From: Lysobacteraceae bacterium CU05-9
GTDB taxonomy: Bacteria > Pseudomonadota > Gammaproteobacteria > Xanthomonadales > Xanthomonadaceae
Reading direction: 5' to 3'
Assembly (NCBI GenBank): GCA_007556525.1
Contig: SWJS01000001.1
Location: 216,346 to 280,345, forward strand
DNA: 64,000 nt
Shown: positions 1-64,000 of the stretch, one piece after another
Layout: the number at the start of each line of letters is the position of its first letter
Position numbering within the stretch: the first letter of the stretch is position 1
Translations under genes and position numbers: made by a program
The notes under the pieces: generated by a model
The model's input: the letters and a program-made list of their open reading frames with translations, nothing else
Databases searched by the model: none
Told to the model about the DNA's origin: nothing

Positions 1-924
1 GAACTTGAAGCCGATGTACCAAGACGAATACATCCTTGGCTTCCAGAAGATGCTGACCGACCGTCTGTCGATCGGTACGCGCGCCGTATACCGTAACTTG
101 AAGCAAGCGATCGACGATAACTGCGATTACGCACCGATCCTCGATGCGCTCGCGGAACAAGGTTACGATCCGGACAATGCTGTTTTGCCGAACCCGGGCT
201 TCCCATACTGCCGTATGTTCAACCCAGGCGCAGACGCGATCTACGTGACCGATCCGGATGGCTCGGGCAAGTTGTATGAAACGCTGATCAAGGGCGAGCT
301 GTTGAGCCCGAAGGCCAAGCGTACGTATCAATCCCTGGAAGTCTTCGCAGACGGCCACGGTGACCGTTACAGCTGGCACGCATCGTACACCTGGTCGCGC
401 AGTGCAGGTAACACCGAAGGCGGCGTGAAGTCGGACATCGGTCAAGCCGATACGAGCACGACGAACTTGAAGCCGATGTACCAAGACGAATACATCCTTG
501 GCTTCCAGAAGATGCTGACCGACCGTCTGTCGATCGGTACGCGCGCCGTATACCGTAACTTGAAGCAAGCGATCGACGATAACTGCGATTACGCACCGAT
601 CCTCGATGCGCTCGCGGAACAAGGTTACGATCCGGACAATGCTGTTTTGCCGAACCCGGGCTTCCCATACTGCCGTATGTTCAACCCAGGCGCAGACGCG
701 ATCTACGTGACCGATCCGGATGGCTCGGGCAAGTTGTATGAAACGCTGATCAAGGGCGAGCTGTTGAGCCCGAAGGCCAAGCGTACGTATCAATCCCTGG
801 AAGTCTTCGCAGACGGCCACGGTGACCGTTACAGCTGGCACGCATCGTACACCTGGTCGCGCAGTGCAGGTAACACCGAAGGCGGCGTGAAGTCGGACAT
901 CGGTCAAGCCGATACGAGCACGAC
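1..924 (+). repeat. Exact 462-bp tandem duplication inside the TonB receptor gene
   Basis: Bases 1-462 recur at 463-924 without any difference that I can find, and identity breaks at position 926 (copy 1 continues AAC TTG AAG, the sequence after copy 2 continues CAG GAC TTC). The period is 154 codons, so the frame is kept. Because the match runs to the first base of the window, more copies may lie upstream, and an assembly artefact at a contig edge is a real alternative. Confidence 0.95.
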
Positions 925-1432
925 GCAGGACTTCGACTACAAGGAACTGACGGTTGATACCTACGGCTTCCTGCCAAATGACCGTCGTCATGCGCTGAAG
1001 GTGTTCGGTAACTACGACATCACGCCTGACTGGTCGGTCGGTGCGAACTTCCTGGCTCAATCGGGTCGTCCGATCAACTGCTTCGGTACCTTGCCATGGC
1101 ACGGTGCACTGCATCCATACGGCGCGAGCTTCATGCGCTGCGGTGGTGTAGCAGTGCCGCGTGGTACAGCAGGTCGCCTGCCGTTCACCAACTCACTGGA
1201 TCTCAACTTGGTCTGGACGCCATCGTTCATGCCAGGCTTGACGCTGAAGGTTGACGCATTCAACGTGTTCAACAACCTCAAGGCAACGGCGATCGGTGAA
1301 ACCGGTGAAGACGGCGCGGTCGGTCCTCAGTACGACGCATCGGGCAAGTGGATTCCAATCGATACGTACCGCATGCCACGTGCATGGCAGTCGCCACGTT
1401 CGTACCGCTTGATGATTCAGTACACGTTCTAA
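2..1432 (+). CDS. Oar-like TonB-dependent outer-membrane receptor, 3' part (5'-truncated by window edge)
   Basis: The reading frame is open from the first base, so only the C-terminal 476 residues are seen. The sequence resembles the distal beta-barrel of Oar-type TonB-dependent receptors: NTEGGVKSDIGQAD, LPNDRRHALKVFGNYDI and a terminal Phe after aromatic/hydrophobic alternation (RLMIQYTF), the usual outer-membrane beta-signal. Such receptors take up large substrates across the outer membrane using TonB energy; the substrate cannot be told from this part. The first two 154-residue blocks are identical, an exact in-frame duplication of barrel strands and loops that is not normal for the family. 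A rho-independent terminator follows, and two TPR-sulfotransferase genes and a TonB-domain protein lie immediately downstream on the same strand. Whether the duplicated protein folds is unknown. Family call firm; plug domain and start lie outside. Confidence 0.88.
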   Translation, partial: NLKPMYQDEYILGFQKMLTDRLSIGTRAVYRNLKQAIDDNCDYAPILDALAEQGYDPDNAVLPNPGFPYCRMFNPGADAIYVTDPDGSGKLYETLIKGELLSPKAKRTYQSLEVFADGHGDRYSWHASYTWSRSAGNTEGGVKSDIGQADTSTTNLKPMYQDEYILGFQKMLTDRLSIGTRAVYRNLKQAIDDNCDYAPILDALAEQGYDPDNAVLPNPGFPYCRMFNPGADAIYVTDPDGSGKLYETLIKGELLSPKAKRTYQSLEVFADGHGDRYSWHASYTWSRSAGNTEGGVKSDIGQADTSTTQDFDYKELTVDTYGFLPNDRRHALKVFGNYDITPDWSVGANFLAQSGRPINCFGTLPWHGALHPYGASFMRCGGVAVPRGTAGRLPFTNSLDLNLVWTPSFMPGLTLKVDAFNVFNNLKATAIGETGEDGAVGPQYDASGKWIPIDTYRMPRAWQSPRSYRLMIQYTF

Positions 1433-1455
1433 TCCTCGACAGATTGGGGAAGATG

Positions 1456-1493
1456 GCAACGGTCATCCATTTGGGTGGCCGTTGCTGTATTTT
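1456..1493 (+). terminator. Rho-independent terminator after the TonB receptor
   Basis: A 12-bp stem with two G-U pairs (GCAACGGTCATC at 1456-1467 against GGTGGCCGTTGC at 1474-1485) closes a 6-base loop and is followed by a T-rich run TGTATTTT. It lies 24 bp after the receptor stop and upstream of the first sulfotransferase, suggesting the receptor is transcribed at least partly apart from the genes behind it. Confidence 0.75.
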
Positions 1494-1520
1494 GGGGGTA
1501 GGAATTTCGTTGGGCAGTGC

Positions 1521-2963
1521 ATGAGTTTTCGCGACGTTTATCTGGGTGTGATTTCAAATGCGGCGGAAGTCGCAAACGGCAAGGACTACGCGGAGTTGTC
1601 GCGTGCGTGCATGATGCTCCTGCGTTACCAGGAATCGCATCGGGTCCGCGAGATGATCCACGGCGCAGATTGGGATGATCGGGTGCTGATGCAGCAAGTG
1701 CCTGCACTGTCGCAATATCTGTGGCTCGCAGGTGATGTGGAAGGATCACTGGCGTTACTCGAACATTCGAAAAAATATCTGCACGCCAACGCACCCTTGC
1801 TGTACTCGATGGGCATGGCGTTGCGTTCGGCAGGTCGCATGGACGAAGCGACGCAGGCATTTGAAGCGGCCGTGTCGATGGATGAGGATTTTTCGCCGGC
1901 GCATTGGATCCTTGCGACGCATCAACGTGCATCCGTTGCCGGCTCACGCTTGCCGCGATTGCGGGCTGCTTTGCAACGCACGAAATCATCGGAGAATGCG
2001 ACGGAGTTGCTGTACTCGTTGCATCGCGAGTTGGATCATGCGGGCGAGAATGAGCGTGCATTTAAGGCGCTCGATGCCGGCATGACATTGAAGCGCAAAG
2101 GTTTGAAGCACAACGCGTCGGCAAAGGATGCTGCACTGGCGAAAATGCGTTCCTGGATGTCCTTGACTGATGAAGTCGGTGAGAGTGGATTCAGACCGAT
2201 CTTCGTCGTGGGCATGCCACGTAGCGGGACAACGTTGCTGGAGAGAATGTTGTCGCAGTTGCCGGGGACGTTTTCGGCCGGTGAGTTGCGCGACTTTGAG
2301 ATGGCGGTCAGTCATCAAGCGAACGAATATTACCGTGGTATGGATGATGCATCCGTGTTGGCGTCGCTGCCGGATGTGTTGGCGAACGGAGTGGGGCGTC
2401 GTTACCGTGAGCGTGTCGAGAAGTTGCTGCCATCGAACGATGTGCGGGTGATTGATAAGTATCCGGGGAATTTTTTCAGTGTGCCGTTGATTGCTCGGGC
2501 GTTGCCGGATGCGCGGATTGTCGCGGTGGTGAAGTCGCCGATGGACTCGGGTTTCTCGAATCTCAAGGAGTTGTTTGCGGATGATGCGTATGGCTACAGT
2601 TATGCGCAGGATGAAGTCGCAGAGCATTACGTGGCGATGTTGAAATTGGCGAAGGAGTTTATGGAGCGGTATCCGAAGCAGTTTCTTGCAGTGTCGTATG
2701 ACCAGTTGGTGCAGGATCCGTCGCGGGTGTTGGAACGAGTTTGTGCGTTTGTGGATCTGCCGTTTGATGCGGGTGCCGTGGATGTAACGCGGAATCGGTC
2801 GGCGGTTTCGACGGCATCATCGACGCAAGTGCGCGAGAAAGTGCATCAAGGATTCCTCGGCAATTGGCGTAAGTACGGCGAATATTTGGCGCCGATGCAA
2901 CAGCGGTTTGAAGAGTTGGGTGTGGATCCGTTGGCCGTTCCTGAGTTTCTGGTGGTGGAATGA
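1521..2963 (+). CDS. TPR-containing sulfotransferase (first of a pair)
   Basis: A 480-residue cytoplasmic protein with tetratricopeptide-like helices at about residues 60-200 and a sulfotransferase domain from about 225. The PAPS-binding loop is clear (FVVGMPRSGTTLLERML, about 227-243). The usual second nucleotide-binding motif, which reads VRDP in the neighbouring gene, is VKSPMDSGFSNL here, so an otherwise conserved Arg-Asp is replaced by Lys-Ser. The family moves sulfate from PAPS to protein or small-molecule hydroxyls; the acceptor is unknown. ATG 1521 is preferred over an in-frame TTG at 1482 because the latter falls inside the terminator hairpin. The gene overlaps the next by ATGA, so the two are translationally coupled. 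High confidence in the domains, none in the substrate. Confidence 0.85.
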   Translation: MSFRDVYLGVISNAAEVANGKDYAELSRACMMLLRYQESHRVREMIHGADWDDRVLMQQVPALSQYLWLAGDVEGSLALLEHSKKYLHANAPLLYSMGMALRSAGRMDEATQAFEAAVSMDEDFSPAHWILATHQRASVAGSRLPRLRAALQRTKSSENATELLYSLHRELDHAGENERAFKALDAGMTLKRKGLKHNASAKDAALAKMRSWMSLTDEVGESGFRPIFVVGMPRSGTTLLERMLSQLPGTFSAGELRDFEMAVSHQANEYYRGMDDASVLASLPDVLANGVGRRYRERVEKLLPSNDVRVIDKYPGNFFSVPLIARALPDARIVAVVKSPMDSGFSNLKELFADDAYGYSYAQDEVAEHYVAMLKLAKEFMERYPKQFLAVSYDQLVQDPSRVLERVCAFVDLPFDAGAVDVTRNRSAVSTASSTQVREKVHQGFLGNWRKYGEYLAPMQQRFEELGVDPLAVPEFLVVE

Positions 2964-4525
2964 GCGCGGTGGCGTTGAAGCAGCAGGCGGAACAGTTTGC
3001 CGCTGCGGGACAGTTTGATTCGGCGTTGGATGCATTGTCGCGTGCGATGGCGTTGGATCCGGGTGATGCGGATATTCCCGTGCAGTCGTCGTATGTCGCT
3101 TCGTTGATGGGGCGCTATCGCGATGCGCGTGAGTTTGCGTTGCAGGCTTCCGCTTTGAAGCCACGTTCGCTGGATGTTGCGACGGAAATGATTTCGCGTT
3201 TGCGTGCGTTCAATCTTGAAAAGGAATTGCGCGCTGCATTGCGTACATTGCCGCCGCCTTCGCGTCTGGATATTCGGACACTGCTGCAAGTCGGTGCGCA
3301 ATTGAGTTACTTCAACTTGCAAGACGAGGCGATGAAGTATCTGGATGAAGCACGACGGGCTGATCCGGCTTTTCCGCCGACATTGCTCGCACGTGCGCAG
3401 GTTCTGATGTACATGGGACGGTTTGATGAGGCCCGTAAGGACTTGGCTGTCGTCGAAAAGCGCGCGCCACAAATCCCCAAAACATACTGGCTTTACTCGC
3501 GCATGGGTAAGGCGACCTCATCGTTGAATCACGTTGCGACCATTCGTTCGTTGTTGCGTAATGATGCATTGCGCGTGGATGATCGGGTGAGCCTCGCATA
3601 TGCATTGCACACGGAGTTGGATGACCTCGGTGATCATGCCGGTGCAGCGGAAGCGTTGGATCTTGCATTGCGCACGAAGCGTGCCTCCTTGAAATACGAC
3701 GCTTCGATAACATGCGGGATTGTCGACGGCCTCATTCGCCTTGATTGGGATGCAATGTCGAACGGCTCATTGGTTGATGGCCCCACGCCAATTTTCATTG
3801 TCGGGCCGCATCGTTCCGGTACGACGTTACTCGAGCATCTGCTGGATAGCTCACCGGACTTGTTGGGTATCGGCGAGATCTATGACTTCACGTCCCAGAT
3901 GCGATATGCAACGGATCATCATTGCCGCGGGCCGATTGATGCGACGTTGATTTCGCGCACAGGAAATGTAGATTTCGATGCGGTCGGCCGTGGGTACATG
4001 GCGTCCGTCGCGTGGCGGTTGAATGGCGAAAAATTCTTTACCGATAAATTGCCAACGAACTTCTTCAATGTGGGTTTCATTTTGAAGGCGTTGCCGAATG
4101 CGAAGATTCTGCATCTGGTTCGCGATCCGATGGAAGTGGGTTTCTCCAACTTGCGTGAATCGTTTGGTGATGTGAATCAACACACGTATGACCAACGCGA
4201 GATGGCCGCGTATTTGAAGGATTATCAGAGGCTGATGGCGTTTTGGCATGAGAAATTCCCAGGCAGGATTCTCGATGTGCCGTACGTTGAGCTAACGCGG
4301 GATCCTGCAGCGATGATGGAGAAGGTCACGGCGTATGTTGGAATGGAGATGACCGACGCGATGCGTGCCGGCAAGGGTTCAAACCGGGCGGTTGCGACCG
4401 CGTCTGCCGTGCAAGTGCGTGAGGGCGTGAAAGCACGTGAAGTCCCGAAATGGATGCCATACTCGGAATATCTGGCGCCGATGCGTCATGCGTTAGTCGA
4501 GTCTGGCTTGTACCAATCATCTTAA
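2960..4525 (+). CDS. TPR-containing sulfotransferase (second of a pair)
   Basis: A 521-residue homologue of the preceding gene. TPR-like helices fill roughly residues 1-240, and the sulfotransferase domain starts near 275 with the PAPS loop FIVGPHRSGTTLLEHLL (about 279-295) and the canonical second motif LVRDPMEVGFSNLRE. The C-terminal end (VATASAVQVREGV followed by a WxxYxxYLAPM segment) matches the same part of the first copy, so both have the same domain order and probably arose by duplication, though they are now well diverged. The start overlaps the previous stop by ATGA. Likely partner or paralogue of the first enzyme, perhaps with a different acceptor. A short 13-bp gap leads to the TonB-domain gene, so a three-gene transcription unit is plausible. 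Confidence 0.88.
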   Translation: MSAVALKQQAEQFAAAGQFDSALDALSRAMALDPGDADIPVQSSYVASLMGRYRDAREFALQASALKPRSLDVATEMISRLRAFNLEKELRAALRTLPPPSRLDIRTLLQVGAQLSYFNLQDEAMKYLDEARRADPAFPPTLLARAQVLMYMGRFDEARKDLAVVEKRAPQIPKTYWLYSRMGKATSSLNHVATIRSLLRNDALRVDDRVSLAYALHTELDDLGDHAGAAEALDLALRTKRASLKYDASITCGIVDGLIRLDWDAMSNGSLVDGPTPIFIVGPHRSGTTLLEHLLDSSPDLLGIGEIYDFTSQMRYATDHHCRGPIDATLISRTGNVDFDAVGRGYMASVAWRLNGEKFFTDKLPTNFFNVGFILKALPNAKILHLVRDPMEVGFSNLRESFGDVNQHTYDQREMAAYLKDYQRLMAFWHEKFPGRILDVPYVELTRDPAAMMEKVTAYVGMEMTDAMRAGKGSNRAVATASAVQVREGVKAREVPKWMPYSEYLAPMRHALVESGLYQSS

Positions 4526-4538
4526 TCGGAGTCATGCA

Positions 4539-5333
4539 ATGAAGAAGTTCCTGATTGCGGCGGCAGTGCTCGGAGTGGCGATGCCGGGGATGGCGAAGGA
4601 TTTTTGCCAGGCTGGAAATCCTGCGGTCGACGTTGAGTATCCGATTGTGTCGGCAGAGCGACGCGAGACAGGTGTCGTTTTCATCGAGACGCAGCTTGAT
4701 GATGACGGCGTGCCGCAAAGTGTGAAGTTGCTGAAGGGTTCTGGTTACCAACGACTCGATGATGCAGCGATGGCTGCGGCGAAAGCCAATCCGATTTATT
4801 GCACCGAAGGTTACGCCGGTGATTCGTACATTGATGCGATTACGTTTGACATTGATGCGAAACGTACCAACCGGCAAATCAAATATTCGACGAGGGTGAA
4901 CCGCGTGATTGAACCGTTGGCGGTTGGGTTGGCGAACGCGAAACGGCTTTGGGATCAGTGTTTTTTCGAGTATGACAATGTCACCCACATCTATCCACCT
5001 GATGCGATCGCGGCGCACATCCAGGGAACGTTGATGGCTGAAGTCGTCATCGCGGCGGACAACTCACGGCAAGTACGGATCGTTGATGGCAGCGGTGATT
5101 CGCGACTCGACATGGCGGCGGCAAACATCGCCAAGAAAGCTGCTCTATCGTGCGGCATGACCGCTCCCCCGAAAGTGTTCCGCATTCCGTTCCGTTTCTA
5201 CATCGATGAAGCCGGCATCAACACCAAGGAAGAAGCGGGCGCGGTTCGCGTGACGAACTATGGCTACATCATCAAGCCGGGATTTTACAGTTGGACTGAG
5301 ATGGATCGGGCGCGAGCGGAGATTGCACGCTAA
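4539..5333 (+). CDS. Periplasmic protein with two TonB C-terminal-like domains
   Basis: A 264-residue protein with a cleavable-looking signal peptide (MKKFLIAAAVLGVAMPGMAKD). Two segments, about 35-85 and 155-205, each read like the TonB C-terminal fold: GVVFIETQLDDDGVPQSVKL with KGSGYQRLDDAAMAAAK, and GTLMAEVVIAADNSRQVRI with DGSGDSRLDMAAANIAKK. Unlike TonB it lacks an N-terminal membrane anchor that would stay in place and a proline-rich spacer, so it is unlikely to transduce proton-motive energy itself. It follows two sulfotransferases and an Oar-like receptor, which suggests a periplasmic role linked to that receptor, but this is inference. A Shine-Dalgarno-like CGGAG lies upstream of ATG 4539. 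It ends convergently with the radical SAM gene, sharing the bases CTAA. Confidence 0.75.
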   Translation: MKKFLIAAAVLGVAMPGMAKDFCQAGNPAVDVEYPIVSAERRETGVVFIETQLDDDGVPQSVKLLKGSGYQRLDDAAMAAAKANPIYCTEGYAGDSYIDAITFDIDAKRTNRQIKYSTRVNRVIEPLAVGLANAKRLWDQCFFEYDNVTHIYPPDAIAAHIQGTLMAEVVIAADNSRQVRIVDGSGDSRLDMAAANIAKKAALSCGMTAPPKVFRIPFRFYIDEAGINTKEEAGAVRVTNYGYIIKPGFYSWTEMDRARAEIAR

Positions 5334-6427
5334 CCGAATAAATCGCCTTGTTTCGAGGGCTTTCGTGGTTTGACGAACAAGTCGGTGCGTAACTTCGGTA
5401 GGTTCGATTGCAAGCCATAGCGCTTCTTCGCTTTCGCAAACCGCATCCGCAATAAATCCGCAAAAACACCTTGCCCTTTCATCCGTGTGTGATGCTGCGA
5501 AGAGTAATCCTTGCCGCCATGCATTTGGTTGAGCAATGACATGACGTGGTCGGCGCGATCAGGGTAGTGCAGTTGCAACCACTCGCGCCAGACTTGTCTG
5601 AGTTCATGCGGCAATCGCAACATCACGTAGCCAGCGCACAGTGCACCATGTTCTTTCGATGCTTCCAAAATGTGTTCGAACTCCATGTCGGTGATCATCG
5701 GAATGACCGGTGCGACGAGCACGCCCGTTGGTATGCCGGCGTCACTGAGATTACGCAGCATTTGTAAACGTCGATGCGGCGCGGTCGCGCGTGGTTCCAA
5801 TTTCGAAGACAACTTGTTATCAAGCGAAGTGATCGAAACGAACACATGCGCCAAACCTTTCGCGGCCATCGGTGCGAGCAAATCAATGTCGCGCTCGACC
5901 AAGTGACCTTTGGTGACAATGCTCAACGGATGATTGGAGTCGGCCAGAACCTGCAAACACGCCCGCGTAATTTCGCGCTCACGTTCGATCGGTTGGTAAC
6001 CATCTGTGTTGATGCCGAGAGCGATGGGTGAGGGGATGTAGGAAGGTTTTGACAGGTCTTCCAACAGCTTCTCCGCCGCGTTGTCCTTCGCAAACAATTT
6101 CGTTTCGAAGTCGAGACCGGGCGACAAGCCGAGATAGGAATGCGTCGTGCGCGCGAAGCAATAAACGCAGCCATGCTCGCAACCGCGATAGGGATTGACC
6201 GAGTGATTGAACGGCACGTCGGGCGACTGATTCGTCGAGATGATTGAGCGTGCGGTCTCGGAGGTGACGGTGGTCTTTAATGCCGGCGCTTCTTCAAGCG
6301 CTTCGTACACCGAGCCCCAACCATCATCGGACGCTTCGAACGTGCGCTCCTCGAAACGCCCATCCACATGCGACTGTGAACCGCGACCTTTCAGGGGTTT
6401 CAAACGTTGATTGGCTTTGCCCGACAT
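5330..6427 (-). CDS. Radical SAM protein of the PA0069/Rv2578c family
   Basis: A 365-residue cytoplasmic protein whose CxxxCxxC iron-sulfur motif (YRGCEHGCVYCFAR; Cys83, Cys87, Cys90) identifies a radical S-adenosylmethionine enzyme. The surrounding sequence (NPYRGCEHGC, LGINTDGYQPIERE, SIVTKGHLVERD) is typical of the PA0069 family, related to spore photoproduct lyase-like proteins, whose substrate is not established. Full length for the family. It is transcribed alone on the minus strand, between the tsf terminator and the convergent TonB-domain gene with which it shares a CTAA stop overlap. No clue to function comes from its neighbours. Confidence 0.85.
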   Translation of the reverse strand: MSGKANQRLKPLKGRGSQSHVDGRFEERTFEASDDGWGSVYEALEEAPALKTTVTSETARSIISTNQSPDVPFNHSVNPYRGCEHGCVYCFARTTHSYLGLSPGLDFETKLFAKDNAAEKLLEDLSKPSYIPSPIALGINTDGYQPIEREREITRACLQVLADSNHPLSIVTKGHLVERDIDLLAPMAAKGLAHVFVSITSLDNKLSSKLEPRATAPHRRLQMLRNLSDAGIPTGVLVAPVIPMITDMEFEHILEASKEHGALCAGYVMLRLPHELRQVWREWLQLHYPDRADHVMSLLNQMHGGKDYSSQHHTRMKGQGVFADLLRMRFAKAKKRYGLQSNLPKLRTDLFVKPRKPSKQGDLFG

Positions 6428-6463
6428 GTAACTAGTTTATTCGCCTGCACCAAAACGGTACAT

Positions 6464-6495
6464 AAAAAAACCACGCCGTTTAAGGGGCGTGGTTC
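6464..6495 (-). terminator. Terminator of the rpsB-tsf operon
   Basis: Read on the minus strand, AACCACGCC and GGCGTGGTT form a 9-bp stem around an 8-base loop and are followed by a run of T. It lies 28 bp beyond the tsf stop and ends the rpsB-tsf transcript before the radical SAM gene. Confidence 0.9.
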
Positions 6496-6522
6496 TTCGT
6501 TAAGATAAAGCGGGATAGGGGA

Positions 6523-7401
6523 TTAGACCTGCATCGCCTTCGCAACTTCCGCTGCGTAATCTTCGACAACCTTCTCGATGCCTTCGCCGACGGCCAAGCG
6601 CGAAACCGATACGACGTCTGCGCCGGCTGCCTTGACGGTTTGCTCAACGGTTTGATCCGTGTTCAAAACGTAAGGTTGACCGTACAACGTCACTTCGTTG
6701 ACGATCTTGTTCATCTTGCCCGAGATGATCTTCTCAAGGATTTCTGCTGGCTTCTCGCGGTCCTTGTCGGACATCTTCGCCAGTTCGATTTCCTTCTCCT
6801 TCTCGACGAATTCCGCAGGAACGTCCGCAGCCTTCACGTAAGGAGGGTTCATTGCAGCAACGTGCATCGCGATGCCGCGAGCCAGTTCGGCATCGCCGCC
6901 GGCAACGTCAACCAACACGCCGATACGGCCGCCGTGCACGTAGGCAGCGACGTTGTTCGACGAATCGATCTTGACCATGCGACGGATCTGGACGTTCTCG
7001 CCAACCTTCGCAATGACTGCTGCGCGCGTTTCTTCAACCGTCGAGCCGTCAGCCATCTTCACGGCCTTCAGTTCTTCAACGTCCGAAACACCCGAAGCCA
7101 AAGCTGCTTGCGCAACTGCGTCAACGAAGTTCAGGAAGTTCTCGTCCTTCGCAACGAAGTCCGTTTCCGAGTTGATTTCGACCAAAACAGCCTTGCCGCC
7201 GTCTTGAGCCAATGCGATGCGGCCTTCCGCTGCAACGCGGTCTGCCTTCTTGTCAGCCTTGGCCAGACCCGACTTGCGCAGTGCTTCCGCAGCGGCGTCG
7301 ATGTCGCCGTTGCTTTCCGTCAATGCTTTCTTGCACTCCATCATGCCAGCGCCGGTGCGCTCGCGGAGTTCCTTAACCAAGGATGCAGTAATTTCTGCCA
7401 T
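6523..7401 (-). CDS. tsf: Translation elongation factor Ts
   Basis: A 292-residue protein beginning [19 protein letters not shown], followed by [10 protein letters not shown], the standard N-terminal UBA-like domain. Two dimerisation/core domains follow, with the conserved [11 protein letters not shown] and a full-length C-terminus. EF-Ts exchanges GDP for GTP on EF-Tu in the cytoplasm during elongation. It lies directly downstream of rpsB, as in nearly all bacteria, with a 32-bp gap that contains an AGGAAT ribosome-binding site, and is followed by a strong terminator. Nothing unusual was seen. Confidence 0.98.
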
Positions 7402-7433
7402 GGGGATTCCTAAATTGATAGCGAGTGGATGGC

Positions 7434-8183
7434 TTATTCAGCAGCGACTTCAGCGTCGTCTGCAGCAGCCGCGAATTCTTCTTCACGGATGTTGGTCGGC
7501 GAAGCGGCCTTGCCTTCCAGGACTGCGTCAGCAGCTGCACGTGCGTACAGTTGGACAGCGCGGATGGCGTCGTCGTTACCTGGGATAGCGTAGTCAACCA
7601 ATTCCGGATCGTAGTTCGTGTCGACGACTGCAATCACAGGAATGCCAAGCTTCTTCGCTTCCTTGATCGCGATGTCTTCGTGACCGATGTCAATGACGAA
7701 CAATGCGTCCGGCAGACGGTTCATGTCCTTGATGCCGCCCAGCGATGCTTCCAGCTTGTCGCGCTCACGGCGCAATTGCAGGACTTCGTGCTTGACCAGC
7801 TTCTCGAACGTGCCGTTCGTTTCTGCGTCTTCGAGTTCCTTCAGGCGGGCAACGGATTGCTTAACCGTGCGGAAGTTCGTCAGCGTGCCGCCCAACCAAC
7901 GTTGGTTCATGAAAGGCATGCCGCAACGCTCTGCTTCTTCCTTGATCGCTTCACGGGCCGAACGCTTCGTGCCGAGGAACAAAACGATGCCGCGCTTCTG
8001 TGCGACACCCGAGATGAAGTTCATCGCGTCGTTGAACAACGGAACGGTCTTCTCGAGGTTGATGATATGGATCTTGCCGCGCGCGCCGAAAATGTATGGA
8101 CCCATCTTTGGGTTCCAGTAACGCGTTTGGTGACCGAAGTGAACGCCTGCTTCAAGCATTTGGCGCATCGTGATTTGTGGCAT
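7434..8183 (-). CDS. rpsB: 30S ribosomal protein S2
   Basis: A 249-residue protein starting [20 protein letters not shown], with the S2 signatures [20 protein letters not shown] and the later [17 protein letters not shown]2 is a late-assembling small-subunit protein needed to bind S1. ATG 8183 is chosen over an upstream in-frame ATG at 8210 because S2 begins MPQIT/MATVS in relatives and a GGAGC ribosome-binding site stands 6-10 bases ahead of it. The C-terminal tail is Ala/Glu-rich. It heads the rpsB-tsf operon, divergent from map, with a long structured leader that probably mediates autoregulation by S2. Confidence 0.97.
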
Positions 8184-8405
8184 GGTATTGCTCCGATGGG
8201 GGACTGCCACGCTGCGGAATATGGTTAAAAAATGCAGCGCCGCCTGTTACGTTACCGAAGTAACATGACAAAACGATGAGTCCCGGGGTTAGTCCTCCCC
8301 AGTGCGCCGCTACCGGCTCAAGTCACCTTGAGCACCCCGGAACGGGTTAAAACACTGGGTGTGTATTTGATCATGTGGCTGACCAGGGCCTCCACCGACC
8401 TAAAT
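8184..8405 (-). ncRNA. Putative S2 (t44-type) leader RNA upstream of rpsB
   Basis: The 222 bases before rpsB are rich in structure on the minus strand: a hairpin GCTCAAG-GTGA-CTTGAGC, a GGGG..CCCC pairing (CTGGGGAGGACTAACCCC), and a UUCG-capped stem TGTTAC-TTCG-GTAAC. In gammaproteobacteria the rpsB leader between map and rpsB is a known conserved RNA (t44/S2 leader) that binds S2 for feedback control. The position and the pseudoknot-like G/C pairing fit, but I cannot run a covariance search here. Confidence 0.6.
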
Positions 8406-8477
8406 CGGGGTCCCACATTCTAACGGATTTCTGGCCTGCGTGGCAAATAGGGTGTTGGTAGGCGATAATATCGGGCT

Positions 8478-9254
8478 ATGAGCGTTGATATCAAAACCCC
8501 CGAAGACATCGAAAAGATGCGTGTAGCCGGCCGCCTGGCCGCGGAAGTCCTGCAACACGTGGCTCCTTTTGTGAAGCCTGGCGTGACGACCGAAGAACTC
8601 GACCGCGTCTGCCACGACTACATTGTGAACGTCCAGAAGGCGATTCCGGCAAACATCGGCTACCGCGGCTACCCGAAGACCACCTGCATTTCCGTCAACA
8701 ACGTGATTTGCCACGGCATTCCGTCGGAAGCGAAGGTTTTGAAAGATGGCGACATCGTCAACATCGACGTGACCGTCATTAAGGACGGCTTCCACGGTGA
8801 CACCTCGCGCATGTACATCGCCGGCACACCGTCGGTCATGGCGAAGCGCCTCGTCGACGTCACCCGTGAAGCGATGTTCCGCGGCATCCGTGCCGTCAAG
8901 CCAGGCGCGACTTTGGGTGACATCGGCCACGCGATCCAATCCTACGCCGAATCCGAGCGCTTCAGCGTTGTCCGCGAATACTGCGGTCACGGCATCGGCA
9001 AGGTGTATCACGATGAGCCGCAGGTTTTGCATTATGGCAAGCCTGGCATGGGCATGAAACTGGAGAAGGGCATGACCTTCACCATCGAGCCAATGATCAA
9101 CGAAGGTTCGTACCAAACGAAAACGTTGCCCGACGGTTGGACCGTCGTGACGCGTGACCGCAAGTTGTCGGCGCAGTGGGAGCACACCGTGCTGGTGACG
9201 GATGACGGCGTTGAGATTCTCACGCGCGTACCGGGCGACGACAACGACCTATGA
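8478..9254 (+). CDS. map: Methionine aminopeptidase type I
   Basis: A 258-residue metalloprotease that removes the initiator Met from nascent proteins. The pita-bread fold signatures are present: NNVICHGIP, NIDVTVIKDGFHGDTSRMY with the metal-binding Asp residues, EYCGHGIG with the His ligand, FTIEPM and WEHTVLV with the Glu ligands. The length is typical. It is divergent from rpsB and its stop overlaps the glnD start (ATGA). No Shine-Dalgarno is obvious before ATG 8478; instead a GATAAT box ends 8 bases upstream, so the mRNA may be leaderless. Confidence 0.97.
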   Translation: MSVDIKTPEDIEKMRVAGRLAAEVLQHVAPFVKPGVTTEELDRVCHDYIVNVQKAIPANIGYRGYPKTTCISVNNVICHGIPSEAKVLKDGDIVNIDVTVIKDGFHGDTSRMYIAGTPSVMAKRLVDVTREAMFRGIRAVKPGATLGDIGHAIQSYAESERFSVVREYCGHGIGKVYHDEPQVLHYGKPGMGMKLEKGMTFTIEPMINEGSYQTKTLPDGWTVVTRDRKLSAQWEHTVLVTDDGVEILTRVPGDDNDL

Positions 9255-11875
9255 ATGAAGCGGGCGTCGCGACTGACCTGAATTTGTCGGACGCATCGCA
9301 AGATGACGCGGACTGGGCTGCCGCCGCGCGTCAAACGCTGAAGTTACTCGATGAAGTGACGAACGCCCAATTCGGACCGACGTGCGACATCGAATGGATG
9401 TTGCGCATGCGTGCCACACGTACCGATCAAGTGATCCGTACAGCGTGGTCCCGATGTGTTCCATCGTCGTCACCGCTGAACTTGTTTGCCGTGGGTGGTT
9501 ATGGGCGACAAGAACTGTTTCCGCAATCGGACATTGATCTCACCGTGTTTGTGGCGGGTGGTATTGAGGTCGGCTTCGACGATGCGCAATTCATTCAACG
9601 CTTCATCGCATCGTTGTGGGATGCCGGCCTAAGGGCAGGGCATACCGTTCGCAATGCAGCGCAAACGACGCATGCGGCTGCGGAAGACATCACGGTGATG
9701 ACGGCGTTGATGGATGCGCGACCGTTGGCGGCGTCGGACGAAGCGGTTGAAGAGTTGCGTGATGCAATCGCGCCCGCTTTGATTTGGCCGGGCGACGAAT
9801 ATTACACGGCGAAGCTGCAGGAGTTGCGGACGAGGCATGGTCGTTTTGGCAATACCTCCGACAACCTGGAGCCGAACATCAAGGAAGGTCCAGGTGGTTT
9901 GCGCGATCTGCAGACGCTGACGTGGATTGCGAAGCGTGTTGCGGGTGTGGCATCGCTCGAAGATCTGATTGAAGTGGGGCATAGCGGCGCGGATGAGATT
10001 CAGACGTTGCTGATGCAACATGTGATTTTGGCGAGGTTGCGTTATGGTCTCGCGTTAGTGGCATCGAAGCGCGAAGAACGATTGCGCTTCGACGTGCAGC
10101 GCGAACTCGCGACGTTGCTGGGTTATAGCGGTGAAGGCAACCAAGCTGTTGAAGAGATGATGCAGTTGTTTTATCGGTCGGCTGCGTTGGTGCGCCGCAT
10201 TGGTGAACGTCTGCTGCAACGCTTCGAAGAACAACTGCGTGGTGTCGGTGAGATTGAACCGATTGATGATGCGTTCGGATTGCAAAGCCGTTACATGGTC
10301 GCGTTGGATGAAGAATGGCCTTCGTCTCCGGAAGATGTGTTCGCATTGTTCATTGCATGGGGACGCACGGAACACGTCAAGGGTTTGCACTCTCAAACCG
10401 CGCGCGCATTGGCGGAAAGGTTACAGTCCATTCCATCGTTCAAGGATTCGTCGTCACGGTTGCATGAAATGTTTCTGCAAATCGTGCGTGATCCGAGAGC
10501 TGCCAAAACATTGAACCGCATGGCGAGACTCGGTGTGTTGCAACGGTTTTTGCCGGCGTTTCGTGGTGTTTCCGGTCGCATGCAGTTTGATTTGTTCCAT
10601 GCGTATACGGTCGATCAACATACGTTGGCAGTTCTCAAAAACATCGAAGGCTTCGCGAATCAAGTTGAAGATGCGCGCTTCTCGATGGCAAATGATGTTT
10701 GGCCGTTTATCCGTCGTCCTGAGTTGTTGGTACTTGCCGGCTTGTTCCATGACATCGCGAAGGGACGTCGCGGCGATCATTCCGAGTTGGGTGCGGTGGA
10801 TGCGTTGGAGTTTTGCAAAGCGATTGGCTTGAGCGATAACCAAGCGTCGTTGGTTGAATGGCTCGTGCGTTATCACTTGCTGATGTCGACGACTGCGCAA
10901 AAGCAAGATATCGAAGACCCCGAAGTCATCCGCACGTTTGCGTTGAAGGTCGGTGATCGCGAACGCCTCGACTACTTGTATCTGCTCACCGTTGCCGACG
11001 TTGCCGCAACATCGCCGCATGTTTGGAACGATTGGAAGGATCAAGTTCTCGCGAAAACTTATACGCGCACACGTTTGGCAATGCGTCGTGGTTTGGAAGA
11101 GCCAACGGATGCCGGCGAAAATGCCCGCGAAACCCGCGCCGAAGTCGCACGCTTACTCGGGGATGATGAAACCGTGCATGCGGTGATGGCCGAAATTCCA
11201 TATGCGTTGTACATGCGTGCAAGTGCCGAACAGATCGCGTGGATCGCGCGTGGCATGATCGAGCACGACAACGAGGATATGTTCGTCAGCGCACGTCGAC
11301 TGAAAGAAGACAGTCGCGACATGGAAGTGTTCGTCTACGCGCAAGATGCACACGGCTTGTTCGCCGCGATCGTCGTATCGCTGGATCGCATCGGATTGGA
11401 GATTCAGCAGGCGCGTGTTTTGGATGGGACGTCCAGCGATATTTTCGATATTTTCGTGGTGCGTCCGATGGATCCGCGCAGTGACATTACGCCGCAAGAT
11501 GTCGAAAAGCGTTTGACGTATGCACTTAACGGCGATTGGCAAAATTGCAAGCCAACCAAACGCCGTCAACCTTCGCACCTCAAACACTTCCGCGTCGCAA
11601 CGCAAGTGGACGTCCAGTTGGTTGAGGGCAGTGAGCCGGCGGTGGCGGTTTTGACGGTGGTGTGCAACGATCGGCCGGGATTGCTGGCAGACTTGAGTCA
11701 ATGCTTGAAGGAGCAGGGCATTTCCGTGCATGATGCCCGCATTGCAACGTTCGGCGAACGCGCCGAAGATATTTTCAGGATCAGCGGTGGCGTGATTCGC
11801 GCGCCGATGGACCCAAACCAACTCAACGCGCTGCATGATGCGTTGATACATTGCTTAGATGGAGCCAAAAAATGA
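9251..11875 (+). CDS. glnD: Bifunctional uridylyltransferase/uridylyl-removing enzyme
   Basis: An 874-residue nitrogen sensor that uridylylates PII when glutamine is low and deuridylylates it when glutamine is high. The nucleotidyltransferase motif is at about 82-97 ([16 protein letters not shown]). The HD domain lies near 495 ([17 protein letters not shown]). Two C-terminal ACT domains follow, at about 695-780 ([16 protein letters not shown]) and 800-874 ([20 protein letters not shown]). All catalytic motifs look intact and the length is normal. It overlaps map by ATGA and dapD by ATGA, so map-glnD-dapD-arsC-dapE forms one compact operon, a usual arrangement in Xanthomonadales and pseudomonads. 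Confidence 0.97.
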
Positions 11876-12699
11876 GTTTTGACACGAATTCCCTGCAACA
11901 AACAATCGAAGCCGCGTGGGATAACCGCGACAACGGTGTCTCCGCCGAAGGTCTTGCTGCGATTGAAGAGGCAATGAAGGGCATGGAGTCGGGCGTGTTG
12001 CGTGTTGCTCAACCGAATGGCGATTCGTGGCAAGTCAACGAGTGGTTAAAGAAGGCGGTGCTGTTGTTCTTCCGCACTAACGACATGCGCGTGATTGATG
12101 CATCGCCCGCGCCGTTCTGGGATAAAGTGCCTGCACGTTTCGAAGGTTTCGACACTGATGCATTCAAGGCATCCGGCGTTCGCGTCGTTCCAGGCGCCGT
12201 CGCACGTCGCGGTTCCTTCATCGGCAAGGACGTGGTGTTGATGCCATCGTTCGTCAACATCGGCGCATACGTCGGTGAAGGCACGATGGTCGACACGTGG
12301 GCAACCGTTGGCTCGTGCGCACAGATCGGCAAGCACGTGCATTTGTCCGGCGGCGTCGGCATCGGCGGCGTGCTCGAACCGCTGCAAGCCACACCAACAA
12401 TCATCGAAGACCATTGCTTCATCGGCGCACGCTCGGAAGTCGTCGAAGGCGTCGTCGTCGGTCACCACTCGGTCATCGGCATGGGTGTTTACTTGGGTCA
12501 ATCCACCAAAATCTACAACCGCATGACCGGCGAAGTCTCCTACGGTTATGTGCCACCAGGTTCGGTCGTCGTCGCGGGCAACTTGCCAGCAGCAGACGGT
12601 TCGCACTCGTTGTACTGCGCGGTGATCGTCAAGCAAGTCGACGAGAAAACCCGTTCAAAAACGTCCATCAACGATTTGCTGCGTGGTCTCGCTGATTAA
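11872..12699 (+). CDS. dapD: 2,3,4,5-tetrahydropyridine-2,6-dicarboxylate N-succinyltransferase
   Basis: A 275-residue cytoplasmic enzyme of the lysine/meso-diaminopimelate pathway that succinylates tetrahydrodipicolinate using succinyl-CoA. The left-handed beta-helix of hexapeptide repeats is evident ([40 protein letters not shown]) and the C-terminus ends in the usual short tail. ATG 11872, overlapping the glnD stop as ATGA, is preferred over an ATG at 11851 that lies inside glnD; GGAG stands 8 bases upstream. It works with DapE two genes downstream in the same operon. Confidence 0.97.
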
Positions 12700-12702
12700 G
12701 TC

Positions 12703-12999
12703 ATGGTCATCTACGGTCTCAAAAATTGCGACACCTGCCGTGCAGCGCGGAAGAAGTTTCCATCGGCGTCATTCGTTGATGTCCGCGAAACCCCTTTGAC
12801 TCGCGAGCAGTTGACGCGTTGGTCCAACGCACTCGATTCGGATTTGCTCAATCGTTCTTCGACGACTTGGCGTGGTCTCTCTGAGTCAGAGCGTGCGCAA
12901 GATCCACTCGATCTCATCCTCGAGCATCCGGCGTTGTTGAAGCGTCCCGTCATCGAAGATGGTTCGCGCGTAATGCAAGGCAAGGACGCACTGAAATGA
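12703..12999 (+). CDS. ArsC/Spx-family thioredoxin-fold protein (YffB-like)
   Basis: A 98-residue protein beginning [17 protein letters not shown], the N-terminal beta-alpha unit of the ArsC/Spx family with a CxxC pair, and ending with [13 protein letters not shown], the family's conserved substrate-side segment. YffB-type proteins of the dap operon are annotated as arsenate reductase-like; the true reaction is not settled and arsenate reduction should not be assumed. It starts 3 bp after dapD and overlaps dapE by ATGA, so it is co-translated with two diaminopimelate enzymes. Confidence 0.88.
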
Positions 13000-14114
13000 G
13001 CGAGATGTTCGATCTCTCCGTCGACTTGCTGCGTCGGGAATCCGTCACACCCGAAGATGCCGGTTGCCAAGACGTCATCGCGTCGTTGCTTTCTTCCGCG
13101 GGCTTCACGATCGAACACATGCCCTTCGGCGACGTCAAAAATCTATACGCCCACCACGGTACCGGCGACACACTTTTGTTTGTCGGCCACACCGACGTCG
13201 TGCCACCCGGCGAAGGTTGGACATCGCCACCATTCGAACCCACGATCCGCGATGGTTACTTGTACGGTCGTGGCACCGCCGACATGAAAGTCAGCGTCGC
13301 CGGCTTCGTCCTCGCCGCACGCGATTTTGTTTTGGCAAATCCATCGCACAACGGTCGCGTCGCAATTCTCGTCACGTCGGACGAAGAGGGCGTTGCACTG
13401 GATGGCATTCGCAAGGTTGCGGATGTTTTCCGTGAGCGCCGCGAAAACCTCACCTGGTGCATCACCGGCGAACCATCCTCAACGTCCTCACTCGGCGATC
13501 TTCTCCGCGTCGGCCGCCGCGGTTCCTTGTCCGCAACGATGACTGTCCACGGTGTTCAAGGCCACGTGGCATACCCCGAAAAAGCCAAAAACCCCATCCA
13601 CCATGTCATGTCCGCTCTCGCCGAACTGACCTCGCGCGTTTGGGACGACGGTTACGAAACGTTCCCCGCAACCTCACTGCAAATCAGCAACTTCGTTTCC
13701 GGCACCGGCGCCAACAACGTGATCCCCGGTTCCGCGGAAGTGCAATTCAACTTGCGCTACAACCCGCATTGGAACGCCGCCGCCTTGCGTGCCGAAATCG
13801 AATCTTTGTTCGATCGCCACAACGTCACACGCGACATCCATTGGCACGAATCCGGCGAGCCGTTTTACACGCCCGAAGGAACGCTGCGTTCCGCATGCCG
13901 CTCTGTGCTGACCGCCTTCACCGGCACCGCACCCGTCGAATCAACCGGCGGCGGCACCTCCGACGCGCGCTTCATCGCGCCACTCGGCGTCGAATGCGTC
14001 GAAATCGGCCCTGTCAACGCCACAATCCACCAAGTCGACGAACGCATCGCGTTAAGCGAGCTCGAAGCGCTGCCATCGTTGTACGGCGCGCTGATCTCGA
14101 GGCTGCTGTCTTAG
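12996..14114 (+). CDS. dapE: Succinyl-diaminopimelate desuccinylase
   Basis: A 372-residue M20-family zinc enzyme that hydrolyses N-succinyl-LL-diaminopimelate in lysine and peptidoglycan precursor synthesis. Zinc ligands are visible in [23 protein letters not shown] and the C-terminal [10 protein letters not shown]; the [20 protein letters not shown] segment is the lid domain typical of DapE. Length is normal. It is the last gene of the map-glnD-dapD-arsC-dapE operon. Its 3' end runs into a palindromic repeat shared with the convergent tpm gene. Confidence 0.97.
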
Positions 14115-14157
14115 ATGCGGCTACAAATGTAGCCACTGGCTACAATTGTAGCCGCGC
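14115..14157. repeat. Palindromic ACAATTGT repeat, short form (E1)
   Basis: An imperfect 39-bp palindrome (GCGGCTACAA...TTGTAGCCGC) containing two ACAAWTGT cores 19 bp apart, at 14123-14130 and 14142-14149. It sits between the convergent dapE and tpm genes and includes the last three codons and stop of tpm. The same core occurs in four other intergenic elements in this window. It may act as a bidirectional terminator or mRNA-end hairpin, though it has no T-run. Confidence 0.75.
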
Positions 14158-14781
14158 TAATGAGTACGCCGCCGTCGACAGCGCCGTCACACCTTCCTCG
14201 ATGAACTTCGGTTGCGCGGCGAGAATGTCGCGACGCTCGAGCAGCTCCACAGACCAGCCCGACAAACCGGCGCGCACTTCGGATTCGGGGACGGAGAAGG
14301 GCGGACCGACTTTTTCAAGCTGAGGATATTCCAACGTAATCAGCAGCCCGCGACACGCCGCAGGCAACGCACCGTACACCGACGCCATATACCGCTCGCG
14401 CATCGCAGGCGGCAACGCAATCAACGCCGCACGATCGTACACATACGAACACGACGCCAACCGCTCAGCCGTCAACTCGAACACATCGCCCTCAATCAAC
14501 GTGATCCCACCGGCCGACCACTCGTTACCATCACGCACCGGCGACAACGAAGCCTCATCAAAAAACTGCTCAATCGCCAGCGACGACAACTCCACACCGA
14601 GCACACTGTAACCCTGCGACGCAAACCACAGCATGTCCAGGGACTTGCCAGCCAAAGGCACGAACACACAGCCACCATCGCGCGGCATCGACCAATGCGC
14701 CAAAAGCAACGGCGTCACCTCAGACTGATGGAACCCAATCCGACCTTCTTCCCAACGCTCGCGCCAAAAATCCGGATCCAT
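14140..14781 (-). CDS. tpm: Thiopurine S-methyltransferase
   Basis: A 213-residue SAM-dependent methyltransferase beginning MDPDFWRERWEEGRIGFHQ, followed by VFVPLAGKSLDMLWFA, the family's diagnostic N-terminus and SAM loop. Bacterial TPMTs methylate thiols and, in some species, selenium or tellurium compounds. ATG 14781 is chosen because it matches the family start and has GAGGTGA 7 bases upstream; an in-frame ATG at 14814 falls in a repeat element. The last residues (LQL) and the stop are encoded inside the E1 palindrome. It lies downstream of parC, separated by repeat E2. Confidence 0.93.
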   Translation of the reverse strand: MDPDFWRERWEEGRIGFHQSEVTPLLLAHWSMPRDGGCVFVPLAGKSLDMLWFASQGYSVLGVELSSLAIEQFFDEASLSPVRDGNEWSAGGITLIEGDVFELTAERLASCSYVYDRAALIALPPAMRERYMASVYGALPAACRGLLITLEYPQLEKVGPPFSVPESEVRAGLSGWSVELLERRDILAAQPKFIEEGVTALSTAAYSLARLQL

Positions 14782-14805
14782 ACACGTCACCTCACAGAAC
14801 ATTGA

Positions 14806-14909
14806 CGACCACAATTGTGGTCACACACAGCAGCCGCACCAGCCAGCGCAACCATTTCGCAACCAAAACGGTGAAAATTGTCGCGTTTTGTCACAATTGT
14901 TACACCCGC
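14806..14909. repeat. Palindromic ACAATTGT repeat, long form (E2)
   Basis: About 104 bp bounded by two ACAATTGT cores at 14811-14818 and 14893-14900 (82 bp apart). The inner part contains CCATTTCGCAACCAAAA and the outer right end reads TTGTTACACCC, both shared with elements near 24.0 and 40.5 kb. It lies between the parC 3' end and the tpm start. Confidence 0.8.
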
Positions 14910-14978
14910 AAAAAGCAACACCTCCGCCCGCGCCGCCGGAAGCCGCGCCGCTGCACGCCGTAACGCCGCGTCGCGAGA

Positions 14979-17231
14979 TCAAGAGGCTAGGGAGAGACCG
15001 TCGACTTTTTGCCAGCCACGCGGCAGCAGACCACCACGCGTGGCGCGACGACCAATGTACGACTGCAAATCCGACCACGACAACGTCATCACCCGCGCGC
15101 CAGAATGCACCAGCAACTTGGAAGCGCCAGAAGATAACGCCGCCACCGCGACGACTTGCTCCGTACCCAACTTCGCCTTCGGAATCTCGATCAGCTTATT
15201 GCCCTTGCCCTTATCCAACGCAGGCACTTCGGACAGCGGATACACCAACAAGTGACCGGCGGACGTCACGACGGCGACATGATCCGCCGAACCGACGACA
15301 AACGGCGACAAAACACGCGCCTGCGGAGTCAGATTCAACAGGCCCTTGCCGGCTTTTTGGCGGGTCAACAGATTGTCGAACGAAGTCACGAAGCCGTAGC
15401 CGTGCGAGGTCGCCAACAACAACGACGTCGATGAATCACCAGCAGCCATCGCGACAAACGACGCGCCCGATGAAGGAGAGAACCGGCCCGTCAACGGCTC
15501 ACCGTTACCGCGTGCGGAAGGCAGCGTGTGCACGGACGTCGAGAACGAACGACCGGTCGAATCGATGAATGCGACTTGCTGATTCGAACGAGAATTTACC
15601 GTCGCCAACAACTTGTCACCATCGCGATACGACATCGTCTCGGCAGACACGTCGTGACCCTTCGCGGCACGCACCCAACCCTTCTCCGACAAAATCACCG
15701 TCATCGCCTCCGACGGCGTCAACTCCGTTTCCGACAATGCCACTGCAGCGCCGCGAGAGACCAACGGAGAACGACGCGCATCGCCGTACTTCTTCGCATC
15801 CGCGAGCAACTCGGATTTGATCAACTTCTTCAACTTCGCCTTGGAATCCAGAGTCGAACGCAGACCGTCCAATTCTTTTTCCAACGAATCCAACTCACCG
15901 CGGATTTTCATTTCTTCCAAGCGAGCCAACTGACGCAGCTTCGTTTCGAGAATGTACTCGGCTTGCGTTTCCGTCAGATCGAAGCGAGCGATCAAGGCGG
16001 GTTTTGGCTCGTCTTCGGTGCGGATAATGCGGATGACTTCATCGAGATTGAGGAACGCGATCAGCAAACCATCGAGCAAATGCAGACGGCGCTCGATGCG
16101 CTCGATGCGATGATTGATCCGGCGAATGACGGTGTTCGTGCGGAACGACAACCACTCCGTGAGAAACACCGCCAGCGACTTCACCTGCGGACGACCATCG
16201 AGACCGATGACGTTGAGGTTGACGCGGAAACTTTTCTCAAGGTCTGTTGTCGCAAAAAGATGCCCCATCAACTGATCCACATCCACTCGATTCGAGCGGG
16301 CGATCAACACGATGCGCGTTGGGTTCTCATGATCCGATTCATCGCGGACGTCTTCGAGCCAAGGCAACTTCTTCGCACGCATTTGATTCGCGATTTGCTC
16401 AATCACCTTGCTCGGCGAAACCTGATAGGGCAGAGCGGTGATGACGATGTTTTCCTTCTCGCGGGAGTAAACCGCACGCGCACGCACCGAACCGTTGCCG
16501 GTCTCATACATGCTCACCAAATCCGCACGCGGCGTAATGATCTCGGCTTCCGTCGGATAATCCGGCCCCTTGATGTGCTCGCACAGCTCGGCGGTCGTGG
16601 CTTTGGGCTCGTCGATCAAATGGATGCATGCATCGACGACTTCATTGAGATTGTGCGGCGGAAAATCCGTCGCCATCCCCACCGCAATCCCCGTCGTGCC
16701 ATTCAACAACAGGTGCGGCAGACGCGCCGGCAACCACGTCGGCTCCTCTAACGTCCCATCAAAATTCGCATCCCAATCCACCGTTCCCTGGCCCAGTTCA
16801 CCGAGCAGGACTTCGGCGATGGGGGTCATTTTGGACTCTGTATAACGCATCGCGGCGAACGACTTCGGATCATCACTCGACCCAAAATTCCCCTGACCAT
16901 CAATCAGCGGATACCGATAGCTAAACGGTTGCGCCATCAAAACCATCGCTTCATAACACGCGCTATCACCATGCGGGTGGAATTTACCGATGACGTCACC
17001 GACGGTACGCGCGGATTTCTTCGGTTTCGCGGCGGCGTTCAACCCCAGCTCGCTCATGGAATAAATGATGCGGCGTTGCACCGGCTTCAACCCGTCACCA
17101 ATGAACGGCAGCGCGCGGTCAAGCACCACGTACATCGAGTAGTCGAGGTAGGCCTTTTCGGCGTATTCCTTCAGCGGAATCTGTTCAAAACCATGAAAAG
17201 CGGGTCGTACTGGCGCAGGTGTATCGGACAT
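14979..17231 (-). CDS. parC: DNA topoisomerase IV subunit A
   Basis: A 750-residue type IIA topoisomerase subunit that decatenates daughter chromosomes with ParE. The breakage-reunion domain starts [20 protein letters not shown], carries [11 protein letters not shown], the quinolone-region motif [13 protein letters not shown] with unchanged Ser and Glu, and the active-site Tyr in AAMRYTES. The C-terminal DNA-wrapping domain (about 500-750) has ParC-type blades. The length fits ParC rather than GyrA, whose C-terminal domain is longer. It is monocistronic as far as seen; parE is not in the window. Confidence 0.96.
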
Positions 17232-17458
17232 CGTGTTCTTGCGGTTGGGTTAACCATTCATTCTAACGCGTGGCGCGGGGCACGCGGGTAGCGCGCGGTG
17301 GCGATGTTGATTTTGGGCGCTTTGCAAAAAGTTGCGCCACATGCAACATTTCGCAAAACGCCGATTTTGAACAACACCACCGCCGAACACTTCAACGGCG
17401 GCACCAGCCGTGCGGCGCGACGCTCTGCGTCAGCCGCGCGAGCGGTATACTGCACACC

Positions 17459-17725
17459 ATGATTGATTTGCATTGCCACATCCTGCCGGGCATCGACGAT
17501 GGCGCCGAAGACAAAGCGATGGCGCTGGAGATGGCGCGGATCGCCGCGCAGGATGGCATCACCACGATCGCCTGCACGCCGCACATCTATCCGGGCATGT
17601 ATGAGAATGACGCGCAGGGCATCCGCAACGCGATAAGCAGCTTCCAGCAGATCCTGGACGACGAGGGGATCGCGATCAAGTTGGTGCAGGGCGCGGACGT
17701 GCACATGGTGCCGGGCCCCATGCGT
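17459..17725 (+). pseudogene. CpsB/CapC-type PHP-domain phosphatase, 3'-truncated remnant
   Basis: Begins MIDLHCHILPGIDDGAEDKA, then follows the CpsB/CapC polymerase-and-histidinol-phosphatase (PHP) family through ACTPHIYPGMYEN to GADVHMVPG near 17720. These Mn-dependent tyrosine phosphatases control capsule export kinases and are about 240-260 residues long; here homology stops after about 88 residues. The frame then continues to a stop at 17836 through the reverse complement of an unrelated DUF2569 gene. A TATACT box ends 7 bases before ATG 17459. The remnant retains the first metal ligands but not the C-terminal ones, so it is almost certainly inactive. Confidence 0.8.
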
Positions 17726-17995
17726 AGCGACCGCGATTTTGGGCGAGATGGGTTTGTGGTGGAATGCAAGCATCAGCCCCGCGGCGATGCGTATGAGTGT
17801 GTCGACTGCGGCGCTAGTGTATACCGCTTTTTGTAGTTGCTGCCACTCCGGCAAATCCTTCAGATTCGGTGCATTCGCCAACTCGGCCTGCATCTGGCCA
17901 AATTCGCTGAGCGTCAATAACGGGTTGAACACAGTCAGCCCCAAAATCAGCAGCAACAACCACCCACCCACGCCTTTCAATTCCTTGCCTGCCAT
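17725..17995 (-). pseudogene. DUF2569-type membrane protein, 3'-truncated remnant
   Basis: On the minus strand MAGKELKGVGGWLLLLILGL starts a protein with a DUF2569-like first membrane segment and loop (GGWLLLL, NPLLTL) and a second hydrophobic segment ending KPISPKIAVAT near 17727. A GGGGAA ribosome-binding site lies before ATG 17995. Beyond about residue 90 the reading frame runs on to 17258 as antisense of the PHP gene and parC promoter region, with no membrane character. The authentic 3' half is missing. A chimeric 245-residue product could in principle still be made. Confidence 0.7.
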
Positions 17996-18066
17996 TTGTT
18001 TCCCCTGGTTTATCGATCGAAACTTACAATGATTTCCATGAACTTCAGCGGATACCGTTGAACGTA

Positions 18067-18286
18067 CTACCAGCTTCGGCGACGGGGGTAGGGTTCGCAG
18101 GCGATGCCGTCGTTATCGGCGTCGAGTCCGCGGCGGTAGCCGGGTTGTCCGCGGCGGATGGGTGCGACTCCGGCGCGGCGTGCGTGGGCGCAGTTGTAGT
18201 AGTAGGTTTCGTTGGTCCGGCGCGGTTGATATCTCGGAGACACGCTCGGGTAGCTGTTGATCGTGCGATAGGTGGAGACGCCGGAA
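18067..18286 (-). pseudogene. Excalibur calcium-binding-domain protein, 5'-truncated remnant
   Basis: Translating the minus strand down to the stop at 18067 gives YYYNCAHARRAGVAPIRRG, then YRRGLDADNDGIACEPY, a complete Excalibur domain with its DxDxDGxxCE calcium-binding core. Upstream the frame is open to a stop near 18346 but contains no ATG, GTG or TTG, so the start and any signal peptide are gone. Intact relatives are small exported proteins. It lies 72 bp upstream of the DUF2569 remnant on the same strand. It was missed by start-codon-based gene finding. Confidence 0.75.
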
Positions 18287-18308
18287 TTGCCCTTGCGGTG
18301 GCAGTTCC

Positions 18309-18488
18309 GACGAGTACGATTGCCGCGGCAACAGCCAGTCCTTCATCGAAGGCCGCGAGGCATTCGTCGCCGCTCGCCTGGAGCTCGCCGAGGAGCAGGC
18401 GCGTGAGTCTGCGCTAGAGGAAGTCGAGGACTTGGACTTGTACGAGCGCGATTACGAAGATGAGATCAACGCCCGGCGTGGGTATTAG
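18309..18488 (+). pseudogene. Acidic helical protein, 5'-truncated remnant (family not recognised)
   Basis: The plus strand encodes DEYDCRGNSQSFIEGREAF, then a helix-rich acidic stretch (LELAEEQARESALEEVEDLD) ending INARRGY at a TAG (18486-18488). The frame has no start codon back to the stop at about 18258, and it begins on the opposite strand to, and back-to-back with, the Excalibur remnant, which also lacks its start. I do not recognise the family. Codon use is ordinary, so it looks like the tail of a once real gene. Confidence 0.55.
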
Positions 18489-18498
18489 GGAAATCGTA

Positions 18499-18606
18499 AT
18501 GACTGCGTGTAATGTGAGTGTGTCCGATGTAGCGAGTCACTGTTTGCACTGCGGCTATTCTTTTGACCGAGCACGTGCGAGACACGTGATTGGCTCGACA
18601 AAATAG
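18499..18606 (+). CDS. Possible 35-residue small protein upstream of hipBA
   Basis: ATG 18499 follows AGGGAAATCGTA, a plausible ribosome-binding site, and opens 35 codons ending at TAG 18604-18606. The product contains a single CxxC (HCLHCGYSFDRARARH) and basic residues. No family is recognised, and a random open frame of this length is common, so support is weak. It lies just upstream of the first hipB operator. Confidence 0.2.
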   Translation: MTACNVSVSDVASHCLHCGYSFDRARARHVIGSTK

Positions 18607-18630
18607 GGCATTCGGACTGCTGGAAGGAAC

Positions 18631-18754
18631 AAAATCCTTACAGTTGTAAGGATTTTGCTAGAAAACTAGGTTTAGTTGTATTAATCCTCACGAATGTGAG
18701 GATTTTGGGTGTAATCTAGATTAATTAACTAGAATCCTTACGAGCGTGCGGATT
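18631..18754 (+). promoter_or_regulatory. Three HipB-type operators with exact 50-bp spacing
   Basis: Three 22-bp inverted repeats of the form AATCCTYACN6GTRRGGATT start at 18633, 18683 and 18733. The first is perfect and extends to 26 bp (AAAATCCTTAC/GTAAGGATTTT). The second is AATCCTCAC/GTGAGGATT. The third is AATCCTTAC/GTGCGGATT with two changes, and it ends on the base before the hipB ATG. E. coli HipB recognises TATCC-N8-GGATA sites, so these are very probably autorepression operators with a longer spacer. The 50-bp phasing puts the sites on nearly the same DNA face. Confidence 0.8.
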
Positions 18755-19024
18755 ATGAAGATTAGATTGGATCATCCGTCAGAGATTGGCGTTGTTATAA
18801 AGTCGGCTAGAAAGCGACAGCGATTGCGACAGGATGATCTTGCAGGAATTGTCGGCGTCAGCGAGAATTTTTTGGGCAAGGTCGAAAATGGTGGTGAGAC
18901 CGTGCAGTGGGGAAAGCTGTTTCAGGTATTGCAAGGGCTCGGAGTCGAGGTTTGGCTCGACATGCCGGATACAACGATACAGACAGGTGGCGCAGATTCC
19001 AGTAGGGAGAGATCCGGGAAATGA
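18755..19024 (+). CDS. hipB: HipB-like HTH antitoxin
   Basis: An 89-residue protein with a helix-turn-helix of the XRE/Cro type: IGVVIKSARKRQRLRQDDLA followed by GIVGVSENFLGKVENG, about residues 8-50. HipB neutralises the HipA kinase and represses its own operon. ATG 18755 is preferred over GTG 18746 because relatives begin just before the HTH and the GTG lies inside operator 3; either way the start is covered by the operator, so bound repressor would block initiation directly. The stop overlaps the hipA start by ATGA, giving coupled synthesis of antitoxin before toxin. It lies in an accessory stretch next to tRNA-Leu. Confidence 0.88.
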   Translation: MKIRLDHPSEIGVVIKSARKRQRLRQDDLAGIVGVSENFLGKVENGGETVQWGKLFQVLQGLGVEVWLDMPDTTIQTGGADSSRERSGK

Positions 19025-20331
19025 GCTCTCGGATTTTGCACGCGTGGATAAACGGTCAGCACGTCGGGACTCTGACGGAGCCGAATGGGATTTGGCAATT
19101 TGAATACAGTCCCAGCTGGGTCACTTCACCTGAGGCTTACGCGCTAAGCCCGTACTTGCCACTCGAATCCTCTCCGCTGTTGGATAGCGGCTCGATCCGG
19201 AACGTTCAATGGTATTTCGATAATCTGCTGCCTGAGGAGGGACAGAGAAAGCTCCTGGCATCGGATGTCGAAATTGACCATGCGGATGCATTCGGTTTAC
19301 TGGCCGCATATGGCGCAGAATCGACTGGGTCGTTGATTCTGACACGGAATGATGAGGTGCCGAAATCGCAATGGGAGCTCATCGAACTTCCGGATGGGGA
19401 CTTGCAGAAGCGAATTGAACGAATGCCGCAGTTGCCATTAACCCATGGCGCGCCGAAAAGAATGTCACTTGCAGGGGCCCAGCACAAATTGGCAGTGGTT
19501 CTTGACGGTGAAAAAATATACGAGCCAATCGGATCAACGCCATCCACACACATTTTGAAACCGAATCATCACGATGGTGACTATCCGCAATCGGTGATCA
19601 ATGAGTGGTTTGTGATGCGACTGGCGAGGGAGTTGGGTCTTTCGGTGCCTAATGTTGAACGCCGGTACGTTCCTTCTCCTGTTTACATCATTGAGCGATT
19701 CGACCGTGTCAATTCAGACGCAGGTTGGCAACGTGTGCACGCGATTGACGGTTGTCAATTGTTGGGGTTGGATCGTTTGTTCAAGTATTCGCAAGGAAGC
19801 GTCGGACGATTGGTTGAGCTGTCCGGTGCAACGCGAAGTCTTGCGGCCTCACGAGTGGAATTCTTCAAGTGGCTAACGTTCAACGTGCTGGTCGGTAATG
19901 GCGATGCTCATTTGAAGAATCTGAGCTTCGTCGTCTCGAGTCGCGGAATGGAGGTAGCGCCTGCATACGACCTGCTGAGTACAGAGGTTTATTCGACCAA
20001 GGCCTTTGACAAGGATGGCTGGCCCCGCCGTTCTGAACTTGCATGGCCATTGTTGGAGGCGCGTCGCTTCGTCGATGTTGATCGCAACACATTGCTGCGA
20101 GCGGGCGAACGTCTTAATATTCCTGCTGCCACCGCCAGACGCATCATGGACAAAATGATCTCGGAAATTCTTCCAGCTGCTTCCCGTTTGGCAGATCTAT
20201 TCGAGTCCGAAAATATTTCACGGTGGCACGGTCGTTCGGATTTGCAGTTGACCTTCCTGGCCGAGCGTCGCTGTATCGACGCCATCCGCCACGTCATCAT
20301 CCGCGACATGGTGCAGAAGTTGTCGGGTTGA
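19021..20331 (+). CDS. hipA: HipA-like serine/threonine kinase toxin
   Basis: A 436-residue type II toxin. The N-terminal subdomain has WINGQHVGTL and the DNLLPEEGQRK motif typical of HipA. The kinase part carries LAGAQHKLAVVLDG, HILKPNHHDGDYP, the couple-domain segment VYIIERFDR, the catalytic loop VGNGDAHLKNLSF with the conserved Asp and Asn, and the metal-binding APAYDLLST. Known HipA proteins phosphorylate aminoacyl-tRNA synthetases such as GltX and induce dormancy; the target here is inferred only. All key residues are present, so the toxin should be active. It is coupled to hipB by ATGA and followed by the tRNA-Leu terminator on the other strand. Confidence 0.92.
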   Translation: MSSRILHAWINGQHVGTLTEPNGIWQFEYSPSWVTSPEAYALSPYLPLESSPLLDSGSIRNVQWYFDNLLPEEGQRKLLASDVEIDHADAFGLLAAYGAESTGSLILTRNDEVPKSQWELIELPDGDLQKRIERMPQLPLTHGAPKRMSLAGAQHKLAVVLDGEKIYEPIGSTPSTHILKPNHHDGDYPQSVINEWFVMRLARELGLSVPNVERRYVPSPVYIIERFDRVNSDAGWQRVHAIDGCQLLGLDRLFKYSQGSVGRLVELSGATRSLAASRVEFFKWLTFNVLVGNGDAHLKNLSFVVSSRGMEVAPAYDLLSTEVYSTKAFDKDGWPRRSELAWPLLEARRFVDVDRNTLLRAGERLNIPAATARRIMDKMISEILPAASRLADLFESENISRWHGRSDLQLTFLAERRCIDAIRHVIIRDMVQKLSG

Positions 20332-20402
20332 GGCTCGCGAATTCTCGTTCGAATCATCAATTCGAGATAAATTGAAACAATAGCAATTTGATCGGAAGAA
20401 AC

Positions 20403-20433
20403 AAAAAACCCGCCTGATTTCTCAAACGGGTTT
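20403..20433 (-). terminator. Terminator of tRNA-Leu(CAG)
   Basis: On the minus strand AAACCCG and CGGGTTT form a 7-bp stem around a 14-base loop, followed by TTT. It lies 7 bases past the tRNA CCA end. Confidence 0.75.
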
Positions 20434-20440
20434 CGCAATT

Positions 20441-20525
<85 letters not shown>

Positions 20526-20559
20526 AAGGTGTTCAGGGCAGTGCCCCGAGTAGCTGGAC

Positions 20560-20588
20560 ATTATGAAATAACAACTATTGGTTGTCAA
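20560..20588 (-). promoter_or_regulatory. Sigma-70 promoter of tRNA-Leu
   Basis: Minus strand TTGACA (20588-20583) is separated by exactly 17 bases from CATAAT (20565-20560). The -10 ends 34 bases before the mature tRNA 5' end, leaving room for a short leader cut by RNase P. Confidence 0.8.
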
Positions 20589-20590
20589 GA

Positions 20591-20619
20591 AATTTGGTGC
20601 CCAAGAGAGGACTCGAACC
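20591..20619 (-). repeat. Detached 3' end of tRNA-Leu (possible attachment-site scar)
   Basis: A 29-bp exact repeat of 20437-20465: the last 22 bases plus CCA of tRNA-Leu and four trailing bases (GGTTCGAGTCC...GGGCACCAAATT on the minus strand). It has no tRNA body and lies just upstream of the tRNA-Leu promoter, 154 bp from the intact copy. Such duplications arise when elements integrate at tRNA 3' ends or when one of two tandem tRNA genes decays. Confidence 0.85.
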
Positions 20620-20678
20620 AACGAGCCGAACGCGTGACTTCGCACCAAATTCAGCGGGGCTGTGCGACACTGAACGCC

Positions 20679-23177
20679 ATGCCAAGAAAAACAACGAAAT
20701 CGCCCGGAAAGGGCACGAAACGCGCGGGCGGCAAGCCTGCGAAATCCGCCAATGCCAAGTCGCCGATGTCGGCATCGAATAGTCGCCGTGGGGACGGACC
20801 GAGAGGCTCGAGCGGTGGTGGCCCACGCGGACCGGGTGGCGGTGACCAACGAGGCCCGAGAGGCACGAAGAAGTCCCTCCCACCATGGATGCCCCAGAAC
20901 CTGACGGACGGCGCGAAACCGCTGATCAAGGACCCGTATGCCCACCGGGAGGCGGCGCGGTATGAGAATCCGATTGCGAGTCGGGAGATGATCCTCGGGA
21001 TTTTGGTGAGTTCCAACGGACCGATGCCGCTCGACGAGCTCATCGACAAGCTCAAGATTCCGGAAGAAGGCGAACAGCGTCAAGCGTTCCAGAACCGTTT
21101 GCGCGCGATGATCCGCGACGGGCAAATTCACCAAAATCGTGCGGGCGAACTCGCCCCGGCGCAACACGTCGACCTAATTGCGGGCAGCGTGATCGCGAAT
21201 CCGAACGGCTTCGGCTTCCTCCGACCGGATGCGGGGAGTGGGGTGGAGGATGATGTGTTTTTGCCGCCTTATGAAATGCGGAAGGTGATGAACGGCGACC
21301 GCGTGCTGATCAACATCACGGGGGTGGACCGCAGTGGGCGTCAGGAGGGCAAAATCGTCGACGTCCTCGAGCGCCGCGTGCAACGCCTGATCGGGTCGCT
21401 GATTGAGGAAAATGGCATTGCGTATGTGGTGCCGAACGACCAGCGCATCCAGCGCAACATCATGATTCCACCCGATGCCAAAATGGATGCCCGCAACGGA
21501 CAACTCGTCGTCGCCGAATTGACTCAGGTGCCCGACGAACGGCGCCCACCGATTGGCAAAATTGTGGCAGTCCTCGGTGACAAACTCACCGCATCGTTGG
21601 CCGTCGAAGCCGCGATTCATGGTCACAACATTCCGCACGAATTTCCGCCGGTGGTGATTCAAGAAGCCGAAGCGATTCCGGTCGAGGTCACGGCTGCAGA
21701 GATTGCCGATCGTGTTGATTTGCGCCAGATGAAGTTGGTGACGATTGACGGTGAGGATGCGAAGGATTTTGACGATGCGGTTTATTGCGAAGCGTTGCCG
21801 GGCGGTGGCTATCGTCTCGTCGTCGCGATCGCGGATGTTTCGCATTACGTAACGCCTGGAAGTGCACTCGATGATGAAGCGCAATTGCGTGCGACGTCGG
21901 TGTATTTTCCGGGATTTGTGGTGCCGATGTTGCCGGAAGTTTTGAGCAATGGCATTTGTTCGTTGAAGCCGAAGGTTGATCGTCTGTGCTTCGTCTGCGA
22001 CATGGAAATCGACAAGAAGGGCGTCACCCGCAAGTCGGAGTTTTACACGGCCGTCATGCACTCGCATGCGCGACTGACTTACACGCAAGTGTGGAATGCG
22101 ATCGGTGGTGAAGCGTCGGATGAAGACCGCGAAAATTCGTTGGCCGTCATCGGTGATTTGCTCCCACAAATCAAGCAACTTCATGAGCTTTACAAAATAT
22201 TAGTGGCCGCCCGCGCCGCCCGTGGTGCGATTGAGTTTGAGTCGTCGGAAGTACGTTTTGTGTTGGATAACACGGGCACGGTGACGCAAGCCGGGATGTT
22301 GCAACGGAATGATGCGCACAAGTTGATCGAGGAGTGCATGATCGCGGCGAACGTTGAAGCTGCGCGATTCGTCGACACTGTCAAAATTCCCGCGCCCTTC
22401 CGCGTCCACGAGAAACCACCTGAGCGCAAGTATGCGGAGTTGGTTGAGTTCCTGCATGAGTTTGGTCTGTCGCTGCCGCCTCACAATAAAGTGCGCCCGA
22501 TGGACTACCGGAATTTGTTGGCCAAAATCCGCGACCGTCCCGACTACGCATTGATCGAATCGGTGTTGCTGCGTTCGCAATCGTTAGCGGTTTATCAGAC
22601 GGGGAATGATGGGCATTTCGGGTTGGCGTTGGAAGCGTACGCGCACTTCACGTCACCAATCCGTCGTTATCCGGACTTGTTGTTACATCGTTCGATTAAG
22701 CATGCGCTGCGTGGTTTGGCTCCCGAGAAATTTACATACTCGCCGTCGAACATGGCGAACCTGGCGTTGCAATCTTCGGAGCGCGCGCGTCGTGCAGAAG
22801 AAGCCGAGCGTGAAGTCGATGAGCGTTATCGTGCCGCGTGGATGGAGCAGCATGTGGGTGGTCGGTTCTCGGGTGTGATTTCGGGCGTGACGTCATTCGG
22901 GCTGTTCGTTGAGTTGGATGATTCGAAGGTCAACGGGCTGATTCACGTGACGACGTTGCCGCGCGATTACTATCACTTCGATGCAATCCGCAAAACCCTG
23001 ACCGGCGAGCGTTCCGGCCGGGAGTTCCGTTTGGGTGACCGCGTGGACATCATTGTGATGAAAGCGAACGTGGAAGAACGTAAAATTGATTTCAAACTGG
23101 CGCCATCGGCTGATGATGTCGCTAACTCGTCCCGTCCCGCCTTTGGCAAATCACAGAAATCGCGTCGTACCAAATGA
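20679..23177 (+). CDS. rnr: Ribonuclease R
   Basis: An 832-residue 3'-5' exoribonuclease of the RNB family that degrades structured RNA. After a basic, low-complexity Lys/Gly/Arg-rich N-terminus (to about 90) come a winged-helix region (GILVSSNGPMPLDELIDKL), cold-shock domains, the RNB catalytic core (TIDGEDAKDFDDAVYCE with the metal-binding Asp cluster, and IADVSHYV), and a C-terminal S1 domain (GVISGVTSFGLFVELDD). It ends with a basic tail. ATG 20679 is chosen because the longer frame to 20529 runs through the tRNA scar. It overlaps rlmB by ATGA, the usual rnr-rlmB pair. Confidence 0.96.
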   Translation: MPRKTTKSPGKGTKRAGGKPAKSANAKSPMSASNSRRGDGPRGSSGGGPRGPGGGDQRGPRGTKKSLPPWMPQNLTDGAKPLIKDPYAHREAARYENPIASREMILGILVSSNGPMPLDELIDKLKIPEEGEQRQAFQNRLRAMIRDGQIHQNRAGELAPAQHVDLIAGSVIANPNGFGFLRPDAGSGVEDDVFLPPYEMRKVMNGDRVLINITGVDRSGRQEGKIVDVLERRVQRLIGSLIEENGIAYVVPNDQRIQRNIMIPPDAKMDARNGQLVVAELTQVPDERRPPIGKIVAVLGDKLTASLAVEAAIHGHNIPHEFPPVVIQEAEAIPVEVTAAEIADRVDLRQMKLVTIDGEDAKDFDDAVYCEALPGGGYRLVVAIADVSHYVTPGSALDDEAQLRATSVYFPGFVVPMLPEVLSNGICSLKPKVDRLCFVCDMEIDKKGVTRKSEFYTAVMHSHARLTYTQVWNAIGGEASDEDRENSLAVIGDLLPQIKQLHELYKILVAARAARGAIEFESSEVRFVLDNTGTVTQAGMLQRNDAHKLIEECMIAANVEAARFVDTVKIPAPFRVHEKPPERKYAELVEFLHEFGLSLPPHNKVRPMDYRNLLAKIRDRPDYALIESVLLRSQSLAVYQTGNDGHFGLALEAYAHFTSPIRRYPDLLLHRSIKHALRGLAPEKFTYSPSNMANLALQSSERARRAEEAEREVDERYRAAWMEQHVGGRFSGVISGVTSFGLFVELDDSKVNGLIHVTTLPRDYYHFDAIRKTLTGERSGREFRLGDRVDIIVMKANVEERKIDFKLAPSADDVANSSRPAFGKSQKSRRTK

Positions 23178-23923
23178 GTTCAAAACAATGGATCGCCGGC
23201 ATCAACGCCGTAGCTTCGGCACTGGAGCATGATGCTTCGCACGTACGGGAAGTTTTGATTGAAGCTGGGGCCAAAAACCCTCGTTTGCTCGAAATCGAAT
23301 CGCGCGCTCAGCGTCTGGACATCTCGGTCCGTCGGGTCGCTGTGTCTGCCATCGATGGGGTGGTCGGCAAGTTGCGTCATCAGGGGGTCGTCGCGCGTTA
23401 CGCCGCCGCCAAAACCTGGAACGAATCCGATCTCATTGATCTCGTCGAGGCCGCTTCCGGGCGCGCTCTAGTGTTGATCCTCGACGGTGTGCAGGATCCG
23501 CACAATCTCGGCGCGTGTTTGCGCTCGGCCGCCGCCGCCGGCGTCACCGCCGTCGTCATCCCGCGCGACAAATCCGTTCAAGTCAACGCAACCGTCCGCA
23601 AAACTTCCGCCGGCGCCGCCGACATCGTCCCCGTCGTCCCCGTCACCAATCTCTCGCGCGCCATGAAGTCGCTGCAGGACCAGGGTGTGTGGCTCTACGG
23701 TCTGGCCGGTGAAGCTTCCGCGTCGCTGTACTCGGTCGATCTGCGCGGCTCGGTCGGCATCGTCATGGGCGGCGAATCCGACGGTCTGCGTCGCCTGACG
23801 CGCGAAACCTGCGACGGCCTCGTCTCCATCCCCATGCCCGGCGGCTCCGACGTGGAATCCCTGAACGTCTCCGTCGCCACCGGCGTCTGTCTCTTCGAAG
23901 CCGTCCGCCAACGGAGCGCGTAG
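23174..23923 (+). CDS. rlmB: 23S rRNA (guanosine(2251)-2'-O)-methyltransferase
   Basis: A 249-residue SPOUT methyltransferase that modifies G2251 of 23S rRNA. It has an N-terminal L30e-like substrate domain (IAGINAVASALEHD) and the three SpoU motifs: LDGVQDPHNLGACLRSAAAA, IVMGGESDGLRRLT and SIPMPGGSDVESLNVSVATG, which form the trefoil knot that binds SAM. Length is normal. It is co-translated with rnr (ATGA overlap). Its 3' end faces pitA across a repeat-rich 209-bp gap. Confidence 0.95.
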   Translation: MSSKQWIAGINAVASALEHDASHVREVLIEAGAKNPRLLEIESRAQRLDISVRRVAVSAIDGVVGKLRHQGVVARYAAAKTWNESDLIDLVEAASGRALVLILDGVQDPHNLGACLRSAAAAGVTAVVIPRDKSVQVNATVRKTSAGAADIVPVVPVTNLSRAMKSLQDQGVWLYGLAGEASASLYSVDLRGSVGIVMGGESDGLRRLTRETCDGLVSIPMPGGSDVESLNVSVATGVCLFEAVRQRSA

Positions 23924-23939
23924 CGCACTCTCCCTTTCT

Positions 23940-24050
23940 CGGGGTGTAACAATTGTTACAAAACGCGTCAGATCGCAACCGAAATGGTGGCGTTTTGGAA
24001 CCATTGCGCAACCAAAGTGCATCAATTTGTCACAATTGTGACAGTCGCAT
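23940..24050. repeat. Palindromic ACAATTGT repeat, long form (E3)
   Basis: Two ACAATTGT cores at 23949-23956 and 24032-24039, 83 bp apart. The outer left end GGGGTGTAACAATTGTTACA is the reverse complement of the right end of E4, including the following CGAGAAAGG. Inside are GCGCAACCAAAGTGCATCAA, nearly identical to E4. It lies between the convergent rlmB and pitA genes. Confidence 0.85.
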
Positions 24051-24092
24051 AATGTGACTCATCCCGCCGGATGTTGCGGACGCGGTCAGAGC

Positions 24093-24132
24093 GCTCGCGG
24101 CGCGGCGCGGCGCGGCGCGGCGCGGCGCGAGC
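24093..24132. repeat. Short tandem repeat (CGCGG)6 at the pitA 3' end
   Basis: Six perfect CGCGG units at 24096-24125 are followed by CGCGA and flanked by the inverted pair GCTCGCG and CGCGAGC. The array ends one base before the pitA stop codon and is non-coding. Slippage would change only the intergenic length. Confidence 0.85.
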
Positions 24133-25257
24133 TTATGCCCAGCCGAGGAACGCGACGATTTTGTAGAGCAGGAACGCCATACCACCGGCGGCGGGGATCG
24201 TCATGATCCAGGCCCAGATGATGCGTTCGATGACAGTGATTTTGAGAGCGCGTGGGTTTTTGCCGAAGCCGACACCCATGATCGCCGTGGAGATCGAGTG
24301 AGTGGTGGAGACCGGCATGCCGAGGTGGGCGGCGGTGACGAGGATCGTGGCGGAGGCCGTCTCAGCGGCGAAACCGTCGATGGGCTGCAGCTTGACCATT
24401 TTGTGGCCGAGAGTTTTGATGATGCGCCAACCGCCGGCGGCGGTACCGGCGGCCATCACCAACGCACAGATCACGATGATCCACGAATCGATGTGAGCGC
24501 TGTCCGAACTCGTCGGGTGCAGGAATGCCAACCATGGTGGCAGAGTTTTCAGAGTGCCGGCGGCTTCCGCGCCGAACAAAGCCAGGGCGATGATGCCCAT
24601 GGTTTTTTGCGCGTCGTTGGAACCGTGAGCGAAGCCCATGTATGCCGCGGAGACCAACTGCGCCTTACCGAAAATCGCATTGACCCAACGCGGACGGCTC
24701 AAGCGGCTCAACGGATTCGGCATCCGCCGAAGTCCAGAGATCAACGCGTACAACGTGCCGAGAATCAAAACGCCGAGAATGAAGCCAGCGAGAGGCGACG
24801 TCACCATTGGCATGACGACCTTCCACAGCAGACCCTTGCTCTTCGTCCAGCCTTCAGCGCTCGGTTGCGACCAAATCAATGCGTGCCAGTTGAGGTTGGC
24901 AGCGGACAGCGCGGCGCCGCACAGACCGCCGATCAAAGCGTGCGAGGACGAGGAGGGCAAACCGAACCACCACGTGATCAAGTTCCACGAGATGCCGCCG
25001 AGCAACGCACACAAAATCACCTGCGACGTCACTTGCACGACAGCCGGGTCGATGAGGCCGGTGGAGATGGTTTTGGCAACTGCGGTTCCGAAGAACGCAC
25101 CGAACAAATTCATCGTCGCCGCCAACATGACGGCCTTGCCTGGCGAGAGGACTTTCGTCGCGACGACGGTGGCGATGGAGTTCGCCGTGTCGTGGAAGCC
25201 GTTGATGAACTCGAACACCAATGCGGCGAAAATCACCAGCAATAATAGGGTCAACAT
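24133..25257 (-). CDS. Inorganic phosphate transporter, Pit family
   Basis: A 374-residue inner-membrane protein with about ten hydrophobic segments. It shows the two Pit repeats: FINGFHDTANSIATVVATKV near the N-terminus, GLPSSSSHALIGGLCGAAL in the middle, AHGSNDAQKTMGIIALALF and GMPVSTTHSISTAIMGVGFG near the end. Pit carriers are low-affinity metal-phosphate/proton symporters used when phosphate is plentiful, complementing the Pst system 4 kb away. The size matches the shorter bacterial Pit proteins rather than E. coli PitA. A DUF47 partner gene is directly upstream in the same operon. Confidence 0.94.
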   Translation of the reverse strand: MLTLLLLVIFAALVFEFINGFHDTANSIATVVATKVLSPGKAVMLAATMNLFGAFFGTAVAKTISTGLIDPAVVQVTSQVILCALLGGISWNLITWWFGLPSSSSHALIGGLCGAALSAANLNWHALIWSQPSAEGWTKSKGLLWKVVMPMVTSPLAGFILGVLILGTLYALISGLRRMPNPLSRLSRPRWVNAIFGKAQLVSAAYMGFAHGSNDAQKTMGIIALALFGAEAAGTLKTLPPWLAFLHPTSSDSAHIDSWIIVICALVMAAGTAAGGWRIIKTLGHKMVKLQPIDGFAAETASATILVTAAHLGMPVSTTHSISTAIMGVGFGKNPRALKITVIERIIWAWIMTIPAAGGMAFLLYKIVAFLGWA

Positions 25258-25267
25258 CGGCGTGGAC

Positions 25268-25894
25268 TCAGGAGTTTTTCAGGACGATTTGGTAGGCAAC
25301 GACACCGGCTTCACGGCAACGGTCGATTGCTTTTTCGAGAATGTCAAAAAACTCTTTCAACAAAAACGTATCCGCCGCATCGAGATTGCCCGAGTAAATT
25401 TCGCGGTGCAGTTCCAGCAACAGGCGATCGGCTTCGGCTTCAATGACGCGCAGACGTTCGTTCAATTTGCTCATTTTTTCGATGCGCATGGAACGCAGTT
25501 CCTTCACCATTTCCACGACGACGCCGGCGGCTTGTTCGAGCATCAAACCGCGCGGTGCGAAGTCGATGTGCTCGAGACGGTGACGCGCGAGATCATAACG
25601 GTCCGCGAAACGTTCGACTTGCTTTGGAATTTTGTAAATTGCCGATGCGAGCGACTCGATGTCTTCGCGCTCGATCGGAGTGATGAAGTTGTCGACGAGT
25701 TCGTGATTGATTTTGTCAGAGACAACACGCTCACGTTGGCGCGCATGCTTGAACGGTTCGAGCGAGTAAGTTGCCGCGGGTTCCTTCAGCATCTCAACGA
25801 GGGCTTTCGTGCTTTCGTGCGCGGCATCTGCCGCTTCGTCCAACAGGTCAAAAAACAGGTTGCCGGAACCAAAGATCGTTTGCAGGGAAAACAT
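25268..25894 (-). CDS. DUF47 (PhoU-like) Pit accessory protein
   Basis: A 208-residue all-helical protein of the TIGR00153/DUF47 family, a distant PhoU homologue: FFDLLDEAADAAHESTKALV, then VVSDKINHELVDNFITPIER and EDIESLASAIYKIPKQVERF. Members are nearly always next to a Pit carrier and are thought to control it or metal-phosphate release. Here it precedes pit by 10 bp, so the two are one operon. No membrane segments or signal peptide. No Pho box was seen upstream. Confidence 0.9.
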   Translation of the reverse strand: MFSLQTIFGSGNLFFDLLDEAADAAHESTKALVEMLKEPAATYSLEPFKHARQRERVVSDKINHELVDNFITPIEREDIESLASAIYKIPKQVERFADRYDLARHRLEHIDFAPRGLMLEQAAGVVVEMVKELRSMRIEKMSKLNERLRVIEAEADRLLLELHREIYSGNLDAADTFLLKEFFDILEKAIDRCREAGVVAYQIVLKNS

Positions 25895-25925
25895 GGGAAA
25901 GCCCGTTATGCGAGAAATGTTTCAA

Positions 25926-26417
25926 TTATATGACCGTTTTCGCAATGTGAACATATTGTGAAGCCGAAATTTCTTGCGGGCGTACGGCGCCGTCAGTCGG
26001 GTTGCGGTCGAGAAGGACGAAAGTGACCGCGGGTACGGGTGGATCGAGGAGGACATTGTGCTCGTAGGCGGCTAGTCGGCGGGTGTCTTCGTCCCTGGTG
26101 GTCTCGACTTCGAGGCAGAGGGCTTCGTAGTGGGCGAGGTCGCTGATTTTTGCCTGGGTATTAAGTTGCGCGGCGAATTCCGCTGCAAGATCAACGAAAT
26201 GAGGGGACTGTTGAGTGCGGCTGGCGAGGAATTCGTGGATGGATTTTTGCCATTCCTCATCGCCCATCAATGCGTGAGTGCGCGACAGGTTGGTATGCAG
26301 GAGTCCGCTGATGCTGGCGTGGACCAGTTCGCGGTAGACCTCGGCGCGGCCGGGGAGTTCGCCGCCTTCGCGGATTGCGGTGGACCATTGTTCGATGGTG
26401 TCGCGGTAGTTGCTCAT
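25926..26417 (-). CDS. Short HvfC/BufC-like DUF2063 protein (RiPP partner protein)
   Basis: A 163-residue protein with the N-terminal DUF2063 helices (GRAEVYRELVHASISGLLHT, GDEEWQKSIHEFLASRTQQS, SDLAHYEALCLEV). Proteins of this family pair with DUF692 enzymes and present the precursor peptide to them. Typical members have about 250 residues with a second domain; this one stops soon after the inter-domain region (ISASQYVHIAKTVI), so the C-terminal domain is mostly missing or much reduced. It overlaps the DUF692 gene by ATGA. No frameshifted continuation was recognised downstream. Confidence 0.75.
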   Translation of the reverse strand: MSNYRDTIEQWSTAIREGGELPGRAEVYRELVHASISGLLHTNLSRTHALMGDEEWQKSIHEFLASRTQQSPHFVDLAAEFAAQLNTQAKISDLAHYEALCLEVETTRDEDTRRLAAYEHNVLLDPPVPAVTFVLLDRNPTDGAVRPQEISASQYVHIAKTVI

Positions 26418-27235
26418 AGCAGGGACCTCGCGTGTTCGATTTCAGCGAGGAGTTCATGAAGCGGCGGAAAATTGAAGTCACGCTCGAGCAGCGTTGGGCG
26501 GTGACCGATCGTGGTGTAAGCGTCTTTCAGCAGATCCCACACGTTGTTGATGACGGGCATGCCGTGGCTGTCGATTTTGAAATCATCCGCTTCGTCGTAG
26601 TGGCCAGCGACATGATAGCTGGCGACGCGCTCCGGCTTGATGGTGTGCATCAACTCACGCGGGTCTGTGCCGTGATTGATGTAGTTAACGTATAGGTTGT
26701 TGACGTCGAGCAGAAGATCGCAGTCCGCCGTTTCCAAAACCGCATTCACGAATTCCGGTTCGGTCAGTTGCGTTGCGGATGGTGCGTAGTAGGAGACGTT
26801 TTCGATGGCGATGCGTCGGCCGAGGGTGTCCTGGACTTGGCGGATACGTGCGGAAACGTGTTCAACGGCTTCCTCTGTAAAAGGTATCGGCAGCAACTCA
26901 TGCAACCGCGCCGTACCGTCCGCGCAATAGCTCAGATGCTCGCTGTACAACGCGACGTTATGCGTGTCGAGGAATGAGCGGATTTCGTGGAGATACGCGG
27001 TGTCGAATGGCGCGATGCCACCGAGATCCAACGACAAGCCGTGGCAGGTTAGGGGATAGCGCGACACCACGCGGTCGAACATCGCGGCGTAACGACCGCC
27101 GAGACGGATCCAGTTCTCCGGTGCGCATTCGACGAAATCCATGGCGCCTGAAGGTGCTGCAAGTGTTTCCTCAAGAATCGCGCGCCGCAAGCCCAGGCCA
27201 ACGGCGCGCTCGGAAATTACTTCTTGCCGCCGCAC
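26414..27235 (-). CDS. MNIO (DUF692) peptide-modifying iron enzyme, HvfB/BufB-like
   Basis: A 273-residue TIM-barrel enzyme of the multinuclear non-heme iron-dependent oxidative (MNIO) family, founded by MbnB. Putative iron ligands and active-site residues are all present: CHGLSLDLGG (His65), YSEHLSY (Glu99, His100), IENVSYY (Glu145, Asn146), LLDVNNLYVNYINHG (Asp177, Asn180), YHVAGHYDE (His208, His212), DSHG (Asp222, His224) and LLERDFN (Glu251, Asp253). Relatives oxidise Cys or Asp residues of precursor peptides. It overlaps both neighbours: a GTG start at 27235 lies 19 bp inside the precursor gene, and the stop overlaps the DUF2063 gene by ATGA. The candidate substrate is the upstream EGKCG protein. 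Confidence 0.9.
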   Translation of the reverse strand: MRRQEVISERAVGLGLRRAILEETLAAPSGAMDFVECAPENWIRLGGRYAAMFDRVVSRYPLTCHGLSLDLGGIAPFDTAYLHEIRSFLDTHNVALYSEHLSYCADGTARLHELLPIPFTEEAVEHVSARIRQVQDTLGRRIAIENVSYYAPSATQLTEPEFVNAVLETADCDLLLDVNNLYVNYINHGTDPRELMHTIKPERVASYHVAGHYDEADDFKIDSHGMPVINNVWDLLKDAYTTIGHRPTLLERDFNFPPLHELLAEIEHARSLL

Positions 27236-27570
27236 TTTCCTTCACCGCAAGTGTGTTCAGCGGCTTTGGCTTTCTTCGCAGCAGGTGCCTTGGCTGCAGC
27301 AGGTTTCGCGGCTGCGTCCTTCGCCTTCATCTGACCGCCGCACTTGCCTTCGCCACAAGCGTGTTCGGCAGCAGCTGGCTTGGCAGCGTGAGCCGCATCA
27401 AACTCTGCACGTGAGATGACGCCGTCCTTATTGGTGTCGATGTCGTCGAAGGTGTGGTGCGCCTTACCGCTGTCAGCGGCGTGATGATCTTGCGCGAATG
27501 CGACCGGTGCAGCGGCTGCGACAGCAGCGGCGAGAACGGCGCTTGAGATGCGGGTATGTACTTTGCTCAT
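27217..27570 (-). CDS. Bufferin/HvfA-like RiPP precursor with an EF-hand
   Basis: A 117-residue exported protein. A signal peptide (about 1-27, ending APVAFAQ) is followed by a canonical EF-hand loop at residues 45-56 (DTNKDGVISRAE) and by two copies of a cysteine motif, EHACGEGKCGG at 69-79 and EHTCGEGKCGG at 105-115, separated by an Ala/Lys/Pro-rich linker. EGKCG is the hallmark of HvfA/bufferin precursors, in which an MNIO enzyme converts Cys to a copper-binding heterocycle. The adjacent MNIO and DUF2063 genes support that reading. The EF-hand is an unusual addition. The gene starts 9 bp after the RNase T stop, so it may share that transcript. Confidence 0.82.
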   Translation of the reverse strand: MSKVHTRISSAVLAAAVAAAAPVAFAQDHHAADSGKAHHTFDDIDTNKDGVISRAEFDAAHAAKPAAAEHACGEGKCGGQMKAKDAAAKPAAAKAPAAKKAKAAEHTCGEGKCGGKK

Positions 27571-27579
27571 TAGTAAACC

Positions 27580-28299
27580 TCAGTTATTACCGTGTTGATT
27601 TGGATCGGTGTCCATTCCGGGAGTGATGTAGGGTGGGAGCTCATTGTTTCGGCCAACGCCTTTCGCAATGTGATTCAATGCATCGCAAAAAATCTGCGCC
27701 GTCTGCTCCGTATCGTAAATTGCACTGTGCGCGTTATGTCCATCCCATTCCATACCATTCGCAATCGCGATGCGTGCAAGGACAGTCTGCCCAAACAAGG
27801 CACCACCGAGTGTCACAGTGTCGAACACACTGAATGGATGAAACGGACTGCGTTTGTGTTGCGTGCGCTCGACCGCCGCGTTGACGAAGTTGAGGTCGAA
27901 CACTGCGTTATGCCCAACGAGGATCGCACGTTTGCACTCGTGCTTCTTCATGTAGATACGGATATGCGCAAAAACTTTATCCAGCGCTTCCTTCTCCGTC
28001 ACTGCACGACGAAGCGGGTGGTCGAGCTTGATCTTGGTCACTTCAAGGGACTTTGGATCAACGATCGTTCCCTCAGCTGGTTGGACGTGTGCGCTGACGG
28101 TCGTACCGGGAATCAGCATGCCGTCCTCATCAATGTCGATTGGCACGGCAGCGATTTCGAGGAGTGCGTTAGTTTTGCAATCGAAGCCGCCGGTTTCCAC
28201 GTCGATCACCACTGGCAGGAAACCACGGAATCTTTGCGCGAGCGAGAGCTGCGCGGAGGTGGATTCGGTGGTCGGCTGTGCGGTGGCGGCATTTTCCAT
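27580..28299 (-). CDS. rnt: Ribonuclease T
   Basis: A 239-residue DEDDh 3'-5' exoribonuclease that trims tRNA CCA ends and matures other stable RNAs. Motifs: [20 protein letters not shown] (Exo I), [16 protein letters not shown] (Exo II) and [17 protein letters not shown] (Exo III with His and Asp). The front end fits family members that begin with [14 protein letters not shown] short N-terminal extension ([12 protein letters not shown]) is low-complexity. Downstream, only 9 bp away, is the RiPP cassette. A bidirectional terminator lies upstream, before phoU ends. Confidence 0.95.
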
Positions 28300-28354
28300 T
28301 TGCCTACTTTAACACCTGCGTCATCGGTCACCATGAATCATGCCGCACAAAAAA

Positions 28355-28382
28355 AGACCACGCCCAAAGCGTGGTCTTTCCA
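28355..28382 (-). terminator. Terminator of the pst-phoU operon
   Basis: Minus strand: AGACCACG and CGTGGTCT form an 8-bp stem with loop CTTTGGG, followed by seven T residues. It lies 20 bp after phoU and may act in both directions. Confidence 0.9.
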
Positions 28383-28402
28383 TCACAACAAACTCGCGCA
28401 AT

Positions 28403-29101
28403 TTACTTCGTCGTGTTGGACTCGTCTGCCTTCTCGCGCGGTGGCAATGCTTCCTCGGACTTTTCGAGAAACCAGACGTTTTCGGCAATGTTCGTTGCGT
28501 GGTCGCCGACGCGTTCTAGGTTCTTCGCCATGAACTGCAAGTGCGTGCACGGCGTGATGTTGCGCGGATCTTCCATCATGTACGTCAGCAGATCGCGGAA
28601 CAGGGTCGTGTACGCGGCGTCGATGTTCTTGTCGTTGTCGCGGACGGCGATTGCCTTTTCGATATCGTTATCGCGGTACGAATCCAACGCATCGCGGAAC
28701 TGCAACACGACGAGCTTGCCGAGTGAACGCAACGACGAAACGTGCGGCACCGGCGTTGCGAAGTTCAGCGCCATCGAACGCTTCGCGAGGTTCGCCGCGT
28801 AGTCACCGATGCGTTCGATGTCTGCAGCGATGCGAATCGTTGCGAGGATCTCGCGCAGGTCACGCGCCATCGGACCACGCAATGCGAGTTGCATGACGTC
28901 GTGCGAGACGATCGCTTCAAGTTGGTCGATCGCTTCATCGTTGAGAATCAAACGTTCCGCAGCATTCTGGTCACGGCGTTCAACGACATCTAGAGCGGCT
29001 TCCAACTGTGCGAGTGCCATGTTGCCCATGCGCAGCGTTTCGGAGTGGAGTCGCTGATATTCGTTTTTGCTCGATTGCAAAATGTGATCATTCATTGCCA
29101 T
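28403..29101 (-). CDS. phoU: Phosphate signalling protein PhoU
   Basis: A 232-residue cytoplasmic protein of two three-helix bundles. The repeated metal-binding motifs are visible: RDLREILATIRIAADIERIG followed by DYAANLAKRS, and in the second half CTHLQFMAKNLERVGDHATN. PhoU links the Pst transporter to the PhoR-PhoB sensor and keeps the Pho regulon off in high phosphate. It is the last gene of pstC-pstA-pstB-phoU, 20 bp after pstB, with a strong terminator behind it. phoB and phoR are not in this window. Confidence 0.97.
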   Translation of the reverse strand: MAMNDHILQSSKNEYQRLHSETLRMGNMALAQLEAALDVVERRDQNAAERLILNDEAIDQLEAIVSHDVMQLALRGPMARDLREILATIRIAADIERIGDYAANLAKRSMALNFATPVPHVSSLRSLGKLVVLQFRDALDSYRDNDIEKAIAVRDNDKNIDAAYTTLFRDLLTYMMEDPRNITPCTHLQFMAKNLERVGDHATNIAENVWFLEKSEEALPPREKADESNTTK

Positions 29102-29121
29102 TGCATTATTCCCTTAAGTAA

Positions 29122-29955
29122 TTAACCGAAGCGACCGGTGATGTATTCTTCGGTCTGCTTGACGCTCGGGTTGGAAAAAATCGTGTGCGTCGCATCATGC
29201 TCAATCAAATCACCGAGATACATGAAGGCGGTGAAGTCCGAAACACGCGCGGCCTGTTGCATGTTGTGGGTCACGATCGCAATCGTGAAGTCCTTCTTCA
29301 GACCTTCAATCAATTGTTCAATGCGTGATGTCGAAATTGGATCCAATGCCGATGTGGGTTCGTCGAGCAACAACACCGTCGGACGCAAGGCCACAGCACG
29401 TGCAATGCACAGACGTTGCTGCTGACCACCGGACAGGCCGAGTGCGGACTGATTCAACTTGTCTTTCACCTCATCCCATAGCGCGCCTTGCTGCAACGCG
29501 AGTTGCACGCGATCATTCATCTCCGACTTCGACAGCTTCTCGTGATGGCGAATCGCGTACGCGATGTTCTCATAGATGGTCATCGGGAATGGCACTGGCT
29601 TCTGGAACACCATGCCGACCTTCGAACGCAACTTGTTCAACGGATATTTCGGATCAATGACATTTTCGCCATCGAGCAAAATCTCACCCGTCGCATTCAT
29701 GCCTGGATACAAGGAGTAAATGCGGTTGAACGTGCGCAGCAACGTGGACTTGCCGCAGCCGGAAGGGCCGATGAGAGCGGTCACCTTTTTCTCGGGGATC
29801 GGCAAGTTAATGTCCTTCAACGCATGGAACTTGCCGTAGTAAAAGTCGAGATTCTTCGCTTCGACCTTGATTGGCATTCCGAACATCGCCGGATGTGGCG
29901 GTTCTTCCGCGTTGGCCGTGATGTTTGCAGCTTTGATAATCGTAGGTTCTTTCAT
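29122..29955 (-). CDS. pstB: Phosphate ABC transporter ATP-binding protein
   Basis: A 277-residue ABC ATPase with Walker [18 protein letters not shown], the signature [19 protein letters not shown], Walker [16 protein letters not shown] and H-loop [14 protein letters not shown]. The N-terminal 25 residues extend beyond the usual start but the frame and the upstream ribosome-binding site support it. Powers high-affinity phosphate uptake with PstA and PstC. It lies 22 bp downstream of pstA in the operon. Confidence 0.97.
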
Positions 29956-29977
29956 GTCGTCAAATCAGTCTATGTAA

Positions 29978-30838
29978 TTAGTCGTTCTGCGGGCGATTAC
30001 GCAGCAGGAAGATACGTGCAAACAAGCTCACTGCGAGCACGAACAGTGTCAAAACAAGCGCAGCAGCCCACGCCATTGAGTTCCAGTTCGCATCCGGATT
30101 ATTCGAGAAGTTGTACATCGTGACCGGCACCGAAGCCATCGGAGCATTCAAGTCGACACTCCAGAACTGGTTGTTCAATGCCGTAAACAGCAACGGTGCC
30201 GTTTCACCGGAGATGCGTGCAAGTGCCAGCAAGATGCCTGTCACGATACCTGCAGCCGCACCGCGATAAAGCACCTGCACGATGACCTTCCATTGCGGCA
30301 CGCCGAGCGACAATGCCGCTTCGCGCATTTGCGTTGGCACCAAGCGCAACATTTCATCGGTGGTGCGAACCACAACCGGCAAAACGATGAAGGCCAGCGC
30401 CACCGCGCCCGCGATGCCGGAGAACGAGCGTCCGGTTGCAAGCACGAGCATCGAGTAAACGAACAACCCCAGCACGATCGAAGGTGCGGACAGGAGAATG
30501 TCATTGACGAACCGTACAACGGTTCCGAGCTTGCGCGCGGTTCCATACTCGGCAAGCCACGTTCCGGCGAGAATGCCCAAAGGCGTACCGATCACAATCG
30601 CGATGGTGCACATGATCAAGCTGCCCGCGAAGGCGTTGAGCATACCGCCGGATTCACCCGGTGGCGGCGTCATCTTCGTAAACAAATCGAGGTTCAAATT
30701 CGGCAAGCCGCGCGTGATGACGGTCCAAAGGATCCACGCGAGAAACACGAGGCCAATGACCGCAGCCAACGTCGCCATGACAATCGCGATGCCATTCGTG
30801 ATGCGACGACGCGTGTAGAGAGCAGTATTCTCAGCCAT
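29978..30838 (-). CDS. pstA: Phosphate ABC transporter permease PstA
   Basis: A 286-residue inner-membrane permease with six hydrophobic segments. The binding-protein-dependent transport signature is in the EMLRLVPTQMREAALSLGVP region, which docks onto PstB. Also typical: NDILLSAPSIVLGLFVY and ISGETAPLLFTALNNQFW. Its start shares one base with the pstC stop (TAATG), so the two are coupled. Forms the channel with PstC. Confidence 0.97.
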   Translation of the reverse strand: MAENTALYTRRRITNGIAIVMATLAAVIGLVFLAWILWTVITRGLPNLNLDLFTKMTPPPGESGGMLNAFAGSLIMCTIAIVIGTPLGILAGTWLAEYGTARKLGTVVRFVNDILLSAPSIVLGLFVYSMLVLATGRSFSGIAGAVALAFIVLPVVVRTTDEMLRLVPTQMREAALSLGVPQWKVIVQVLYRGAAAGIVTGILLALARISGETAPLLFTALNNQFWSVDLNAPMASVPVTMYNFSNNPDANWNSMAWAAALVLTLFVLAVSLFARIFLLRNRPQND

Positions 30839-31803
30839 TAGTTGCCCTCCTTGCGTGCCAGGCGCATCAGCATCAAGCGTGCCAGCGCAAGAACCACAAA
30901 CGTCACAACGAACAAAACGAAACCAAGCAACAACAATGCAGAACGGTATTCATCGGATGCTTCACCGAAGTCGTTCGCGATCAATGCCGCAATCGTCGTA
31001 CCCGGCGCCATCAACGAATCCGGCCAATCGACCGAATTACCAACGACGTAGGCGACCGCCATCGTTTCACCGAGTGCGCGGCCTAAACCCAGGAAAATAC
31101 CGCCAATGACTGCCGAGCGAGTGTAGGGCAGGACGATGTCCCAGCTCACTTCCCACTTCGTCGCACCAAGCGCGTAAGCCGATTCTTTCAGACGCGTTGG
31201 TACCGTCAAAAACACTTCCCGCATCGTCGACGTAATGAACGGAATGATCATGATCGCGAGCACGACACCTGCAGTGAACAAGCCAATGCCGATGCCCACG
31301 GATGTCAGATACTTGCCGATGAAAGGCAGCTTGCCAATCGTCGCATCGGTCAACGGCAAACCGTATTCGGTGATGATCGGCACGAACACGAACAAGCCCC
31401 ACATGCCGTAGATGATCGACGGAATGCCCGCGAGCAATTCAATCGCGGAACCCACCGGTGTGCGCATCCAACGTGGCGCTACTTCCGTCAGGAAAAACGC
31501 AATGCCAAACGAGATCGGCACCGCAATGATCATTGCAACGATCGCAGTGACAATTGTTCCGAAAATCGGCACCAACGCGCCATACTTGTTGCTGACTGGA
31601 TTCCACTCGGTGGTCGTAAAGAAGTCGACACCCGATGACATCAATGCGAAGCGACCGCCCCACAGCATGGTGAGTGCAGCACCCGCCAATGCAATGAGGA
31701 CGAAGATCACAACGCCCGTCAAAACCCATTTGAAATATTTATCGTGCTTCGCGTCGAGTTCGTCGCGATTCGATTTGCGGTTTGGCAAAGCAGTAACGCT
31801 CAT
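30838..31803 (-). CDS. pstC: Phosphate ABC transporter permease PstC
   Basis: A 321-residue inner-membrane permease with six membrane segments after a charged N-terminal tail. Diagnostic stretches: IELLAGIPSIIYGMWGLFVF, the EAA loop TRLKESAYALGATKWEV and GLGRALGETMAVAYVVGNS. It follows the lipoprotein PstS gene by 106 bp that contains a terminator-like hairpin, which probably lowers expression of the membrane part relative to the binding protein. Confidence 0.97.
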   Translation of the reverse strand: MSVTALPNRKSNRDELDAKHDKYFKWVLTGVVIFVLIALAGAALTMLWGGRFALMSSGVDFFTTTEWNPVSNKYGALVPIFGTIVTAIVAMIIAVPISFGIAFFLTEVAPRWMRTPVGSAIELLAGIPSIIYGMWGLFVFVPIITEYGLPLTDATIGKLPFIGKYLTSVGIGIGLFTAGVVLAIMIIPFITSTMREVFLTVPTRLKESAYALGATKWEVSWDIVLPYTRSAVIGGIFLGLGRALGETMAVAYVVGNSVDWPDSLMAPGTTIAALIANDFGEASDEYRSALLLLGFVLFVVTFVVLALARLMLMRLARKEGN

Positions 31804-31850
31804 GCGGATTCAGACCGTTTGTTTTGGATGGATGGAAAAGACTTGAACCA

Positions 31851-31893
31851 AACAAAAGCAGCCACTCACTTCCATTTGGAGTTGAATGGCTGC
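31851..31893 (-). terminator. Attenuating hairpin between pstS and pstC
   Basis: Minus strand GCAGCCATTCA and TGAGTGGCTGC pair in a long, partly mismatched stem around CTCCAAATGGAAG, followed by TTTTGTTTGGTT. The T-run is imperfect, so read-through into pstC is expected. Such attenuators are usual after the abundant binding-protein gene of ABC operons. Confidence 0.65.
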
Positions 31894-31909
31894 CATCGAG
31901 GAAGTCGTC

Positions 31910-32992
31910 TTACTTCGCGATGTTCGCGTCGATGTAGGCTTCGACTTGCGAGATCAGTTCAGCCGGCAGCGGAACGTAATGCAGTTCCTTCGCTTGGTCC
32001 GCACCGTTCGCATAAGCCCACTTGAAGAACTTCACGGCTTCTGCCGAACGCTTCGCATCCTTCGGCACCTTGTGCATCAGGATGAAGTTCGTTGCCGCGA
32101 TTGGCCATGCATCCGCGCCAGGTGCGTTGGTGATGACCAGTTGGAAATCCTTTGAGTTCTTCCAATCTGCGCTTGCGGCAGCCGACTGGAACGATTCAAT
32201 CGTTGGCTTGACGAAGTTACCCGCCGCATTCTTCAATTCAACGGCGTTCATGCCATTTTCCATCGCGTAAGCCAACTCAACGTAACCGATCGAGTTCTTT
32301 GCCTGCTTGACGTACGACGCCACACCTTCGTTGCCCTTACCGCCGAGCGAACCCTTCGGGAAGTTGACCTTCGAGTCTTCACCAACGTCCGTCTTGAACG
32401 TAGGGGAGACCTTGCTCAAGTAATTCGTGAAGTTATACGTTGTGCCCGAGCTGTCCGAGCGCGTGACCAAATTGATCTTCGCAGCTGGCAGCGTGACGCC
32501 GGCGTTCAAAGCAGCGATCTTCGGATCGTTCCACTGCGTGATCTTGCCTGCGAAAATATCCGCCAATGTCGGACCATCCAACTTCAAGCCGCCATTCGCG
32601 ACGCCTTCAACGTTGATCACAGGAACAACGCCGCCCATTGCCGACGGGAATTGGATCAAACCGGCTTCGGCCAGTTCTTCTGGCTTCAAAGGCTTATCCG
32701 ACGAACCAAAATCAACCGTGCCCGCCTTGATTTGCTGGATGCCACCGCCTGAACCGATCGACTGATAGTTGACCTTCGCGCCCGTTTCCTTGTTGTAGGA
32801 AGACGACCAGCGGCTCAGCAATGGAAAAATAAACGTCGCGCCCGCACCCGTAATCGATGCTTCTGACTGTGCGCCAGCCGTTGCCGGAGCGTCAGTGCCT
32901 TCACCGGTCTTCGGTGCATCACCTTGCTTACAACCCATCACCATGATGGAGGAGGCGAGTGCCAATGCGATTAAACGGGTACGTGTTTGCAT
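31910..32992 (-). CDS. pstS: Phosphate-binding lipoprotein PstS (first copy)
   Basis: A 360-residue periplasmic phosphate receptor. It starts MQTRTRLIALALASSIMVMG and then Cys, a lipoprotein signal with Cys21 as the acylated residue. Phosphate-binding loops are present: TGAGATFIFPLLSRW, QSIGSGGGIQQI, FGSSDKPL and TRSDSSGTTYNF. ATG 32992 is chosen over an upstream in-frame ATG at 33040 because only it gives a proper lipoprotein signal. A Pho box lies 66 bp upstream. It is separate from but close to a second, non-lipidated PstS gene; the two are about half identical by eye. Confidence 0.95.
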   Translation of the reverse strand: MQTRTRLIALALASSIMVMGCKQGDAPKTGEGTDAPATAGAQSEASITGAGATFIFPLLSRWSSSYNKETGAKVNYQSIGSGGGIQQIKAGTVDFGSSDKPLKPEELAEAGLIQFPSAMGGVVPVINVEGVANGGLKLDGPTLADIFAGKITQWNDPKIAALNAGVTLPAAKINLVTRSDSSGTTYNFTNYLSKVSPTFKTDVGEDSKVNFPKGSLGGKGNEGVASYVKQAKNSIGYVELAYAMENGMNAVELKNAAGNFVKPTIESFQSAAASADWKNSKDFQLVITNAPGADAWPIAATNFILMHKVPKDAKRSAEAVKFFKWAYANGADQAKELHYVPLPAELISQVEAYIDANIAK

Positions 32993-33057
32993 ATTCGGGG
33001 TCCTGTGGAGTCCGGTTACGGAGTTTAAACGTGAAGCCAATATGAAACGATATTTAT

Positions 33058-33086
33058 GTGACGGTTTGATGACATATTTGAGGCAA
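33058..33086 (-). promoter_or_regulatory. Pho box upstream of the lipoprotein pstS
   Basis: Minus strand CTTGCCTCAAATATGTCATCAA ACCGTCAC, given here in parts: 7-bp PhoB half-sites TTGCCTC (weak), ATGTCAT and CCGTCAC with 11-bp period and 4-bp A-rich spacers. It ends 66 bp before ATG 32992, in the place expected to overlap the -35 region of a PhoB-activated promoter. Confidence 0.72.
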
Positions 33087-33102
33087 GTTGACTTTTTGAC
33101 TG

Positions 33103-33139
33103 TACCCCAAAAACGACGAAACCCCCAACGTGTGGGGGC
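33103..33139 (-). terminator. Terminator between the two pstS genes
   Basis: Minus strand GCCCCCA and TGGGGGT pair closely with a CACGT loop, followed by TTCGTCGTTTTT. It separates the second pstS transcript from the Pho-regulated first pstS promoter. Confidence 0.75.
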
Positions 33140-33181
33140 TCCGACGGGCTTGTGCAGCCAATTTTCGCGGATCAGAGAGAA

Positions 33182-34198
33182 TTAATACGCGGTTTCCTTA
33201 GCCCAGTAGCCTTCGATTTGCTTCACGAGGGCGGCTGGCAGTGGGACGTAGTGCAGGGACGAAGCGGCGGCGTCACCGTTGGCATAGACCCAGCGGAAGA
33301 ACTCAATCGTGTTCTTCGAGCCTTGTGCGCTCTTTGGCTTCTTCTGCATCAGGATGAAGTTCGTTGCCGTGATTGGCCACGCATTTTCGCCCGGGGCATT
33401 TGTGATGACCAGATTGAAGTCCTTCGAATTCGCCCAGTCAGCGCTTGCAGCCGCAGCCTGGAACGTCGCTGCCGATGGATTCACGTAGTTGCCGGCACGG
33501 TTCTTCATGCGGCTGTACGGCATCTTGTTCGTCAATGCATACGACAGTTCGACGTAGCCGATTGCACCCTTGATTTGCTTGACGTAAGCCGCGACGCCTT
33601 CGTTACCCTTGCCACCGATACCAGCTGGCCAGTTGACGGCCGTACCTTCACCAACCTTCGACTTCCACTCCGGCGAAACCTTCGACAGGTAGTTCACGAA
33701 GTTATAGGTCGTACCCGAACCGTCTGAGCGGTGCACAATGCGGATCGGCAGGTCAGGGAGGTTCACGCCCGGGTTATCAGCCTTGAGTCGTGGGTCGTTC
33801 CACTTCTTGATTTTGCCCAGATAAATATCCGCCAAAATCGTGCCATCCATCTTCATCGCACCTGCAGGCACGCCTGGCAAGTTGAACACCGGAACCACGC
33901 CACCGATGACCGATGGGAACTGGACCAAGCCAGCCTTATCCAATTCCGCCGAGCTCAATGGAGCATCCGACGAGCCAAAATCAACGGTCTTCGCCTTGAT
34001 CTGCGCAATACCACCGCCCGAACCGATCGACTGGTAGTTCACTTTCTTGTTCGTAGCCTTGGCATAGTTTGCCGACCACTTCGACATCACCGGAAAAACG
34101 AACGATGCACCGGCACCCGTTACGTCTGCGGCAAACGCTTGGCCGGCGAGCAGAACGCTTGCGACGACGGTTGCGATTTTGATTTTCGTAAACTTCAT
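33182..34198 (-). CDS. pstS: Periplasmic phosphate-binding protein PstS (second copy)
   Basis: A 338-residue receptor with a normal Sec signal peptide (MKFTKIKIATVVASVLLAGQ, cleavage after AFA) instead of a lipoprotein one. Binding motifs TGAGASFVFPVMSKW, IGSGGGIAQIKAKTVDFGS, HRSDGSGTTYNF and WPAGIGGKGNEGVAAY match PstS. It lies between the OprP-type porin gene and the other pstS, with no Pho box of its own, so it may be read from the porin promoter. Diffusible and anchored receptors together suggest a graded or two-step phosphate capture, which is inference. Confidence 0.95.
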   Translation of the reverse strand: MKFTKIKIATVVASVLLAGQAFAADVTGAGASFVFPVMSKWSANYAKATNKKVNYQSIGSGGGIAQIKAKTVDFGSSDAPLSSAELDKAGLVQFPSVIGGVVPVFNLPGVPAGAMKMDGTILADIYLGKIKKWNDPRLKADNPGVNLPDLPIRIVHRSDGSGTTYNFVNYLSKVSPEWKSKVGEGTAVNWPAGIGGKGNEGVAAYVKQIKGAIGYVELSYALTNKMPYSRMKNRAGNYVNPSAATFQAAAASADWANSKDFNLVITNAPGENAWPITATNFILMQKKPKSAQGSKNTIEFFRWVYANGDAAASSLHYVPLPAALVKQIEGYWAKETAY

Positions 34199-34227
34199 TT
34201 TTTTTCACCTATGGTGTTTTAGCTGAT

Positions 34228-34321
34228 GGGTAAGAGGTAAGAGCTGTCGTAGCTTTTACCCCATACCTGCATTTGGGAGTGCGGAAGAAGTAGAAGCCGA
34301 GTTAGCCTTTACCCCTTACCT
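34228..34321. repeat. GGTAA-rich inverted repeat cluster
   Basis: Three related motifs lie in the gap between the porin and pstS genes: GGGTAAGAGGTAAGAGC at 34228-34244, its near-complement at 34251-34267 (minus GGTATGGGGTAAAAGCT), and minus AGGTAAGGGGTAAAGGC at 34305-34321. The first two form a hairpin with a 6-base loop. The same motif brackets the terminator near 61.2 kb. Confidence 0.65.
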
Positions 34322-34332
34322 GCTGTTGAGGA

Positions 34333-35535
34333 TTACCAGTAGATTTGTGCGCGGGCGGTGACGGTGCTTGGGTTGTCGTCGACTTCGCCGACGCGTGCCT
34401 TGAATTTGCTCGAAGTGATCTTGTTGTAGTTCAACGAGAACTTGAAGTTCGAACGCCAGTAGTAGTTCGCGCCAAGGGTCCAGCCTTTTTGCTCACCGCC
34501 CAAAATGCCGACCGCCGTTGGCACGTTGTTGGTCACGACGATGTTGCCGTCATTGAGGTTCAACATGTCGTAACGCAGACCCAGTTGCAGCATGCCCTTG
34601 CCTGGATTGTCCGGCAGACCGGTGGTTGGGACGCCGCCCTTATAGCCGAAGCCTTCGCCGGTGACGTTCCACAGACCGCTGATGTAAGCGCCCTTGGTGT
34701 CGAAGTCGCGGGCCGAGGTGATGCCCTTGACCTTCGTCATCATGTATTCGGCTTGCACCTTGAATGGGCCGGTGATGAACAGGCCTTCCAGGCCGGTCGT
34801 TTTCGCGCGGTCAACACCATTGATGGCGCCGGTGTCAGCGAGGTAAACCGTTGCCAAGTCAGCGAGTGGACGTGCGCGGATGCGGATCGAGTCGCCGTAT
34901 GCGTCGCGGTCGATGTACGACAGACCCAGGTGCAAGACGGTGCCGTCAGCGTTGATCGGTGCAAACGTACCACGCAAACCGAAGCCATTACCTGCCGTCG
35001 TGTTACGCGTCAATTCCTTGCCAAAAAGCGAACCAACCACCGACCAATTCGTATCACCCATACCTGCGGCGATACCGAGACGACGGCTGATGCCCATTGC
35101 GTTGGTGATCGAAGCCTTCGCAATGAAGTCGTTGTTCTTTGTCGAGATGAGTTCTTCCAGGCTGTGCGGTTGCTTGTACTGACCGACCTGGATGAAGTTG
35201 TTGGAGTTTGCGCCGACCGTGTACTTGGCGTTGACGTCAAGCCACTTCTTGGATTTCGCGTCATAACCGACGACCCAGTTGAACGCGCCTGGGCCTTTGC
35301 CCTTGAACACGAGTTCTGCGCGGCGCAGATCAAACTCGCTGTCCTTGCCGTTGATGCCCGCGGTGCCGTTGAGGTCAGCGATGTGGTTATTGAACCAGTT
35401 ACCGTCTGCCTGCAGCAAACCTTCGAACGAGATTTCCGATCCGCCGATCACGTCAAAAGCGATTTCAGCATGCGCAGCCGGAGCGACGAATGCGGAGGCG
35501 AGAGCGAGGGAGAGGAGTGTGCGTTTTTGCAACAT
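34333..35535 (-). CDS. Phosphate-selective porin of the OprO/OprP type
   Basis: A 400-residue outer-membrane protein with a signal peptide (ending FVAPAAHA) and beta-barrel sequence: FDVIGGSEISFEGLLQADGN, then DSEFDLRRAELVFKGKG and many alternating strands, ending AQIYW. OprP-family porins form trimers and pass phosphate or polyphosphate; lysine ladders give anion choice, and lysines are frequent here. A three-repeat Pho box 62 bp upstream shows it is part of the phosphate-starvation response. A second pstS lies downstream on the same strand. Confidence 0.92.
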   Translation of the reverse strand: MLQKRTLLSLALASAFVAPAAHAEIAFDVIGGSEISFEGLLQADGNWFNNHIADLNGTAGINGKDSEFDLRRAELVFKGKGPGAFNWVVGYDAKSKKWLDVNAKYTVGANSNNFIQVGQYKQPHSLEELISTKNNDFIAKASITNAMGISRRLGIAAGMGDTNWSVVGSLFGKELTRNTTAGNGFGLRGTFAPINADGTVLHLGLSYIDRDAYGDSIRIRARPLADLATVYLADTGAINGVDRAKTTGLEGLFITGPFKVQAEYMMTKVKGITSARDFDTKGAYISGLWNVTGEGFGYKGGVPTTGLPDNPGKGMLQLGLRYDMLNLNDGNIVVTNNVPTAVGILGGEQKGWTLGANYYWRSNFKFSLNYNKITSSKFKARVGEVDDNPSTVTARAQIYW

Positions 35536-35596
35536 GTCAGTGAGTGCCTTGTGAGAAGTGGCGTGAGAGGAGTTGACGAAATCTTAAGGTTCCCCT

Positions 35597-35625
35597 GTGA
35601 CACTTCTATGACAGCTTTCTGACAG
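35597..35625 (-). promoter_or_regulatory. Pho box upstream of the OprP-type porin
   Basis: Minus strand shows three 7-mers with 11-bp period: CTGTCAG, CTGTCAT and GTGTCAC, separated by AAAG and AGAA. This matches the CTGTCAT-N4 direct-repeat PhoB site closely. It ends 62 bp before ATG 35535. Confidence 0.88.
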
Positions 35626-35637
35626 TTTCAAAACATC

Positions 35638-36318
35638 CTAGAAAGTGTCCGTTTTTTGCTTATACAGACACAGATCGCTGATGATGCAGTTCGCACACTT
35701 TGGATTGATCGCCCGGCACGTGTAACGTCCATGCAATATCAACCAGTGATGAGCGTCCTTGAGAAACTCATCGGGAATCGTGCGTAATAAGTTTCGTTCG
35801 ACTTCAACGACGTTTTTGCCGGGTGCGAGTCCGGTGCGATTGCTCACGCGGAAAATATGCGTATCCACCGCCATCGTGAGTTCGCCAAAAGCCGTGTTCA
35901 TCACCACATTCGCCGTCTTCCGTCCGACACCAGGGAGTGCTTCGAGGCTGGCGCGGTCGTTCGGCACTTCACCGTTGTGTTTCTCGAGGAGTTGCTCGGC
36001 CATGGCGACGACATTTTTCGCCTTGTTGTTGAACAGTCCAATCGTCGAGATGTAAGGGATGAGTCCTTCAACACCGAGCGCAGCAATTTGCTCCGGCGTG
36101 TTTGCAACTTTGAATAGCTTGCGTGTGGCTTTGTTGACACCGACGTCGGTTGCTTGAGCGCTCAACGTCACCGCGACCAGCAACTCATAGGGATTGCTGT
36201 ATTCGAGTTCTGTTTGCGGATTCGGATTGAAATCACGGAAGCGTGTGAATGCTTCGATGACTTTGATCTTGGTCCATCGTGATGCGCGGGGCAGGCGCTT
36301 CTTCTTAACCGTCGCCAT
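35638..36318 (-). CDS. nth: Endonuclease III
   Basis: A 226-residue base-excision repair DNA glycosylase/AP lyase for oxidised pyrimidines. The helix-hairpin-helix ALPGVGRKTANVVMNTAFG with catalytic Lys, the following Asp in AVDTHIFRVSNR, and the four-cysteine cluster loop CRAINPKCANCIISDLC (spacing 6-2-5) are all intact. A basic N-terminal extension (ATVKKKRLPRASRWTK) precedes the family core. It is last in a compact minus-strand unit after the enoyl-CoA hydratase and a small hypothetical gene (2-bp gap). Confidence 0.96.
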   Translation of the reverse strand: MATVKKKRLPRASRWTKIKVIEAFTRFRDFNPNPQTELEYSNPYELLVAVTLSAQATDVGVNKATRKLFKVANTPEQIAALGVEGLIPYISTIGLFNNKAKNVVAMAEQLLEKHNGEVPNDRASLEALPGVGRKTANVVMNTAFGELTMAVDTHIFRVSNRTGLAPGKNVVEVERNLLRTIPDEFLKDAHHWLILHGRYTCRAINPKCANCIISDLCLYKQKTDTF

Positions 36319-36320
36319 CG

Positions 36321-36635
36321 CTACTTTCGCTTCTCGGCAGCACGCGCCTTCGCGCGTTCCAATGCAGACTGCGCGGCGCTTGGAAGTTTGGCTTCGGTCG
36401 ACTTCGCGCGTTTGCGTTGCAATGCTTGCTTGCGTTCGTCGTCGCGGTGCAGCTTCGCAAGGTAGCGTTCGCGCGATTGCAAAGCGAAGCGTCGCTCACT
36501 TTGCACTTTGCGAATCGCGTCGGCGTTCGGCCACGAATCATCGACAACAATGTCGAGCAAGCCATATTGAATTGCCGCGTCCCAATCGCCGCGTTCGATT
36601 GCTTCAACGATGTTGCGTTGCTGCTCGGTGAGCAT
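36321..36635 (-). CDS. Uncharacterised small charged protein between ech and nth
   Basis: A 104-residue soluble protein, MLTEQQRNIVEAIERGDWDA at the start and a strongly basic, Ala/Arg/Lys-rich helical C-terminal half (KQALQRKRAKSTEAK, ERAKARAAEKRK). No domain is recognised; the tail could bind nucleic acid. Its start shares a base with the upstream enoyl-CoA hydratase stop (TAATG) and it ends 2 bp before nth, so it is certainly co-translated with both. That neighbourhood gives no firm role. Confidence 0.75.
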   Translation of the reverse strand: MLTEQQRNIVEAIERGDWDAAIQYGLLDIVVDDSWPNADAIRKVQSERRFALQSRERYLAKLHRDDERKQALQRKRAKSTEAKLPSAAQSALERAKARAAEKRK

Positions 36636-37417
36636 TACTTGCCTTTGAATACCGCAGCACGCTTTTCGAGAAACGCGCTCGTCCCTTCGTGCATATCTTC
36701 CGTCGAAAAAATCAACCCAAACTGCGTCGACTCATAACTCAACGCATCACCCATGTTGGATTCACCACCGACAACGACGCAATCCAGAATCGCGCGTGCA
36801 GCCAATGGTGCAGAGTTTGCAATCTGCGTTGCGATCGCCATCGTGCGTTCTTCGAGTTGTTCCGCTGCAGCGATTTCATTCAACACGCCCAACTCATAGC
36901 CGCGTTGCGCAGAAATCGGATCACCGACCAAGCACAACTCCAAACATGCCGCGCGGCCGGCGAGCCGAAGCAAACGTTGCGAACCACCGAAGCCCGGTAC
37001 GAGACCGAGTTTGATTTCGGGTTGGCCGATTTTTGCTTTGTCCGATGCGATGCGCAGATGACAACTCATCGCGAGTTCAAGTCCACCGCCCAACGCAAAA
37101 CCATTGACCATCGCGATCACCGGTTTATTGAGCGTTTCAATGCGGCGCATCATGTCGCTGCCGCGCTTGCTGAAGTCGCGACCTTCCACCGGCGTCAAAC
37201 CATTCATTTCGGAGATGTCGGCGCCGGCGACAAATGCCTTCGGCCCAGCACCCGTCAAAACCGCCACCCGCACACTGTCATCCGCAGCGACCTCGGCAAA
37301 TGCCTCATCCAACTCGCGCAACGTATCGGAATTAAGGGCATTCAATTTATCAGGGCGATTAACCGTAATTTTACGAACGGCGCCAAAATCCTCGATCAAA
37401 AGGTTGGAATACGACAT
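36635..37417 (-). CDS. Enoyl-CoA hydratase/crotonase-family protein
   Basis: A 260-residue cytoplasmic enzyme with crotonase signatures: FVAGADISEM forming part of the oxyanion hole, GFALGGGLELAMSCHLRIAS, and the catalytic Glu region KIGQPEIKLGLVPGFGGSQR. Such enzymes hydrate 2-enoyl-CoA to 3-hydroxyacyl-CoA. Sequence is closest to short-chain (crotonyl-CoA) hydratases, which could feed beta-oxidation or polyhydroxyalkanoate monomer supply; the phaB/phaR genes are 25 kb away, so any link is speculative. First gene of an operon with a small hypothetical gene and nth. Confidence 0.92.
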   Translation of the reverse strand: MSYSNLLIEDFGAVRKITVNRPDKLNALNSDTLRELDEAFAEVAADDSVRVAVLTGAGPKAFVAGADISEMNGLTPVEGRDFSKRGSDMMRRIETLNKPVIAMVNGFALGGGLELAMSCHLRIASDKAKIGQPEIKLGLVPGFGGSQRLLRLAGRAACLELCLVGDPISAQRGYELGVLNEIAAAEQLEERTMAIATQIANSAPLAARAILDCVVVGGESNMGDALSYESTQFGLIFSTEDMHEGTSAFLEKRAAVFKGK

Positions 37418-37595
37418 TTATTCAGGCTCCCATGAAACTTTTTTGAACGGAAACGGTCAGATTTCACGTCCTCAGTGGCGATTAAGGTGTTAGACCGTTA
37501 TCCTAACGTGTCTGGTTCGTTCCTTGAAAGCACCGGGCGAACCAACGGCCTTATCTGCAGGGTGGGGCTTTTTGAATTTTTGGAGATGTTTTCGA

Positions 37596-38285
37596 ATGAA
37601 GTTTCGTTTATTGGCGGTTGCCGTAGCCGCATTTGCAATGGTCGGCACTGCTGTCGCGCAGGACACGTCCACGGAGAAGGGTAAGGTCAGCTACGCCATG
37701 GGTTACCAACTGGGAGCGCAAGCTGTCGGTTACGGTGAAACGCTGGACAGTGGTGCAGTTCTTAAGGGTTTGAACGATGCGTTGGCGAAGAAGCAACCAT
37801 CGGTTCCGGAAGCGCAGCTCGATGCCGCGATGAAGTCGTTCAACACGCGCATTGCTGCACGTGAGAAGGCTGAGTGGGACAAGATGGCAGCGGCGAACCT
37901 CGTCGAAAGCAACAAGTTCCTGACGGCGTACAAGTCCGGTGCAGGCGTTCAAAGCCTCGCGAACGGTGTCATGTACAAGGTCATCACTGCAGGTAAGGGC
38001 GCGAAGCCAACTGCGAACAGCACGGTGAACTTGCAACTGGCCGGTCCATTCCCATTGGGCAACCGTCCGCAAGATGCACAGCAAGCAGCTGCACGTCCGG
38101 TCAACGACATGAAGCTGTCGTCCATTCCATTGGTCGGCTTGCGCACTGCTCTGATGGCGATGCCAGTTGGCTCGAAGTGGGAAGTTGTCCTTCCTCCTTC
38201 GCAAGCATACGGCGCTGATCCAGGCCAGAACTTCCCGCCGAATGCCGCGATTACGTACGAAGTGACGCTGGTTTCGTCGAAGTAA
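37596..38285 (+). CDS. FKBP-type peptidyl-prolyl isomerase-like periplasmic protein with degenerate catalytic domain
   Basis: A 229-residue exported protein (signal MKFRLLAVAVAAFAMVGTAVA). Residues 28-120 form the FKBP N-terminal dimerisation helices (KVSYAMGYQLGAQAVGYGET, FNTRIAAREKAEW, SNKFLTAYKSGAGVQSLANG). The C-terminal FKBP domain keeps ending motifs (GSKWEVVLPPSQAYG, NAAITYEVTLVS) but the usual YxGxLxDGxxFDSS segment is replaced by NLQLAGPFPLGNRPQDAQQA, so isomerase activity is doubtful and a chaperone role is more likely. ATG 37596 has GGAG 9 bases upstream and gives a proper signal peptide. Monocistronic. Confidence 0.88.
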   Translation: MKFRLLAVAVAAFAMVGTAVAQDTSTEKGKVSYAMGYQLGAQAVGYGETLDSGAVLKGLNDALAKKQPSVPEAQLDAAMKSFNTRIAAREKAEWDKMAAANLVESNKFLTAYKSGAGVQSLANGVMYKVITAGKGAKPTANSTVNLQLAGPFPLGNRPQDAQQAAARPVNDMKLSSIPLVGLRTALMAMPVGSKWEVVLPPSQAYGADPGQNFPPNAAITYEVTLVSSK

Positions 38286-38379
38286 ATCCCATTGGCGTTA
38301 TCCTTGTAAGTTGAGGATTTACCGATGTATTAAGTTGCGCCGGCATGTCCGGCGCAATTTATTTTGATATTCGAGAAAA

Positions 38380-39186
38380 TTGAACTCATACCTCCATCCC
38401 ATCGATTCTCCTTGCATTGGCGTCTGCACCATTGGCGCTGACGGTCTCTGCACCGGCTGTTTCCGCTCCCGCACTGAGATCGCAACATGGTCGTCGTGGA
38501 CGCCGCATGACCGTCGCACCTTGATGGATTCATGCTTGCCGGAACGCGAGAAGTTGACGGCACGTTTGCAGCACGCACTGCATCCGGTGTCGAAGCCGCC
38601 GCTCGACGGTGCGCTGAATTGGGAGGACATCGGGCCGATTTTTGAAATGCAAAATGAGCCCGACGCTCAGTTCCAATGGCGCGAGGCCGGTGTGTTGATT
38701 GGACTCGTGGCGCGTCCTGACGATGTCTATGTGTTGTTGACGAAGCGCACGGAATCGTTGCGGCAGCATAGCGGTCAAGTGAGTTTCCCCGGTGGTGCGC
38801 GTGACGCAACGGACCCGAATATCGTTTATACGGCGCTGCGTGAAGTGCACGAAGAAATTGGCATTCCATCGCGGCAGATTTCAGTCGTGGGTTATCTCGA
38901 TCGCTTCGCGACCATCTCGCATTATCTGGTGACGCCGGTGATCGCGTGGATTGATGCGGGCTATTCGTATCGTCTGAATCCGGCTGAAGTGAGCGATGTG
39001 TTCGAGTTGCCGCTGTCGTTTTTGCTGGATGATGAAAACGTGTTCCACACGCCGATGTCGTTCAACGGTCACACGCGCGACATTCCCGAATACAAGCCCT
39101 ATGGCGAATTGCCGTTCCGCGTTTGGGGTGCGACCGCAGCAATGCTGCAACAATTGAAAAAAGCCATCCTCACCGGAGCTCTCTAA
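38380..39186 (+). CDS. DUF1289-Nudix fusion (CoA pyrophosphatase-like)
   Basis: A 268-residue protein of two parts. Residues 8-57 are a DUF1289 domain, a cysteine cluster CIGVCTIGADGLCTGCFRS followed by IATWSSWT. From about 90 comes a Nudix hydrolase of the NUDT7/8 CoA-diphosphatase type: LLTKRTESLRQHSGQ, FPGGARD and the catalytic REVHEEIG. These enzymes cut CoA and acyl-CoA into phosphopantetheine and 3',5'-ADP. The start is probably TTG 38380, since DUF1289 begins within ten codons of it and no ATG is nearby. It overlaps the sulfurtransferase start by one base (TAATG). The fusion is complete in one frame. Confidence 0.85.
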   Translation: MNSYLHPIDSPCIGVCTIGADGLCTGCFRSRTEIATWSSWTPHDRRTLMDSCLPEREKLTARLQHALHPVSKPPLDGALNWEDIGPIFEMQNEPDAQFQWREAGVLIGLVARPDDVYVLLTKRTESLRQHSGQVSFPGGARDATDPNIVYTALREVHEEIGIPSRQISVVGYLDRFATISHYLVTPVIAWIDAGYSYRLNPAEVSDVFELPLSFLLDDENVFHTPMSFNGHTRDIPEYKPYGELPFRVWGATAAMLQQLKKAILTGAL

Positions 39187-40049
39187 TGTTCTCGACACTG
39201 ATCCAAGCGGAAGAGTTACACGCGATGTTGTCTTCGGGCGAGGACCTGGTGGTCGTCGATTGCCGGCATGATTTGCTGCATCCGGACGCGGGCTTGACGT
39301 TGTACGCGGAGGGTCACATTCCCGGTTCCGTGTTCGCGCACATGGACAATGATCTGTCGGGCCCGCATGAGTCGGTCGGCGATGGCCGTCATCCTTGGCC
39401 CTCCGCCGCGAAGTTCCATCGCACGTTGCAGGAATGGAATGTGCGCACGTCCACGCAGGTCGTCGCCTACGACGGCTCAAACGGGGCGTTTGCGGCGAGG
39501 TTGTGGTATCTCTTGCGAATGCTCGGTCACGATGCGGTCGCCGTTCTTGATGGCGGTTTGGCACGTTGGAACTCGCTCGGCTATCCGTTAGCGACGTCGC
39601 TGTCCGACGCATCGCCCGCGCCACGTGTGTCGGGTGGTTTTCACCGCAATGGTTTCAATGAGTCGCGTTTGGTGGATGCGGTTGGCGTGTCCAAGCGTCT
39701 GGAGCGCGGCCGTCTGTTGATTGACTCGCGTGCTGCGGATCGGTTCGCTGGTTTGAATGAAACGATTGATCCTGTCGCGGGACACGTGCCTGGCGCGGTC
39801 AACCGTCCGTTTGCGTTGAATCTTTCTGACGACGGTCGTTTCAAGTCGGCGGATGAGTTGAAGGAAGAATTTTTGGCATTGCTCGACGGTCACGCGCCGG
39901 CTGAAGTGATGGTGATGTGCGGCAGTGGTGTGACGGCCGCGCACAATTTGCTGGCGATGCAGCACGCAGGACTCGACGGCGCCGCGCTGTTCAAGGGTTC
40001 CTGGAGTGGCTGGATCGAAAACCCCTCAAACCCGGTAATTTCCCCATGA
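39186..40049 (+). CDS. sseA: Thiosulfate/3-mercaptopyruvate sulfurtransferase
   Basis: A 287-residue two-rhodanese-domain enzyme. The inactive N-terminal domain has VVVDCRHDLL, GHIPGSVFAHMDNDLSG and YDGSNGAFAARLWYLLRMLG; the catalytic C-terminal domain has GHVPGAVNRPF and the active-site loop VMVMCGSGVTAAHN. The CGSGVTA loop is typical of mercaptopyruvate-type sulfurtransferases. It is coupled at both ends, to the Nudix fusion (TAATG) and to the PCuAC gene (ATGA). Confidence 0.94.
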   Translation: MFSTLIQAEELHAMLSSGEDLVVVDCRHDLLHPDAGLTLYAEGHIPGSVFAHMDNDLSGPHESVGDGRHPWPSAAKFHRTLQEWNVRTSTQVVAYDGSNGAFAARLWYLLRMLGHDAVAVLDGGLARWNSLGYPLATSLSDASPAPRVSGGFHRNGFNESRLVDAVGVSKRLERGRLLIDSRAADRFAGLNETIDPVAGHVPGAVNRPFALNLSDDGRFKSADELKEEFLALLDGHAPAEVMVMCGSGVTAAHNLLAMQHAGLDGAALFKGSWSGWIENPSNPVISP

Positions 40050-40474
40050 AAAATTTATTGTTGCTCCCCCTGTTCTTTGCCGCGTTCGGTGCATCCGCAG
40101 CGTGCAAGCCGGTCGTTTCCGACGCCGTGTTGCGCGTCGCGCCTGGCGGAATGGGCATGGCAGCAGGTTATTTTCGGATCGACAATCCATGTTCGTCTGC
40201 TGTGGTGCTGAATCGTGCCGCTTCTCCTGCGTTCCGTTCGGTGTCGATCCATCAGACGGTTTCGGTCGATGGTGTCTCGCGCATGCGTGCGCTGCCATCG
40301 ATGACGCTGGCGCGCGGTGATCGCGCTCTGTTCGCTCCCGGCGGCTTGCACATCATGTTCATGCAGGCCTCGCGTGCGCTGCCGGTCGGCTCCCGCGTCC
40401 CCGTGACTCTGAGCGGCCCCGGCTGGTCGTTGACCACCTCGTTCGTCGTCCGCTCCGCCGCTTCCCCCGATTAA
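40046..40474 (+). CDS. Periplasmic copper chaperone PCu(A)C
   Basis: A 142-residue exported protein (signal MKNLLLLPLFFAAFGASA). It shows the PCuAC copper site pieces: GGMGMAAGYFRIDNP, SVSIHQTVSVDGVSRM and GGLHIMFMQ, with spaced His and Met ligands. These proteins deliver Cu(I) to cytochrome oxidase CuA or act with copper importers. It also has two cysteines (AACKP and NPCSS), perhaps a disulfide. Coupled by ATGA to sseA; no senC/scoI gene follows. Confidence 0.9.
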   Translation: MKNLLLLPLFFAAFGASAACKPVVSDAVLRVAPGGMGMAAGYFRIDNPCSSAVVLNRAASPAFRSVSIHQTVSVDGVSRMRALPSMTLARGDRALFAPGGLHIMFMQASRALPVGSRVPVTLSGPGWSLTTSFVVRSAASPD

Positions 40475-40502
40475 TCAGTTTTCTCCGGCGGACCTAAATA
40501 TT

Positions 40503-40613
40503 CGGGTGTTACAAATGTAACAAAACGATGCAAATTTCCCCGAAACGGTTGCGAAACGACACCATTTCGCAACCAAAGTGCATCAATTTGTAACAATTGT
40601 TACACCCCGAGAA
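40503..40613. repeat. Palindromic ACAATTGT repeat, long form (E4)
   Basis: Cores ACAAATGT at 40511-40518 and ACAATTGT at 40593-40600, 82 bp apart, in a 111-bp element. It contains GGTTGCGAAACG against CCATTTCGCAACC as an inner inverted repeat and ends TTACACCCCGAGAAAGG, the same as the other end of E3 read in reverse. It lies between the convergent PCuAC and thioesterase genes. Confidence 0.85.
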
Positions 40614-40645
40614 AGGTGAGCTACGCCGCTCGGCGCGTCCAGCCG

Positions 40646-41056
40646 TCAGGCGTCGGTGCGCGGGGTGCACGCGGCGAGGACGTCGGCAGGCAGCGGCACG
40701 GGCTTGCCGTCCGACTTCGACACCCACACCGCGACGATCGAGCCGTCGCAGTAAAGGACCGAGCGATCCTCCGACACGATGCGGTGACCGATGGTGACGG
40801 AAGTTGAGCCGATGCGGTCCGCGTACAACTCGATGATGACGTTGGAAGGCCACTCGATGGGTGTTTTGTAATTTAACTGCGCGGCGACCATGACCGGGTG
40901 AGAGGGGTCGTCTAAAGACAACGTCGTGAACGACGTCATCCAGATCAAGCGAGCCTCTTCGAGATACGACAGGTATTTTGAGTTGTTGACGTGATTGAAG
41001 GCGTCGAGATCCTTCCAGCGCACGTGGAGAGGTGTTTCAAAAATTTTGTGGGTCAT
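40646..41056 (-). CDS. Acyl-CoA thioesterase, hot-dog (4HBT/YbgC) family
   Basis: A 136-residue single hot-dog-fold enzyme. It begins with [20 protein letters not shown], the 4-hydroxybenzoyl-CoA thioesterase active-site loop with the catalytic Asp, followed by a helix of [11 protein letters not shown]. Members hydrolyse acyl-CoA thioesters; FadM-like long-chain activity is possible. Overlaps the upstream uvrA stop by ATGA. Confidence 0.9.
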
Positions 41057-43920
41057 TTTTTCTTATAGCGTTTCTTGGGTTTCAACAAAGGTGCCAGGAA
41101 GCGGCCCGTGTAGGATTCCGGCACTGCGGCGATTTCTTCGGGCGTGCCGACGGCTAGGACCGTGCCACCGCGATGACCACCTTCGGGGCCCATGTCGATG
41201 ATCCAGTCGGCGGTTTTGATGACGTCGAGATTGTGCTCGATCACGACCACCGTGTTGCCGGCGTCGCGCAGACGATGCAGGATCTCCAGCAGATGCTGGA
41301 TGTCCGCGAAATGCAGACCGGTCGTTGGCTCGTCGAGAATGTACAACGTACGGCCCGTGTCACGGCGCGAGAGCTCCTTCGACAACTTCACCCGTTGCGC
41401 TTCACCGCCGGACAACGTCGTCGCACTTTGGCCGAGACGGATGTAGCCGAGACCGACATCCACCAACGTTGTGAGCTTGCGGGCAATCGACGGAATCGCT
41501 TCAAACAAATCGAGCGCTTCGAAGACCGTCATTTCGAGGACGTCGCTGATGTTTTTGCCTTTGTAACGGATCTCCAACGTCTCGCGGTTGTAACGCTTGC
41601 CGCCACAGACATCGCACGGCACGTATACGTCCGGCAAAAAGTGCATCTCCACCTTGATCAGCCCGTCGCCCTGACACGCCTCGCAGCGACCGCCACGCAC
41701 GTTAAAGCTAAAACGACCCGGCGAATACCCACGCGCACGCGCTTCGGGAACCTGCGCATACAACTCACGCAACGGCGTAAACAAACCCGTGTACGTTGCA
41801 GGATTCGAACGTGGCGTACGACCGATAGGTGATTGATCGATGTCGACGACTTTGTCGAACACGTCGATGTTGTCGATTGATTTGTGTGGTGCGACTGTAT
41901 GCGATGCACCGTTCAACGCATTCGCCGTTGCAGTGAACAACGTGTCGTTGATCAACGTCGACTTGCCCGAACCGGACACGCCGGTGATGCACGTAAACAA
42001 ACCCGCAGGAATGTCGATGTCCACGTTGCGCAAGTTGTTGCCGGATGCGCCACGGAGTTTGAGCATTTGTTTTTTGTCAGGTTTATGGCGCGTCGCAGGA
42101 ATCGCGATGCTCAATTCACCGCTGAGGTATTTGCCCGTCAACGACTCCGGTGCTTTCAAAACATCTTCCAGCTGACCTTGCGCGACAACACGGCCGCCAT
42201 GCACGCCAGCCTTCGGTCCGATGTCGACGATGTAATCTGCGAGACGGATCGCATCTTCGTCATGCTCAACGACGATCACGGTGTTGCCAAGATCACGCAA
42301 GCGCGTCAGCGTACCGAGCAAACGCTCGTTGTCGCGTTGATGCAAGCCAATCGAAGGCTCGTCCAAAACGTACATCACACCAACGAGACCGGCGCCAATT
42401 TGCGACGCCAAACGGATGCGTTGCGCTTCACCGCCCGACAGAGAATCGGCCTTGCGTTCCAGCGTCAAATAATCCAAACCAACGTCAACGAGGAAGCGCA
42501 GACGTTCGGCGATTTCCTTGACGATTTTCGCGGCGATTTCACCGCGCCAACCCGGCAATTCCAAATCCGAGAAAAACGCCAGTGCATCATCAATCGGCAA
42601 CACCGCTAAACTCGGCACGTTGCGATCGGCAATGAACACGTTGCGAGCTTCGCGATTCAAACGCGCGCCTTCGCATTCCGGACACGCACGTTCGGAAATG
42701 TACTTGCTCAACTCTTCGCGCACCGCACTCGATTCGGTATCACGGTAACGGCGCTCAAGATTGTTCACGATGCCTTCGAACGCATGCTTGCGTTGATGCT
42801 TCGTGCCGTTGTCGCTCATGTACGTGAAACTGATTTGTTCCTTGCCACTTCCGAACAAAACCGCCTTCTGCACATTCGCCGGCAAATCTTCCCAATGCGT
42901 TTCGACGCTGAAATCATAGTGTTTCGCGAGGGATTTGATCAGCTGGAAATAATAATTGTTGCGACGGTCCCAACTGCGGATTGCACCTGCAGCCAACGAC
43001 AACTCCGGATGGATGACGATGCGTTCCGGGTCAAAATACTGCGCCATTCCCAGACCATCACACTTCGGACATGCGCCCGCGGGTGAGTTGAACGAAAACA
43101 AACGCGGCTCAAGTTCCGGCAACGAGTAATCACAAACCGGGCAGCTGTAACGCGACGAAAACATGCGCGGTTCTGCCGACGGATCATCCATCGATTGCAG
43201 CAACGCAATGCCATCGGCCAACTTCAACGCGGTTTCAAACGACTCCGCCAAACGTTGCGCGTGATCAGCACTTGGACGGAAGCGATCGACGACCGCTTCA
43301 ATCGTGTGCTTGGTGCGCAGATTCAACGGCGGTACGGAATCAATTTCGTAGATCTCGCCGTCGACGCGCAATCTCACAAAACCCTGCGCACGCAGCTGCG
43401 AAATCAATTGCAGATGTTCGCCTTTGCGATCACGAATCACCGGCGCGAGCAACATGTAACGTTGCTCAGCGGTCGCAGGATCATCCGCCAATGCGATGAC
43501 TTGATCCACCATCTGCGAAACGGTTTGCGCTTCAAGCGGGAAGTGATGATCCGGACAACGCGGCGAACCCACACGTGCAAACAGCAAACGCAGGTAATCG
43601 TAAATTTCGGTAATGGTTCCGACCGTCGAACGTGGGTTGTGCGACGTGGACTTCTGCTCAATGGAAATCGCCGGCGACAAACCCTCGATATGATCGATGT
43701 CCGGCTTCTCCATCACGCTGAGGAATTGACGCGCGTAAGCGCTCAACGATTCAACGTAGCGGCGTTGGCCTTCGGCATAAATCGTGTCAAAAGCCAGCGA
43801 CGACTTTCCCGATCCCGACAACCCGGTAATCACGATCAATTTATCGCGCGGCAGGTCGAGGTCGATGTTCTTGAGATTGTGTGTTCGTGCTCCGCGCAGG
43901 CGGATATGCGTTAGCGACAT
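41053..43920 (-). CDS. uvrA: Excinuclease ABC subunit A
   Basis: A 955-residue DNA damage recognition ATPase. Two ABC modules are present: Walker [20 protein letters not shown] and [16 protein letters not shown], signatures [19 protein letters not shown] and [17 protein letters not shown], and zinc modules [13 protein letters not shown] and [22 protein letters not shown]. It loads UvrB at lesions in nucleotide-excision repair. Length and motifs are standard. An internal CPECEGARL pair is the usual insertion-domain motif. The thioesterase gene follows with ATGA overlap. Confidence 0.97.
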
Positions 43921-43974
43921 GGGCTAGGGGAGTGCCTTATTTTTACGGGCAAAAATGCAATCCACCATTTTAAC

Positions 43975-44004
43975 AAAAAAGGCGCCCGGACTAATCCGGA
44001 CGCC
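43975..44004 (-). terminator. Terminator of the DUF937-OmpA gene
   Basis: Minus strand GGCGTCCGGA and TCCGGGCGCC pair in a 10-bp stem with loop TTAG and one G-U pair, followed by six T. Confidence 0.92.
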
Positions 44005-44029
44005 TTCTGTCAGTTAACCCGTAGAGGGA

Positions 44030-45208
44030 TTACTTGACGTCATATGCGATACGACGGTTTTGAGCCTTACCTTCAGCCGTGTCATTCGACGCGATTGGGT
44101 TGGTTTCGCCAAAGCCCTTCGTCGACAGCATGTCAGCCGAAACGCCACGTTGAACCAGAGCAGCCTTGACCGAGTCAGCGCGGTCTTGCGACAGCTTCAT
44201 GTTCGCTGCGTCGTCACCGTCCGAATCCGTGTAGCCTTGGATTTCGACCTTGGTGCCGGCCTTCATCTTCTTGATCGTGTTTGCAGCTTCGTCAAGGATT
44301 GCATTCGACTCAGCCTTGATCGTTGCCTTCGCGGTGTCGAACTGGATTGGAACCAGATCCAAAGCAGCCTTGTAGTCTGCAACCGACGAATCAGCCGTCA
44401 GCGCGCCGAGAGCAGCACGTGCCTTCTCTTCAGCAGCCTTTGCAGCAGCAGCGGCAGCGTCTGCAGCACCGGCAGCAGCGTCACCGGCAGCGTTAGCAGC
44501 GTCGGTAGCCGCAGCATTGGCGTCCGTCGCGGCAGCTTCAGCTGCAGGAGCTTCAGGAGCAGCTTCGGTCGAAGCAGGTTGGTTCGAGCAGCTACGGAAG
44601 ATCAGGAATGCAGCCAGCAATGCCAACAGTGGCAACAACCACTTCCACATGCCACCCGAGCTCTTCACCGGAGCAGCAGCAGGAGCCGTGCGCACAGTGG
44701 TGTCACGGTCACGCGTCACTGCGTTTGCAGCGGCGGCAGCGCCTGCACCGACGGCACCGGCGGCGCCGACAGCAGCAGCACGTGCACCGTCAACGGTGTT
44801 GTCAACGCCGTCAATCAGACCACCGAACCAGCCCTTCGCGCGATCCCATGCCGAGACGTCGAGGTTGCCGTCGCGTGCCAGCGTCGAGATAGCGGTTGGG
44901 AGCAGAGCAGCCGAAGCGTCGCTCACTGCTGCGCCTGGCAGGCCCAGCTTGTTGCCGAACGAGTTGATGATGTCAGCGCCGAGAACGTTGCTGATTTGGC
45001 TGCCGTTGATTGGCAGGTTGTCGCCGTTGCCGAGCCACGAAGCGACGACGTCGCCCAGACCCTTCTCACGGAACAGGTTGAGGAAACCAGCTGGGCCACC
45101 ACGTTGTTCATTGAACACGAGGCCGATCAGCATACCCAGGAGTTGCTTAGTCTTTTCGTCGGAGAGGCCAAAACGGCCGGCGACTTGCGATACGAGCGAT
45201 TCAAACAT
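44030..45208 (-). CDS. DUF937-OmpA family cell-envelope protein
   Basis: A 392-residue protein with an unusual layout. Residues 1-120 resemble DUF937/YidB (FESLVSQVAGRFGLSDEKTK, ADIINSFGNKLGLPG). An Ala/Gly-rich stretch (about 140-160) leads to one membrane segment near 190 (MWKWLLPLLALLAAFLIF), then an Ala/Asp/Glu-rich spacer of about 60 residues, then a C-terminal OmpA peptidoglycan-binding domain (EIQGYTDSDGDDAANMKLSQ, RADSVKAALVQRGV). So DUF937 faces the cytoplasm and OmpA holds the peptidoglycan in the periplasm, if the topology is right. ATG 45208 is preceded by AAGGGA. Role unknown; envelope tethering is a guess. Confidence 0.85.
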   Translation of the reverse strand: MFESLVSQVAGRFGLSDEKTKQLLGMLIGLVFNEQRGGPAGFLNLFREKGLGDVVASWLGNGDNLPINGSQISNVLGADIINSFGNKLGLPGAAVSDASAALLPTAISTLARDGNLDVSAWDRAKGWFGGLIDGVDNTVDGARAAAVGAAGAVGAGAAAAANAVTRDRDTTVRTAPAAAPVKSSGGMWKWLLPLLALLAAFLIFRSCSNQPASTEAAPEAPAAEAAATDANAAATDAANAAGDAAAGAADAAAAAAKAAEEKARAALGALTADSSVADYKAALDLVPIQFDTAKATIKAESNAILDEAANTIKKMKAGTKVEIQGYTDSDGDDAANMKLSQDRADSVKAALVQRGVSADMLSTKGFGETNPIASNDTAEGKAQNRRIAYDVK

Positions 45209-45408
45209 GTTTATAGTCCCTTGCAATTAGTTAGGAAGCGCCCGTACCAAACAGCACAGGCTTGGGCACACTTCACCATATCGAATGTAAATTTCGTGAC
45301 ATGGATACCGTGATGTTAAATTAACAACGAGTAAAATGGAACTACGTCACATAAATAAATTATGAACGCAGTCAGTCATTTTGGCACAAATTCATTTGAA
45401 ACAACGAC

Positions 45409-45437
45409 TTGCGGGCGGTGCGGATATGCGCTAAAAT
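45409..45437 (+). promoter_or_regulatory. Sigma-70 promoter of rplU-rpmA
   Basis: TTGCGG at 45409-45414 and TAAAAT at 45432-45437 are separated by exactly 17 bases and lie 72 bp upstream of the rplU ATG. Confidence 0.7.
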
Positions 45438-45509
45438 TCCGCTTCTGTCTTCGCCCCCGGCGTACGGCAGGATTAATTGACCAAAATAACTACAGAGGAA
45501 TCTGGTCTC

Positions 45510-45833
45510 ATGTATGCAGTAATCGTTACAGGCGGTAAGCAACACCGCGTCATGCAAGGTGAAACCTTGCGTGTAGAGTTGCTCGGCGGCGTTGAAGCCG
45601 GCGACGAAATCAAGTTTGACAATGTGCTGATGCTCGGCGGTTCGGATGGCGTGACCATCGGCGACGCTTTGAAGGGCGCAACTGTCGCAGCTAAGGTTGT
45701 CGGTCATGGCCGTGCGGATAAGGTTCGCATCGTCAAGTTCCGTCGCCGTAAGCATCACCGTAAGCAGATGGGTCACCGTCAGCATTACACCGAAATTCAA
45801 ATCACCGGTATCACCGGTGGTGACAAGAAGTAA
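45510..45833 (+). CDS. rplU: 50S ribosomal protein L21
   Basis: A 107-residue protein starting [20 protein letters not shown] with the L21 signature [20 protein letters not shown] near its end. ATG 45510 has AGAGG upstream and is the family start; an in-frame TTG at 45477 is not needed. First gene of rplU-rpmA. Confidence 0.98.
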
Positions 45834-45845
45834 GGAGAACAACTC

Positions 45846-47247
<1,402 letters not shown>

Positions 47248-47302
47248 GCAAACAATTTAGGCGTAAATTGGGAAGTCCCGTTACGGTTTTGAGGACTTCC
47301 GC

Positions 47303-47665
47303 ATGAGTTACGTCGATGGCTTCGTGGTGCCGGTCGATAAGGATCGGGTCGATGAGTACCGCAAGATCGCGCGCCGCTTCGGCAAAAAATGCATGGAACT
47401 CGGCGCCATCCAATACATGGAGTCGATCGAGGACGACGTGCCACCCGGCAACGTGACCTCGTTCGATATGGCTGTGCGCAAGGCTGCGTCGGAAGTGGTG
47501 TTTTTTTCCTTCATCATCTATCCGAACAAGCGCACACGTGATCGCATCAACAAAGCGATGATGTCGGATCCGGAGTGGGCCAACATGGACATGACGAAGG
47601 CGCCGATGAATGGGAAGACGATGATCTTCGGTGGCTTTAAACCGCTAGTTTCACTAGGCGGTTAA
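47303..47665 (+). CDS. DUF1428-family protein
   Basis: A 120-residue protein resembling YbaA/DUF1428 (dimeric alpha-beta barrel): MSYVDGFVVPVDKDRVDEYR, FSFIIYPNKRTRDRINKAMM, GKTMIFGGFKPLV. No catalytic residues are known for the family and its role is not established. It is monocistronic between obgE and rpsT; a palindromic repeat lies downstream. Confidence 0.88.
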   Translation: MSYVDGFVVPVDKDRVDEYRKIARRFGKKCMELGAIQYMESIEDDVPPGNVTSFDMAVRKAASEVVFFSFIIYPNKRTRDRINKAMMSDPEWANMDMTKAPMNGKTMIFGGFKPLVSLGG

Positions 47666-47735
47666 ACCACCGAGTTATAGGTAGAGGTAGACGATTTAGT
47701 GAAAGCCTGGCGGTTGCTGGGCTTTTGTTTTTCTT

Positions 47736-47780
47736 GGGGTGTCACAATTGTGGCAATCTGCCACAGTTGTGTCAGGGGAG
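47736..47780. repeat. Palindromic ACAATTGT repeat, short form (E5)
   Basis: GGGGTGTCACAATTGTGGCA followed by ATCTGCCACAGTTGTGTC forms a nested palindrome, with cores at 47744-47751 and 47763-47770, 19 bp apart as in E1. The left flank TTCTTGGGGTGT resembles the outer flanks of E3 and E4. It lies between the convergent DUF1428 and rpsT genes. Confidence 0.75.
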
Positions 47781-47840
47781 CGGCGCGCACGCCGCGCGCA
47801 GTACTCACTCCTCTAACTCTAACTCGTACTCCGCAACAAA

Positions 47841-47868
47841 AAAGACCGCTCGTTAGAGCGGTCTTTCA
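47841..47868 (-). terminator. Terminator of rpsT
   Basis: Minus strand AAGACCGCT and AGCGGTCTT pair around CTAACG (loop bases approximate), followed by TTTT. It lies 23 bp after the rpsT stop and could also stop plus-strand transcription. Confidence 0.9.
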
Positions 47869-47891
47869 TTTGTTGCGTGTTGTCGCGAAGC

Positions 47892-48164
47892 TTATGCGGC
47901 TTCGGACAGCGCCTTGATGCGTGCAGTCAGACGGCTCTTATGGCGAGCAGCTTTGTTCTTGTGGATGAGACCACGTGCACTCAGGCGATCCAGCACTGGT
48001 TGTGCGACGGCGAATGCAGACTTTGCACCTTCAACGTCGTTTTCGGCCAGGGCTTTGATCACCTTCTTCACGGACGTGCGCAGCATCGAGCGTTGGCTAG
48101 CGTTACGTGCGTTACGAACGACAGCTTGCTTGGCGCGCTTCTTGGCGGATTTGATGTTTGCCAC
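47892..48164 (-). CDS. rpsT: 30S ribosomal protein S20
   Basis: A 90-residue protein starting (M)[19 protein letters not shown], the S20 N-terminus, ending with [18 protein letters not shown]. The start codon is GTG at 48164, with AGGAATTTTTTCA upstream; a longer frame to 48221 has no S20-like sequence. E. coli rpsT also uses a non-ATG start, part of its autoregulation, so the rare start may be meaningful here. It diverges from murJ, the standard neighbourhood. Confidence 0.96.
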
Positions 48165-48275
48165 TGAAAAAATTCCTGAAAATCGGTAATGAAGCTGGTT
48201 AGAATAGGGGTTTCTGAACAATCAGACGGAAAAGTATGACGGCTTTTTGCCCGTGCGTCAAGGTAAACCACTGAA

Positions 48276-49889
48276 ATGTCTATAGGTTTACTGCGTTCAG
48301 CCAGTATTTTTAGCGTGATGACCCTGATCAGCCGCATTTCGGGGCTGATTCGGGACCAAGTATACGCGATGCAGTTCGGCGCGAGCCCCGCGATGGACGC
48401 ATTTCTGGTGGCTTTTCGCATTCCGAATTTCATGCGCCGGATCAGTGCCGAAGGTGCGTTTAGCATGGCGTTCGTGCCGGTGCTGCAGGAGTACCGTGCG
48501 AAGGTGACGCCGACGGAAGTGCGCGACCTCATCGATAAAGTTGCGGGGACGTTGACGGCGGGGCTGGTGGTGCTGACGGCGGCGGGTGTTTTGGCAGCGC
48601 CGTGGGTGATGCGTGTGTTCGCGCCGGGGTTTGCGCCGGGCAGTGAACAGTTTGCGTTGGCTGCGGAATTATTGCGGATTACGTTTCCGTATATTTTGCT
48701 GATTTCGTTGTCGGCGATGGTCGGCGGAATTCTCAATAGTTATGGGAATTTTGCGATACCTGCATTGACGCCGGTGCTGATGAATCTTGCGATGATTTTT
48801 GCGGCGTTGGTGATGGCGCCGATGTTCGCGGTGCCGGTGACGGCGTTGGCGTGGGGTGTGTTTGCGGCGGGTGTTTTGCAACTTGCATTTCAATTGCCGT
48901 CGTTGGCGAAGCTTGGATTGTTGCCGCGGTTGAAGTTCGGCTTCGATCATGCCGGCGTGCGAAAAATACTTAAATTGATGGGTCCAACGCTGTTTGGCTC
49001 GAGTGTCGCGCAAGTCAATTTGCTGTTGAATACGGTGATCGCGACGTTCCTGTTTGCCGGCTCGGTGACGTGGTTGTATTACTCCGATCGTTTGCTGGAA
49101 TTTCCGTTGGGAATTTTCGGTGTGGCGGTGGGTACGGTGATCTTGCCGCATCTGGCGAAGCAACACGCCAGCGAAAATCACGACGGTTATTCGCGCGGTT
49201 TGGATTGGGGTTTCCAACTGTGTTTGTTGATCGGCATTCCTGCGTGCGTGGGATTGATGCTGTGTGCGAAGGGTGTTTTGGCAACGTTGTTTATGTACGG
49301 CAAGTTCAACGAATTGGATTTGCGGATGACGACGTTGAGTTTGGTTTGTCAGGCGATTGCGATTCCGGCGTTCCTGTTGGTGAAGGTGTTGGCGCCGGCG
49401 TTTTATTCGAGGCAGGACACGCGCACGCCGGTGAAGGCGGCGGTGAGTTCGATCATCGTCAACATCGTGAGCTTGGCGTTGCTGATCTGGGGCGTCATGC
49501 ATTTCACGGATGCAGGTCGCGCGGCGATGGCTTCGGATGGATCGTTATTTGCAGCGATGGGTCAGGTGCCCGGATTGCATGCGACGTTGGCGTGCGCGAT
49601 TGCGTTGGCCGGTTGGGCGAATGCGTTGCAATTGGGATGGTCGTTGCGTAAAGCCAAAATCTATTCTCCCGGCCGTGATTGGCTGCGTTTCCTTCGCATC
49701 GTGGTTTTGGCGACCGTCGTGATGGCGTTGGTCGTTGCGGTGTTTGCTTGGCGTTGGGATGCGTGGGCGCAGTGGTCGCCGATGCAGCGGGCATGGCGTT
49801 TGGTGACGATGGTTGGCACCGGTGGCGTGACGTACTTTGCGATGCTGTGGTTGCAAGGCTTGCGGCCCGCGGATTTGAAGGGGCATTAA
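48276..49889 (+). CDS. murJ: Lipid II flippase MurJ
   Basis: A 537-residue inner-membrane protein of the MOP superfamily with about 14 hydrophobic segments. It begins LLRSASIFSVMTLISRISGL and has IPNFMRRISAEGAFSMAFVP, conserved Arg-containing cavity helices, and VKVLAPAFYSRQDTRTPVK. It moves lipid II to the periplasmic side for peptidoglycan synthesis. First gene of murJ-ribF-ileS-lspA-ispH. Confidence 0.96.
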   Translation: MSIGLLRSASIFSVMTLISRISGLIRDQVYAMQFGASPAMDAFLVAFRIPNFMRRISAEGAFSMAFVPVLQEYRAKVTPTEVRDLIDKVAGTLTAGLVVLTAAGVLAAPWVMRVFAPGFAPGSEQFALAAELLRITFPYILLISLSAMVGGILNSYGNFAIPALTPVLMNLAMIFAALVMAPMFAVPVTALAWGVFAAGVLQLAFQLPSLAKLGLLPRLKFGFDHAGVRKILKLMGPTLFGSSVAQVNLLLNTVIATFLFAGSVTWLYYSDRLLEFPLGIFGVAVGTVILPHLAKQHASENHDGYSRGLDWGFQLCLLIGIPACVGLMLCAKGVLATLFMYGKFNELDLRMTTLSLVCQAIAIPAFLLVKVLAPAFYSRQDTRTPVKAAVSSIIVNIVSLALLIWGVMHFTDAGRAAMASDGSLFAAMGQVPGLHATLACAIALAGWANALQLGWSLRKAKIYSPGRDWLRFLRIVVLATVVMALVVAVFAWRWDAWAQWSPMQRAWRLVTMVGTGGVTYFAMLWLQGLRPADLKGH

Positions 49890-49916
49890 GTCAGCTTGCG
49901 CTATAATTTATCGGTT

Positions 49917-50870
49917 ATGGGCAGGCTTTTTCGCGACATCGACGGAGATGTAATTTCTCCTCAAGGTAGTGTGGTTTGCATCGGTGCGTTTGATGGTCTG
50001 CATTCGGGACATCGTGCGTTGGTGCGTCACACGGTTGCCCGTGCGCGTGAGTTGGGATTGCCTGCCGTTGCGTTGACGTTTGAACCTTTGCCGCGTGAGT
50101 ATTTCGCGCGTGATGAGAAGCATGCGCGGTTGATGTTGCCGGCTTCGAAAGCGAAGGCATTGTGGGCCGAAGGCATCGACGTTGTTGGCTTGCTGCGTTT
50201 CAACGAAGCGATGACGAAGATGACGCCCCGTGAATTTTCGCAACGGATTTTGTTCCAGCGGTTGCGTGCGAAGGAAGTTTGGGTCGGTCCCGGATTTGCT
50301 TACGGCAACAAGCGTGCCGGCAGTTTGCAAACCTTGCGCGACGAAGGCGCGGAGTTTGGCTTCAGCGCGAACGAGATCGAAACATTCCTGATTGATGGTG
50401 CGCGCGTGTCGAGCACGGCAATTCGCAATGCGTTGAGTGAAGGGGACTTTGCTTATGCCGCGAAAGGGTTGGGCAAGCCGTACACGATTCGATCGCGCGT
50501 CGTGCATGGTGCGAAGCTTGGACGGACGTTGGGTTTCCCGACCGCGAATTTGCGCTTCGGACATTACCGTCCTGTTTTGCACGGGATTTATGCGTGCTGG
50601 GCGACTTTGGCGAATGGCGAGAAGTTGCCGGCAGTGGCGAGCTTCGGTACGCGACCCACGGTGAACGGCAAGGAACCTTTGCTGGAAGTTCACCTGTTTG
50701 ATTTTGATGCAGAAATTTATGGCGAAGTCCTGGACGTCGAATTCGTGGCGAAAATCCGTGACGAAGAGAAGTTCGATTCGCTGGAAGAACTAACGACACA
50801 AATGGTGCAGGACGCAGATGATGCGCGCGCCATTCTTTACCAACAACGACAACAACGGGCGAGTGCGTGA
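49917..50870 (+). CDS. ribF: Bifunctional riboflavin kinase/FAD synthetase
   Basis: A 317-residue enzyme making FMN and FAD. The N-terminal nucleotidyltransferase has [16 protein letters not shown] and [15 protein letters not shown]; the C-terminal kinase has [15 protein letters not shown] and [19 protein letters not shown] 49917 has no Shine-Dalgarno; a perfect TATAAT ends 9 bases ahead of it, suggesting an internal promoter with a leaderless or near-leaderless transcript. Overlaps ileS by GTGA. Confidence 0.96.
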
Positions 50871-53713
50871 GCAACGAGAATCCATATAAGTCCACTTTGC
50901 TGCTGCCGGAAACGGAGTTTCCGATGCGCGGTGATTTGCCGAAGCGTGAACCGAAGACGCTGGAACGCTGGGAAAGCGAAGGCATGTACGCGAAGATCCA
51001 GGAGTTCACGAAGGATCGTGCGAAGTCTTTCGTGCTGCATGATGGTCCGCCGTATGCGAACGGTGTGATTCACATCGGACATGCGTTGAACAAGATTCTC
51101 AAGGACATCGTCGTCAAGTCGAAGTTGATGGACAACCATCGCGCGCCGTATGTGCCGGGTTGGGATTGCCATGGTTTGCCGATTGAAATCGCTGTGGAGA
51201 AGAAGTTCGGCAAAGTCGGTACCAAGTTGAACGCGGATGAGTTCCGCGAGAAGTGCCGTGAGTACGCGCGCGAACAAGTCGACATCCAACGCAAGGATTT
51301 CAAGCGTCTCGGTGTTCTCGGCGATTGGGAAAATCCGTATTTGTCCATGGACCGCAAGTTTGAAGCGGACATGGTGCGTGGTCTTTCCAAAATCTACGAT
51401 CGCGGTCATGTCGTGCGCGGTGCGAAGCCAGTCTATTGGTGTTTCGATTGTGGCTCTGCATTGGCAGAAGCTGAAATCGAATATGCCGACAAGGATTCTC
51501 TGGCCGTTGACGTTGCTTATGAAGCGGTTGAGAGTTCACGCTTCGCTTCGTTATTTGCGTTTGATTTGCCGGAAGGTGCAGTCATCGCGATGCCAATCTG
51601 GACAACGACGGTATGGACGTTGCCAGCTTCGATCGCCGTATCGATTGGTGGCGATCTCGAATACGCATTGATGGAAGGTACAGCGTTGCCGAACGGCACG
51701 AAGCGTTACTTGATCGTCGCGAAGGATTTGGTTGCATCGGCTGCGAAGCGTTATGGCATCGAAGAGCCGGTCGTTGTTGCGACATCTATCGGCAGCGATT
51801 TTGAAGGTGAGCGTTTGCAGCATCCGTTTTATGCGGAGCGCACGTTGCCGGTGTTGCTCGGTGATCACGTGTCGGCAGAAGACGGTACGGGTATCGTCCA
51901 CACTGCGGCGGGTCACGGTGCAGACGACTATGCGGTTTCCTTGAAGTACGGTTTAGTCGATCAGTACACGGCCGCGCAAATCAATCCGGTCGATGGTGGT
52001 GGTGTTTACTTGCAAGGAACGCCGGATGCCGCAGGCACGCCGTTGGCTGGAACGCACATCTGGAAGGCGAACGACAACATCGTGCCGGTGTTGGTTGCGA
52101 ATGGAACACTGCTTGCGCAAGCGCCGTTGCGTCACTCGTATCCGAACTGCTGGCGTCACAAGAAGCCGGTGATTTTCCGTGCGACGCCGCAGTGGTTTAT
52201 CTCGATGGATAAGGAAGGTTTGCGTTCGGACGCATTGAACGCGATCGGTCATGTCGAGTGGACACCATCGTGGGGTGAAGCGCGCATTCATGGCATGGTC
52301 GAAGGCCGTCCGGATTGGACGATCTCGCGCCAGCGGACGTGGGGTGTGCCGATTCCATTTTTTATCCATAACGAAACGGCGGAGCCGCATCCGAATACGC
52401 CGGAGTTGATGGAGCGTGTTGCTGCGTTGATCGAAGAGCAGGGCATTGATGTCTGGTGGTCGTTGGATCCTGCAACGTTACTTGGCGATGAAGCGTCGCA
52501 ATATTCAAAGACGACGGACGTGCTTGACGTGTGGTTTGACTCGGGTTCGACGCATGAAACGGTGTTGATGCAGCGTCCTGATTTGTATCGTCCGGCGGAT
52601 CTGTATCTGGAAGGTTCGGATCAGCATCGCGGTTGGTTCCAGTCGTCGTTGTTGACGTCGGTCGCGATGACCGGCGATGCGCCGTATCGTCAAGTGTTGA
52701 CGCATGGTTTTACGGTGGATGCGCAAGGTCGCAAAATGTCGAAGTCAATCGGCAACGTGATCGCGCCTCAGAAGGTGATCGACAACATGGGCGCCGATGT
52801 TTTGCGTCTGTGGGTTGCGTCGGCGGATTACTCGGCGGAGATTACGGTCTCCGATGAGATCTTCAAGCGCACCTCGGAAATGTACCGTCGCGTGCGCAAT
52901 ACTTCGCGTATTTTGCTGGCGAACATCAATGGGTTTGATCCTGCGACGCAGCTGGTTCCGGTGGAAGATATGTTGCCGCTCGATCAATGGATTGTTGATC
53001 GCGCGTATCAAGTGCAGCAAACGATCATCGATGCCTACACGCGTTATGACTTCGCGGAAGTGGTGCAGGAGTTGATGAATTTTTGCTCGGTGGATCTGGG
53101 CTCGTTGTATGTCGATATCACGAAGGACCGTCTGTACACGATGAAGGCGGATGCGTTTGCGCGCCGTTCGGCTCAGTCGGCGATGTATAACGTGGTGGCG
53201 GCGATGACGCGTTGGATGGCGCCGATTTTGTCGTATACCGCTGACGAAATTTGGTCGTTCATTCCCGGCGAAAAGGTCGACAGCATTTGGTTCGCAACGT
53301 GGCACGAAGGTTTGCAGGCGATGCCATCGTCCGCGAAAATTTCTGCCGAATCGTTCGAGCGTCTGTTCGATATCCGCGAAAAGGTCTACAAAGTCCTCGA
53401 GCCAATGCGTGCCAATGGTGAGATCGGCGCGGCGTTGGATGCGGAGATTACGTTGGAAGCGGATGCGCGTGATCAGAACTTCCTGTCGCCAATGGTTGAC
53501 GAGTTGCGCTTCCTGTTCATCACGGGTGACGTGCATGTGCGTGCTGCGGATAAGGCGGAGTTATCGATTCTTGCGGCGCCAACTGCCGCGCCGAAATGTG
53601 GTCGCTGCTGGCAGCACCGTGCGGACGTTGGATCGAATGCTGCGCATCCGATTTTGTGCGCACGCTGTGTCGAAAACGTCGATGGTCCAGGCGAAACACG
53701 GGAGTGGTTCTAA
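50867..53713 (+). CDS. ileS: Isoleucyl-tRNA synthetase
   Basis: A 948-residue class I synthetase. HIGH motif at [25 protein letters not shown] loop at [11 protein letters not shown], the editing domain between them ([13 protein letters not shown]), tRNA-binding [11 protein letters not shown], and a C-terminal zinc finger [16 protein letters not shown]. The start is GTG 50867, overlapping the ribF stop. Length standard. Confidence 0.97.
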
Positions 53714-54222
53714 TGCGTAAGACTTTGGTATCGCCCAATGCGTTGGTGTGGCTGGTCTTGTCGGTGGTTGTGATCATCCTGGATCAACTGACCAAGGAAT
53801 GGGTTTTGAAAGCGTTGCCGGAATTCCAACCGATCACGGTGATCGATGGCTTCTGGAATTGGTATCGCACATACAACAAGGGCGCGGCGTTTAGCTTCCT
53901 GAGTAATGCCGGTGGTTGGCAGCACTTCCTGTTCAGTGGGTTGGCGATTGTGATTTCGCTGGTGCTGATGTTCTGGCTGTCGCGTACGCCGCGCAAGGAT
54001 TGGCAATCCGCCATTCCATTTGCGTTGGTCATTGGTGGTGCGCTCGGTAACGTCCTCGACCGTTTCCGCCATGGTCATGTGGTGGACTTCATCCAGTGGT
54101 ATTACGGTGATTTTTACTGGCCTGCATTCAACATTGCTGACGCAGCGATTGTTGGGGGTGCGGTTATGATGGTTGTATTCAGCCTGTTTTCTAATGACAA
54201 ACCGGAGACGGCGAAAGTTTAA
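53713..54222 (+). CDS. lspA: Lipoprotein signal peptidase
   Basis: A 169-residue inner-membrane aspartyl protease with four membrane segments that removes signal peptides from diacylated prolipoproteins. Conserved pieces: [29 protein letters not shown], and the catalytic Asp motifs [16 protein letters not shown] and FNIADAAI. Its ATG shares a base with the ileS stop. PstS and the SUMF1 protein of this window are likely substrates of the pathway. Confidence 0.96.
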
Positions 54223-54224
54223 TC

Positions 54225-55178
54225 ATGGACATCATTCTTGCTAACCCACGTGGCTTCTGTGCCGGTGTTGATCGTGCGATTGAAATCGTCAAGCGCGCTT
54301 TGGAAATGCTCGGTGCGCCGATCTATGTGCGTCACGAAGTCGTGCATAACCGTTTCGTCGTGAATGATTTGCGCGAACGCGGTGCGATCTTCGTCGAAGA
54401 GCTTGATGAAGTGCCGGATGGGGCGACGGTGATTTTTTCGGCGCATGGTGTTTCCAAGGCTGTGCGTGCCGAAGCAGAGCGCCGTGGCTTGCAAGTGTTC
54501 GATGCGACGTGTCCATTGGTGACGAAGGTGCATCTCGAAGTGTCGCGTCATTGCCGCGCCGGTGATGACGTCATCTTGATTGGTCACGAAGGTCACCCGG
54601 AAGTGGAAGGCACGATGGGGCAGTGGGAACGCATGGGCGCCAGCGGCAACATGTATCTCGTTGAAGACGTCGAAGATGTCCAGGAGTTGGTGGTCTCCCA
54701 ACCGGATAAGCTTGCCTATACATCGCAAACGACGTTGTCGGTGGATGACACGCGTTCGGTGATTGAAGCATTGCGCGCGAAATTCCCGCTGATTCAAGGT
54801 CCCAAGAACGACGACATTTGTTACGCAACCCAGAACCGTCAAGATGCCGTGCGCGATTTGGCAGCAGATACCGAGCTGGTGTTAGTGGTTGGTTCCGTCA
54901 ATTCGTCGAACTCGAATCGATTGGCCGAGCTCGCTCAACGCCAAGGTGTTGAAGCGTATTTGATCGACGATGCGGATGACATTGATCCGAAGTGGCTGGA
55001 AGGTCGTTCGCGCGTTGGCGTGACTGCAGGTGCTTCTGCGCCGGACATTCTCGTGCGTGGTGTGATTGCTCGCATCGCCGATCTGTCCGGTGGTGCGAAG
55101 CTTTCCGAACTCAGCGGTGTCACCGAAGATATGGTGTTCGCTTTGCCGAAGGAATTACGACTGCGTTTGGTCGATTAG
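54225..55178 (+). CDS. ispH: 4-hydroxy-3-methylbut-2-enyl diphosphate reductase
   Basis: A 317-residue iron-sulfur enzyme, last step of the MEP isoprenoid pathway. The three cluster cysteines lie in [25 protein letters not shown] and [10 protein letters not shown]; the catalytic Glu is in [10 protein letters not shown]. Starts 2 bp after lspA. It overlaps the convergent Lrp gene by three to four bases. Confidence 0.97.
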
Positions 55179-55690
55179 GGAATGGCGATGGCTGTGTCGG
55201 TTTTGACACGGTCCAACACGATGTAGGTCGCATAACGGTCGACCATTTCATTCTCCGCGAAAAGCATCCTCGTCAGCCGCTCATACGCGGGCATGTCTGA
55301 CGCCACGATGATCAGCACCAAACTCACGCCACCGGTGACGTAATAGCACTGCTGCACCTCCGGGACGTTGCTAAACATGTCCTTGATGCGGTCCACCGTG
55401 GTCGCGCGCTCATCGCGTAAATGCACGTCCACAATTGCGGTGATCGTTGCCGCCACTTTGTGCGGGTCGACGAGGGCGACGTTGCCGGTAATGATCCCAC
55501 TGCTTTCCATCGCGGCGATGCGTCGTTGCACAGCCGCTGCGGAGAGGTTCACTTGTTCAGCGATTTCGCGTTGCGGCGTTTTGTTGTCCTTCTGCAAGAC
55601 GCGCAAAATCATCCGGTCAAAACGATCCAAATCATGCTGGAGATACGCGGGTCTTTTGGTGGCTTTCGGCATGGTGAGTGAATGTTGCAT
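55175..55690 (-). CDS. Lrp/AsnC-family transcriptional regulator
   Basis: A 171-residue DNA-binding protein. Winged helix at about 25-75 ([40 protein letters not shown]) and a RAM effector-binding domain (VEQCYY-type segment [20 protein letters not shown]). Effector unknown, probably an amino acid. It is divergent from an EamA exporter 54 bp away, which it may regulate. Start could also be ATG 55672 (MPKATKRP); neither has a strong ribosome-binding site. Confidence 0.92.
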
Positions 55691-55744
55691 TTGGTGGCGT
55701 GGTTTAGGGTCATTCTATCGCTTGAATGAGTGTAAATTGCATGG

Positions 55745-56740
55745 ATGTCGAATGTGATGCCCCTTGCTACCGCTGATAAGGCCCAATCTGATCGCATGCG
55801 CGGACTCGGGTATGGGATTGGGACGGGTGCGTTGTGGGGGTTGGTGTTCCTGGCGCCGGAGTTGGTGCGCGACTTCAAGCCGCTCGACATCGCCGTGGGT
55901 CGCTACTTGGTTTACGGCTTACTGTCGATGATGTTGATCGCGCCGCGGTGGCGTTCGATCGCATCGCGGTTGGGTCGTTCGGACATCTGGCGTCTGGCGT
56001 GGTTGGCGATGCTCGGCAATACCGTGTACTACATTTTCCTGGCCAAATCCGTGCAGTCGGGCGGAGTGGCGTTGGCGTCATTGCTGATGGGTTTTATCCC
56101 GGTCACAGTTACCGTGATTGGCAGTTTGGAGCAGGGTGCGGTCAAGTTCGTTCGCTTGTTGCCGTCGATCATCTTGTGTTTGCTTGGTGGTGCGTTCATC
56201 GGTTGGGATGCGTTGAGTGAGTCGTCGCTGCGTTCAACGCAGGAGTCGTTGGTTGGCTTGGCATTCGGCATTGCAGCATTGGCTTCGTGGACTGCCTATG
56301 CGGTTGGTAACGCGCGTTATCTCCGCCGGGAAAAAAGCGAGACCGCCCACGACTGGAACTTGCTCATCGGATTGATGACGGGTCTGCAGGCGTTGGTGTT
56401 GATTCCGATGGCTTGGATGGGTGACGTGTCCGCGCATTCGTTGGAAGCGTGGTCGCGCTTGCTCGGGGTCTCGGTTGGCTTGGCGATCCTGTGTTCGTTG
56501 CTCGGTAATTTATTCTGGAACCGCGCAAGCCAATTGCTGCCGATGACGATGGTCGGTCAGATGATTGTGTTTGAGACGGTTTTCGCCTTGATTTATGGGC
56601 TCTTGTGGGAGCAGCGCTTGCCCACCGTGTTCGAGATGTTGGCGATGGTGTGCGTGATTGCGAGTGTGCTTGCCTGCGTTGCCGCGCATCCGCGTTCACC
56701 CAACAAAAAAGCCCGCGTCTCATCAACGCAGGCTTCTTGA
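55745..56740 (+). CDS. EamA/DMT-family transporter
   Basis: A 331-residue inner-membrane protein with about ten membrane segments and two EamA repeats (GIGTGALWGLVFLAPELVRD, AFGIAALASWTAYAVGNARY). DMT carriers export metabolites, often amino acids or purines. Divergent from an Lrp-type regulator, a common pairing for amino-acid exporters, so export of an amino acid sensed by that regulator is a reasonable guess. Ends just before the tRNA-Thr terminator. Confidence 0.9.
   Translation: MSNVMPLATADKAQSDRMRGLGYGIGTGALWGLVFLAPELVRDFKPLDIAVGRYLVYGLLSMMLIAPRWRSIASRLGRSDIWRLAWLAMLGNTVYYIFLAKSVQSGGVALASLLMGFIPVTVTVIGSLEQGAVKFVRLLPSIILCLLGGAFIGWDALSESSLRSTQESLVGLAFGIAALASWTAYAVGNARYLRREKSETAHDWNLLIGLMTGLQALVLIPMAWMGDVSAHSLEAWSRLLGVSVGLAILCSLLGNLFWNRASQLLPMTMVGQMIVFETVFALIYGLLWEQRLPTVFEMLAMVCVIASVLACVAAHPRSPNKKARVSSTQAS
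56705..56733 (-). terminator. Terminator of tRNA-Thr
   Basis: Minus strand GCCTGCGT and ACGCGGGC form an 8-bp stem with one G-U pair around TGATGAG, followed by six T. It overlaps the last codons of the EamA gene. Confidence 0.85.
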
Positions 56741-56747
56741 ATTTGAA

Positions 56748-56823
56748 TGGTGCCGGAAATAGGAATCGAACCTACGACCTCATCATTACGAATGACGCGC
56801 TCTACCAACTGAGCTATTCCGGC
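56748..56823 (-). tRNA. tRNA-Thr(CGT)
   Basis: A 76-nt minus-strand gene: GCCGGAATAGCTCAGTTGG, anticodon arm GTCATTCGTAATGAT with anticodon CGT, T-arm GTAGGTTCGATTCCTAT and encoded CCA. It decodes ACG. Confidence 0.97.
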
Positions 56824-56938
56824 ATCAAGTCGGATATTTTAGCCCGAAAAAAATCATTCGGCAACACCCAATTCCGTCTCATTGAGGGAGATCGCGGCGG
56901 TAGAAACTGGCTCCAACGCAACTTGAGGAGACATCGCC

Positions 56939-57199
56939 ATGATTACCACCAGCATTTTGCTTATCAGCCTGTTGAAGTCCTATGTCATCGTCGGACTGAT
57001 CTCGGTCGCCATCATGCCGAAGACGCGCCAAGTCATCGCCGCTGCGCTTAGCCGTGCCGGTTTGCGTCGCACGCCAGTCTGGGCGTACGCGCTGTATTGC
57101 GCGGGTGTGGCGGCATCGACGGCGTTGGTGTGGCCACAGATCCTGCGCCGCGCCTACGTCACTCCGGAGCGGACTCAGGCTCAGGCTCAACGGCGCTAA
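56939..57199 (+). CDS. Small two-segment membrane protein, unknown
   Basis: An 86-residue protein with a hydrophobic N-terminal segment (SILLISLLKSYVIVGLISVA) and a second at about 47-65 (VWAYALYCAGVAASTALVWP), then a charged Gln/Arg tail. GAGGAGA lies 7 bases before ATG 56939, an unusually good ribosome-binding site, which supports expression. It overlaps the convergent RNase D gene by 41 bp. Not recognised. Confidence 0.65.
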   Translation: MITTSILLISLLKSYVIVGLISVAIMPKTRQVIAAALSRAGLRRTPVWAYALYCAGVAASTALVWPQILRRAYVTPERTQAQAQRR

Positions 57200-58277
57200 A
57201 CAGCGGCTCGAGAATCTCTCGGCGCCACCCGGCGAACGAGCCCGTCCACGCGCCATCGTCGACCCACTGCTCAATGCGGCGGCGTGACGCGAGAATGCCG
57301 TCGGACATGCCGAGCGAGACGGTCAGATCCTGGACGATTTTTTGGAGCGCACGGACCCGCTCTTTATCTCGACGCTCGAGATCGCGCGCATCCGGCAGCG
57401 AATCCTCGTCGGGCAGGGGAGTGGTGGCGACGGAGAGGATTTTTTTGGCGAATTTGAACGGCGACTTCGGGATCTTGTTCATGCACGTGTTCAAGGCAGT
57501 CGACGTGCCAATTTGATCACGGGCAATCGCGAAGGCGAGTTCATTGCCGAGGATCCACGTTTTCGGCAAGTTCGAATCACGCGCTTGAGCTTCGCGCCAA
57601 CGGAGCAAACGGTGCAGAACCTTCTGCTGATTCATGCCGAAGTTGCCGGCGCCACGAACACCTAAGTGCGGGTAAGGCTCGATGGTGTCGACGGATGCGG
57701 ATGCCAACACACGCGCCATGTCTTCTTCCATCCATGCCAGTCGTTCGTGTTCGATGAGCTGCGAACGCAATTCCACATAAACCTGCAGCAAATGCAGAAC
57801 GTCGTCGGCCGCGTATTTTTTCTGCGAATCCGTCAACGGACGCTGCAGCCAGTTGGAGCGCGTTTCGCCTTTCTCAAGTTGCACACCGGTGATCGCTTCG
57901 ACGAGGCGCAGATAGCTCATGCCATAACCGATGCCGAGCATGGCGGCGGCGTGCTGGGTGTCGAAAACTTTCTGTGGCAAAGCACCAATGTTCTCCCGCA
58001 ACGCGACCCAGTCTTCGGACGGAGAGTGGACGACGGCGGTGCACGAGGGTTCGAGGAACAAGTCACGCAGCACGGCATTGACGCCGGCCAACAACGGATC
58101 GATCAGATAGATCTCCGCTTCTGAGGACGAGTCGCGGGAGGGCAAAGCCAATTGCACGAGGGCGAGGATGGGCCAAAATGTTTTTTCACGCACGAATTCC
58201 GTGTCCAACGCGTAATGCGAAGGTGGGTCGCGAAGCAGTTCGCGAAGTTCGTCGGCGGATTGAATCCAATGAATCAA
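57159..58277 (-). CDS. rnd: Ribonuclease D
   Basis: A 372-residue DEDDy exonuclease for tRNA 3' trimming: YALDTEFVREKTFWP (Exo I), AVVHSPSEDWVALR (Exo II), KKYAADDVLHLLQVY (Exo III with Tyr) and a C-terminal HRDC region. The start is taken as TTG 58277 (LIHWIQSADEL), with AGGAACTCC 5 bases upstream and fitting relatives; an in-frame GTG at 58322 is only 2 bp from the divergent ATG and has no such site. Confidence 0.92.
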   Translation of the reverse strand: MIHWIQSADELRELLRDPPSHYALDTEFVREKTFWPILALVQLALPSRDSSSEAEIYLIDPLLAGVNAVLRDLFLEPSCTAVVHSPSEDWVALRENIGALPQKVFDTQHAAAMLGIGYGMSYLRLVEAITGVQLEKGETRSNWLQRPLTDSQKKYAADDVLHLLQVYVELRSQLIEHERLAWMEEDMARVLASASVDTIEPYPHLGVRGAGNFGMNQQKVLHRLLRWREAQARDSNLPKTWILGNELAFAIARDQIGTSTALNTCMNKIPKSPFKFAKKILSVATTPLPDEDSLPDARDLERRDKERVRALQKIVQDLTVSLGMSDGILASRRRIEQWVDDGAWTGSFAGWRREILEPLFSAVEPEPESAPE

Positions 58278-58324
58278 GTGGGGAGTTCCTGTCGTGATAG
58301 CGGGTGGGTTAAAGTAAATCACCT

Positions 58325-60184
58325 ATGCCGAAAAAATCGCATCCAACGGTCGCCATCGGTTTTTTGTTACTGCTGATTGTAGCGGTTGGCGGCTGTAAAC
58401 CCGATAAAGCGACGCAATCTGCCGATAAACAGCGGAGCGCGCAGGGTTCGGTGACGGTGCGCAGCAGCGATGCGGATCAGTTGACGCAGTGGACGCCGCC
58501 CGCGGTGACGGTCGATCTGACGAATCCGGACGAGGCCATCAAGCACGCGCGGACCGCTCTCGAGGGAGATAACTTGTTCGCCGATGGCACGTCGGCGGTG
58601 CCGGTTTTGCTCGCGTTGTCCAACCAAACTTTGACGGAAGCGGAGAAGTCGGAAGTGGACCGACTTTTGCAAAAATCCGTCCAGCGCTTGATTGAAATCG
58701 GGAAATCGCGCATCCCGTATATCGATGAAAATCCCGCCGCCTTGGCCGAAGCCGACATGATCACCGCAGTCGTGCGTGTCGCCGCACCTGGCGATCCGAA
58801 AACCTTCGACTTCCTCGATCGCATGGAATTGGCGTTGACGTCGGCAAGGTTGAATACTCAAGCCATTGCGCTGGTCGATAAGGGAGATCTCGGCGATTCG
58901 CCGGATCAAGGCGCTCAACAAGCGTACCGTGAAGTCCTGAAGCTGGATCCCTCGAATGCAACCGCGAAGCAAGGTCTGGCGAACATTGAAAGTTTGATGA
59001 TTATCCATGCGCAGGATAACGCCGATCAGCGTTGGTATAACTTGGCTGCGCAGTGGTTGCGCCGTGCCGCGCAAGTGCGTCCGGACGAACAAACGGAGGT
59101 CAACGCCGCGAAGGTCCGCATTGAGGCACACCGCACTCAATACATCGAGAGTATACGTGCGACCGCGCTGATGAATTTGCCGAAACTTGGTGGGCTGAAA
59201 TCGGCGCGGACCACCCTTGTCGAAATGCTTCGCGTTGCCGATCCCGGTGATCCGGTCGTTGCGAATTTGCGCACGCGCATCGACCTGTACGAGCACTACG
59301 GGGAGTATCGTCCGGGACAGGTATTCACCGATGCATTTGAGGATGGAGGGCGTGGTCCTGCGATGGTGGTGATACCACATGGCGCTTTTGTCATGGGTGC
59401 TCATGACAACGATCCCAATGGTCAATCCAACGAAAAGCCGGCTCACGACATCCGTTTCGCGAAGGGATTTGCACTTGCGCAAAATGAAGTCACCGTTGCG
59501 GAGTTTGGTCGCTTCATCAACGCAACGAAACATCGGACGCGTGCGTCACGCAGAGGTTTTAGCTCGGTGTATAGCGAACGCACCGGTAACTTTGCGAAGC
59601 GCAGTTATGTCGATTGGTATTCGGACTTCCACGGCAGCAAAGCGGCAATGAATGCACCGGTGATGCATGTCGGTGCGCGTGATGCGCAAGCCTATGTGAA
59701 GTGGTTGTCCGAAGTCACCGGGAAGAATTACCGTCTGCCCTCCGAGGCGGAGTTTGAATATGCCAACCGTGCTGGAAGTACCGATGTCTACCCATGGGGC
59801 CCGAAGTCACCCGCGAAAGTCGTTGAGAATTTGACGGGATTAAAGGACGTTTCCGTCTCCGGCCGCCGTTGGCAAAATGGCTTCATGGGTTACGGCGACG
59901 GTTGGTGGGGACCTGCACCGGTCAGGTCATTCAAGCAAAATAACTTCGGCGTCTACGACATGGGCGGCAACTTGAGCGAATGGACTGCCGATTGCATCCA
60001 CTCGAATTTCCGGCGCGCACCTGCCGATGGCAAAGCCTGGGAAAATTCCGGTTGCCGCACCTTCGTCGTCAAAGGTGGTTCGTGGGCGAGCTCCCCTGAG
60101 CAAGCACGCAGTGCATATCGCGCAGGCATCGACGCGGAGACGACCAACACGCGAATTGGCTTTCGCGTTGCCCGTGACCTCTAA
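58325..60184 (+). CDS. Lipoprotein with SUMF1/FGE-like domain
   Basis: A 619-residue protein. MPKKSHPTVAIGFLLLLIVA followed by VGGCKPD is a lipoprotein signal (Cys27 or so). A long helical, TPR-like middle (about 60-320) precedes a C-terminal formylglycine-generating-enzyme-like (SUMF1/DUF323) domain: VVIPHGAFVMGAHDNDPNGQ, LPSEAEFEYANRAG, YDMGGNLSEWTADC, FVVKGGSWASSPEQARSAYR and IGFRVARDL. The copper-binding cysteines of true FGE are not both found, so it is probably a non-FGE member, perhaps sugar- or protein-binding. Followed by an M48 protease. Confidence 0.88.
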   Translation: MPKKSHPTVAIGFLLLLIVAVGGCKPDKATQSADKQRSAQGSVTVRSSDADQLTQWTPPAVTVDLTNPDEAIKHARTALEGDNLFADGTSAVPVLLALSNQTLTEAEKSEVDRLLQKSVQRLIEIGKSRIPYIDENPAALAEADMITAVVRVAAPGDPKTFDFLDRMELALTSARLNTQAIALVDKGDLGDSPDQGAQQAYREVLKLDPSNATAKQGLANIESLMIIHAQDNADQRWYNLAAQWLRRAAQVRPDEQTEVNAAKVRIEAHRTQYIESIRATALMNLPKLGGLKSARTTLVEMLRVADPGDPVVANLRTRIDLYEHYGEYRPGQVFTDAFEDGGRGPAMVVIPHGAFVMGAHDNDPNGQSNEKPAHDIRFAKGFALAQNEVTVAEFGRFINATKHRTRASRRGFSSVYSERTGNFAKRSYVDWYSDFHGSKAAMNAPVMHVGARDAQAYVKWLSEVTGKNYRLPSEAEFEYANRAGSTDVYPWGPKSPAKVVENLTGLKDVSVSGRRWQNGFMGYGDGWWGPAPVRSFKQNNFGVYDMGGNLSEWTADCIHSNFRRAPADGKAWENSGCRTFVVKGGSWASSPEQARSAYRAGIDAETTNTRIGFRVARDL

Positions 60185-60267
60185 TCGATCCAAACAAGAT
60201 CCTCACAATTGTCGTTTATAGTAATCGTTAGTCAATCGGTCGATTTTTTGTCGGGAGTCAATCACGA

Positions 60268-61176
60268 ATGAATGCATACGGTAACGCTTACGGTGGTGGT
60301 GGGCAGCGACGCGGCATGGGCGGTGGCATCCGCTGGATCATTCCTTTGCTGTTTATCGGTTTCGCCGCATTCCGTTGGTTTGCATCCGCCGAAATCGATC
60401 CCTACACGGGCGAAAAGGCTCACTACGGCACCTCCGCTGAGCAGGATGTCCAGATGGGCGCACAAGCGTTCAACGAGATGATGACTCAAGCGGCGCAACA
60501 AGGCGCCATTGTTCCGCCGAATCAGCAGATCTCCCAGCAGGTCACGCAGATCGCGCAACGCTTGATTGCCAAGGTTCCCGCCGTCGCAGCCGACTTAGCC
60601 GCAGCGAATAAGCAACCCGTTCCAGATTCTTACAAAAATTTCCAATGGGACGTCAAAGTCATTCAATCCGATGAGGAGAATGCCTTCTGCTTACCCGGCG
60701 GAAAGATGGCCGTGTTCACCGGTCTCGTTCCCGTCGCGAAGAATCAAGATGGCATGGCCGTCGTCATGGGCCACGAAATCGCGCACGCCCTGTTGCGTCA
60801 TAGCTCGCAGCGCATGGCTCAACAACAAGCCGTTCAAATCGGTGCGATGGGTGCTCAGATGGGCGGCGTCGATCCAGGTCTCGTGAATGCCGGTGCGCAA
60901 TATGGTTTGCTGTTGCCGTATGGACGTAATCAGGAATCGCAAGCAGACCAAGTCGGCCTGATGCTTGCAGCCGCCGCTTGTTATAACCCTGAAGAAGCAG
61001 TTCCACTGTGGGAGCGCATGTCGCAAATCGGTGGCGGCAAGCGCCCACCGGAATTTGCATCGACTCACCCGGATCCGGCAAACCGCATTCAACGTCTCAA
61101 GCAAATGATGCCGCAAGCCAAAGCCATGTACGCCAAGTACTGTGGAGGTGGGGCACCGTCGGGGACGTCTTTCTAA
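60268..61176 (+). CDS. M48-family metalloprotease (LoiP/BepA-like)
   Basis: A 302-residue protein with one N-terminal membrane segment (IRWIIPLLFIGFAAFRWF), then a zinc-protease domain: VVMGHEIAHALLRHSSQRM with the HExxH motif and third ligand Glu in QESQADQVGLMLAAAACYN, and HPDPANRIQRLKQMM at the end. Related E. coli proteins do outer-membrane quality control. Gly/Asn-rich first 20 residues. It sits 83 bp after the SUMF1 gene and before a bidirectional terminator. Confidence 0.9.
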   Translation: MNAYGNAYGGGGQRRGMGGGIRWIIPLLFIGFAAFRWFASAEIDPYTGEKAHYGTSAEQDVQMGAQAFNEMMTQAAQQGAIVPPNQQISQQVTQIAQRLIAKVPAVAADLAAANKQPVPDSYKNFQWDVKVIQSDEENAFCLPGGKMAVFTGLVPVAKNQDGMAVVMGHEIAHALLRHSSQRMAQQQAVQIGAMGAQMGGVDPGLVNAGAQYGLLLPYGRNQESQADQVGLMLAAAACYNPEEAVPLWERMSQIGGGKRPPEFASTHPDPANRIQRLKQMMPQAKAMYAKYCGGGAPSGTSF

Positions 61177-61194
61177 TACGCTCGCTGCGCGAGT

Positions 61195-61273
61195 AGGTAA
61201 GGGATAAGAGCTAATGAAAAAGCGCCGCAAGATTTGAAACTTGCGGCGCTTTTTTGGCTCTTACCTTTTACCC
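61195..61273. repeat. GGTAA-rich inverted repeat around a terminator
   Basis: AGGTAAGGGATAAGAGC at 61195-61211 and its near-complement GGCTCTTACCTTTTACCC at 61256-61273 flank a terminator hairpin. The motif is shared with three copies near 34.2-34.3 kb. Confidence 0.65.
61217..61255. terminator. Bidirectional terminator between the M48 protease and phaR
   Basis: AGCGCCGCAAG and CTTGCGGCGCT form a perfect 11-bp stem (loop ATTTGAAA) with A-run before and T-run after, serving both convergent genes. Confidence 0.92.
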
Positions 61274-61284
61274 AATCAAAGACG

Positions 61285-61770
61285 TCAGTCTTTAGATTTC
61301 TTATCCTTCTCACTCGACAGCGGCGAGCGCAGCGAACCCATCATGCTGTTCTGGAAATCCTTCCACATCGCCATGTTGCGTTCGGTCAGTTGATTCATCA
61401 GGTTCCAAGGAGCTTGCTCCATCAGTCCGCTCATCTGCGAACGGATTTGCTGCTGCTGGTCAATGAACATCTCCATCGACTTCTCGAGGTAGTTGCTCAT
61501 GAAGCCCTGCATGGAGTCTCCATAAAAACGGATGATCTGACTGAGCACTTGTTCCGACAACATCGGCTGACCGGTTTGTTCGTGCTCGCTGATGATCTGC
61601 AACAAAACCTGACGCGTCAAATCTTCGCCACTGCGGACGTCGAGAACCTGGATCGCCTCACCGTCAATGATCAGGCGGCGGACGTCATCCAGCGTGATGT
61701 ACGTCGAGATCGCCGTGTCATAGAGACGGCGATTCGGATACTTCTTGATAATGCGGGGCTTGTCTGCCAT
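61285..61770 (-). CDS. phaR: Polyhydroxyalkanoate synthesis repressor PhaR
   Basis: A 161-residue regulator starting MADKPRIIKKYPNRRLYDTA, then STYITLDDVRRLIIDGEAIQ, the PHB/PHA accumulation DNA-binding domain, and a phasin-binding helical tail (MSNYLEKSMEMFIDQQQQIR). It represses pha and phasin genes until granules form and titrate it. ATG 61770 fits the family and has AAGGTCA upstream. Lies 17 bp after phaB. Confidence 0.95.
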   Translation of the reverse strand: MADKPRIIKKYPNRRLYDTAISTYITLDDVRRLIIDGEAIQVLDVRSGEDLTRQVLLQIISEHEQTGQPMLSEQVLSQIIRFYGDSMQGFMSNYLEKSMEMFIDQQQQIRSQMSGLMEQAPWNLMNQLTERNMAMWKDFQNSMMGSLRSPLSSEKDKKSKD

Positions 61771-61787
61771 TTGAATGACCTTTTGGA

Positions 61788-62528
61788 TTACCAACCCATG
61801 TATTGTCCGCCATTGGCAGACAAATTGGCGCCGGTGATCCAGGATGCTTCATCAGGGATAAAGAAACCAACGGCGTACGCGATTTCTTCAGGCGAACCGA
61901 GGCGGCCGGTTGGGATTTGCGCGATGATCTTGTTACGGACATCTTCCGGAACTGCCATCACCATGTCGGTGCCGATGTAGCCCGGTGATACGGTGTTGAC
62001 GGTGATGCCGAATTTCGCATTTTCCTGAGCCAGCGAAATCGTAAAACCGTGCATGCCGGCCTTCGCGGCGGCGTAGTTGGCTTGGCCGTATTGACCTTTT
62101 TGGCCGTTGATCGATGCGATCTGGATGATGCGGCCCCACTTGCGTTCGCGCATGCCTTCAATGATTGGTCGCGTCATGTTGAAGCACGAGTTGAGGTTTG
62201 TGTTGATGACGTCGGTCCACTGCGTTGCTTGCATCTTATGGAACGTCGCGTCGCGCGTGATGCCGGCGTTATTCACCAAAATATCAATCGGCCCCAAATT
62301 CGTTTCGATGTCCTTGATCATCGCCTCGCATTCTTCCGGATTACTCACGTCACCCTTCGCGATGTAAACGTCGTAACCGTCCTTCTTCAATTCTTCTTGC
62401 CAGGCGCGGGTCTTCTCTTCGTTGCGATAATTCGTCGCAACCTTGCAGCCCATATCGGCGAGCTTCTTGACGATGGAGGTACCGATGCCACCTGTTCCGC
62501 CGGTGACCAATGCAACACGTGATGTCAT
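61788..62528 (-). CDS. phaB: Acetoacetyl-CoA reductase (NADPH)
   Basis: A 246-residue SDR enzyme that reduces acetoacetyl-CoA to (R)-3-hydroxybutyryl-CoA for PHB. Motifs: VALVTGGTGGIGTSIVKKLA (cofactor), DILVNNAGITRD, IQIASINGQKGQYGQANYAA with catalytic Ser and YAAAK-type Tyr/Lys (NYAAAKAGM), and the PGYIGTDMV loop. A candidate PhaR site lies 108 bp upstream. Forms the phaB-phaR unit; phaC and phaA are not in the window. Confidence 0.94.
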   Translation of the reverse strand: MTSRVALVTGGTGGIGTSIVKKLADMGCKVATNYRNEEKTRAWQEELKKDGYDVYIAKGDVSNPEECEAMIKDIETNLGPIDILVNNAGITRDATFHKMQATQWTDVINTNLNSCFNMTRPIIEGMRERKWGRIIQIASINGQKGQYGQANYAAAKAGMHGFTISLAQENAKFGITVNTVSPGYIGTDMVMAVPEDVRNKIIAQIPTGRLGSPEEIAYAVGFFIPDEASWITGANLSANGGQYMGW

Positions 62529-62635
62529 ATCAAATTCCTGATGATGTCCAAAAAATATTCGCGATTTCCATCGTCCCTTTCCTCAGTCTGACAAACCGCA
62601 CGTGAAATATCCAAGAAATTGGCACACTTTCGATG

Positions 62636-62646
62636 TTGCGCCGCAA
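62636..62646 (-). promoter_or_regulatory. Candidate PhaR operator upstream of phaB
   Basis: TTGC-GCC-GCAA, an 11-bp inverted repeat of the TGC-N3-GCA type known for PhaR sites. It stands 108 bp before the phaB ATG, in the only gap of that operon. Single short match, so tentative. Confidence 0.3.
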
Positions 62647-62655
62647 TAATGAACT

Positions 62656-63525
62656 CTACGGTTCAGTGGCAGGAATGCGACGGAAGTCAAAGGCGTCCGT
62701 CGCTTTTTGGAGCCATTCCGTCGGCTCGGTGATACCGTTGATCGGTTTCTGGTTTAAGGTGACCCAAGCGGCGGTGAGAATCTCAACCGGGTCATTCTCG
62801 ATATCGAACGCGCGCGGATCGTCGAGGCGTTTGGAAAGTTTGGCGCCGTCTTTGTTTCGAAGGAGTGGCAAGTGCGCGTAAGAGGGCGTGGCGTAACCGA
62901 GTCGTTGCTGCAAGAAAATTTGCCTCGCCGTTGATTCCAGCAGGTCGGCGCCACGTACAACTTGATTGATGCCTTGATGCGCATCGTCGACGACAACGGC
63001 AAGTTGATAGGTGAATTGACCATCGGCACGGCGTAGAACGAAATCGCCGACGGCTTGCGCGACATCTTCGTTGATCTGCCCGCAGACGAGATCGTCGAAT
63101 GCGATGTGAGTGTTTGCAGGGACGTGCAGTCGAATGCTTGCGGGTTCGTCATCGCGTGCGTGGCGGATGCAGGCACGATGGATGCCACCCATGTTGGTGA
63201 CGTCCGCGCGTGAGCAGACGCAACGAAACGCATGACCGTCACGCAAGAGTTGATCGATTGCGTTGATGTAGCGTGCGTCGTTTTCGCTCTGCCACTCAAT
63301 GGGCGTGTCCGATAGCATGCCAAGCGATTCGAGATCGCGGATTTGCTGCAGACCGGTTTCGTGATCGCAACGGTCATGGTCGACGTCTTCGATGCGGAGA
63401 GTCCAGAGGCCGGCGTGTTTTTTGGCGAAACACCAACTGCCGAGCGCGGCAACGATCGAGCCGAAATGCAGCGGACCCGACGGAGAGGGTGCGAATCGAC
63501 CATGGATGGCGGGTTGCTGAATCAA
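62656..63525 (-). CDS. gluQ: Glutamyl-queuosine tRNA(Asp) synthetase
   Basis: A 289-residue class I synthetase-like protein lacking the anticodon-binding domain. It attaches Glu to queuosine 34 of tRNA-Asp. HGRFAPSPSGPLHFGSIVAA is the HIGH-type motif, RIEDVDHDR follows, then zinc-ligand cysteines (FRCVCSRAD, HRACIRH) and KLSKRLDDP, the KMSKS-like loop. Stop 10 bp from the 3' gap before phaB. Good confidence. Confidence 0.94.
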   Translation of the reverse strand: MIQQPAIHGRFAPSPSGPLHFGSIVAALGSWCFAKKHAGLWTLRIEDVDHDRCDHETGLQQIRDLESLGMLSDTPIEWQSENDARYINAIDQLLRDGHAFRCVCSRADVTNMGGIHRACIRHARDDEPASIRLHVPANTHIAFDDLVCGQINEDVAQAVGDFVLRRADGQFTYQLAVVVDDAHQGINQVVRGADLLESTARQIFLQQRLGYATPSYAHLPLLRNKDGAKLSKRLDDPRAFDIENDPVEILTAAWVTLNQKPINGITEPTEWLQKATDAFDFRRIPATEP

Positions 63526-63627
63526 ATTTCGTGCCTTATTCAGTTTGCATATTGAAAGTGAACGGGATTTGCCTCATTTTATGAGGTGTAAACGTCCAAT
63601 GGCTGGGCGAAAACTTGAGAGTCATAA

Positions 63628-64000
63628 ATGCTTAAGCGTATTTTCTTCTTTGTGCTGACCAACGTTGCCGTGATCGCCATGATCAGCATCGTCATGATGG
63701 TTCTGCAGACATTTTTTGGCATCCGCATTCCGCCAGGAGGACTGGTTTATGCGCTGATGTTTGGTTTCGCCGGTTCGATCATCTCCTTGCTGATGTCGAA
63801 GTGGGTGGCACTGCGTTCGGTCGGTGGTCAAGTGATCACGCAACCGAAGAATGCCACGGAGCAGTGGTTGTTTGAAACCGTGACGCGCCAAGCTGCGCAA
63901 GCGGGTATCAAGACGCCGGAAATCGCGTTGTATGATTCGCCGGAAGTGAATGCATTCGCGACGGGTCCATCGCGTAACAATTCGTTGGTCGCTGTGTCGA
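63628..64000 (+). CDS. htpX: HtpX membrane protease, 5' part (truncated by window edge)
   Basis: The first 124 residues of an M48B inner-membrane protease. Two N-terminal membrane segments (IFFFVLTNVAVIAMISIVMM and GLVYALMFGFAGSIISLLMS) are followed by ALRSVGGQVITQPKNATEQW and YDSPEVNAFATGPSRNNSLV, all typical of HtpX. The HExxH zinc site lies beyond the window. ATG 63628 follows GAGAGTCATAA. It degrades misfolded membrane proteins with FtsH. Confidence 0.95.
   Translation, partial: MLKRIFFFVLTNVAVIAMISIVMMVLQTFFGIRIPPGGLVYALMFGFAGSIISLLMSKWVALRSVGGQVITQPKNATEQWLFETVTRQAAQAGIKTPEIALYDSPEVNAFATGPSRNNSLVAVS

Follow-up and report, generated by a model that had tools for sequence, protein, structure and literature searches.

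Between parC and an intact hipBA toxin-antitoxin operon, the genome of a small-genome relative of Lysobacter carries the remains of four accessory genes that are unrelated to one another and have each lost one end. We consider it probable (roughly 80%) that this is a decayed accessory-gene patch trimmed by two illegitimate deletions, the deletions being events that we infer from their products. The window analyzed is a stretch of 64,000 nucleotides, and all coordinates refer to it. The left border of the patch is the intact parC ORF (DNA topoisomerase IV subunit A, named by resemblance; 14979..17231, minus strand), whose best named matches, at 76-78% identity, are from Lysobacter, Pseudoxanthomonas and Luteimonas and place the organism with the Xanthomonadaceae/Lysobacteraceae. 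Its right border is the apparently intact hipBA operon (18749..20331, plus strand), followed by tRNA-Leu(CAG) (20441..20525, minus strand) and an RNase R-like gene, rnr, also named by resemblance (from about 20679, plus strand). All genomes compared belong to genera other than the host's own, so the sets consist of non-congeneric relatives. The host assembly comprises 2.35 Mb in 15 contigs, compared with 2.6-5.0 Mb in 35 other family members and 2.2 Mb in one further member.

The first fragment (17459..17718, plus strand) is the 5' part of a CpsB/CapC-type PHP phosphatase gene, with about 86 of some 260 codons, a preserved start codon and no internal stop. The Pfam profile CpsB_CapC (PF19567) matches at 79.1 bits over positions 1-83 of 234, the N-terminal PHP motif region; positions 84-234 are absent from the fragment and were not found elsewhere in the host genome with an intact PHP homologue as query. 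Homologues were detected in 11 of 59 relatives besides the host, including one scrap (G023) and one marginal match (G037, E 1.5e-4), and the intact ones have about 260 codons. When the end of the fragment was mapped base by base against six intact homologues in blocks of 15 bases, mostly 6-15 bases per block were common up to codon 85 (lowest 2), dropping to 5-7 in the block after that and to 1-6 further on. Block identity therefore collapses after about codon 86, which places the end of PHP homology near 17714-17718. The reading frame itself continues to 17836 as a 125-codon ORF whose extension is antisense to the neighboring DUF2569 gene.

That neighbor (17726..17995, minus strand) is a 5' fragment of a DUF2569 membrane-protein gene, about 90 codons long, with its start codon kept and its 3' part lost. 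The DUF2569 profile (PF10754) scores 25.7 bits on the fused ORF, just below the cut-off of 26.5, and 26.5 bits in the genome search, exactly at that cut-off. The domain is incomplete (profile positions 2-87 of 143), and its truncation is judged by comparison with this profile rather than with an intact homologue. On the minus strand the frame is open across the entire PHP antisense, giving the appearance of a 245-codon ORF. Searching the host genome with the profile returned the fragment and no second copy. Matches were limited to this genome in both sets searched (1/60 and 1/297 genomes), so the gene is rare in the family and may have been acquired.

The third fragment (18067..18306, minus strand) is the 3' part of an Excalibur-domain protein gene, in which the domain (PF05901) is complete (positions 1-36 of 36, 60.9 bits) and its match starts at open-frame residue 13, about 18304-18306. 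Intact Excalibur proteins from three relatives have a signal-like N-terminus, then a His/Cys-containing part and then the domain; the N-terminal signal-peptide half present in all three is missing from the fragment. An intact Excalibur protein used as query against the host genome found no copy beyond the fragment. We rejected an apparent extension of the match, from a whole-genome search, past the second junction to about 18357 via a stop: it was no better than shuffled sequence, its score being reached by 38 to 65% of 500 shuffles with three homologues.

The fourth fragment (18306..18488, plus strand) preserves about 60 codons from the 3' end of a gene whose acidic product, probably exported and lipoprotein-like, matches no Pfam and no NCBIfam family. 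The last ~60 residues encoded here align with the C-terminus of ORFs of about 200 codons in three other genera. Matches outside the host number five among 297 genomes; two are marginal, one at E 0.003 and interrupted by a TGA, the other at E 0.009. Judging from their translations, the intact homologues look like lipoproteins, with a signal-like stretch containing a cysteine. Homology sets in at about 18307 and becomes strong at 18321; a candidate continuation upstream of 18306 was discarded, because its score of 22 falls short of the 26 that marks the top tenth of 200 shuffles. A cysteine kept in the four homologues that were read (L121, L122, L123 and L125) is replaced by Arg here, which suggests relaxed selection. 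With most of an intact protein (132 residues) as query, the host genome yielded the fragment only.

Both junctions are sharp, and the fragments abut almost without spacer. Junction 1 (17714..17726) separates the end of PHP homology from the start of DUF2569 homology, and junction 2 (18304..18320) separates the end of Excalibur homology (about 18305) from the start of acidic-protein homology (about 18307). A preliminary description of this DNA had proposed that PHP (plus strand) and DUF2569 (minus strand) both lose their 3' parts at about 17725, and that Excalibur (minus strand) and the acidic gene (plus strand), both 5'-truncated, meet back-to-back near 18290. Pfam profiles and comparison with intact relatives bear out the first truncation pair while moving its junction to about 17714-17726; the second pair likewise stands, with the junction relocated to about 18304-18307 (at most 18320).

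The first pair of genes is convergent and has lost both 3' ends; the second is divergent and has lost both 5' ends. This arrangement is exactly what two simple deletions would produce. The missing parts were not found elsewhere in the genome, so partial duplication of resident genes does not account for the fragments. Accessory genes would have been gained, presumably by horizontal transfer, at a variable site between parC, tRNA-Leu and rnr. One deletion would then have had its breakpoints within the PHP gene and the convergent DUF2569 gene, removing both 3' ends; the other, with breakpoints within the Excalibur gene and the divergent acidic-protein gene, would have removed both 5' ends. The two would have been separate, illegitimate events relying on short or no homology and proceeding without Ku-type end joining. 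Junctions 1 and 2 share no common repeat of 7 bases. No Ku gene was found in this genome; Ku-type end joining is thus not indicated, and we rejected it as the junction mechanism. No stop codons occur inside the four remnants, which span about 310 codons altogether, so the truncation may be recent. The remaining fragments are most likely non-functional. As to origin, the preliminary description had offered a central piece pasted in by recombination or nested deletions: deletion fits the orientations of the pairs and the lack of second copies, nesting is superfluous where two independent deletions suffice, and pasting needs more steps.

The surrounding site is one whose content changes among relatives. 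Homologues of parC share 60-78% identity across 80 loci, in 12 of which rnr is also in reach, and tRNA-Leu(CAG) lies between the two genes in all 12. The parC-rnr interval in these 12 relatives measures about 0.4 to 7.8 kb (from match edges) and differs in gene content. Among 20 of the 28 interval ORFs, those given to Pfam, five have matches, at three different loci: a citrate transporter, a set comprising MFS, outer-membrane efflux and AraC genes, and an AAA-TPR protein. Being so variable in length and content, the interval is a site where genes come and go. At none of the 80 parC loci did tblastn (E 1e-4) find hipBA or any of the four remnant genes; a conserved fused locus, which would have undermined the preliminary description, was therefore not encountered. 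Intact versions of the PHP, Excalibur and acidic genes, which that description had suggested seeking in relatives, do exist in other genera of the family at unrelated places; none was found for DUF2569. At E 0.01, none of the homologue neighborhoods examined (L114-L119, L126-L133) contained more than one of the four genes, so the four do not derive from any cluster seen here. They were never met together and may have come in on more than one island. A tRNA-derived attachment repeat, such as a tRNA-targeted integrative island would leave beside its cargo, was looked for and not found: tRNA-Leu and the sequence 17000-20440 share at most 10 consecutive bases, as shuffled sequences do. A plasmid or phage source of the remnants was rejected: a 1.5-kb region gave two short Gordonia plasmid matches (~110 bases, at the Excalibur domain) and no phage match, and the DUF2569 protein had no match among plasmids. 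Defence-system models had no match on the four remnants and weak ones on HipB and HipA only. The orientation of tRNA-Leu(CAG) relative to parC varies among relatives (L036-L055), and the tRNA gene is doubled in some genera (L046, L052 and L055); it seems to have been flipped or duplicated itself.

An alternative is that a foreign piece of 580 bases, containing DUF2569 and Excalibur, was inserted illegitimately between the PHP and acidic genes, which were cut beforehand or by the insertion. DUF2569 occurs in no other sampled genome, and its G+C (0.552) is below that of its PHP and Excalibur neighbors (0.623 and 0.660). However, the Excalibur fragment, also part of that piece, exceeds the other three remnants in G+C and has relatives within the family. 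The PHP and acidic fragments are moreover not halves of one gene, so that insertion alone leaves their truncations unexplained; more events would be required, in a genome with no Ku gene. We regard such an insertion as unlikely. An assembly chimera of unrelated, misjoined pieces is more doubtful still. Four unrelated fragments inside 1 kb could raise that suspicion, but the lost halves are not found in an assembly with an estimated completeness of 99.97%, and their absence makes a swap misassembly unlikely. A 1601-base region matches only itself at full length, its four other matches being 28-60 bases long and away from the junctions. The stretch also lies ~234 kb from the contig start, between the conserved neighbors parC and tRNA-Leu/rnr.

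That the truncated ORFs still serve some purpose as expressed genes, for example the 125-codon ORF that runs from PHP into DUF2569 antisense, is very improbable. Their frames are open, and PHP and DUF2569 keep their start codons, but at this G+C antisense frames often stay open. The PHP fragment lacks about two thirds of its domain, the acidic protein has lost a conserved cysteine, and the fusion was not seen conserved. It is equally improbable that deletion fusion has turned this ORF, or the Excalibur ORF without its leader, into a new expressed gene.

The proposed decay of accessory genes by two deletions places the patch among familiar phenomena. Gene gain-and-loss sites next to tRNA genes are a known type of site, and this one is alike in its conserved border genes and tRNA-Leu, with cargo that differs per genus; here, however, no attachment repeat was seen. 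Among bacterial pseudogenes, truncated leftovers of transferred genes are a recognized class (PMC522871). Such failed-transfer pseudogenes of prokaryotes are alike in being truncated accessory genes without a functional copy at a variable site; here the four fragments abut, which is neat yet the same process. The families CpsB/CapC (PF19567), DUF2569 (PF10754) and Excalibur (PF05901) are each recognized in one fragment, and in each case the gene is truncated. The remnant patch is ordinary genome decay and alters no general view. It offers a tidy case of how, in a lineage with a small genome, accessory genes at a variable site are whittled down to fragments that abut, and it cautions against annotating short ORFs here as PHP, DUF2569, Excalibur or new proteins.

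Several smaller observations concern the neighboring sequence and the relatives. The PHP scrap in G023, another family member, encodes 16-17 residues (L114:9887-9934) and adjoins an ORF that, read from its translation, is an apparent capsule-type nucleotide-sugar dehydrogenase. No parC match was found on the 13.6-kb G023 stretch that carries it. Given this scrap, the PHP phosphatase gene may have been lost repeatedly. Between parC and the PHP fragment, a stem-loop-like sequence (17320-17368) is a dispersed REP-like repeat, with three related sequences on the host's contig C15. Three near-identical 22-base palindromes (AATCC...GGATT; 18633-18654, 18683-18704 and 18733-18754) follow one another at intervals of exactly 50 bases where G+C is low (0.43), just upstream of the hipB frame and overlapping its start; they are probable operators for HipB in the intact hipBA operon.

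Follow-up and report, generated by a model that had tools for sequence, protein, structure and literature searches.

Organization of the gene cluster

Three overlapping minus-strand open reading frames in the window (the whole 64,000-nucleotide stretch of DNA analyzed, from Lysobacteraceae bacterium CU05-9) encode a precursor protein, an MNIO enzyme, and a DUF2063 partner (Table 1). The MNIO gene begins with a GTG that falls within the final codons of the precursor gene, with the sequence GAAGGA just upstream, resulting in an overlap of 19 nt; the partner and MNIO genes overlap by 4 nt. The overlapping arrangement given in the first-pass annotation of this DNA is thus confirmed, and for each of the three genes codon usage favors the frame as annotated. 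Based on spacing, rnt and the cassette are probably co-transcribed. A search for sigma-70-type promoters, which is a weak test, gave no match in the interval 25850-28420. The gene that begins 31 nt past the truncated partner encodes a protein that we take to be DUF47-like, judging by its position; in relatives this place is occupied by rnt.

Table 1. Coordinates of the cassette genes and their immediate neighbors in the window.
Feature	Position	Strand	Basis or remark
Precursor (HvfA-like), 117 aa	27217..27570	(-)	Pfam, NCBIfam, and sequence reading
MNIO (DUF692, HvfB family), 273 aa, predicted by homology to form 5-thiooxazoles	26414..27235	(-)	Pfam and NCBIfam
PME-type-1 partner (DUF2063), 163 aa, truncated	25926..26417	(-)	Pfam, alignment, AlphaFold
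RNase T gene (rnt)	27580..28299	(-)	Stop 9 nt upstream of the precursor ATG
Protein without Pfam match, upstream of the PiT transporter gene	25268..25894	(-)	

The gene order in Lysobacteraceae relatives is pstB-phoU-[precursor-MNIO-PME1]-rnt-rlmB. In the window it is pstB-phoU-rnt-[precursor-MNIO-PME1]-DUF47-PiT-rlmB, with rnt shifted upstream of the cassette and DUF47-PiT now following the partner gene. The window cassette is a remodelled positional orthologue of the EF-pair cassettes at the Lysobacteraceae pstB-phoU/rnt/rlmB locus. It shares with the cassettes of that locus (L032-L109) its genomic position, the gene order inside the cassette, and the presence of EF-hand sequence in the precursor, but differs from them in that they have an EF-hand pair flanked by EGKCG blocks, an LxxGY motif, and a partner of about 250 aa. 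No second precursor, DUF2063 protein, or MNIO was found elsewhere in the genome, which is 99.97% complete. A genome of the same family (G003), whose RlmB is 80% identical to that of the window, lacks any MNIO, indicating that the cassette can be lost in Lysobacteraceae.

Motifs of the precursor

The precursor has a predicted signal peptide of approximately residues 1-26, with cleavage between AFA and Q as read from the sequence by the -3/-1 rule. A His-rich stretch (residues 29-39), the EF-hand, and two core blocks separated by a Lys/Ala linker make up the remainder, these blocks being EHACG-EGKCGG (Cys72 and Cys77) and EHTCG-EGKCGG (Cys108 and Cys113). The two EH-x-CGEGKCGG motifs of the first-pass annotation are both present, but each consists of two tandem pentamers, EH[A/T]CG-EGKCG, and there are therefore four candidate cysteines (a predicted change of -4 Da for each 5-thiooxazole, -16 Da in total) rather than two. 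All four lie in an E-x-x-C-G context. The precursor matched the NCBIfam model KCGExKCG_twice with 25.8 bits (cut-off 19.5) and gave no match to DUF2282 in Pfam. It is of the EGKCG type and not a bufferin (Buf1/Buf2) precursor of the DUF2282 or 6/12-Cys kind. Against the HvfA equivalog model NF050188, which covers the H. influenzae-like HvfA subfamily, it scored 25.7 bits, below the cut-off of 95.

Of the 81 other precursors, 79 have the motif LxxG[Y/F] directly following the signal peptide, for example AMQPLAQGYLL. This motif is absent from the window precursor. The other two precursors without it, both from Stenotrophomonas (L036 and L080), keep a PLA remnant with no GY and are accompanied by full-length partners.

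If cut after AFA, the mature precursor would begin Q-D-H, and these residues could bind Cu(II)/Ni(II) at the N-terminus. Further His residues follow, and relatives mostly lack His there; any effect would be small. The idea of an ATCUN site that binds Cu(II) at this position was set aside as a guess, as it requires that the cleavage site be exact and that the Gln not cyclize.

A single EF-hand in the precursor

The first-pass annotation had described an exported 117-residue precursor with an EF-hand loop, and this is borne out by the open reading frame listing and by Pfam, the EF-hand_5 model matching residues 40-57 with 26.5 bits (cut-off 25.9). In the loop DTNKDGVISRAE (residues 45-56) the canonical positions are all filled (D1, N3, D5, G6, I8, and E12), and the hand is similar to the first of those in relatives (DTDKDGKVSRAEFDAAH). 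We compared 82 distinct precursors gathered from orthologous loci in genomes, a sample skewed to relatives of the window enzyme (Lysobacteraceae, Pseudomonas, and others). An EF-hand pair lies between EGKCG blocks in 33 precursors and at the C-terminus in 15, another 33 have no EF-hand, and only the window's precursor has a single one; these are counts for this sample and not family-wide frequencies. Some relatives appeared to have a single EF-hand under a strict pattern, a reading that was rejected, as all of them have two by eye and under a relaxed pattern. EF-hands normally work in pairs. The window's EF-hand, with no second hand to pair with, probably has a low affinity for Ca2+ or else must dimerize to bind it. 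It may represent a relic, the first hand of an inherited pair.

The EF-hand precursor had been proposed as a new architecture, a proposal that is not upheld. Fusions of EGKCG and EF-hand sequences adjoining MNIO genes were published in 2025 (Antoine et al., PMC12452194), where the EF-hands are described as two, at the C-terminus, and a Ca2+ role is suggested for them. In our search, MNIO-adjoining precursors with both an EF-hand pair and EGKCG motifs proved common (48 of the 81 related precursors), and the first-pass annotation had itself named such commonness as grounds for giving up its idea. Exported peptides that combine an EF-hand with copper-binding motifs are already known and are common. 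In the precursors of Lysobacteraceae and relatives (L003-L109), the EF-hand pair is usually found between EGKCG blocks, an order absent from the text of PMC12452194.

The MNIO enzyme and its truncated partner

The MNIO matched the Pfam model MbnB_TglH_ChrH above cut-off (329 bits) and the NCBIfam HvfB-family maturase model NF003818 with 389.2 bits (cut-off 360). Its score against the BufB-type maturase model NF050167 was 274.6 bits, below the cut-off of 310. Because the enzyme passes the HvfB cut-off and misses that of BufB, and because the precursor contains a KCGExKCG domain, the cassette is by these models of the HvfA/oxazolin (captophorin) type and not a bufferin cassette proper. The earlier label of a bufferin-type MNIO copper-RiPP cassette is thus retained for an MNIO cassette with an EF-hand precursor but not for bufferin.

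Compared with 105 orthologues, the MNIO retains 72 of 77 near-invariant residues, including R17, R18, H65, H100, E145, D177, N180, H208, D222, H224, E251, and D253. Among those kept are the residues aligned with the essential Asn, Asp, and His of HvfB (PMC13419390), and R17/R18 and D253/F254 align with the Arg-Arg and Asp-Phe pairs of FonB (PMC12668002). These data agree with the earlier statement that the enzyme keeps its putative iron ligands, the ligand assignment being derived from alignment with 3BWW and not from a model.

The partner matched DUF2063 of Pfam above cut-off (51.5 bits) but reached 70.6 of the 142 bits required by the HvfC model. It is 163 residues long, compared to about 250 in relatives, with approximately 95 residues missing; it has lost its C-terminal portion and, internally, a segment around SPLAWPLAYRWPV. 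Its open frame from stop to stop is 171 codons, and in a search of 299 same-family genomes the others among the matches listed are at least 252. Apparently short partners in L026, L027, L056, and L079 were rejected as the product of start-codon choice, their open frames being about 260 aa or more. AlphaFold predicted for the window partner the DUF2063 helices and, of the RRE, no more than two strands and a single helix; the full partner of a relative was predicted to have four strands, three helices, and a final strand in its second domain. The window partner thus lacks the complete RRE domain beside DUF2063 that is the criterion for PME-type-1. A Foldseek search with the short partner gave as its three best matches the MNIO partners 3DEE, MbnC, and TglI, with weak E-values.

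We also examined how far each gene has diverged. Mean identity of the MNIO was 0.597 between the window and relatives and 0.716 among relatives, with 11 of 102 invariant columns broken. The corresponding identities were 0.736 and 0.741 for RlmB, 0.702 and 0.797 for PhoU, and 0.638 and 0.771 for RNase T. For the partner they were 0.264 and 0.588, and 30 of 51 invariant columns were broken. Judged from these alignments, the MNIO is about as constrained as its neighboring genes and the partner far less so. Relaxed selection, as might be read from the long terminal branch of the MNIO, was rejected because the neighboring genes show similar drops.

Comparison with characterized systems

The chimaera of Buf_EGKCG and EF-hand_5 (PMC12452194) resembles the window cassette in that a Sec-exported EGKCG precursor is fused to EF-hand_5, with MNIO and PME-type-1 genes adjoining. 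It has two C-terminal EF-hands, whereas the window's precursor has one, N-terminal to both cores, and the window's partner is truncated. With HvfABC of Haemophilus influenzae (PMC13419390) the cassette shares tandem EGKCG pentamers, an HvfB-family MNIO, a DUF2063 partner, and a Sec signal peptide. HvfA differs in having three blocks and no described EF-hand, HvfC has an RRE domain, and the hvf operon contains a DoxX gene, for which no counterpart was found in the window's genome. The absence of DoxX was dropped as a peculiarity of this cassette, the gap between partner and rnt being too small for DoxX in many relatives. In the Hvf system, HvfC is required for HvfB activity and for reaching the mixed-valent diiron state, and HvfA lacking its signal sequence is barely modified (PMC13419390).

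The fontiphorin cassette FonABC and other captophorins (PMC12668002) are alike in being minimal three-gene cassettes with a Lys-Cys type MNIO and the Arg-Arg and Asp-Phe pairs. In FonABC the partner is complete and seven cysteines are modified, as opposed to the window's four cysteines, with His-Ala or His-Thr preceding the first of each pair. In that work, EGKCG cysteines were converted to 5-thiooxazoles, Ala and Thr were tolerated at position 3 of the pentamer, and a double repeat was modified but a single repeat was not (PMC12668002). The short partners MbnC and PME-type-2 are likewise MNIO partners of less than approximately 250 aa, some with a truncated RRE; the window's partner differs from them in retaining the DUF2063 signature of PME-type-1, for which a narrow range of 250-260 aa is reported.

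Discussion

What is unusual about this cassette, and was missed in the first-pass annotation, is that one EF-hand of the pair, the leader motif, and most of the partner's RRE are all lost. We lean toward a minimised but working cassette of the HvfABC (oxazolin/captophorin) type in a member of the Lysobacteraceae with a small genome, and prefer this to decay. The precursor, MNIO, and partner would be made from coupled genes, probably in one transcript with rnt. The MNIO and the shortened partner would, by homology, turn the cysteines of EHACG-EGKCG and EHTCG-EGKCG into 5-thiooxazoles, and the modified peptide would be exported by Sec to the periplasm, where it may bind Cu(I)/Cu(II). Recognition would rest on the signal peptide and core, together with the DUF2063 domain, in place of the lost leader motif. 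Consistent with a working cassette are the HvfB-family, KCGExKCG, and DUF2063 matches above cut-off, the positional orthology, the likeness to the first EF-hand of relatives, and the constraint on the MNIO. Counting against it is the dependence of HvfB on HvfC (PMC13419390), such that a partner mostly lacking the RRE may fail to support turnover.

Decay is a possibility of some weight, although we think it is probably not what has happened here. By this account a rearrangement moved rnt, placed DUF47-PiT beside the partner, and clipped the 5' end of the precursor and the 3' end of the partner, leaving a product that is no longer correctly modified and genes that are in the course of being lost. 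Both losses do lie at the cassette's outer ends, the places at which gene order changed, and the broken invariant residues of the partner, the lack of an MNIO in G003, and the lack of a promoter match point the same way. Against decay, the three frames are open, overlapping, and host-like in codon usage, the active site of the MNIO is intact and its divergence is like that of its neighbors, and all four core cysteines remain in context; the partner, having also lost an internal stretch, still scores well above cut-off for DUF2063. It is far less probable that a normal cassette only looks abnormal through an error of assembly or sequencing. The assembly has 15 contigs, but the partner lost an in-frame internal stretch as well as its C-terminus, no missing piece is found in another frame before the next gene, and the near-complete genome holds no second DUF2063 or MNIO. 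We regard as improbable the model of the first-pass annotation, in which the EF-hand senses Ca2+ and thereby gates the folding or export of the modified peptide or its release of copper. The loop is canonical, a Ca2+ role was suggested in PMC12452194, and retention of EF-hand pairs in related precursors implies that they are of some use in the family. The window's EF-hand is single, however, where pairing is the norm, and the 33 of 81 related precursors with no EF-hand indicate that it is dispensable for core function.

Returning to the minimised cassette, the loss together of the post-signal motif and most of the RRE suggests that LxxG[Y/F] is the motif read by the RRE. This co-loss is one event in one genome, and it is not a strict rule, since the two Stenotrophomonas precursors lacking LxxG[Y/F] stand beside full-length partners, a point that also counts against the minimised cassette. 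So does the finding that no single pre-core position was essential in a shortened FonA (PMC12668002). A fuller version, which we advance tentatively and consider rather unlikely as a whole, is that the cassette works without leader-RRE recognition, with a DUF2063-only partner activating the enzyme and the pentamers, signal peptide, or EF-hand picking the substrate; the paired loss would then indicate that PME-type-1 RREs read LxxG[Y/F] in the leader.

The claim for the EF-hand adds little to the 2025 literature, save that in this sample the EF-hand pair is most often located between the EGKCG blocks. Two roles have been proposed for the partner, one in reading the leader and the other in converting the iron cofactor to the active form. 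The pared-down cassette represents a natural deletion experiment that separates them, and it points to a short candidate recognition motif common to nearly all of the related precursors.
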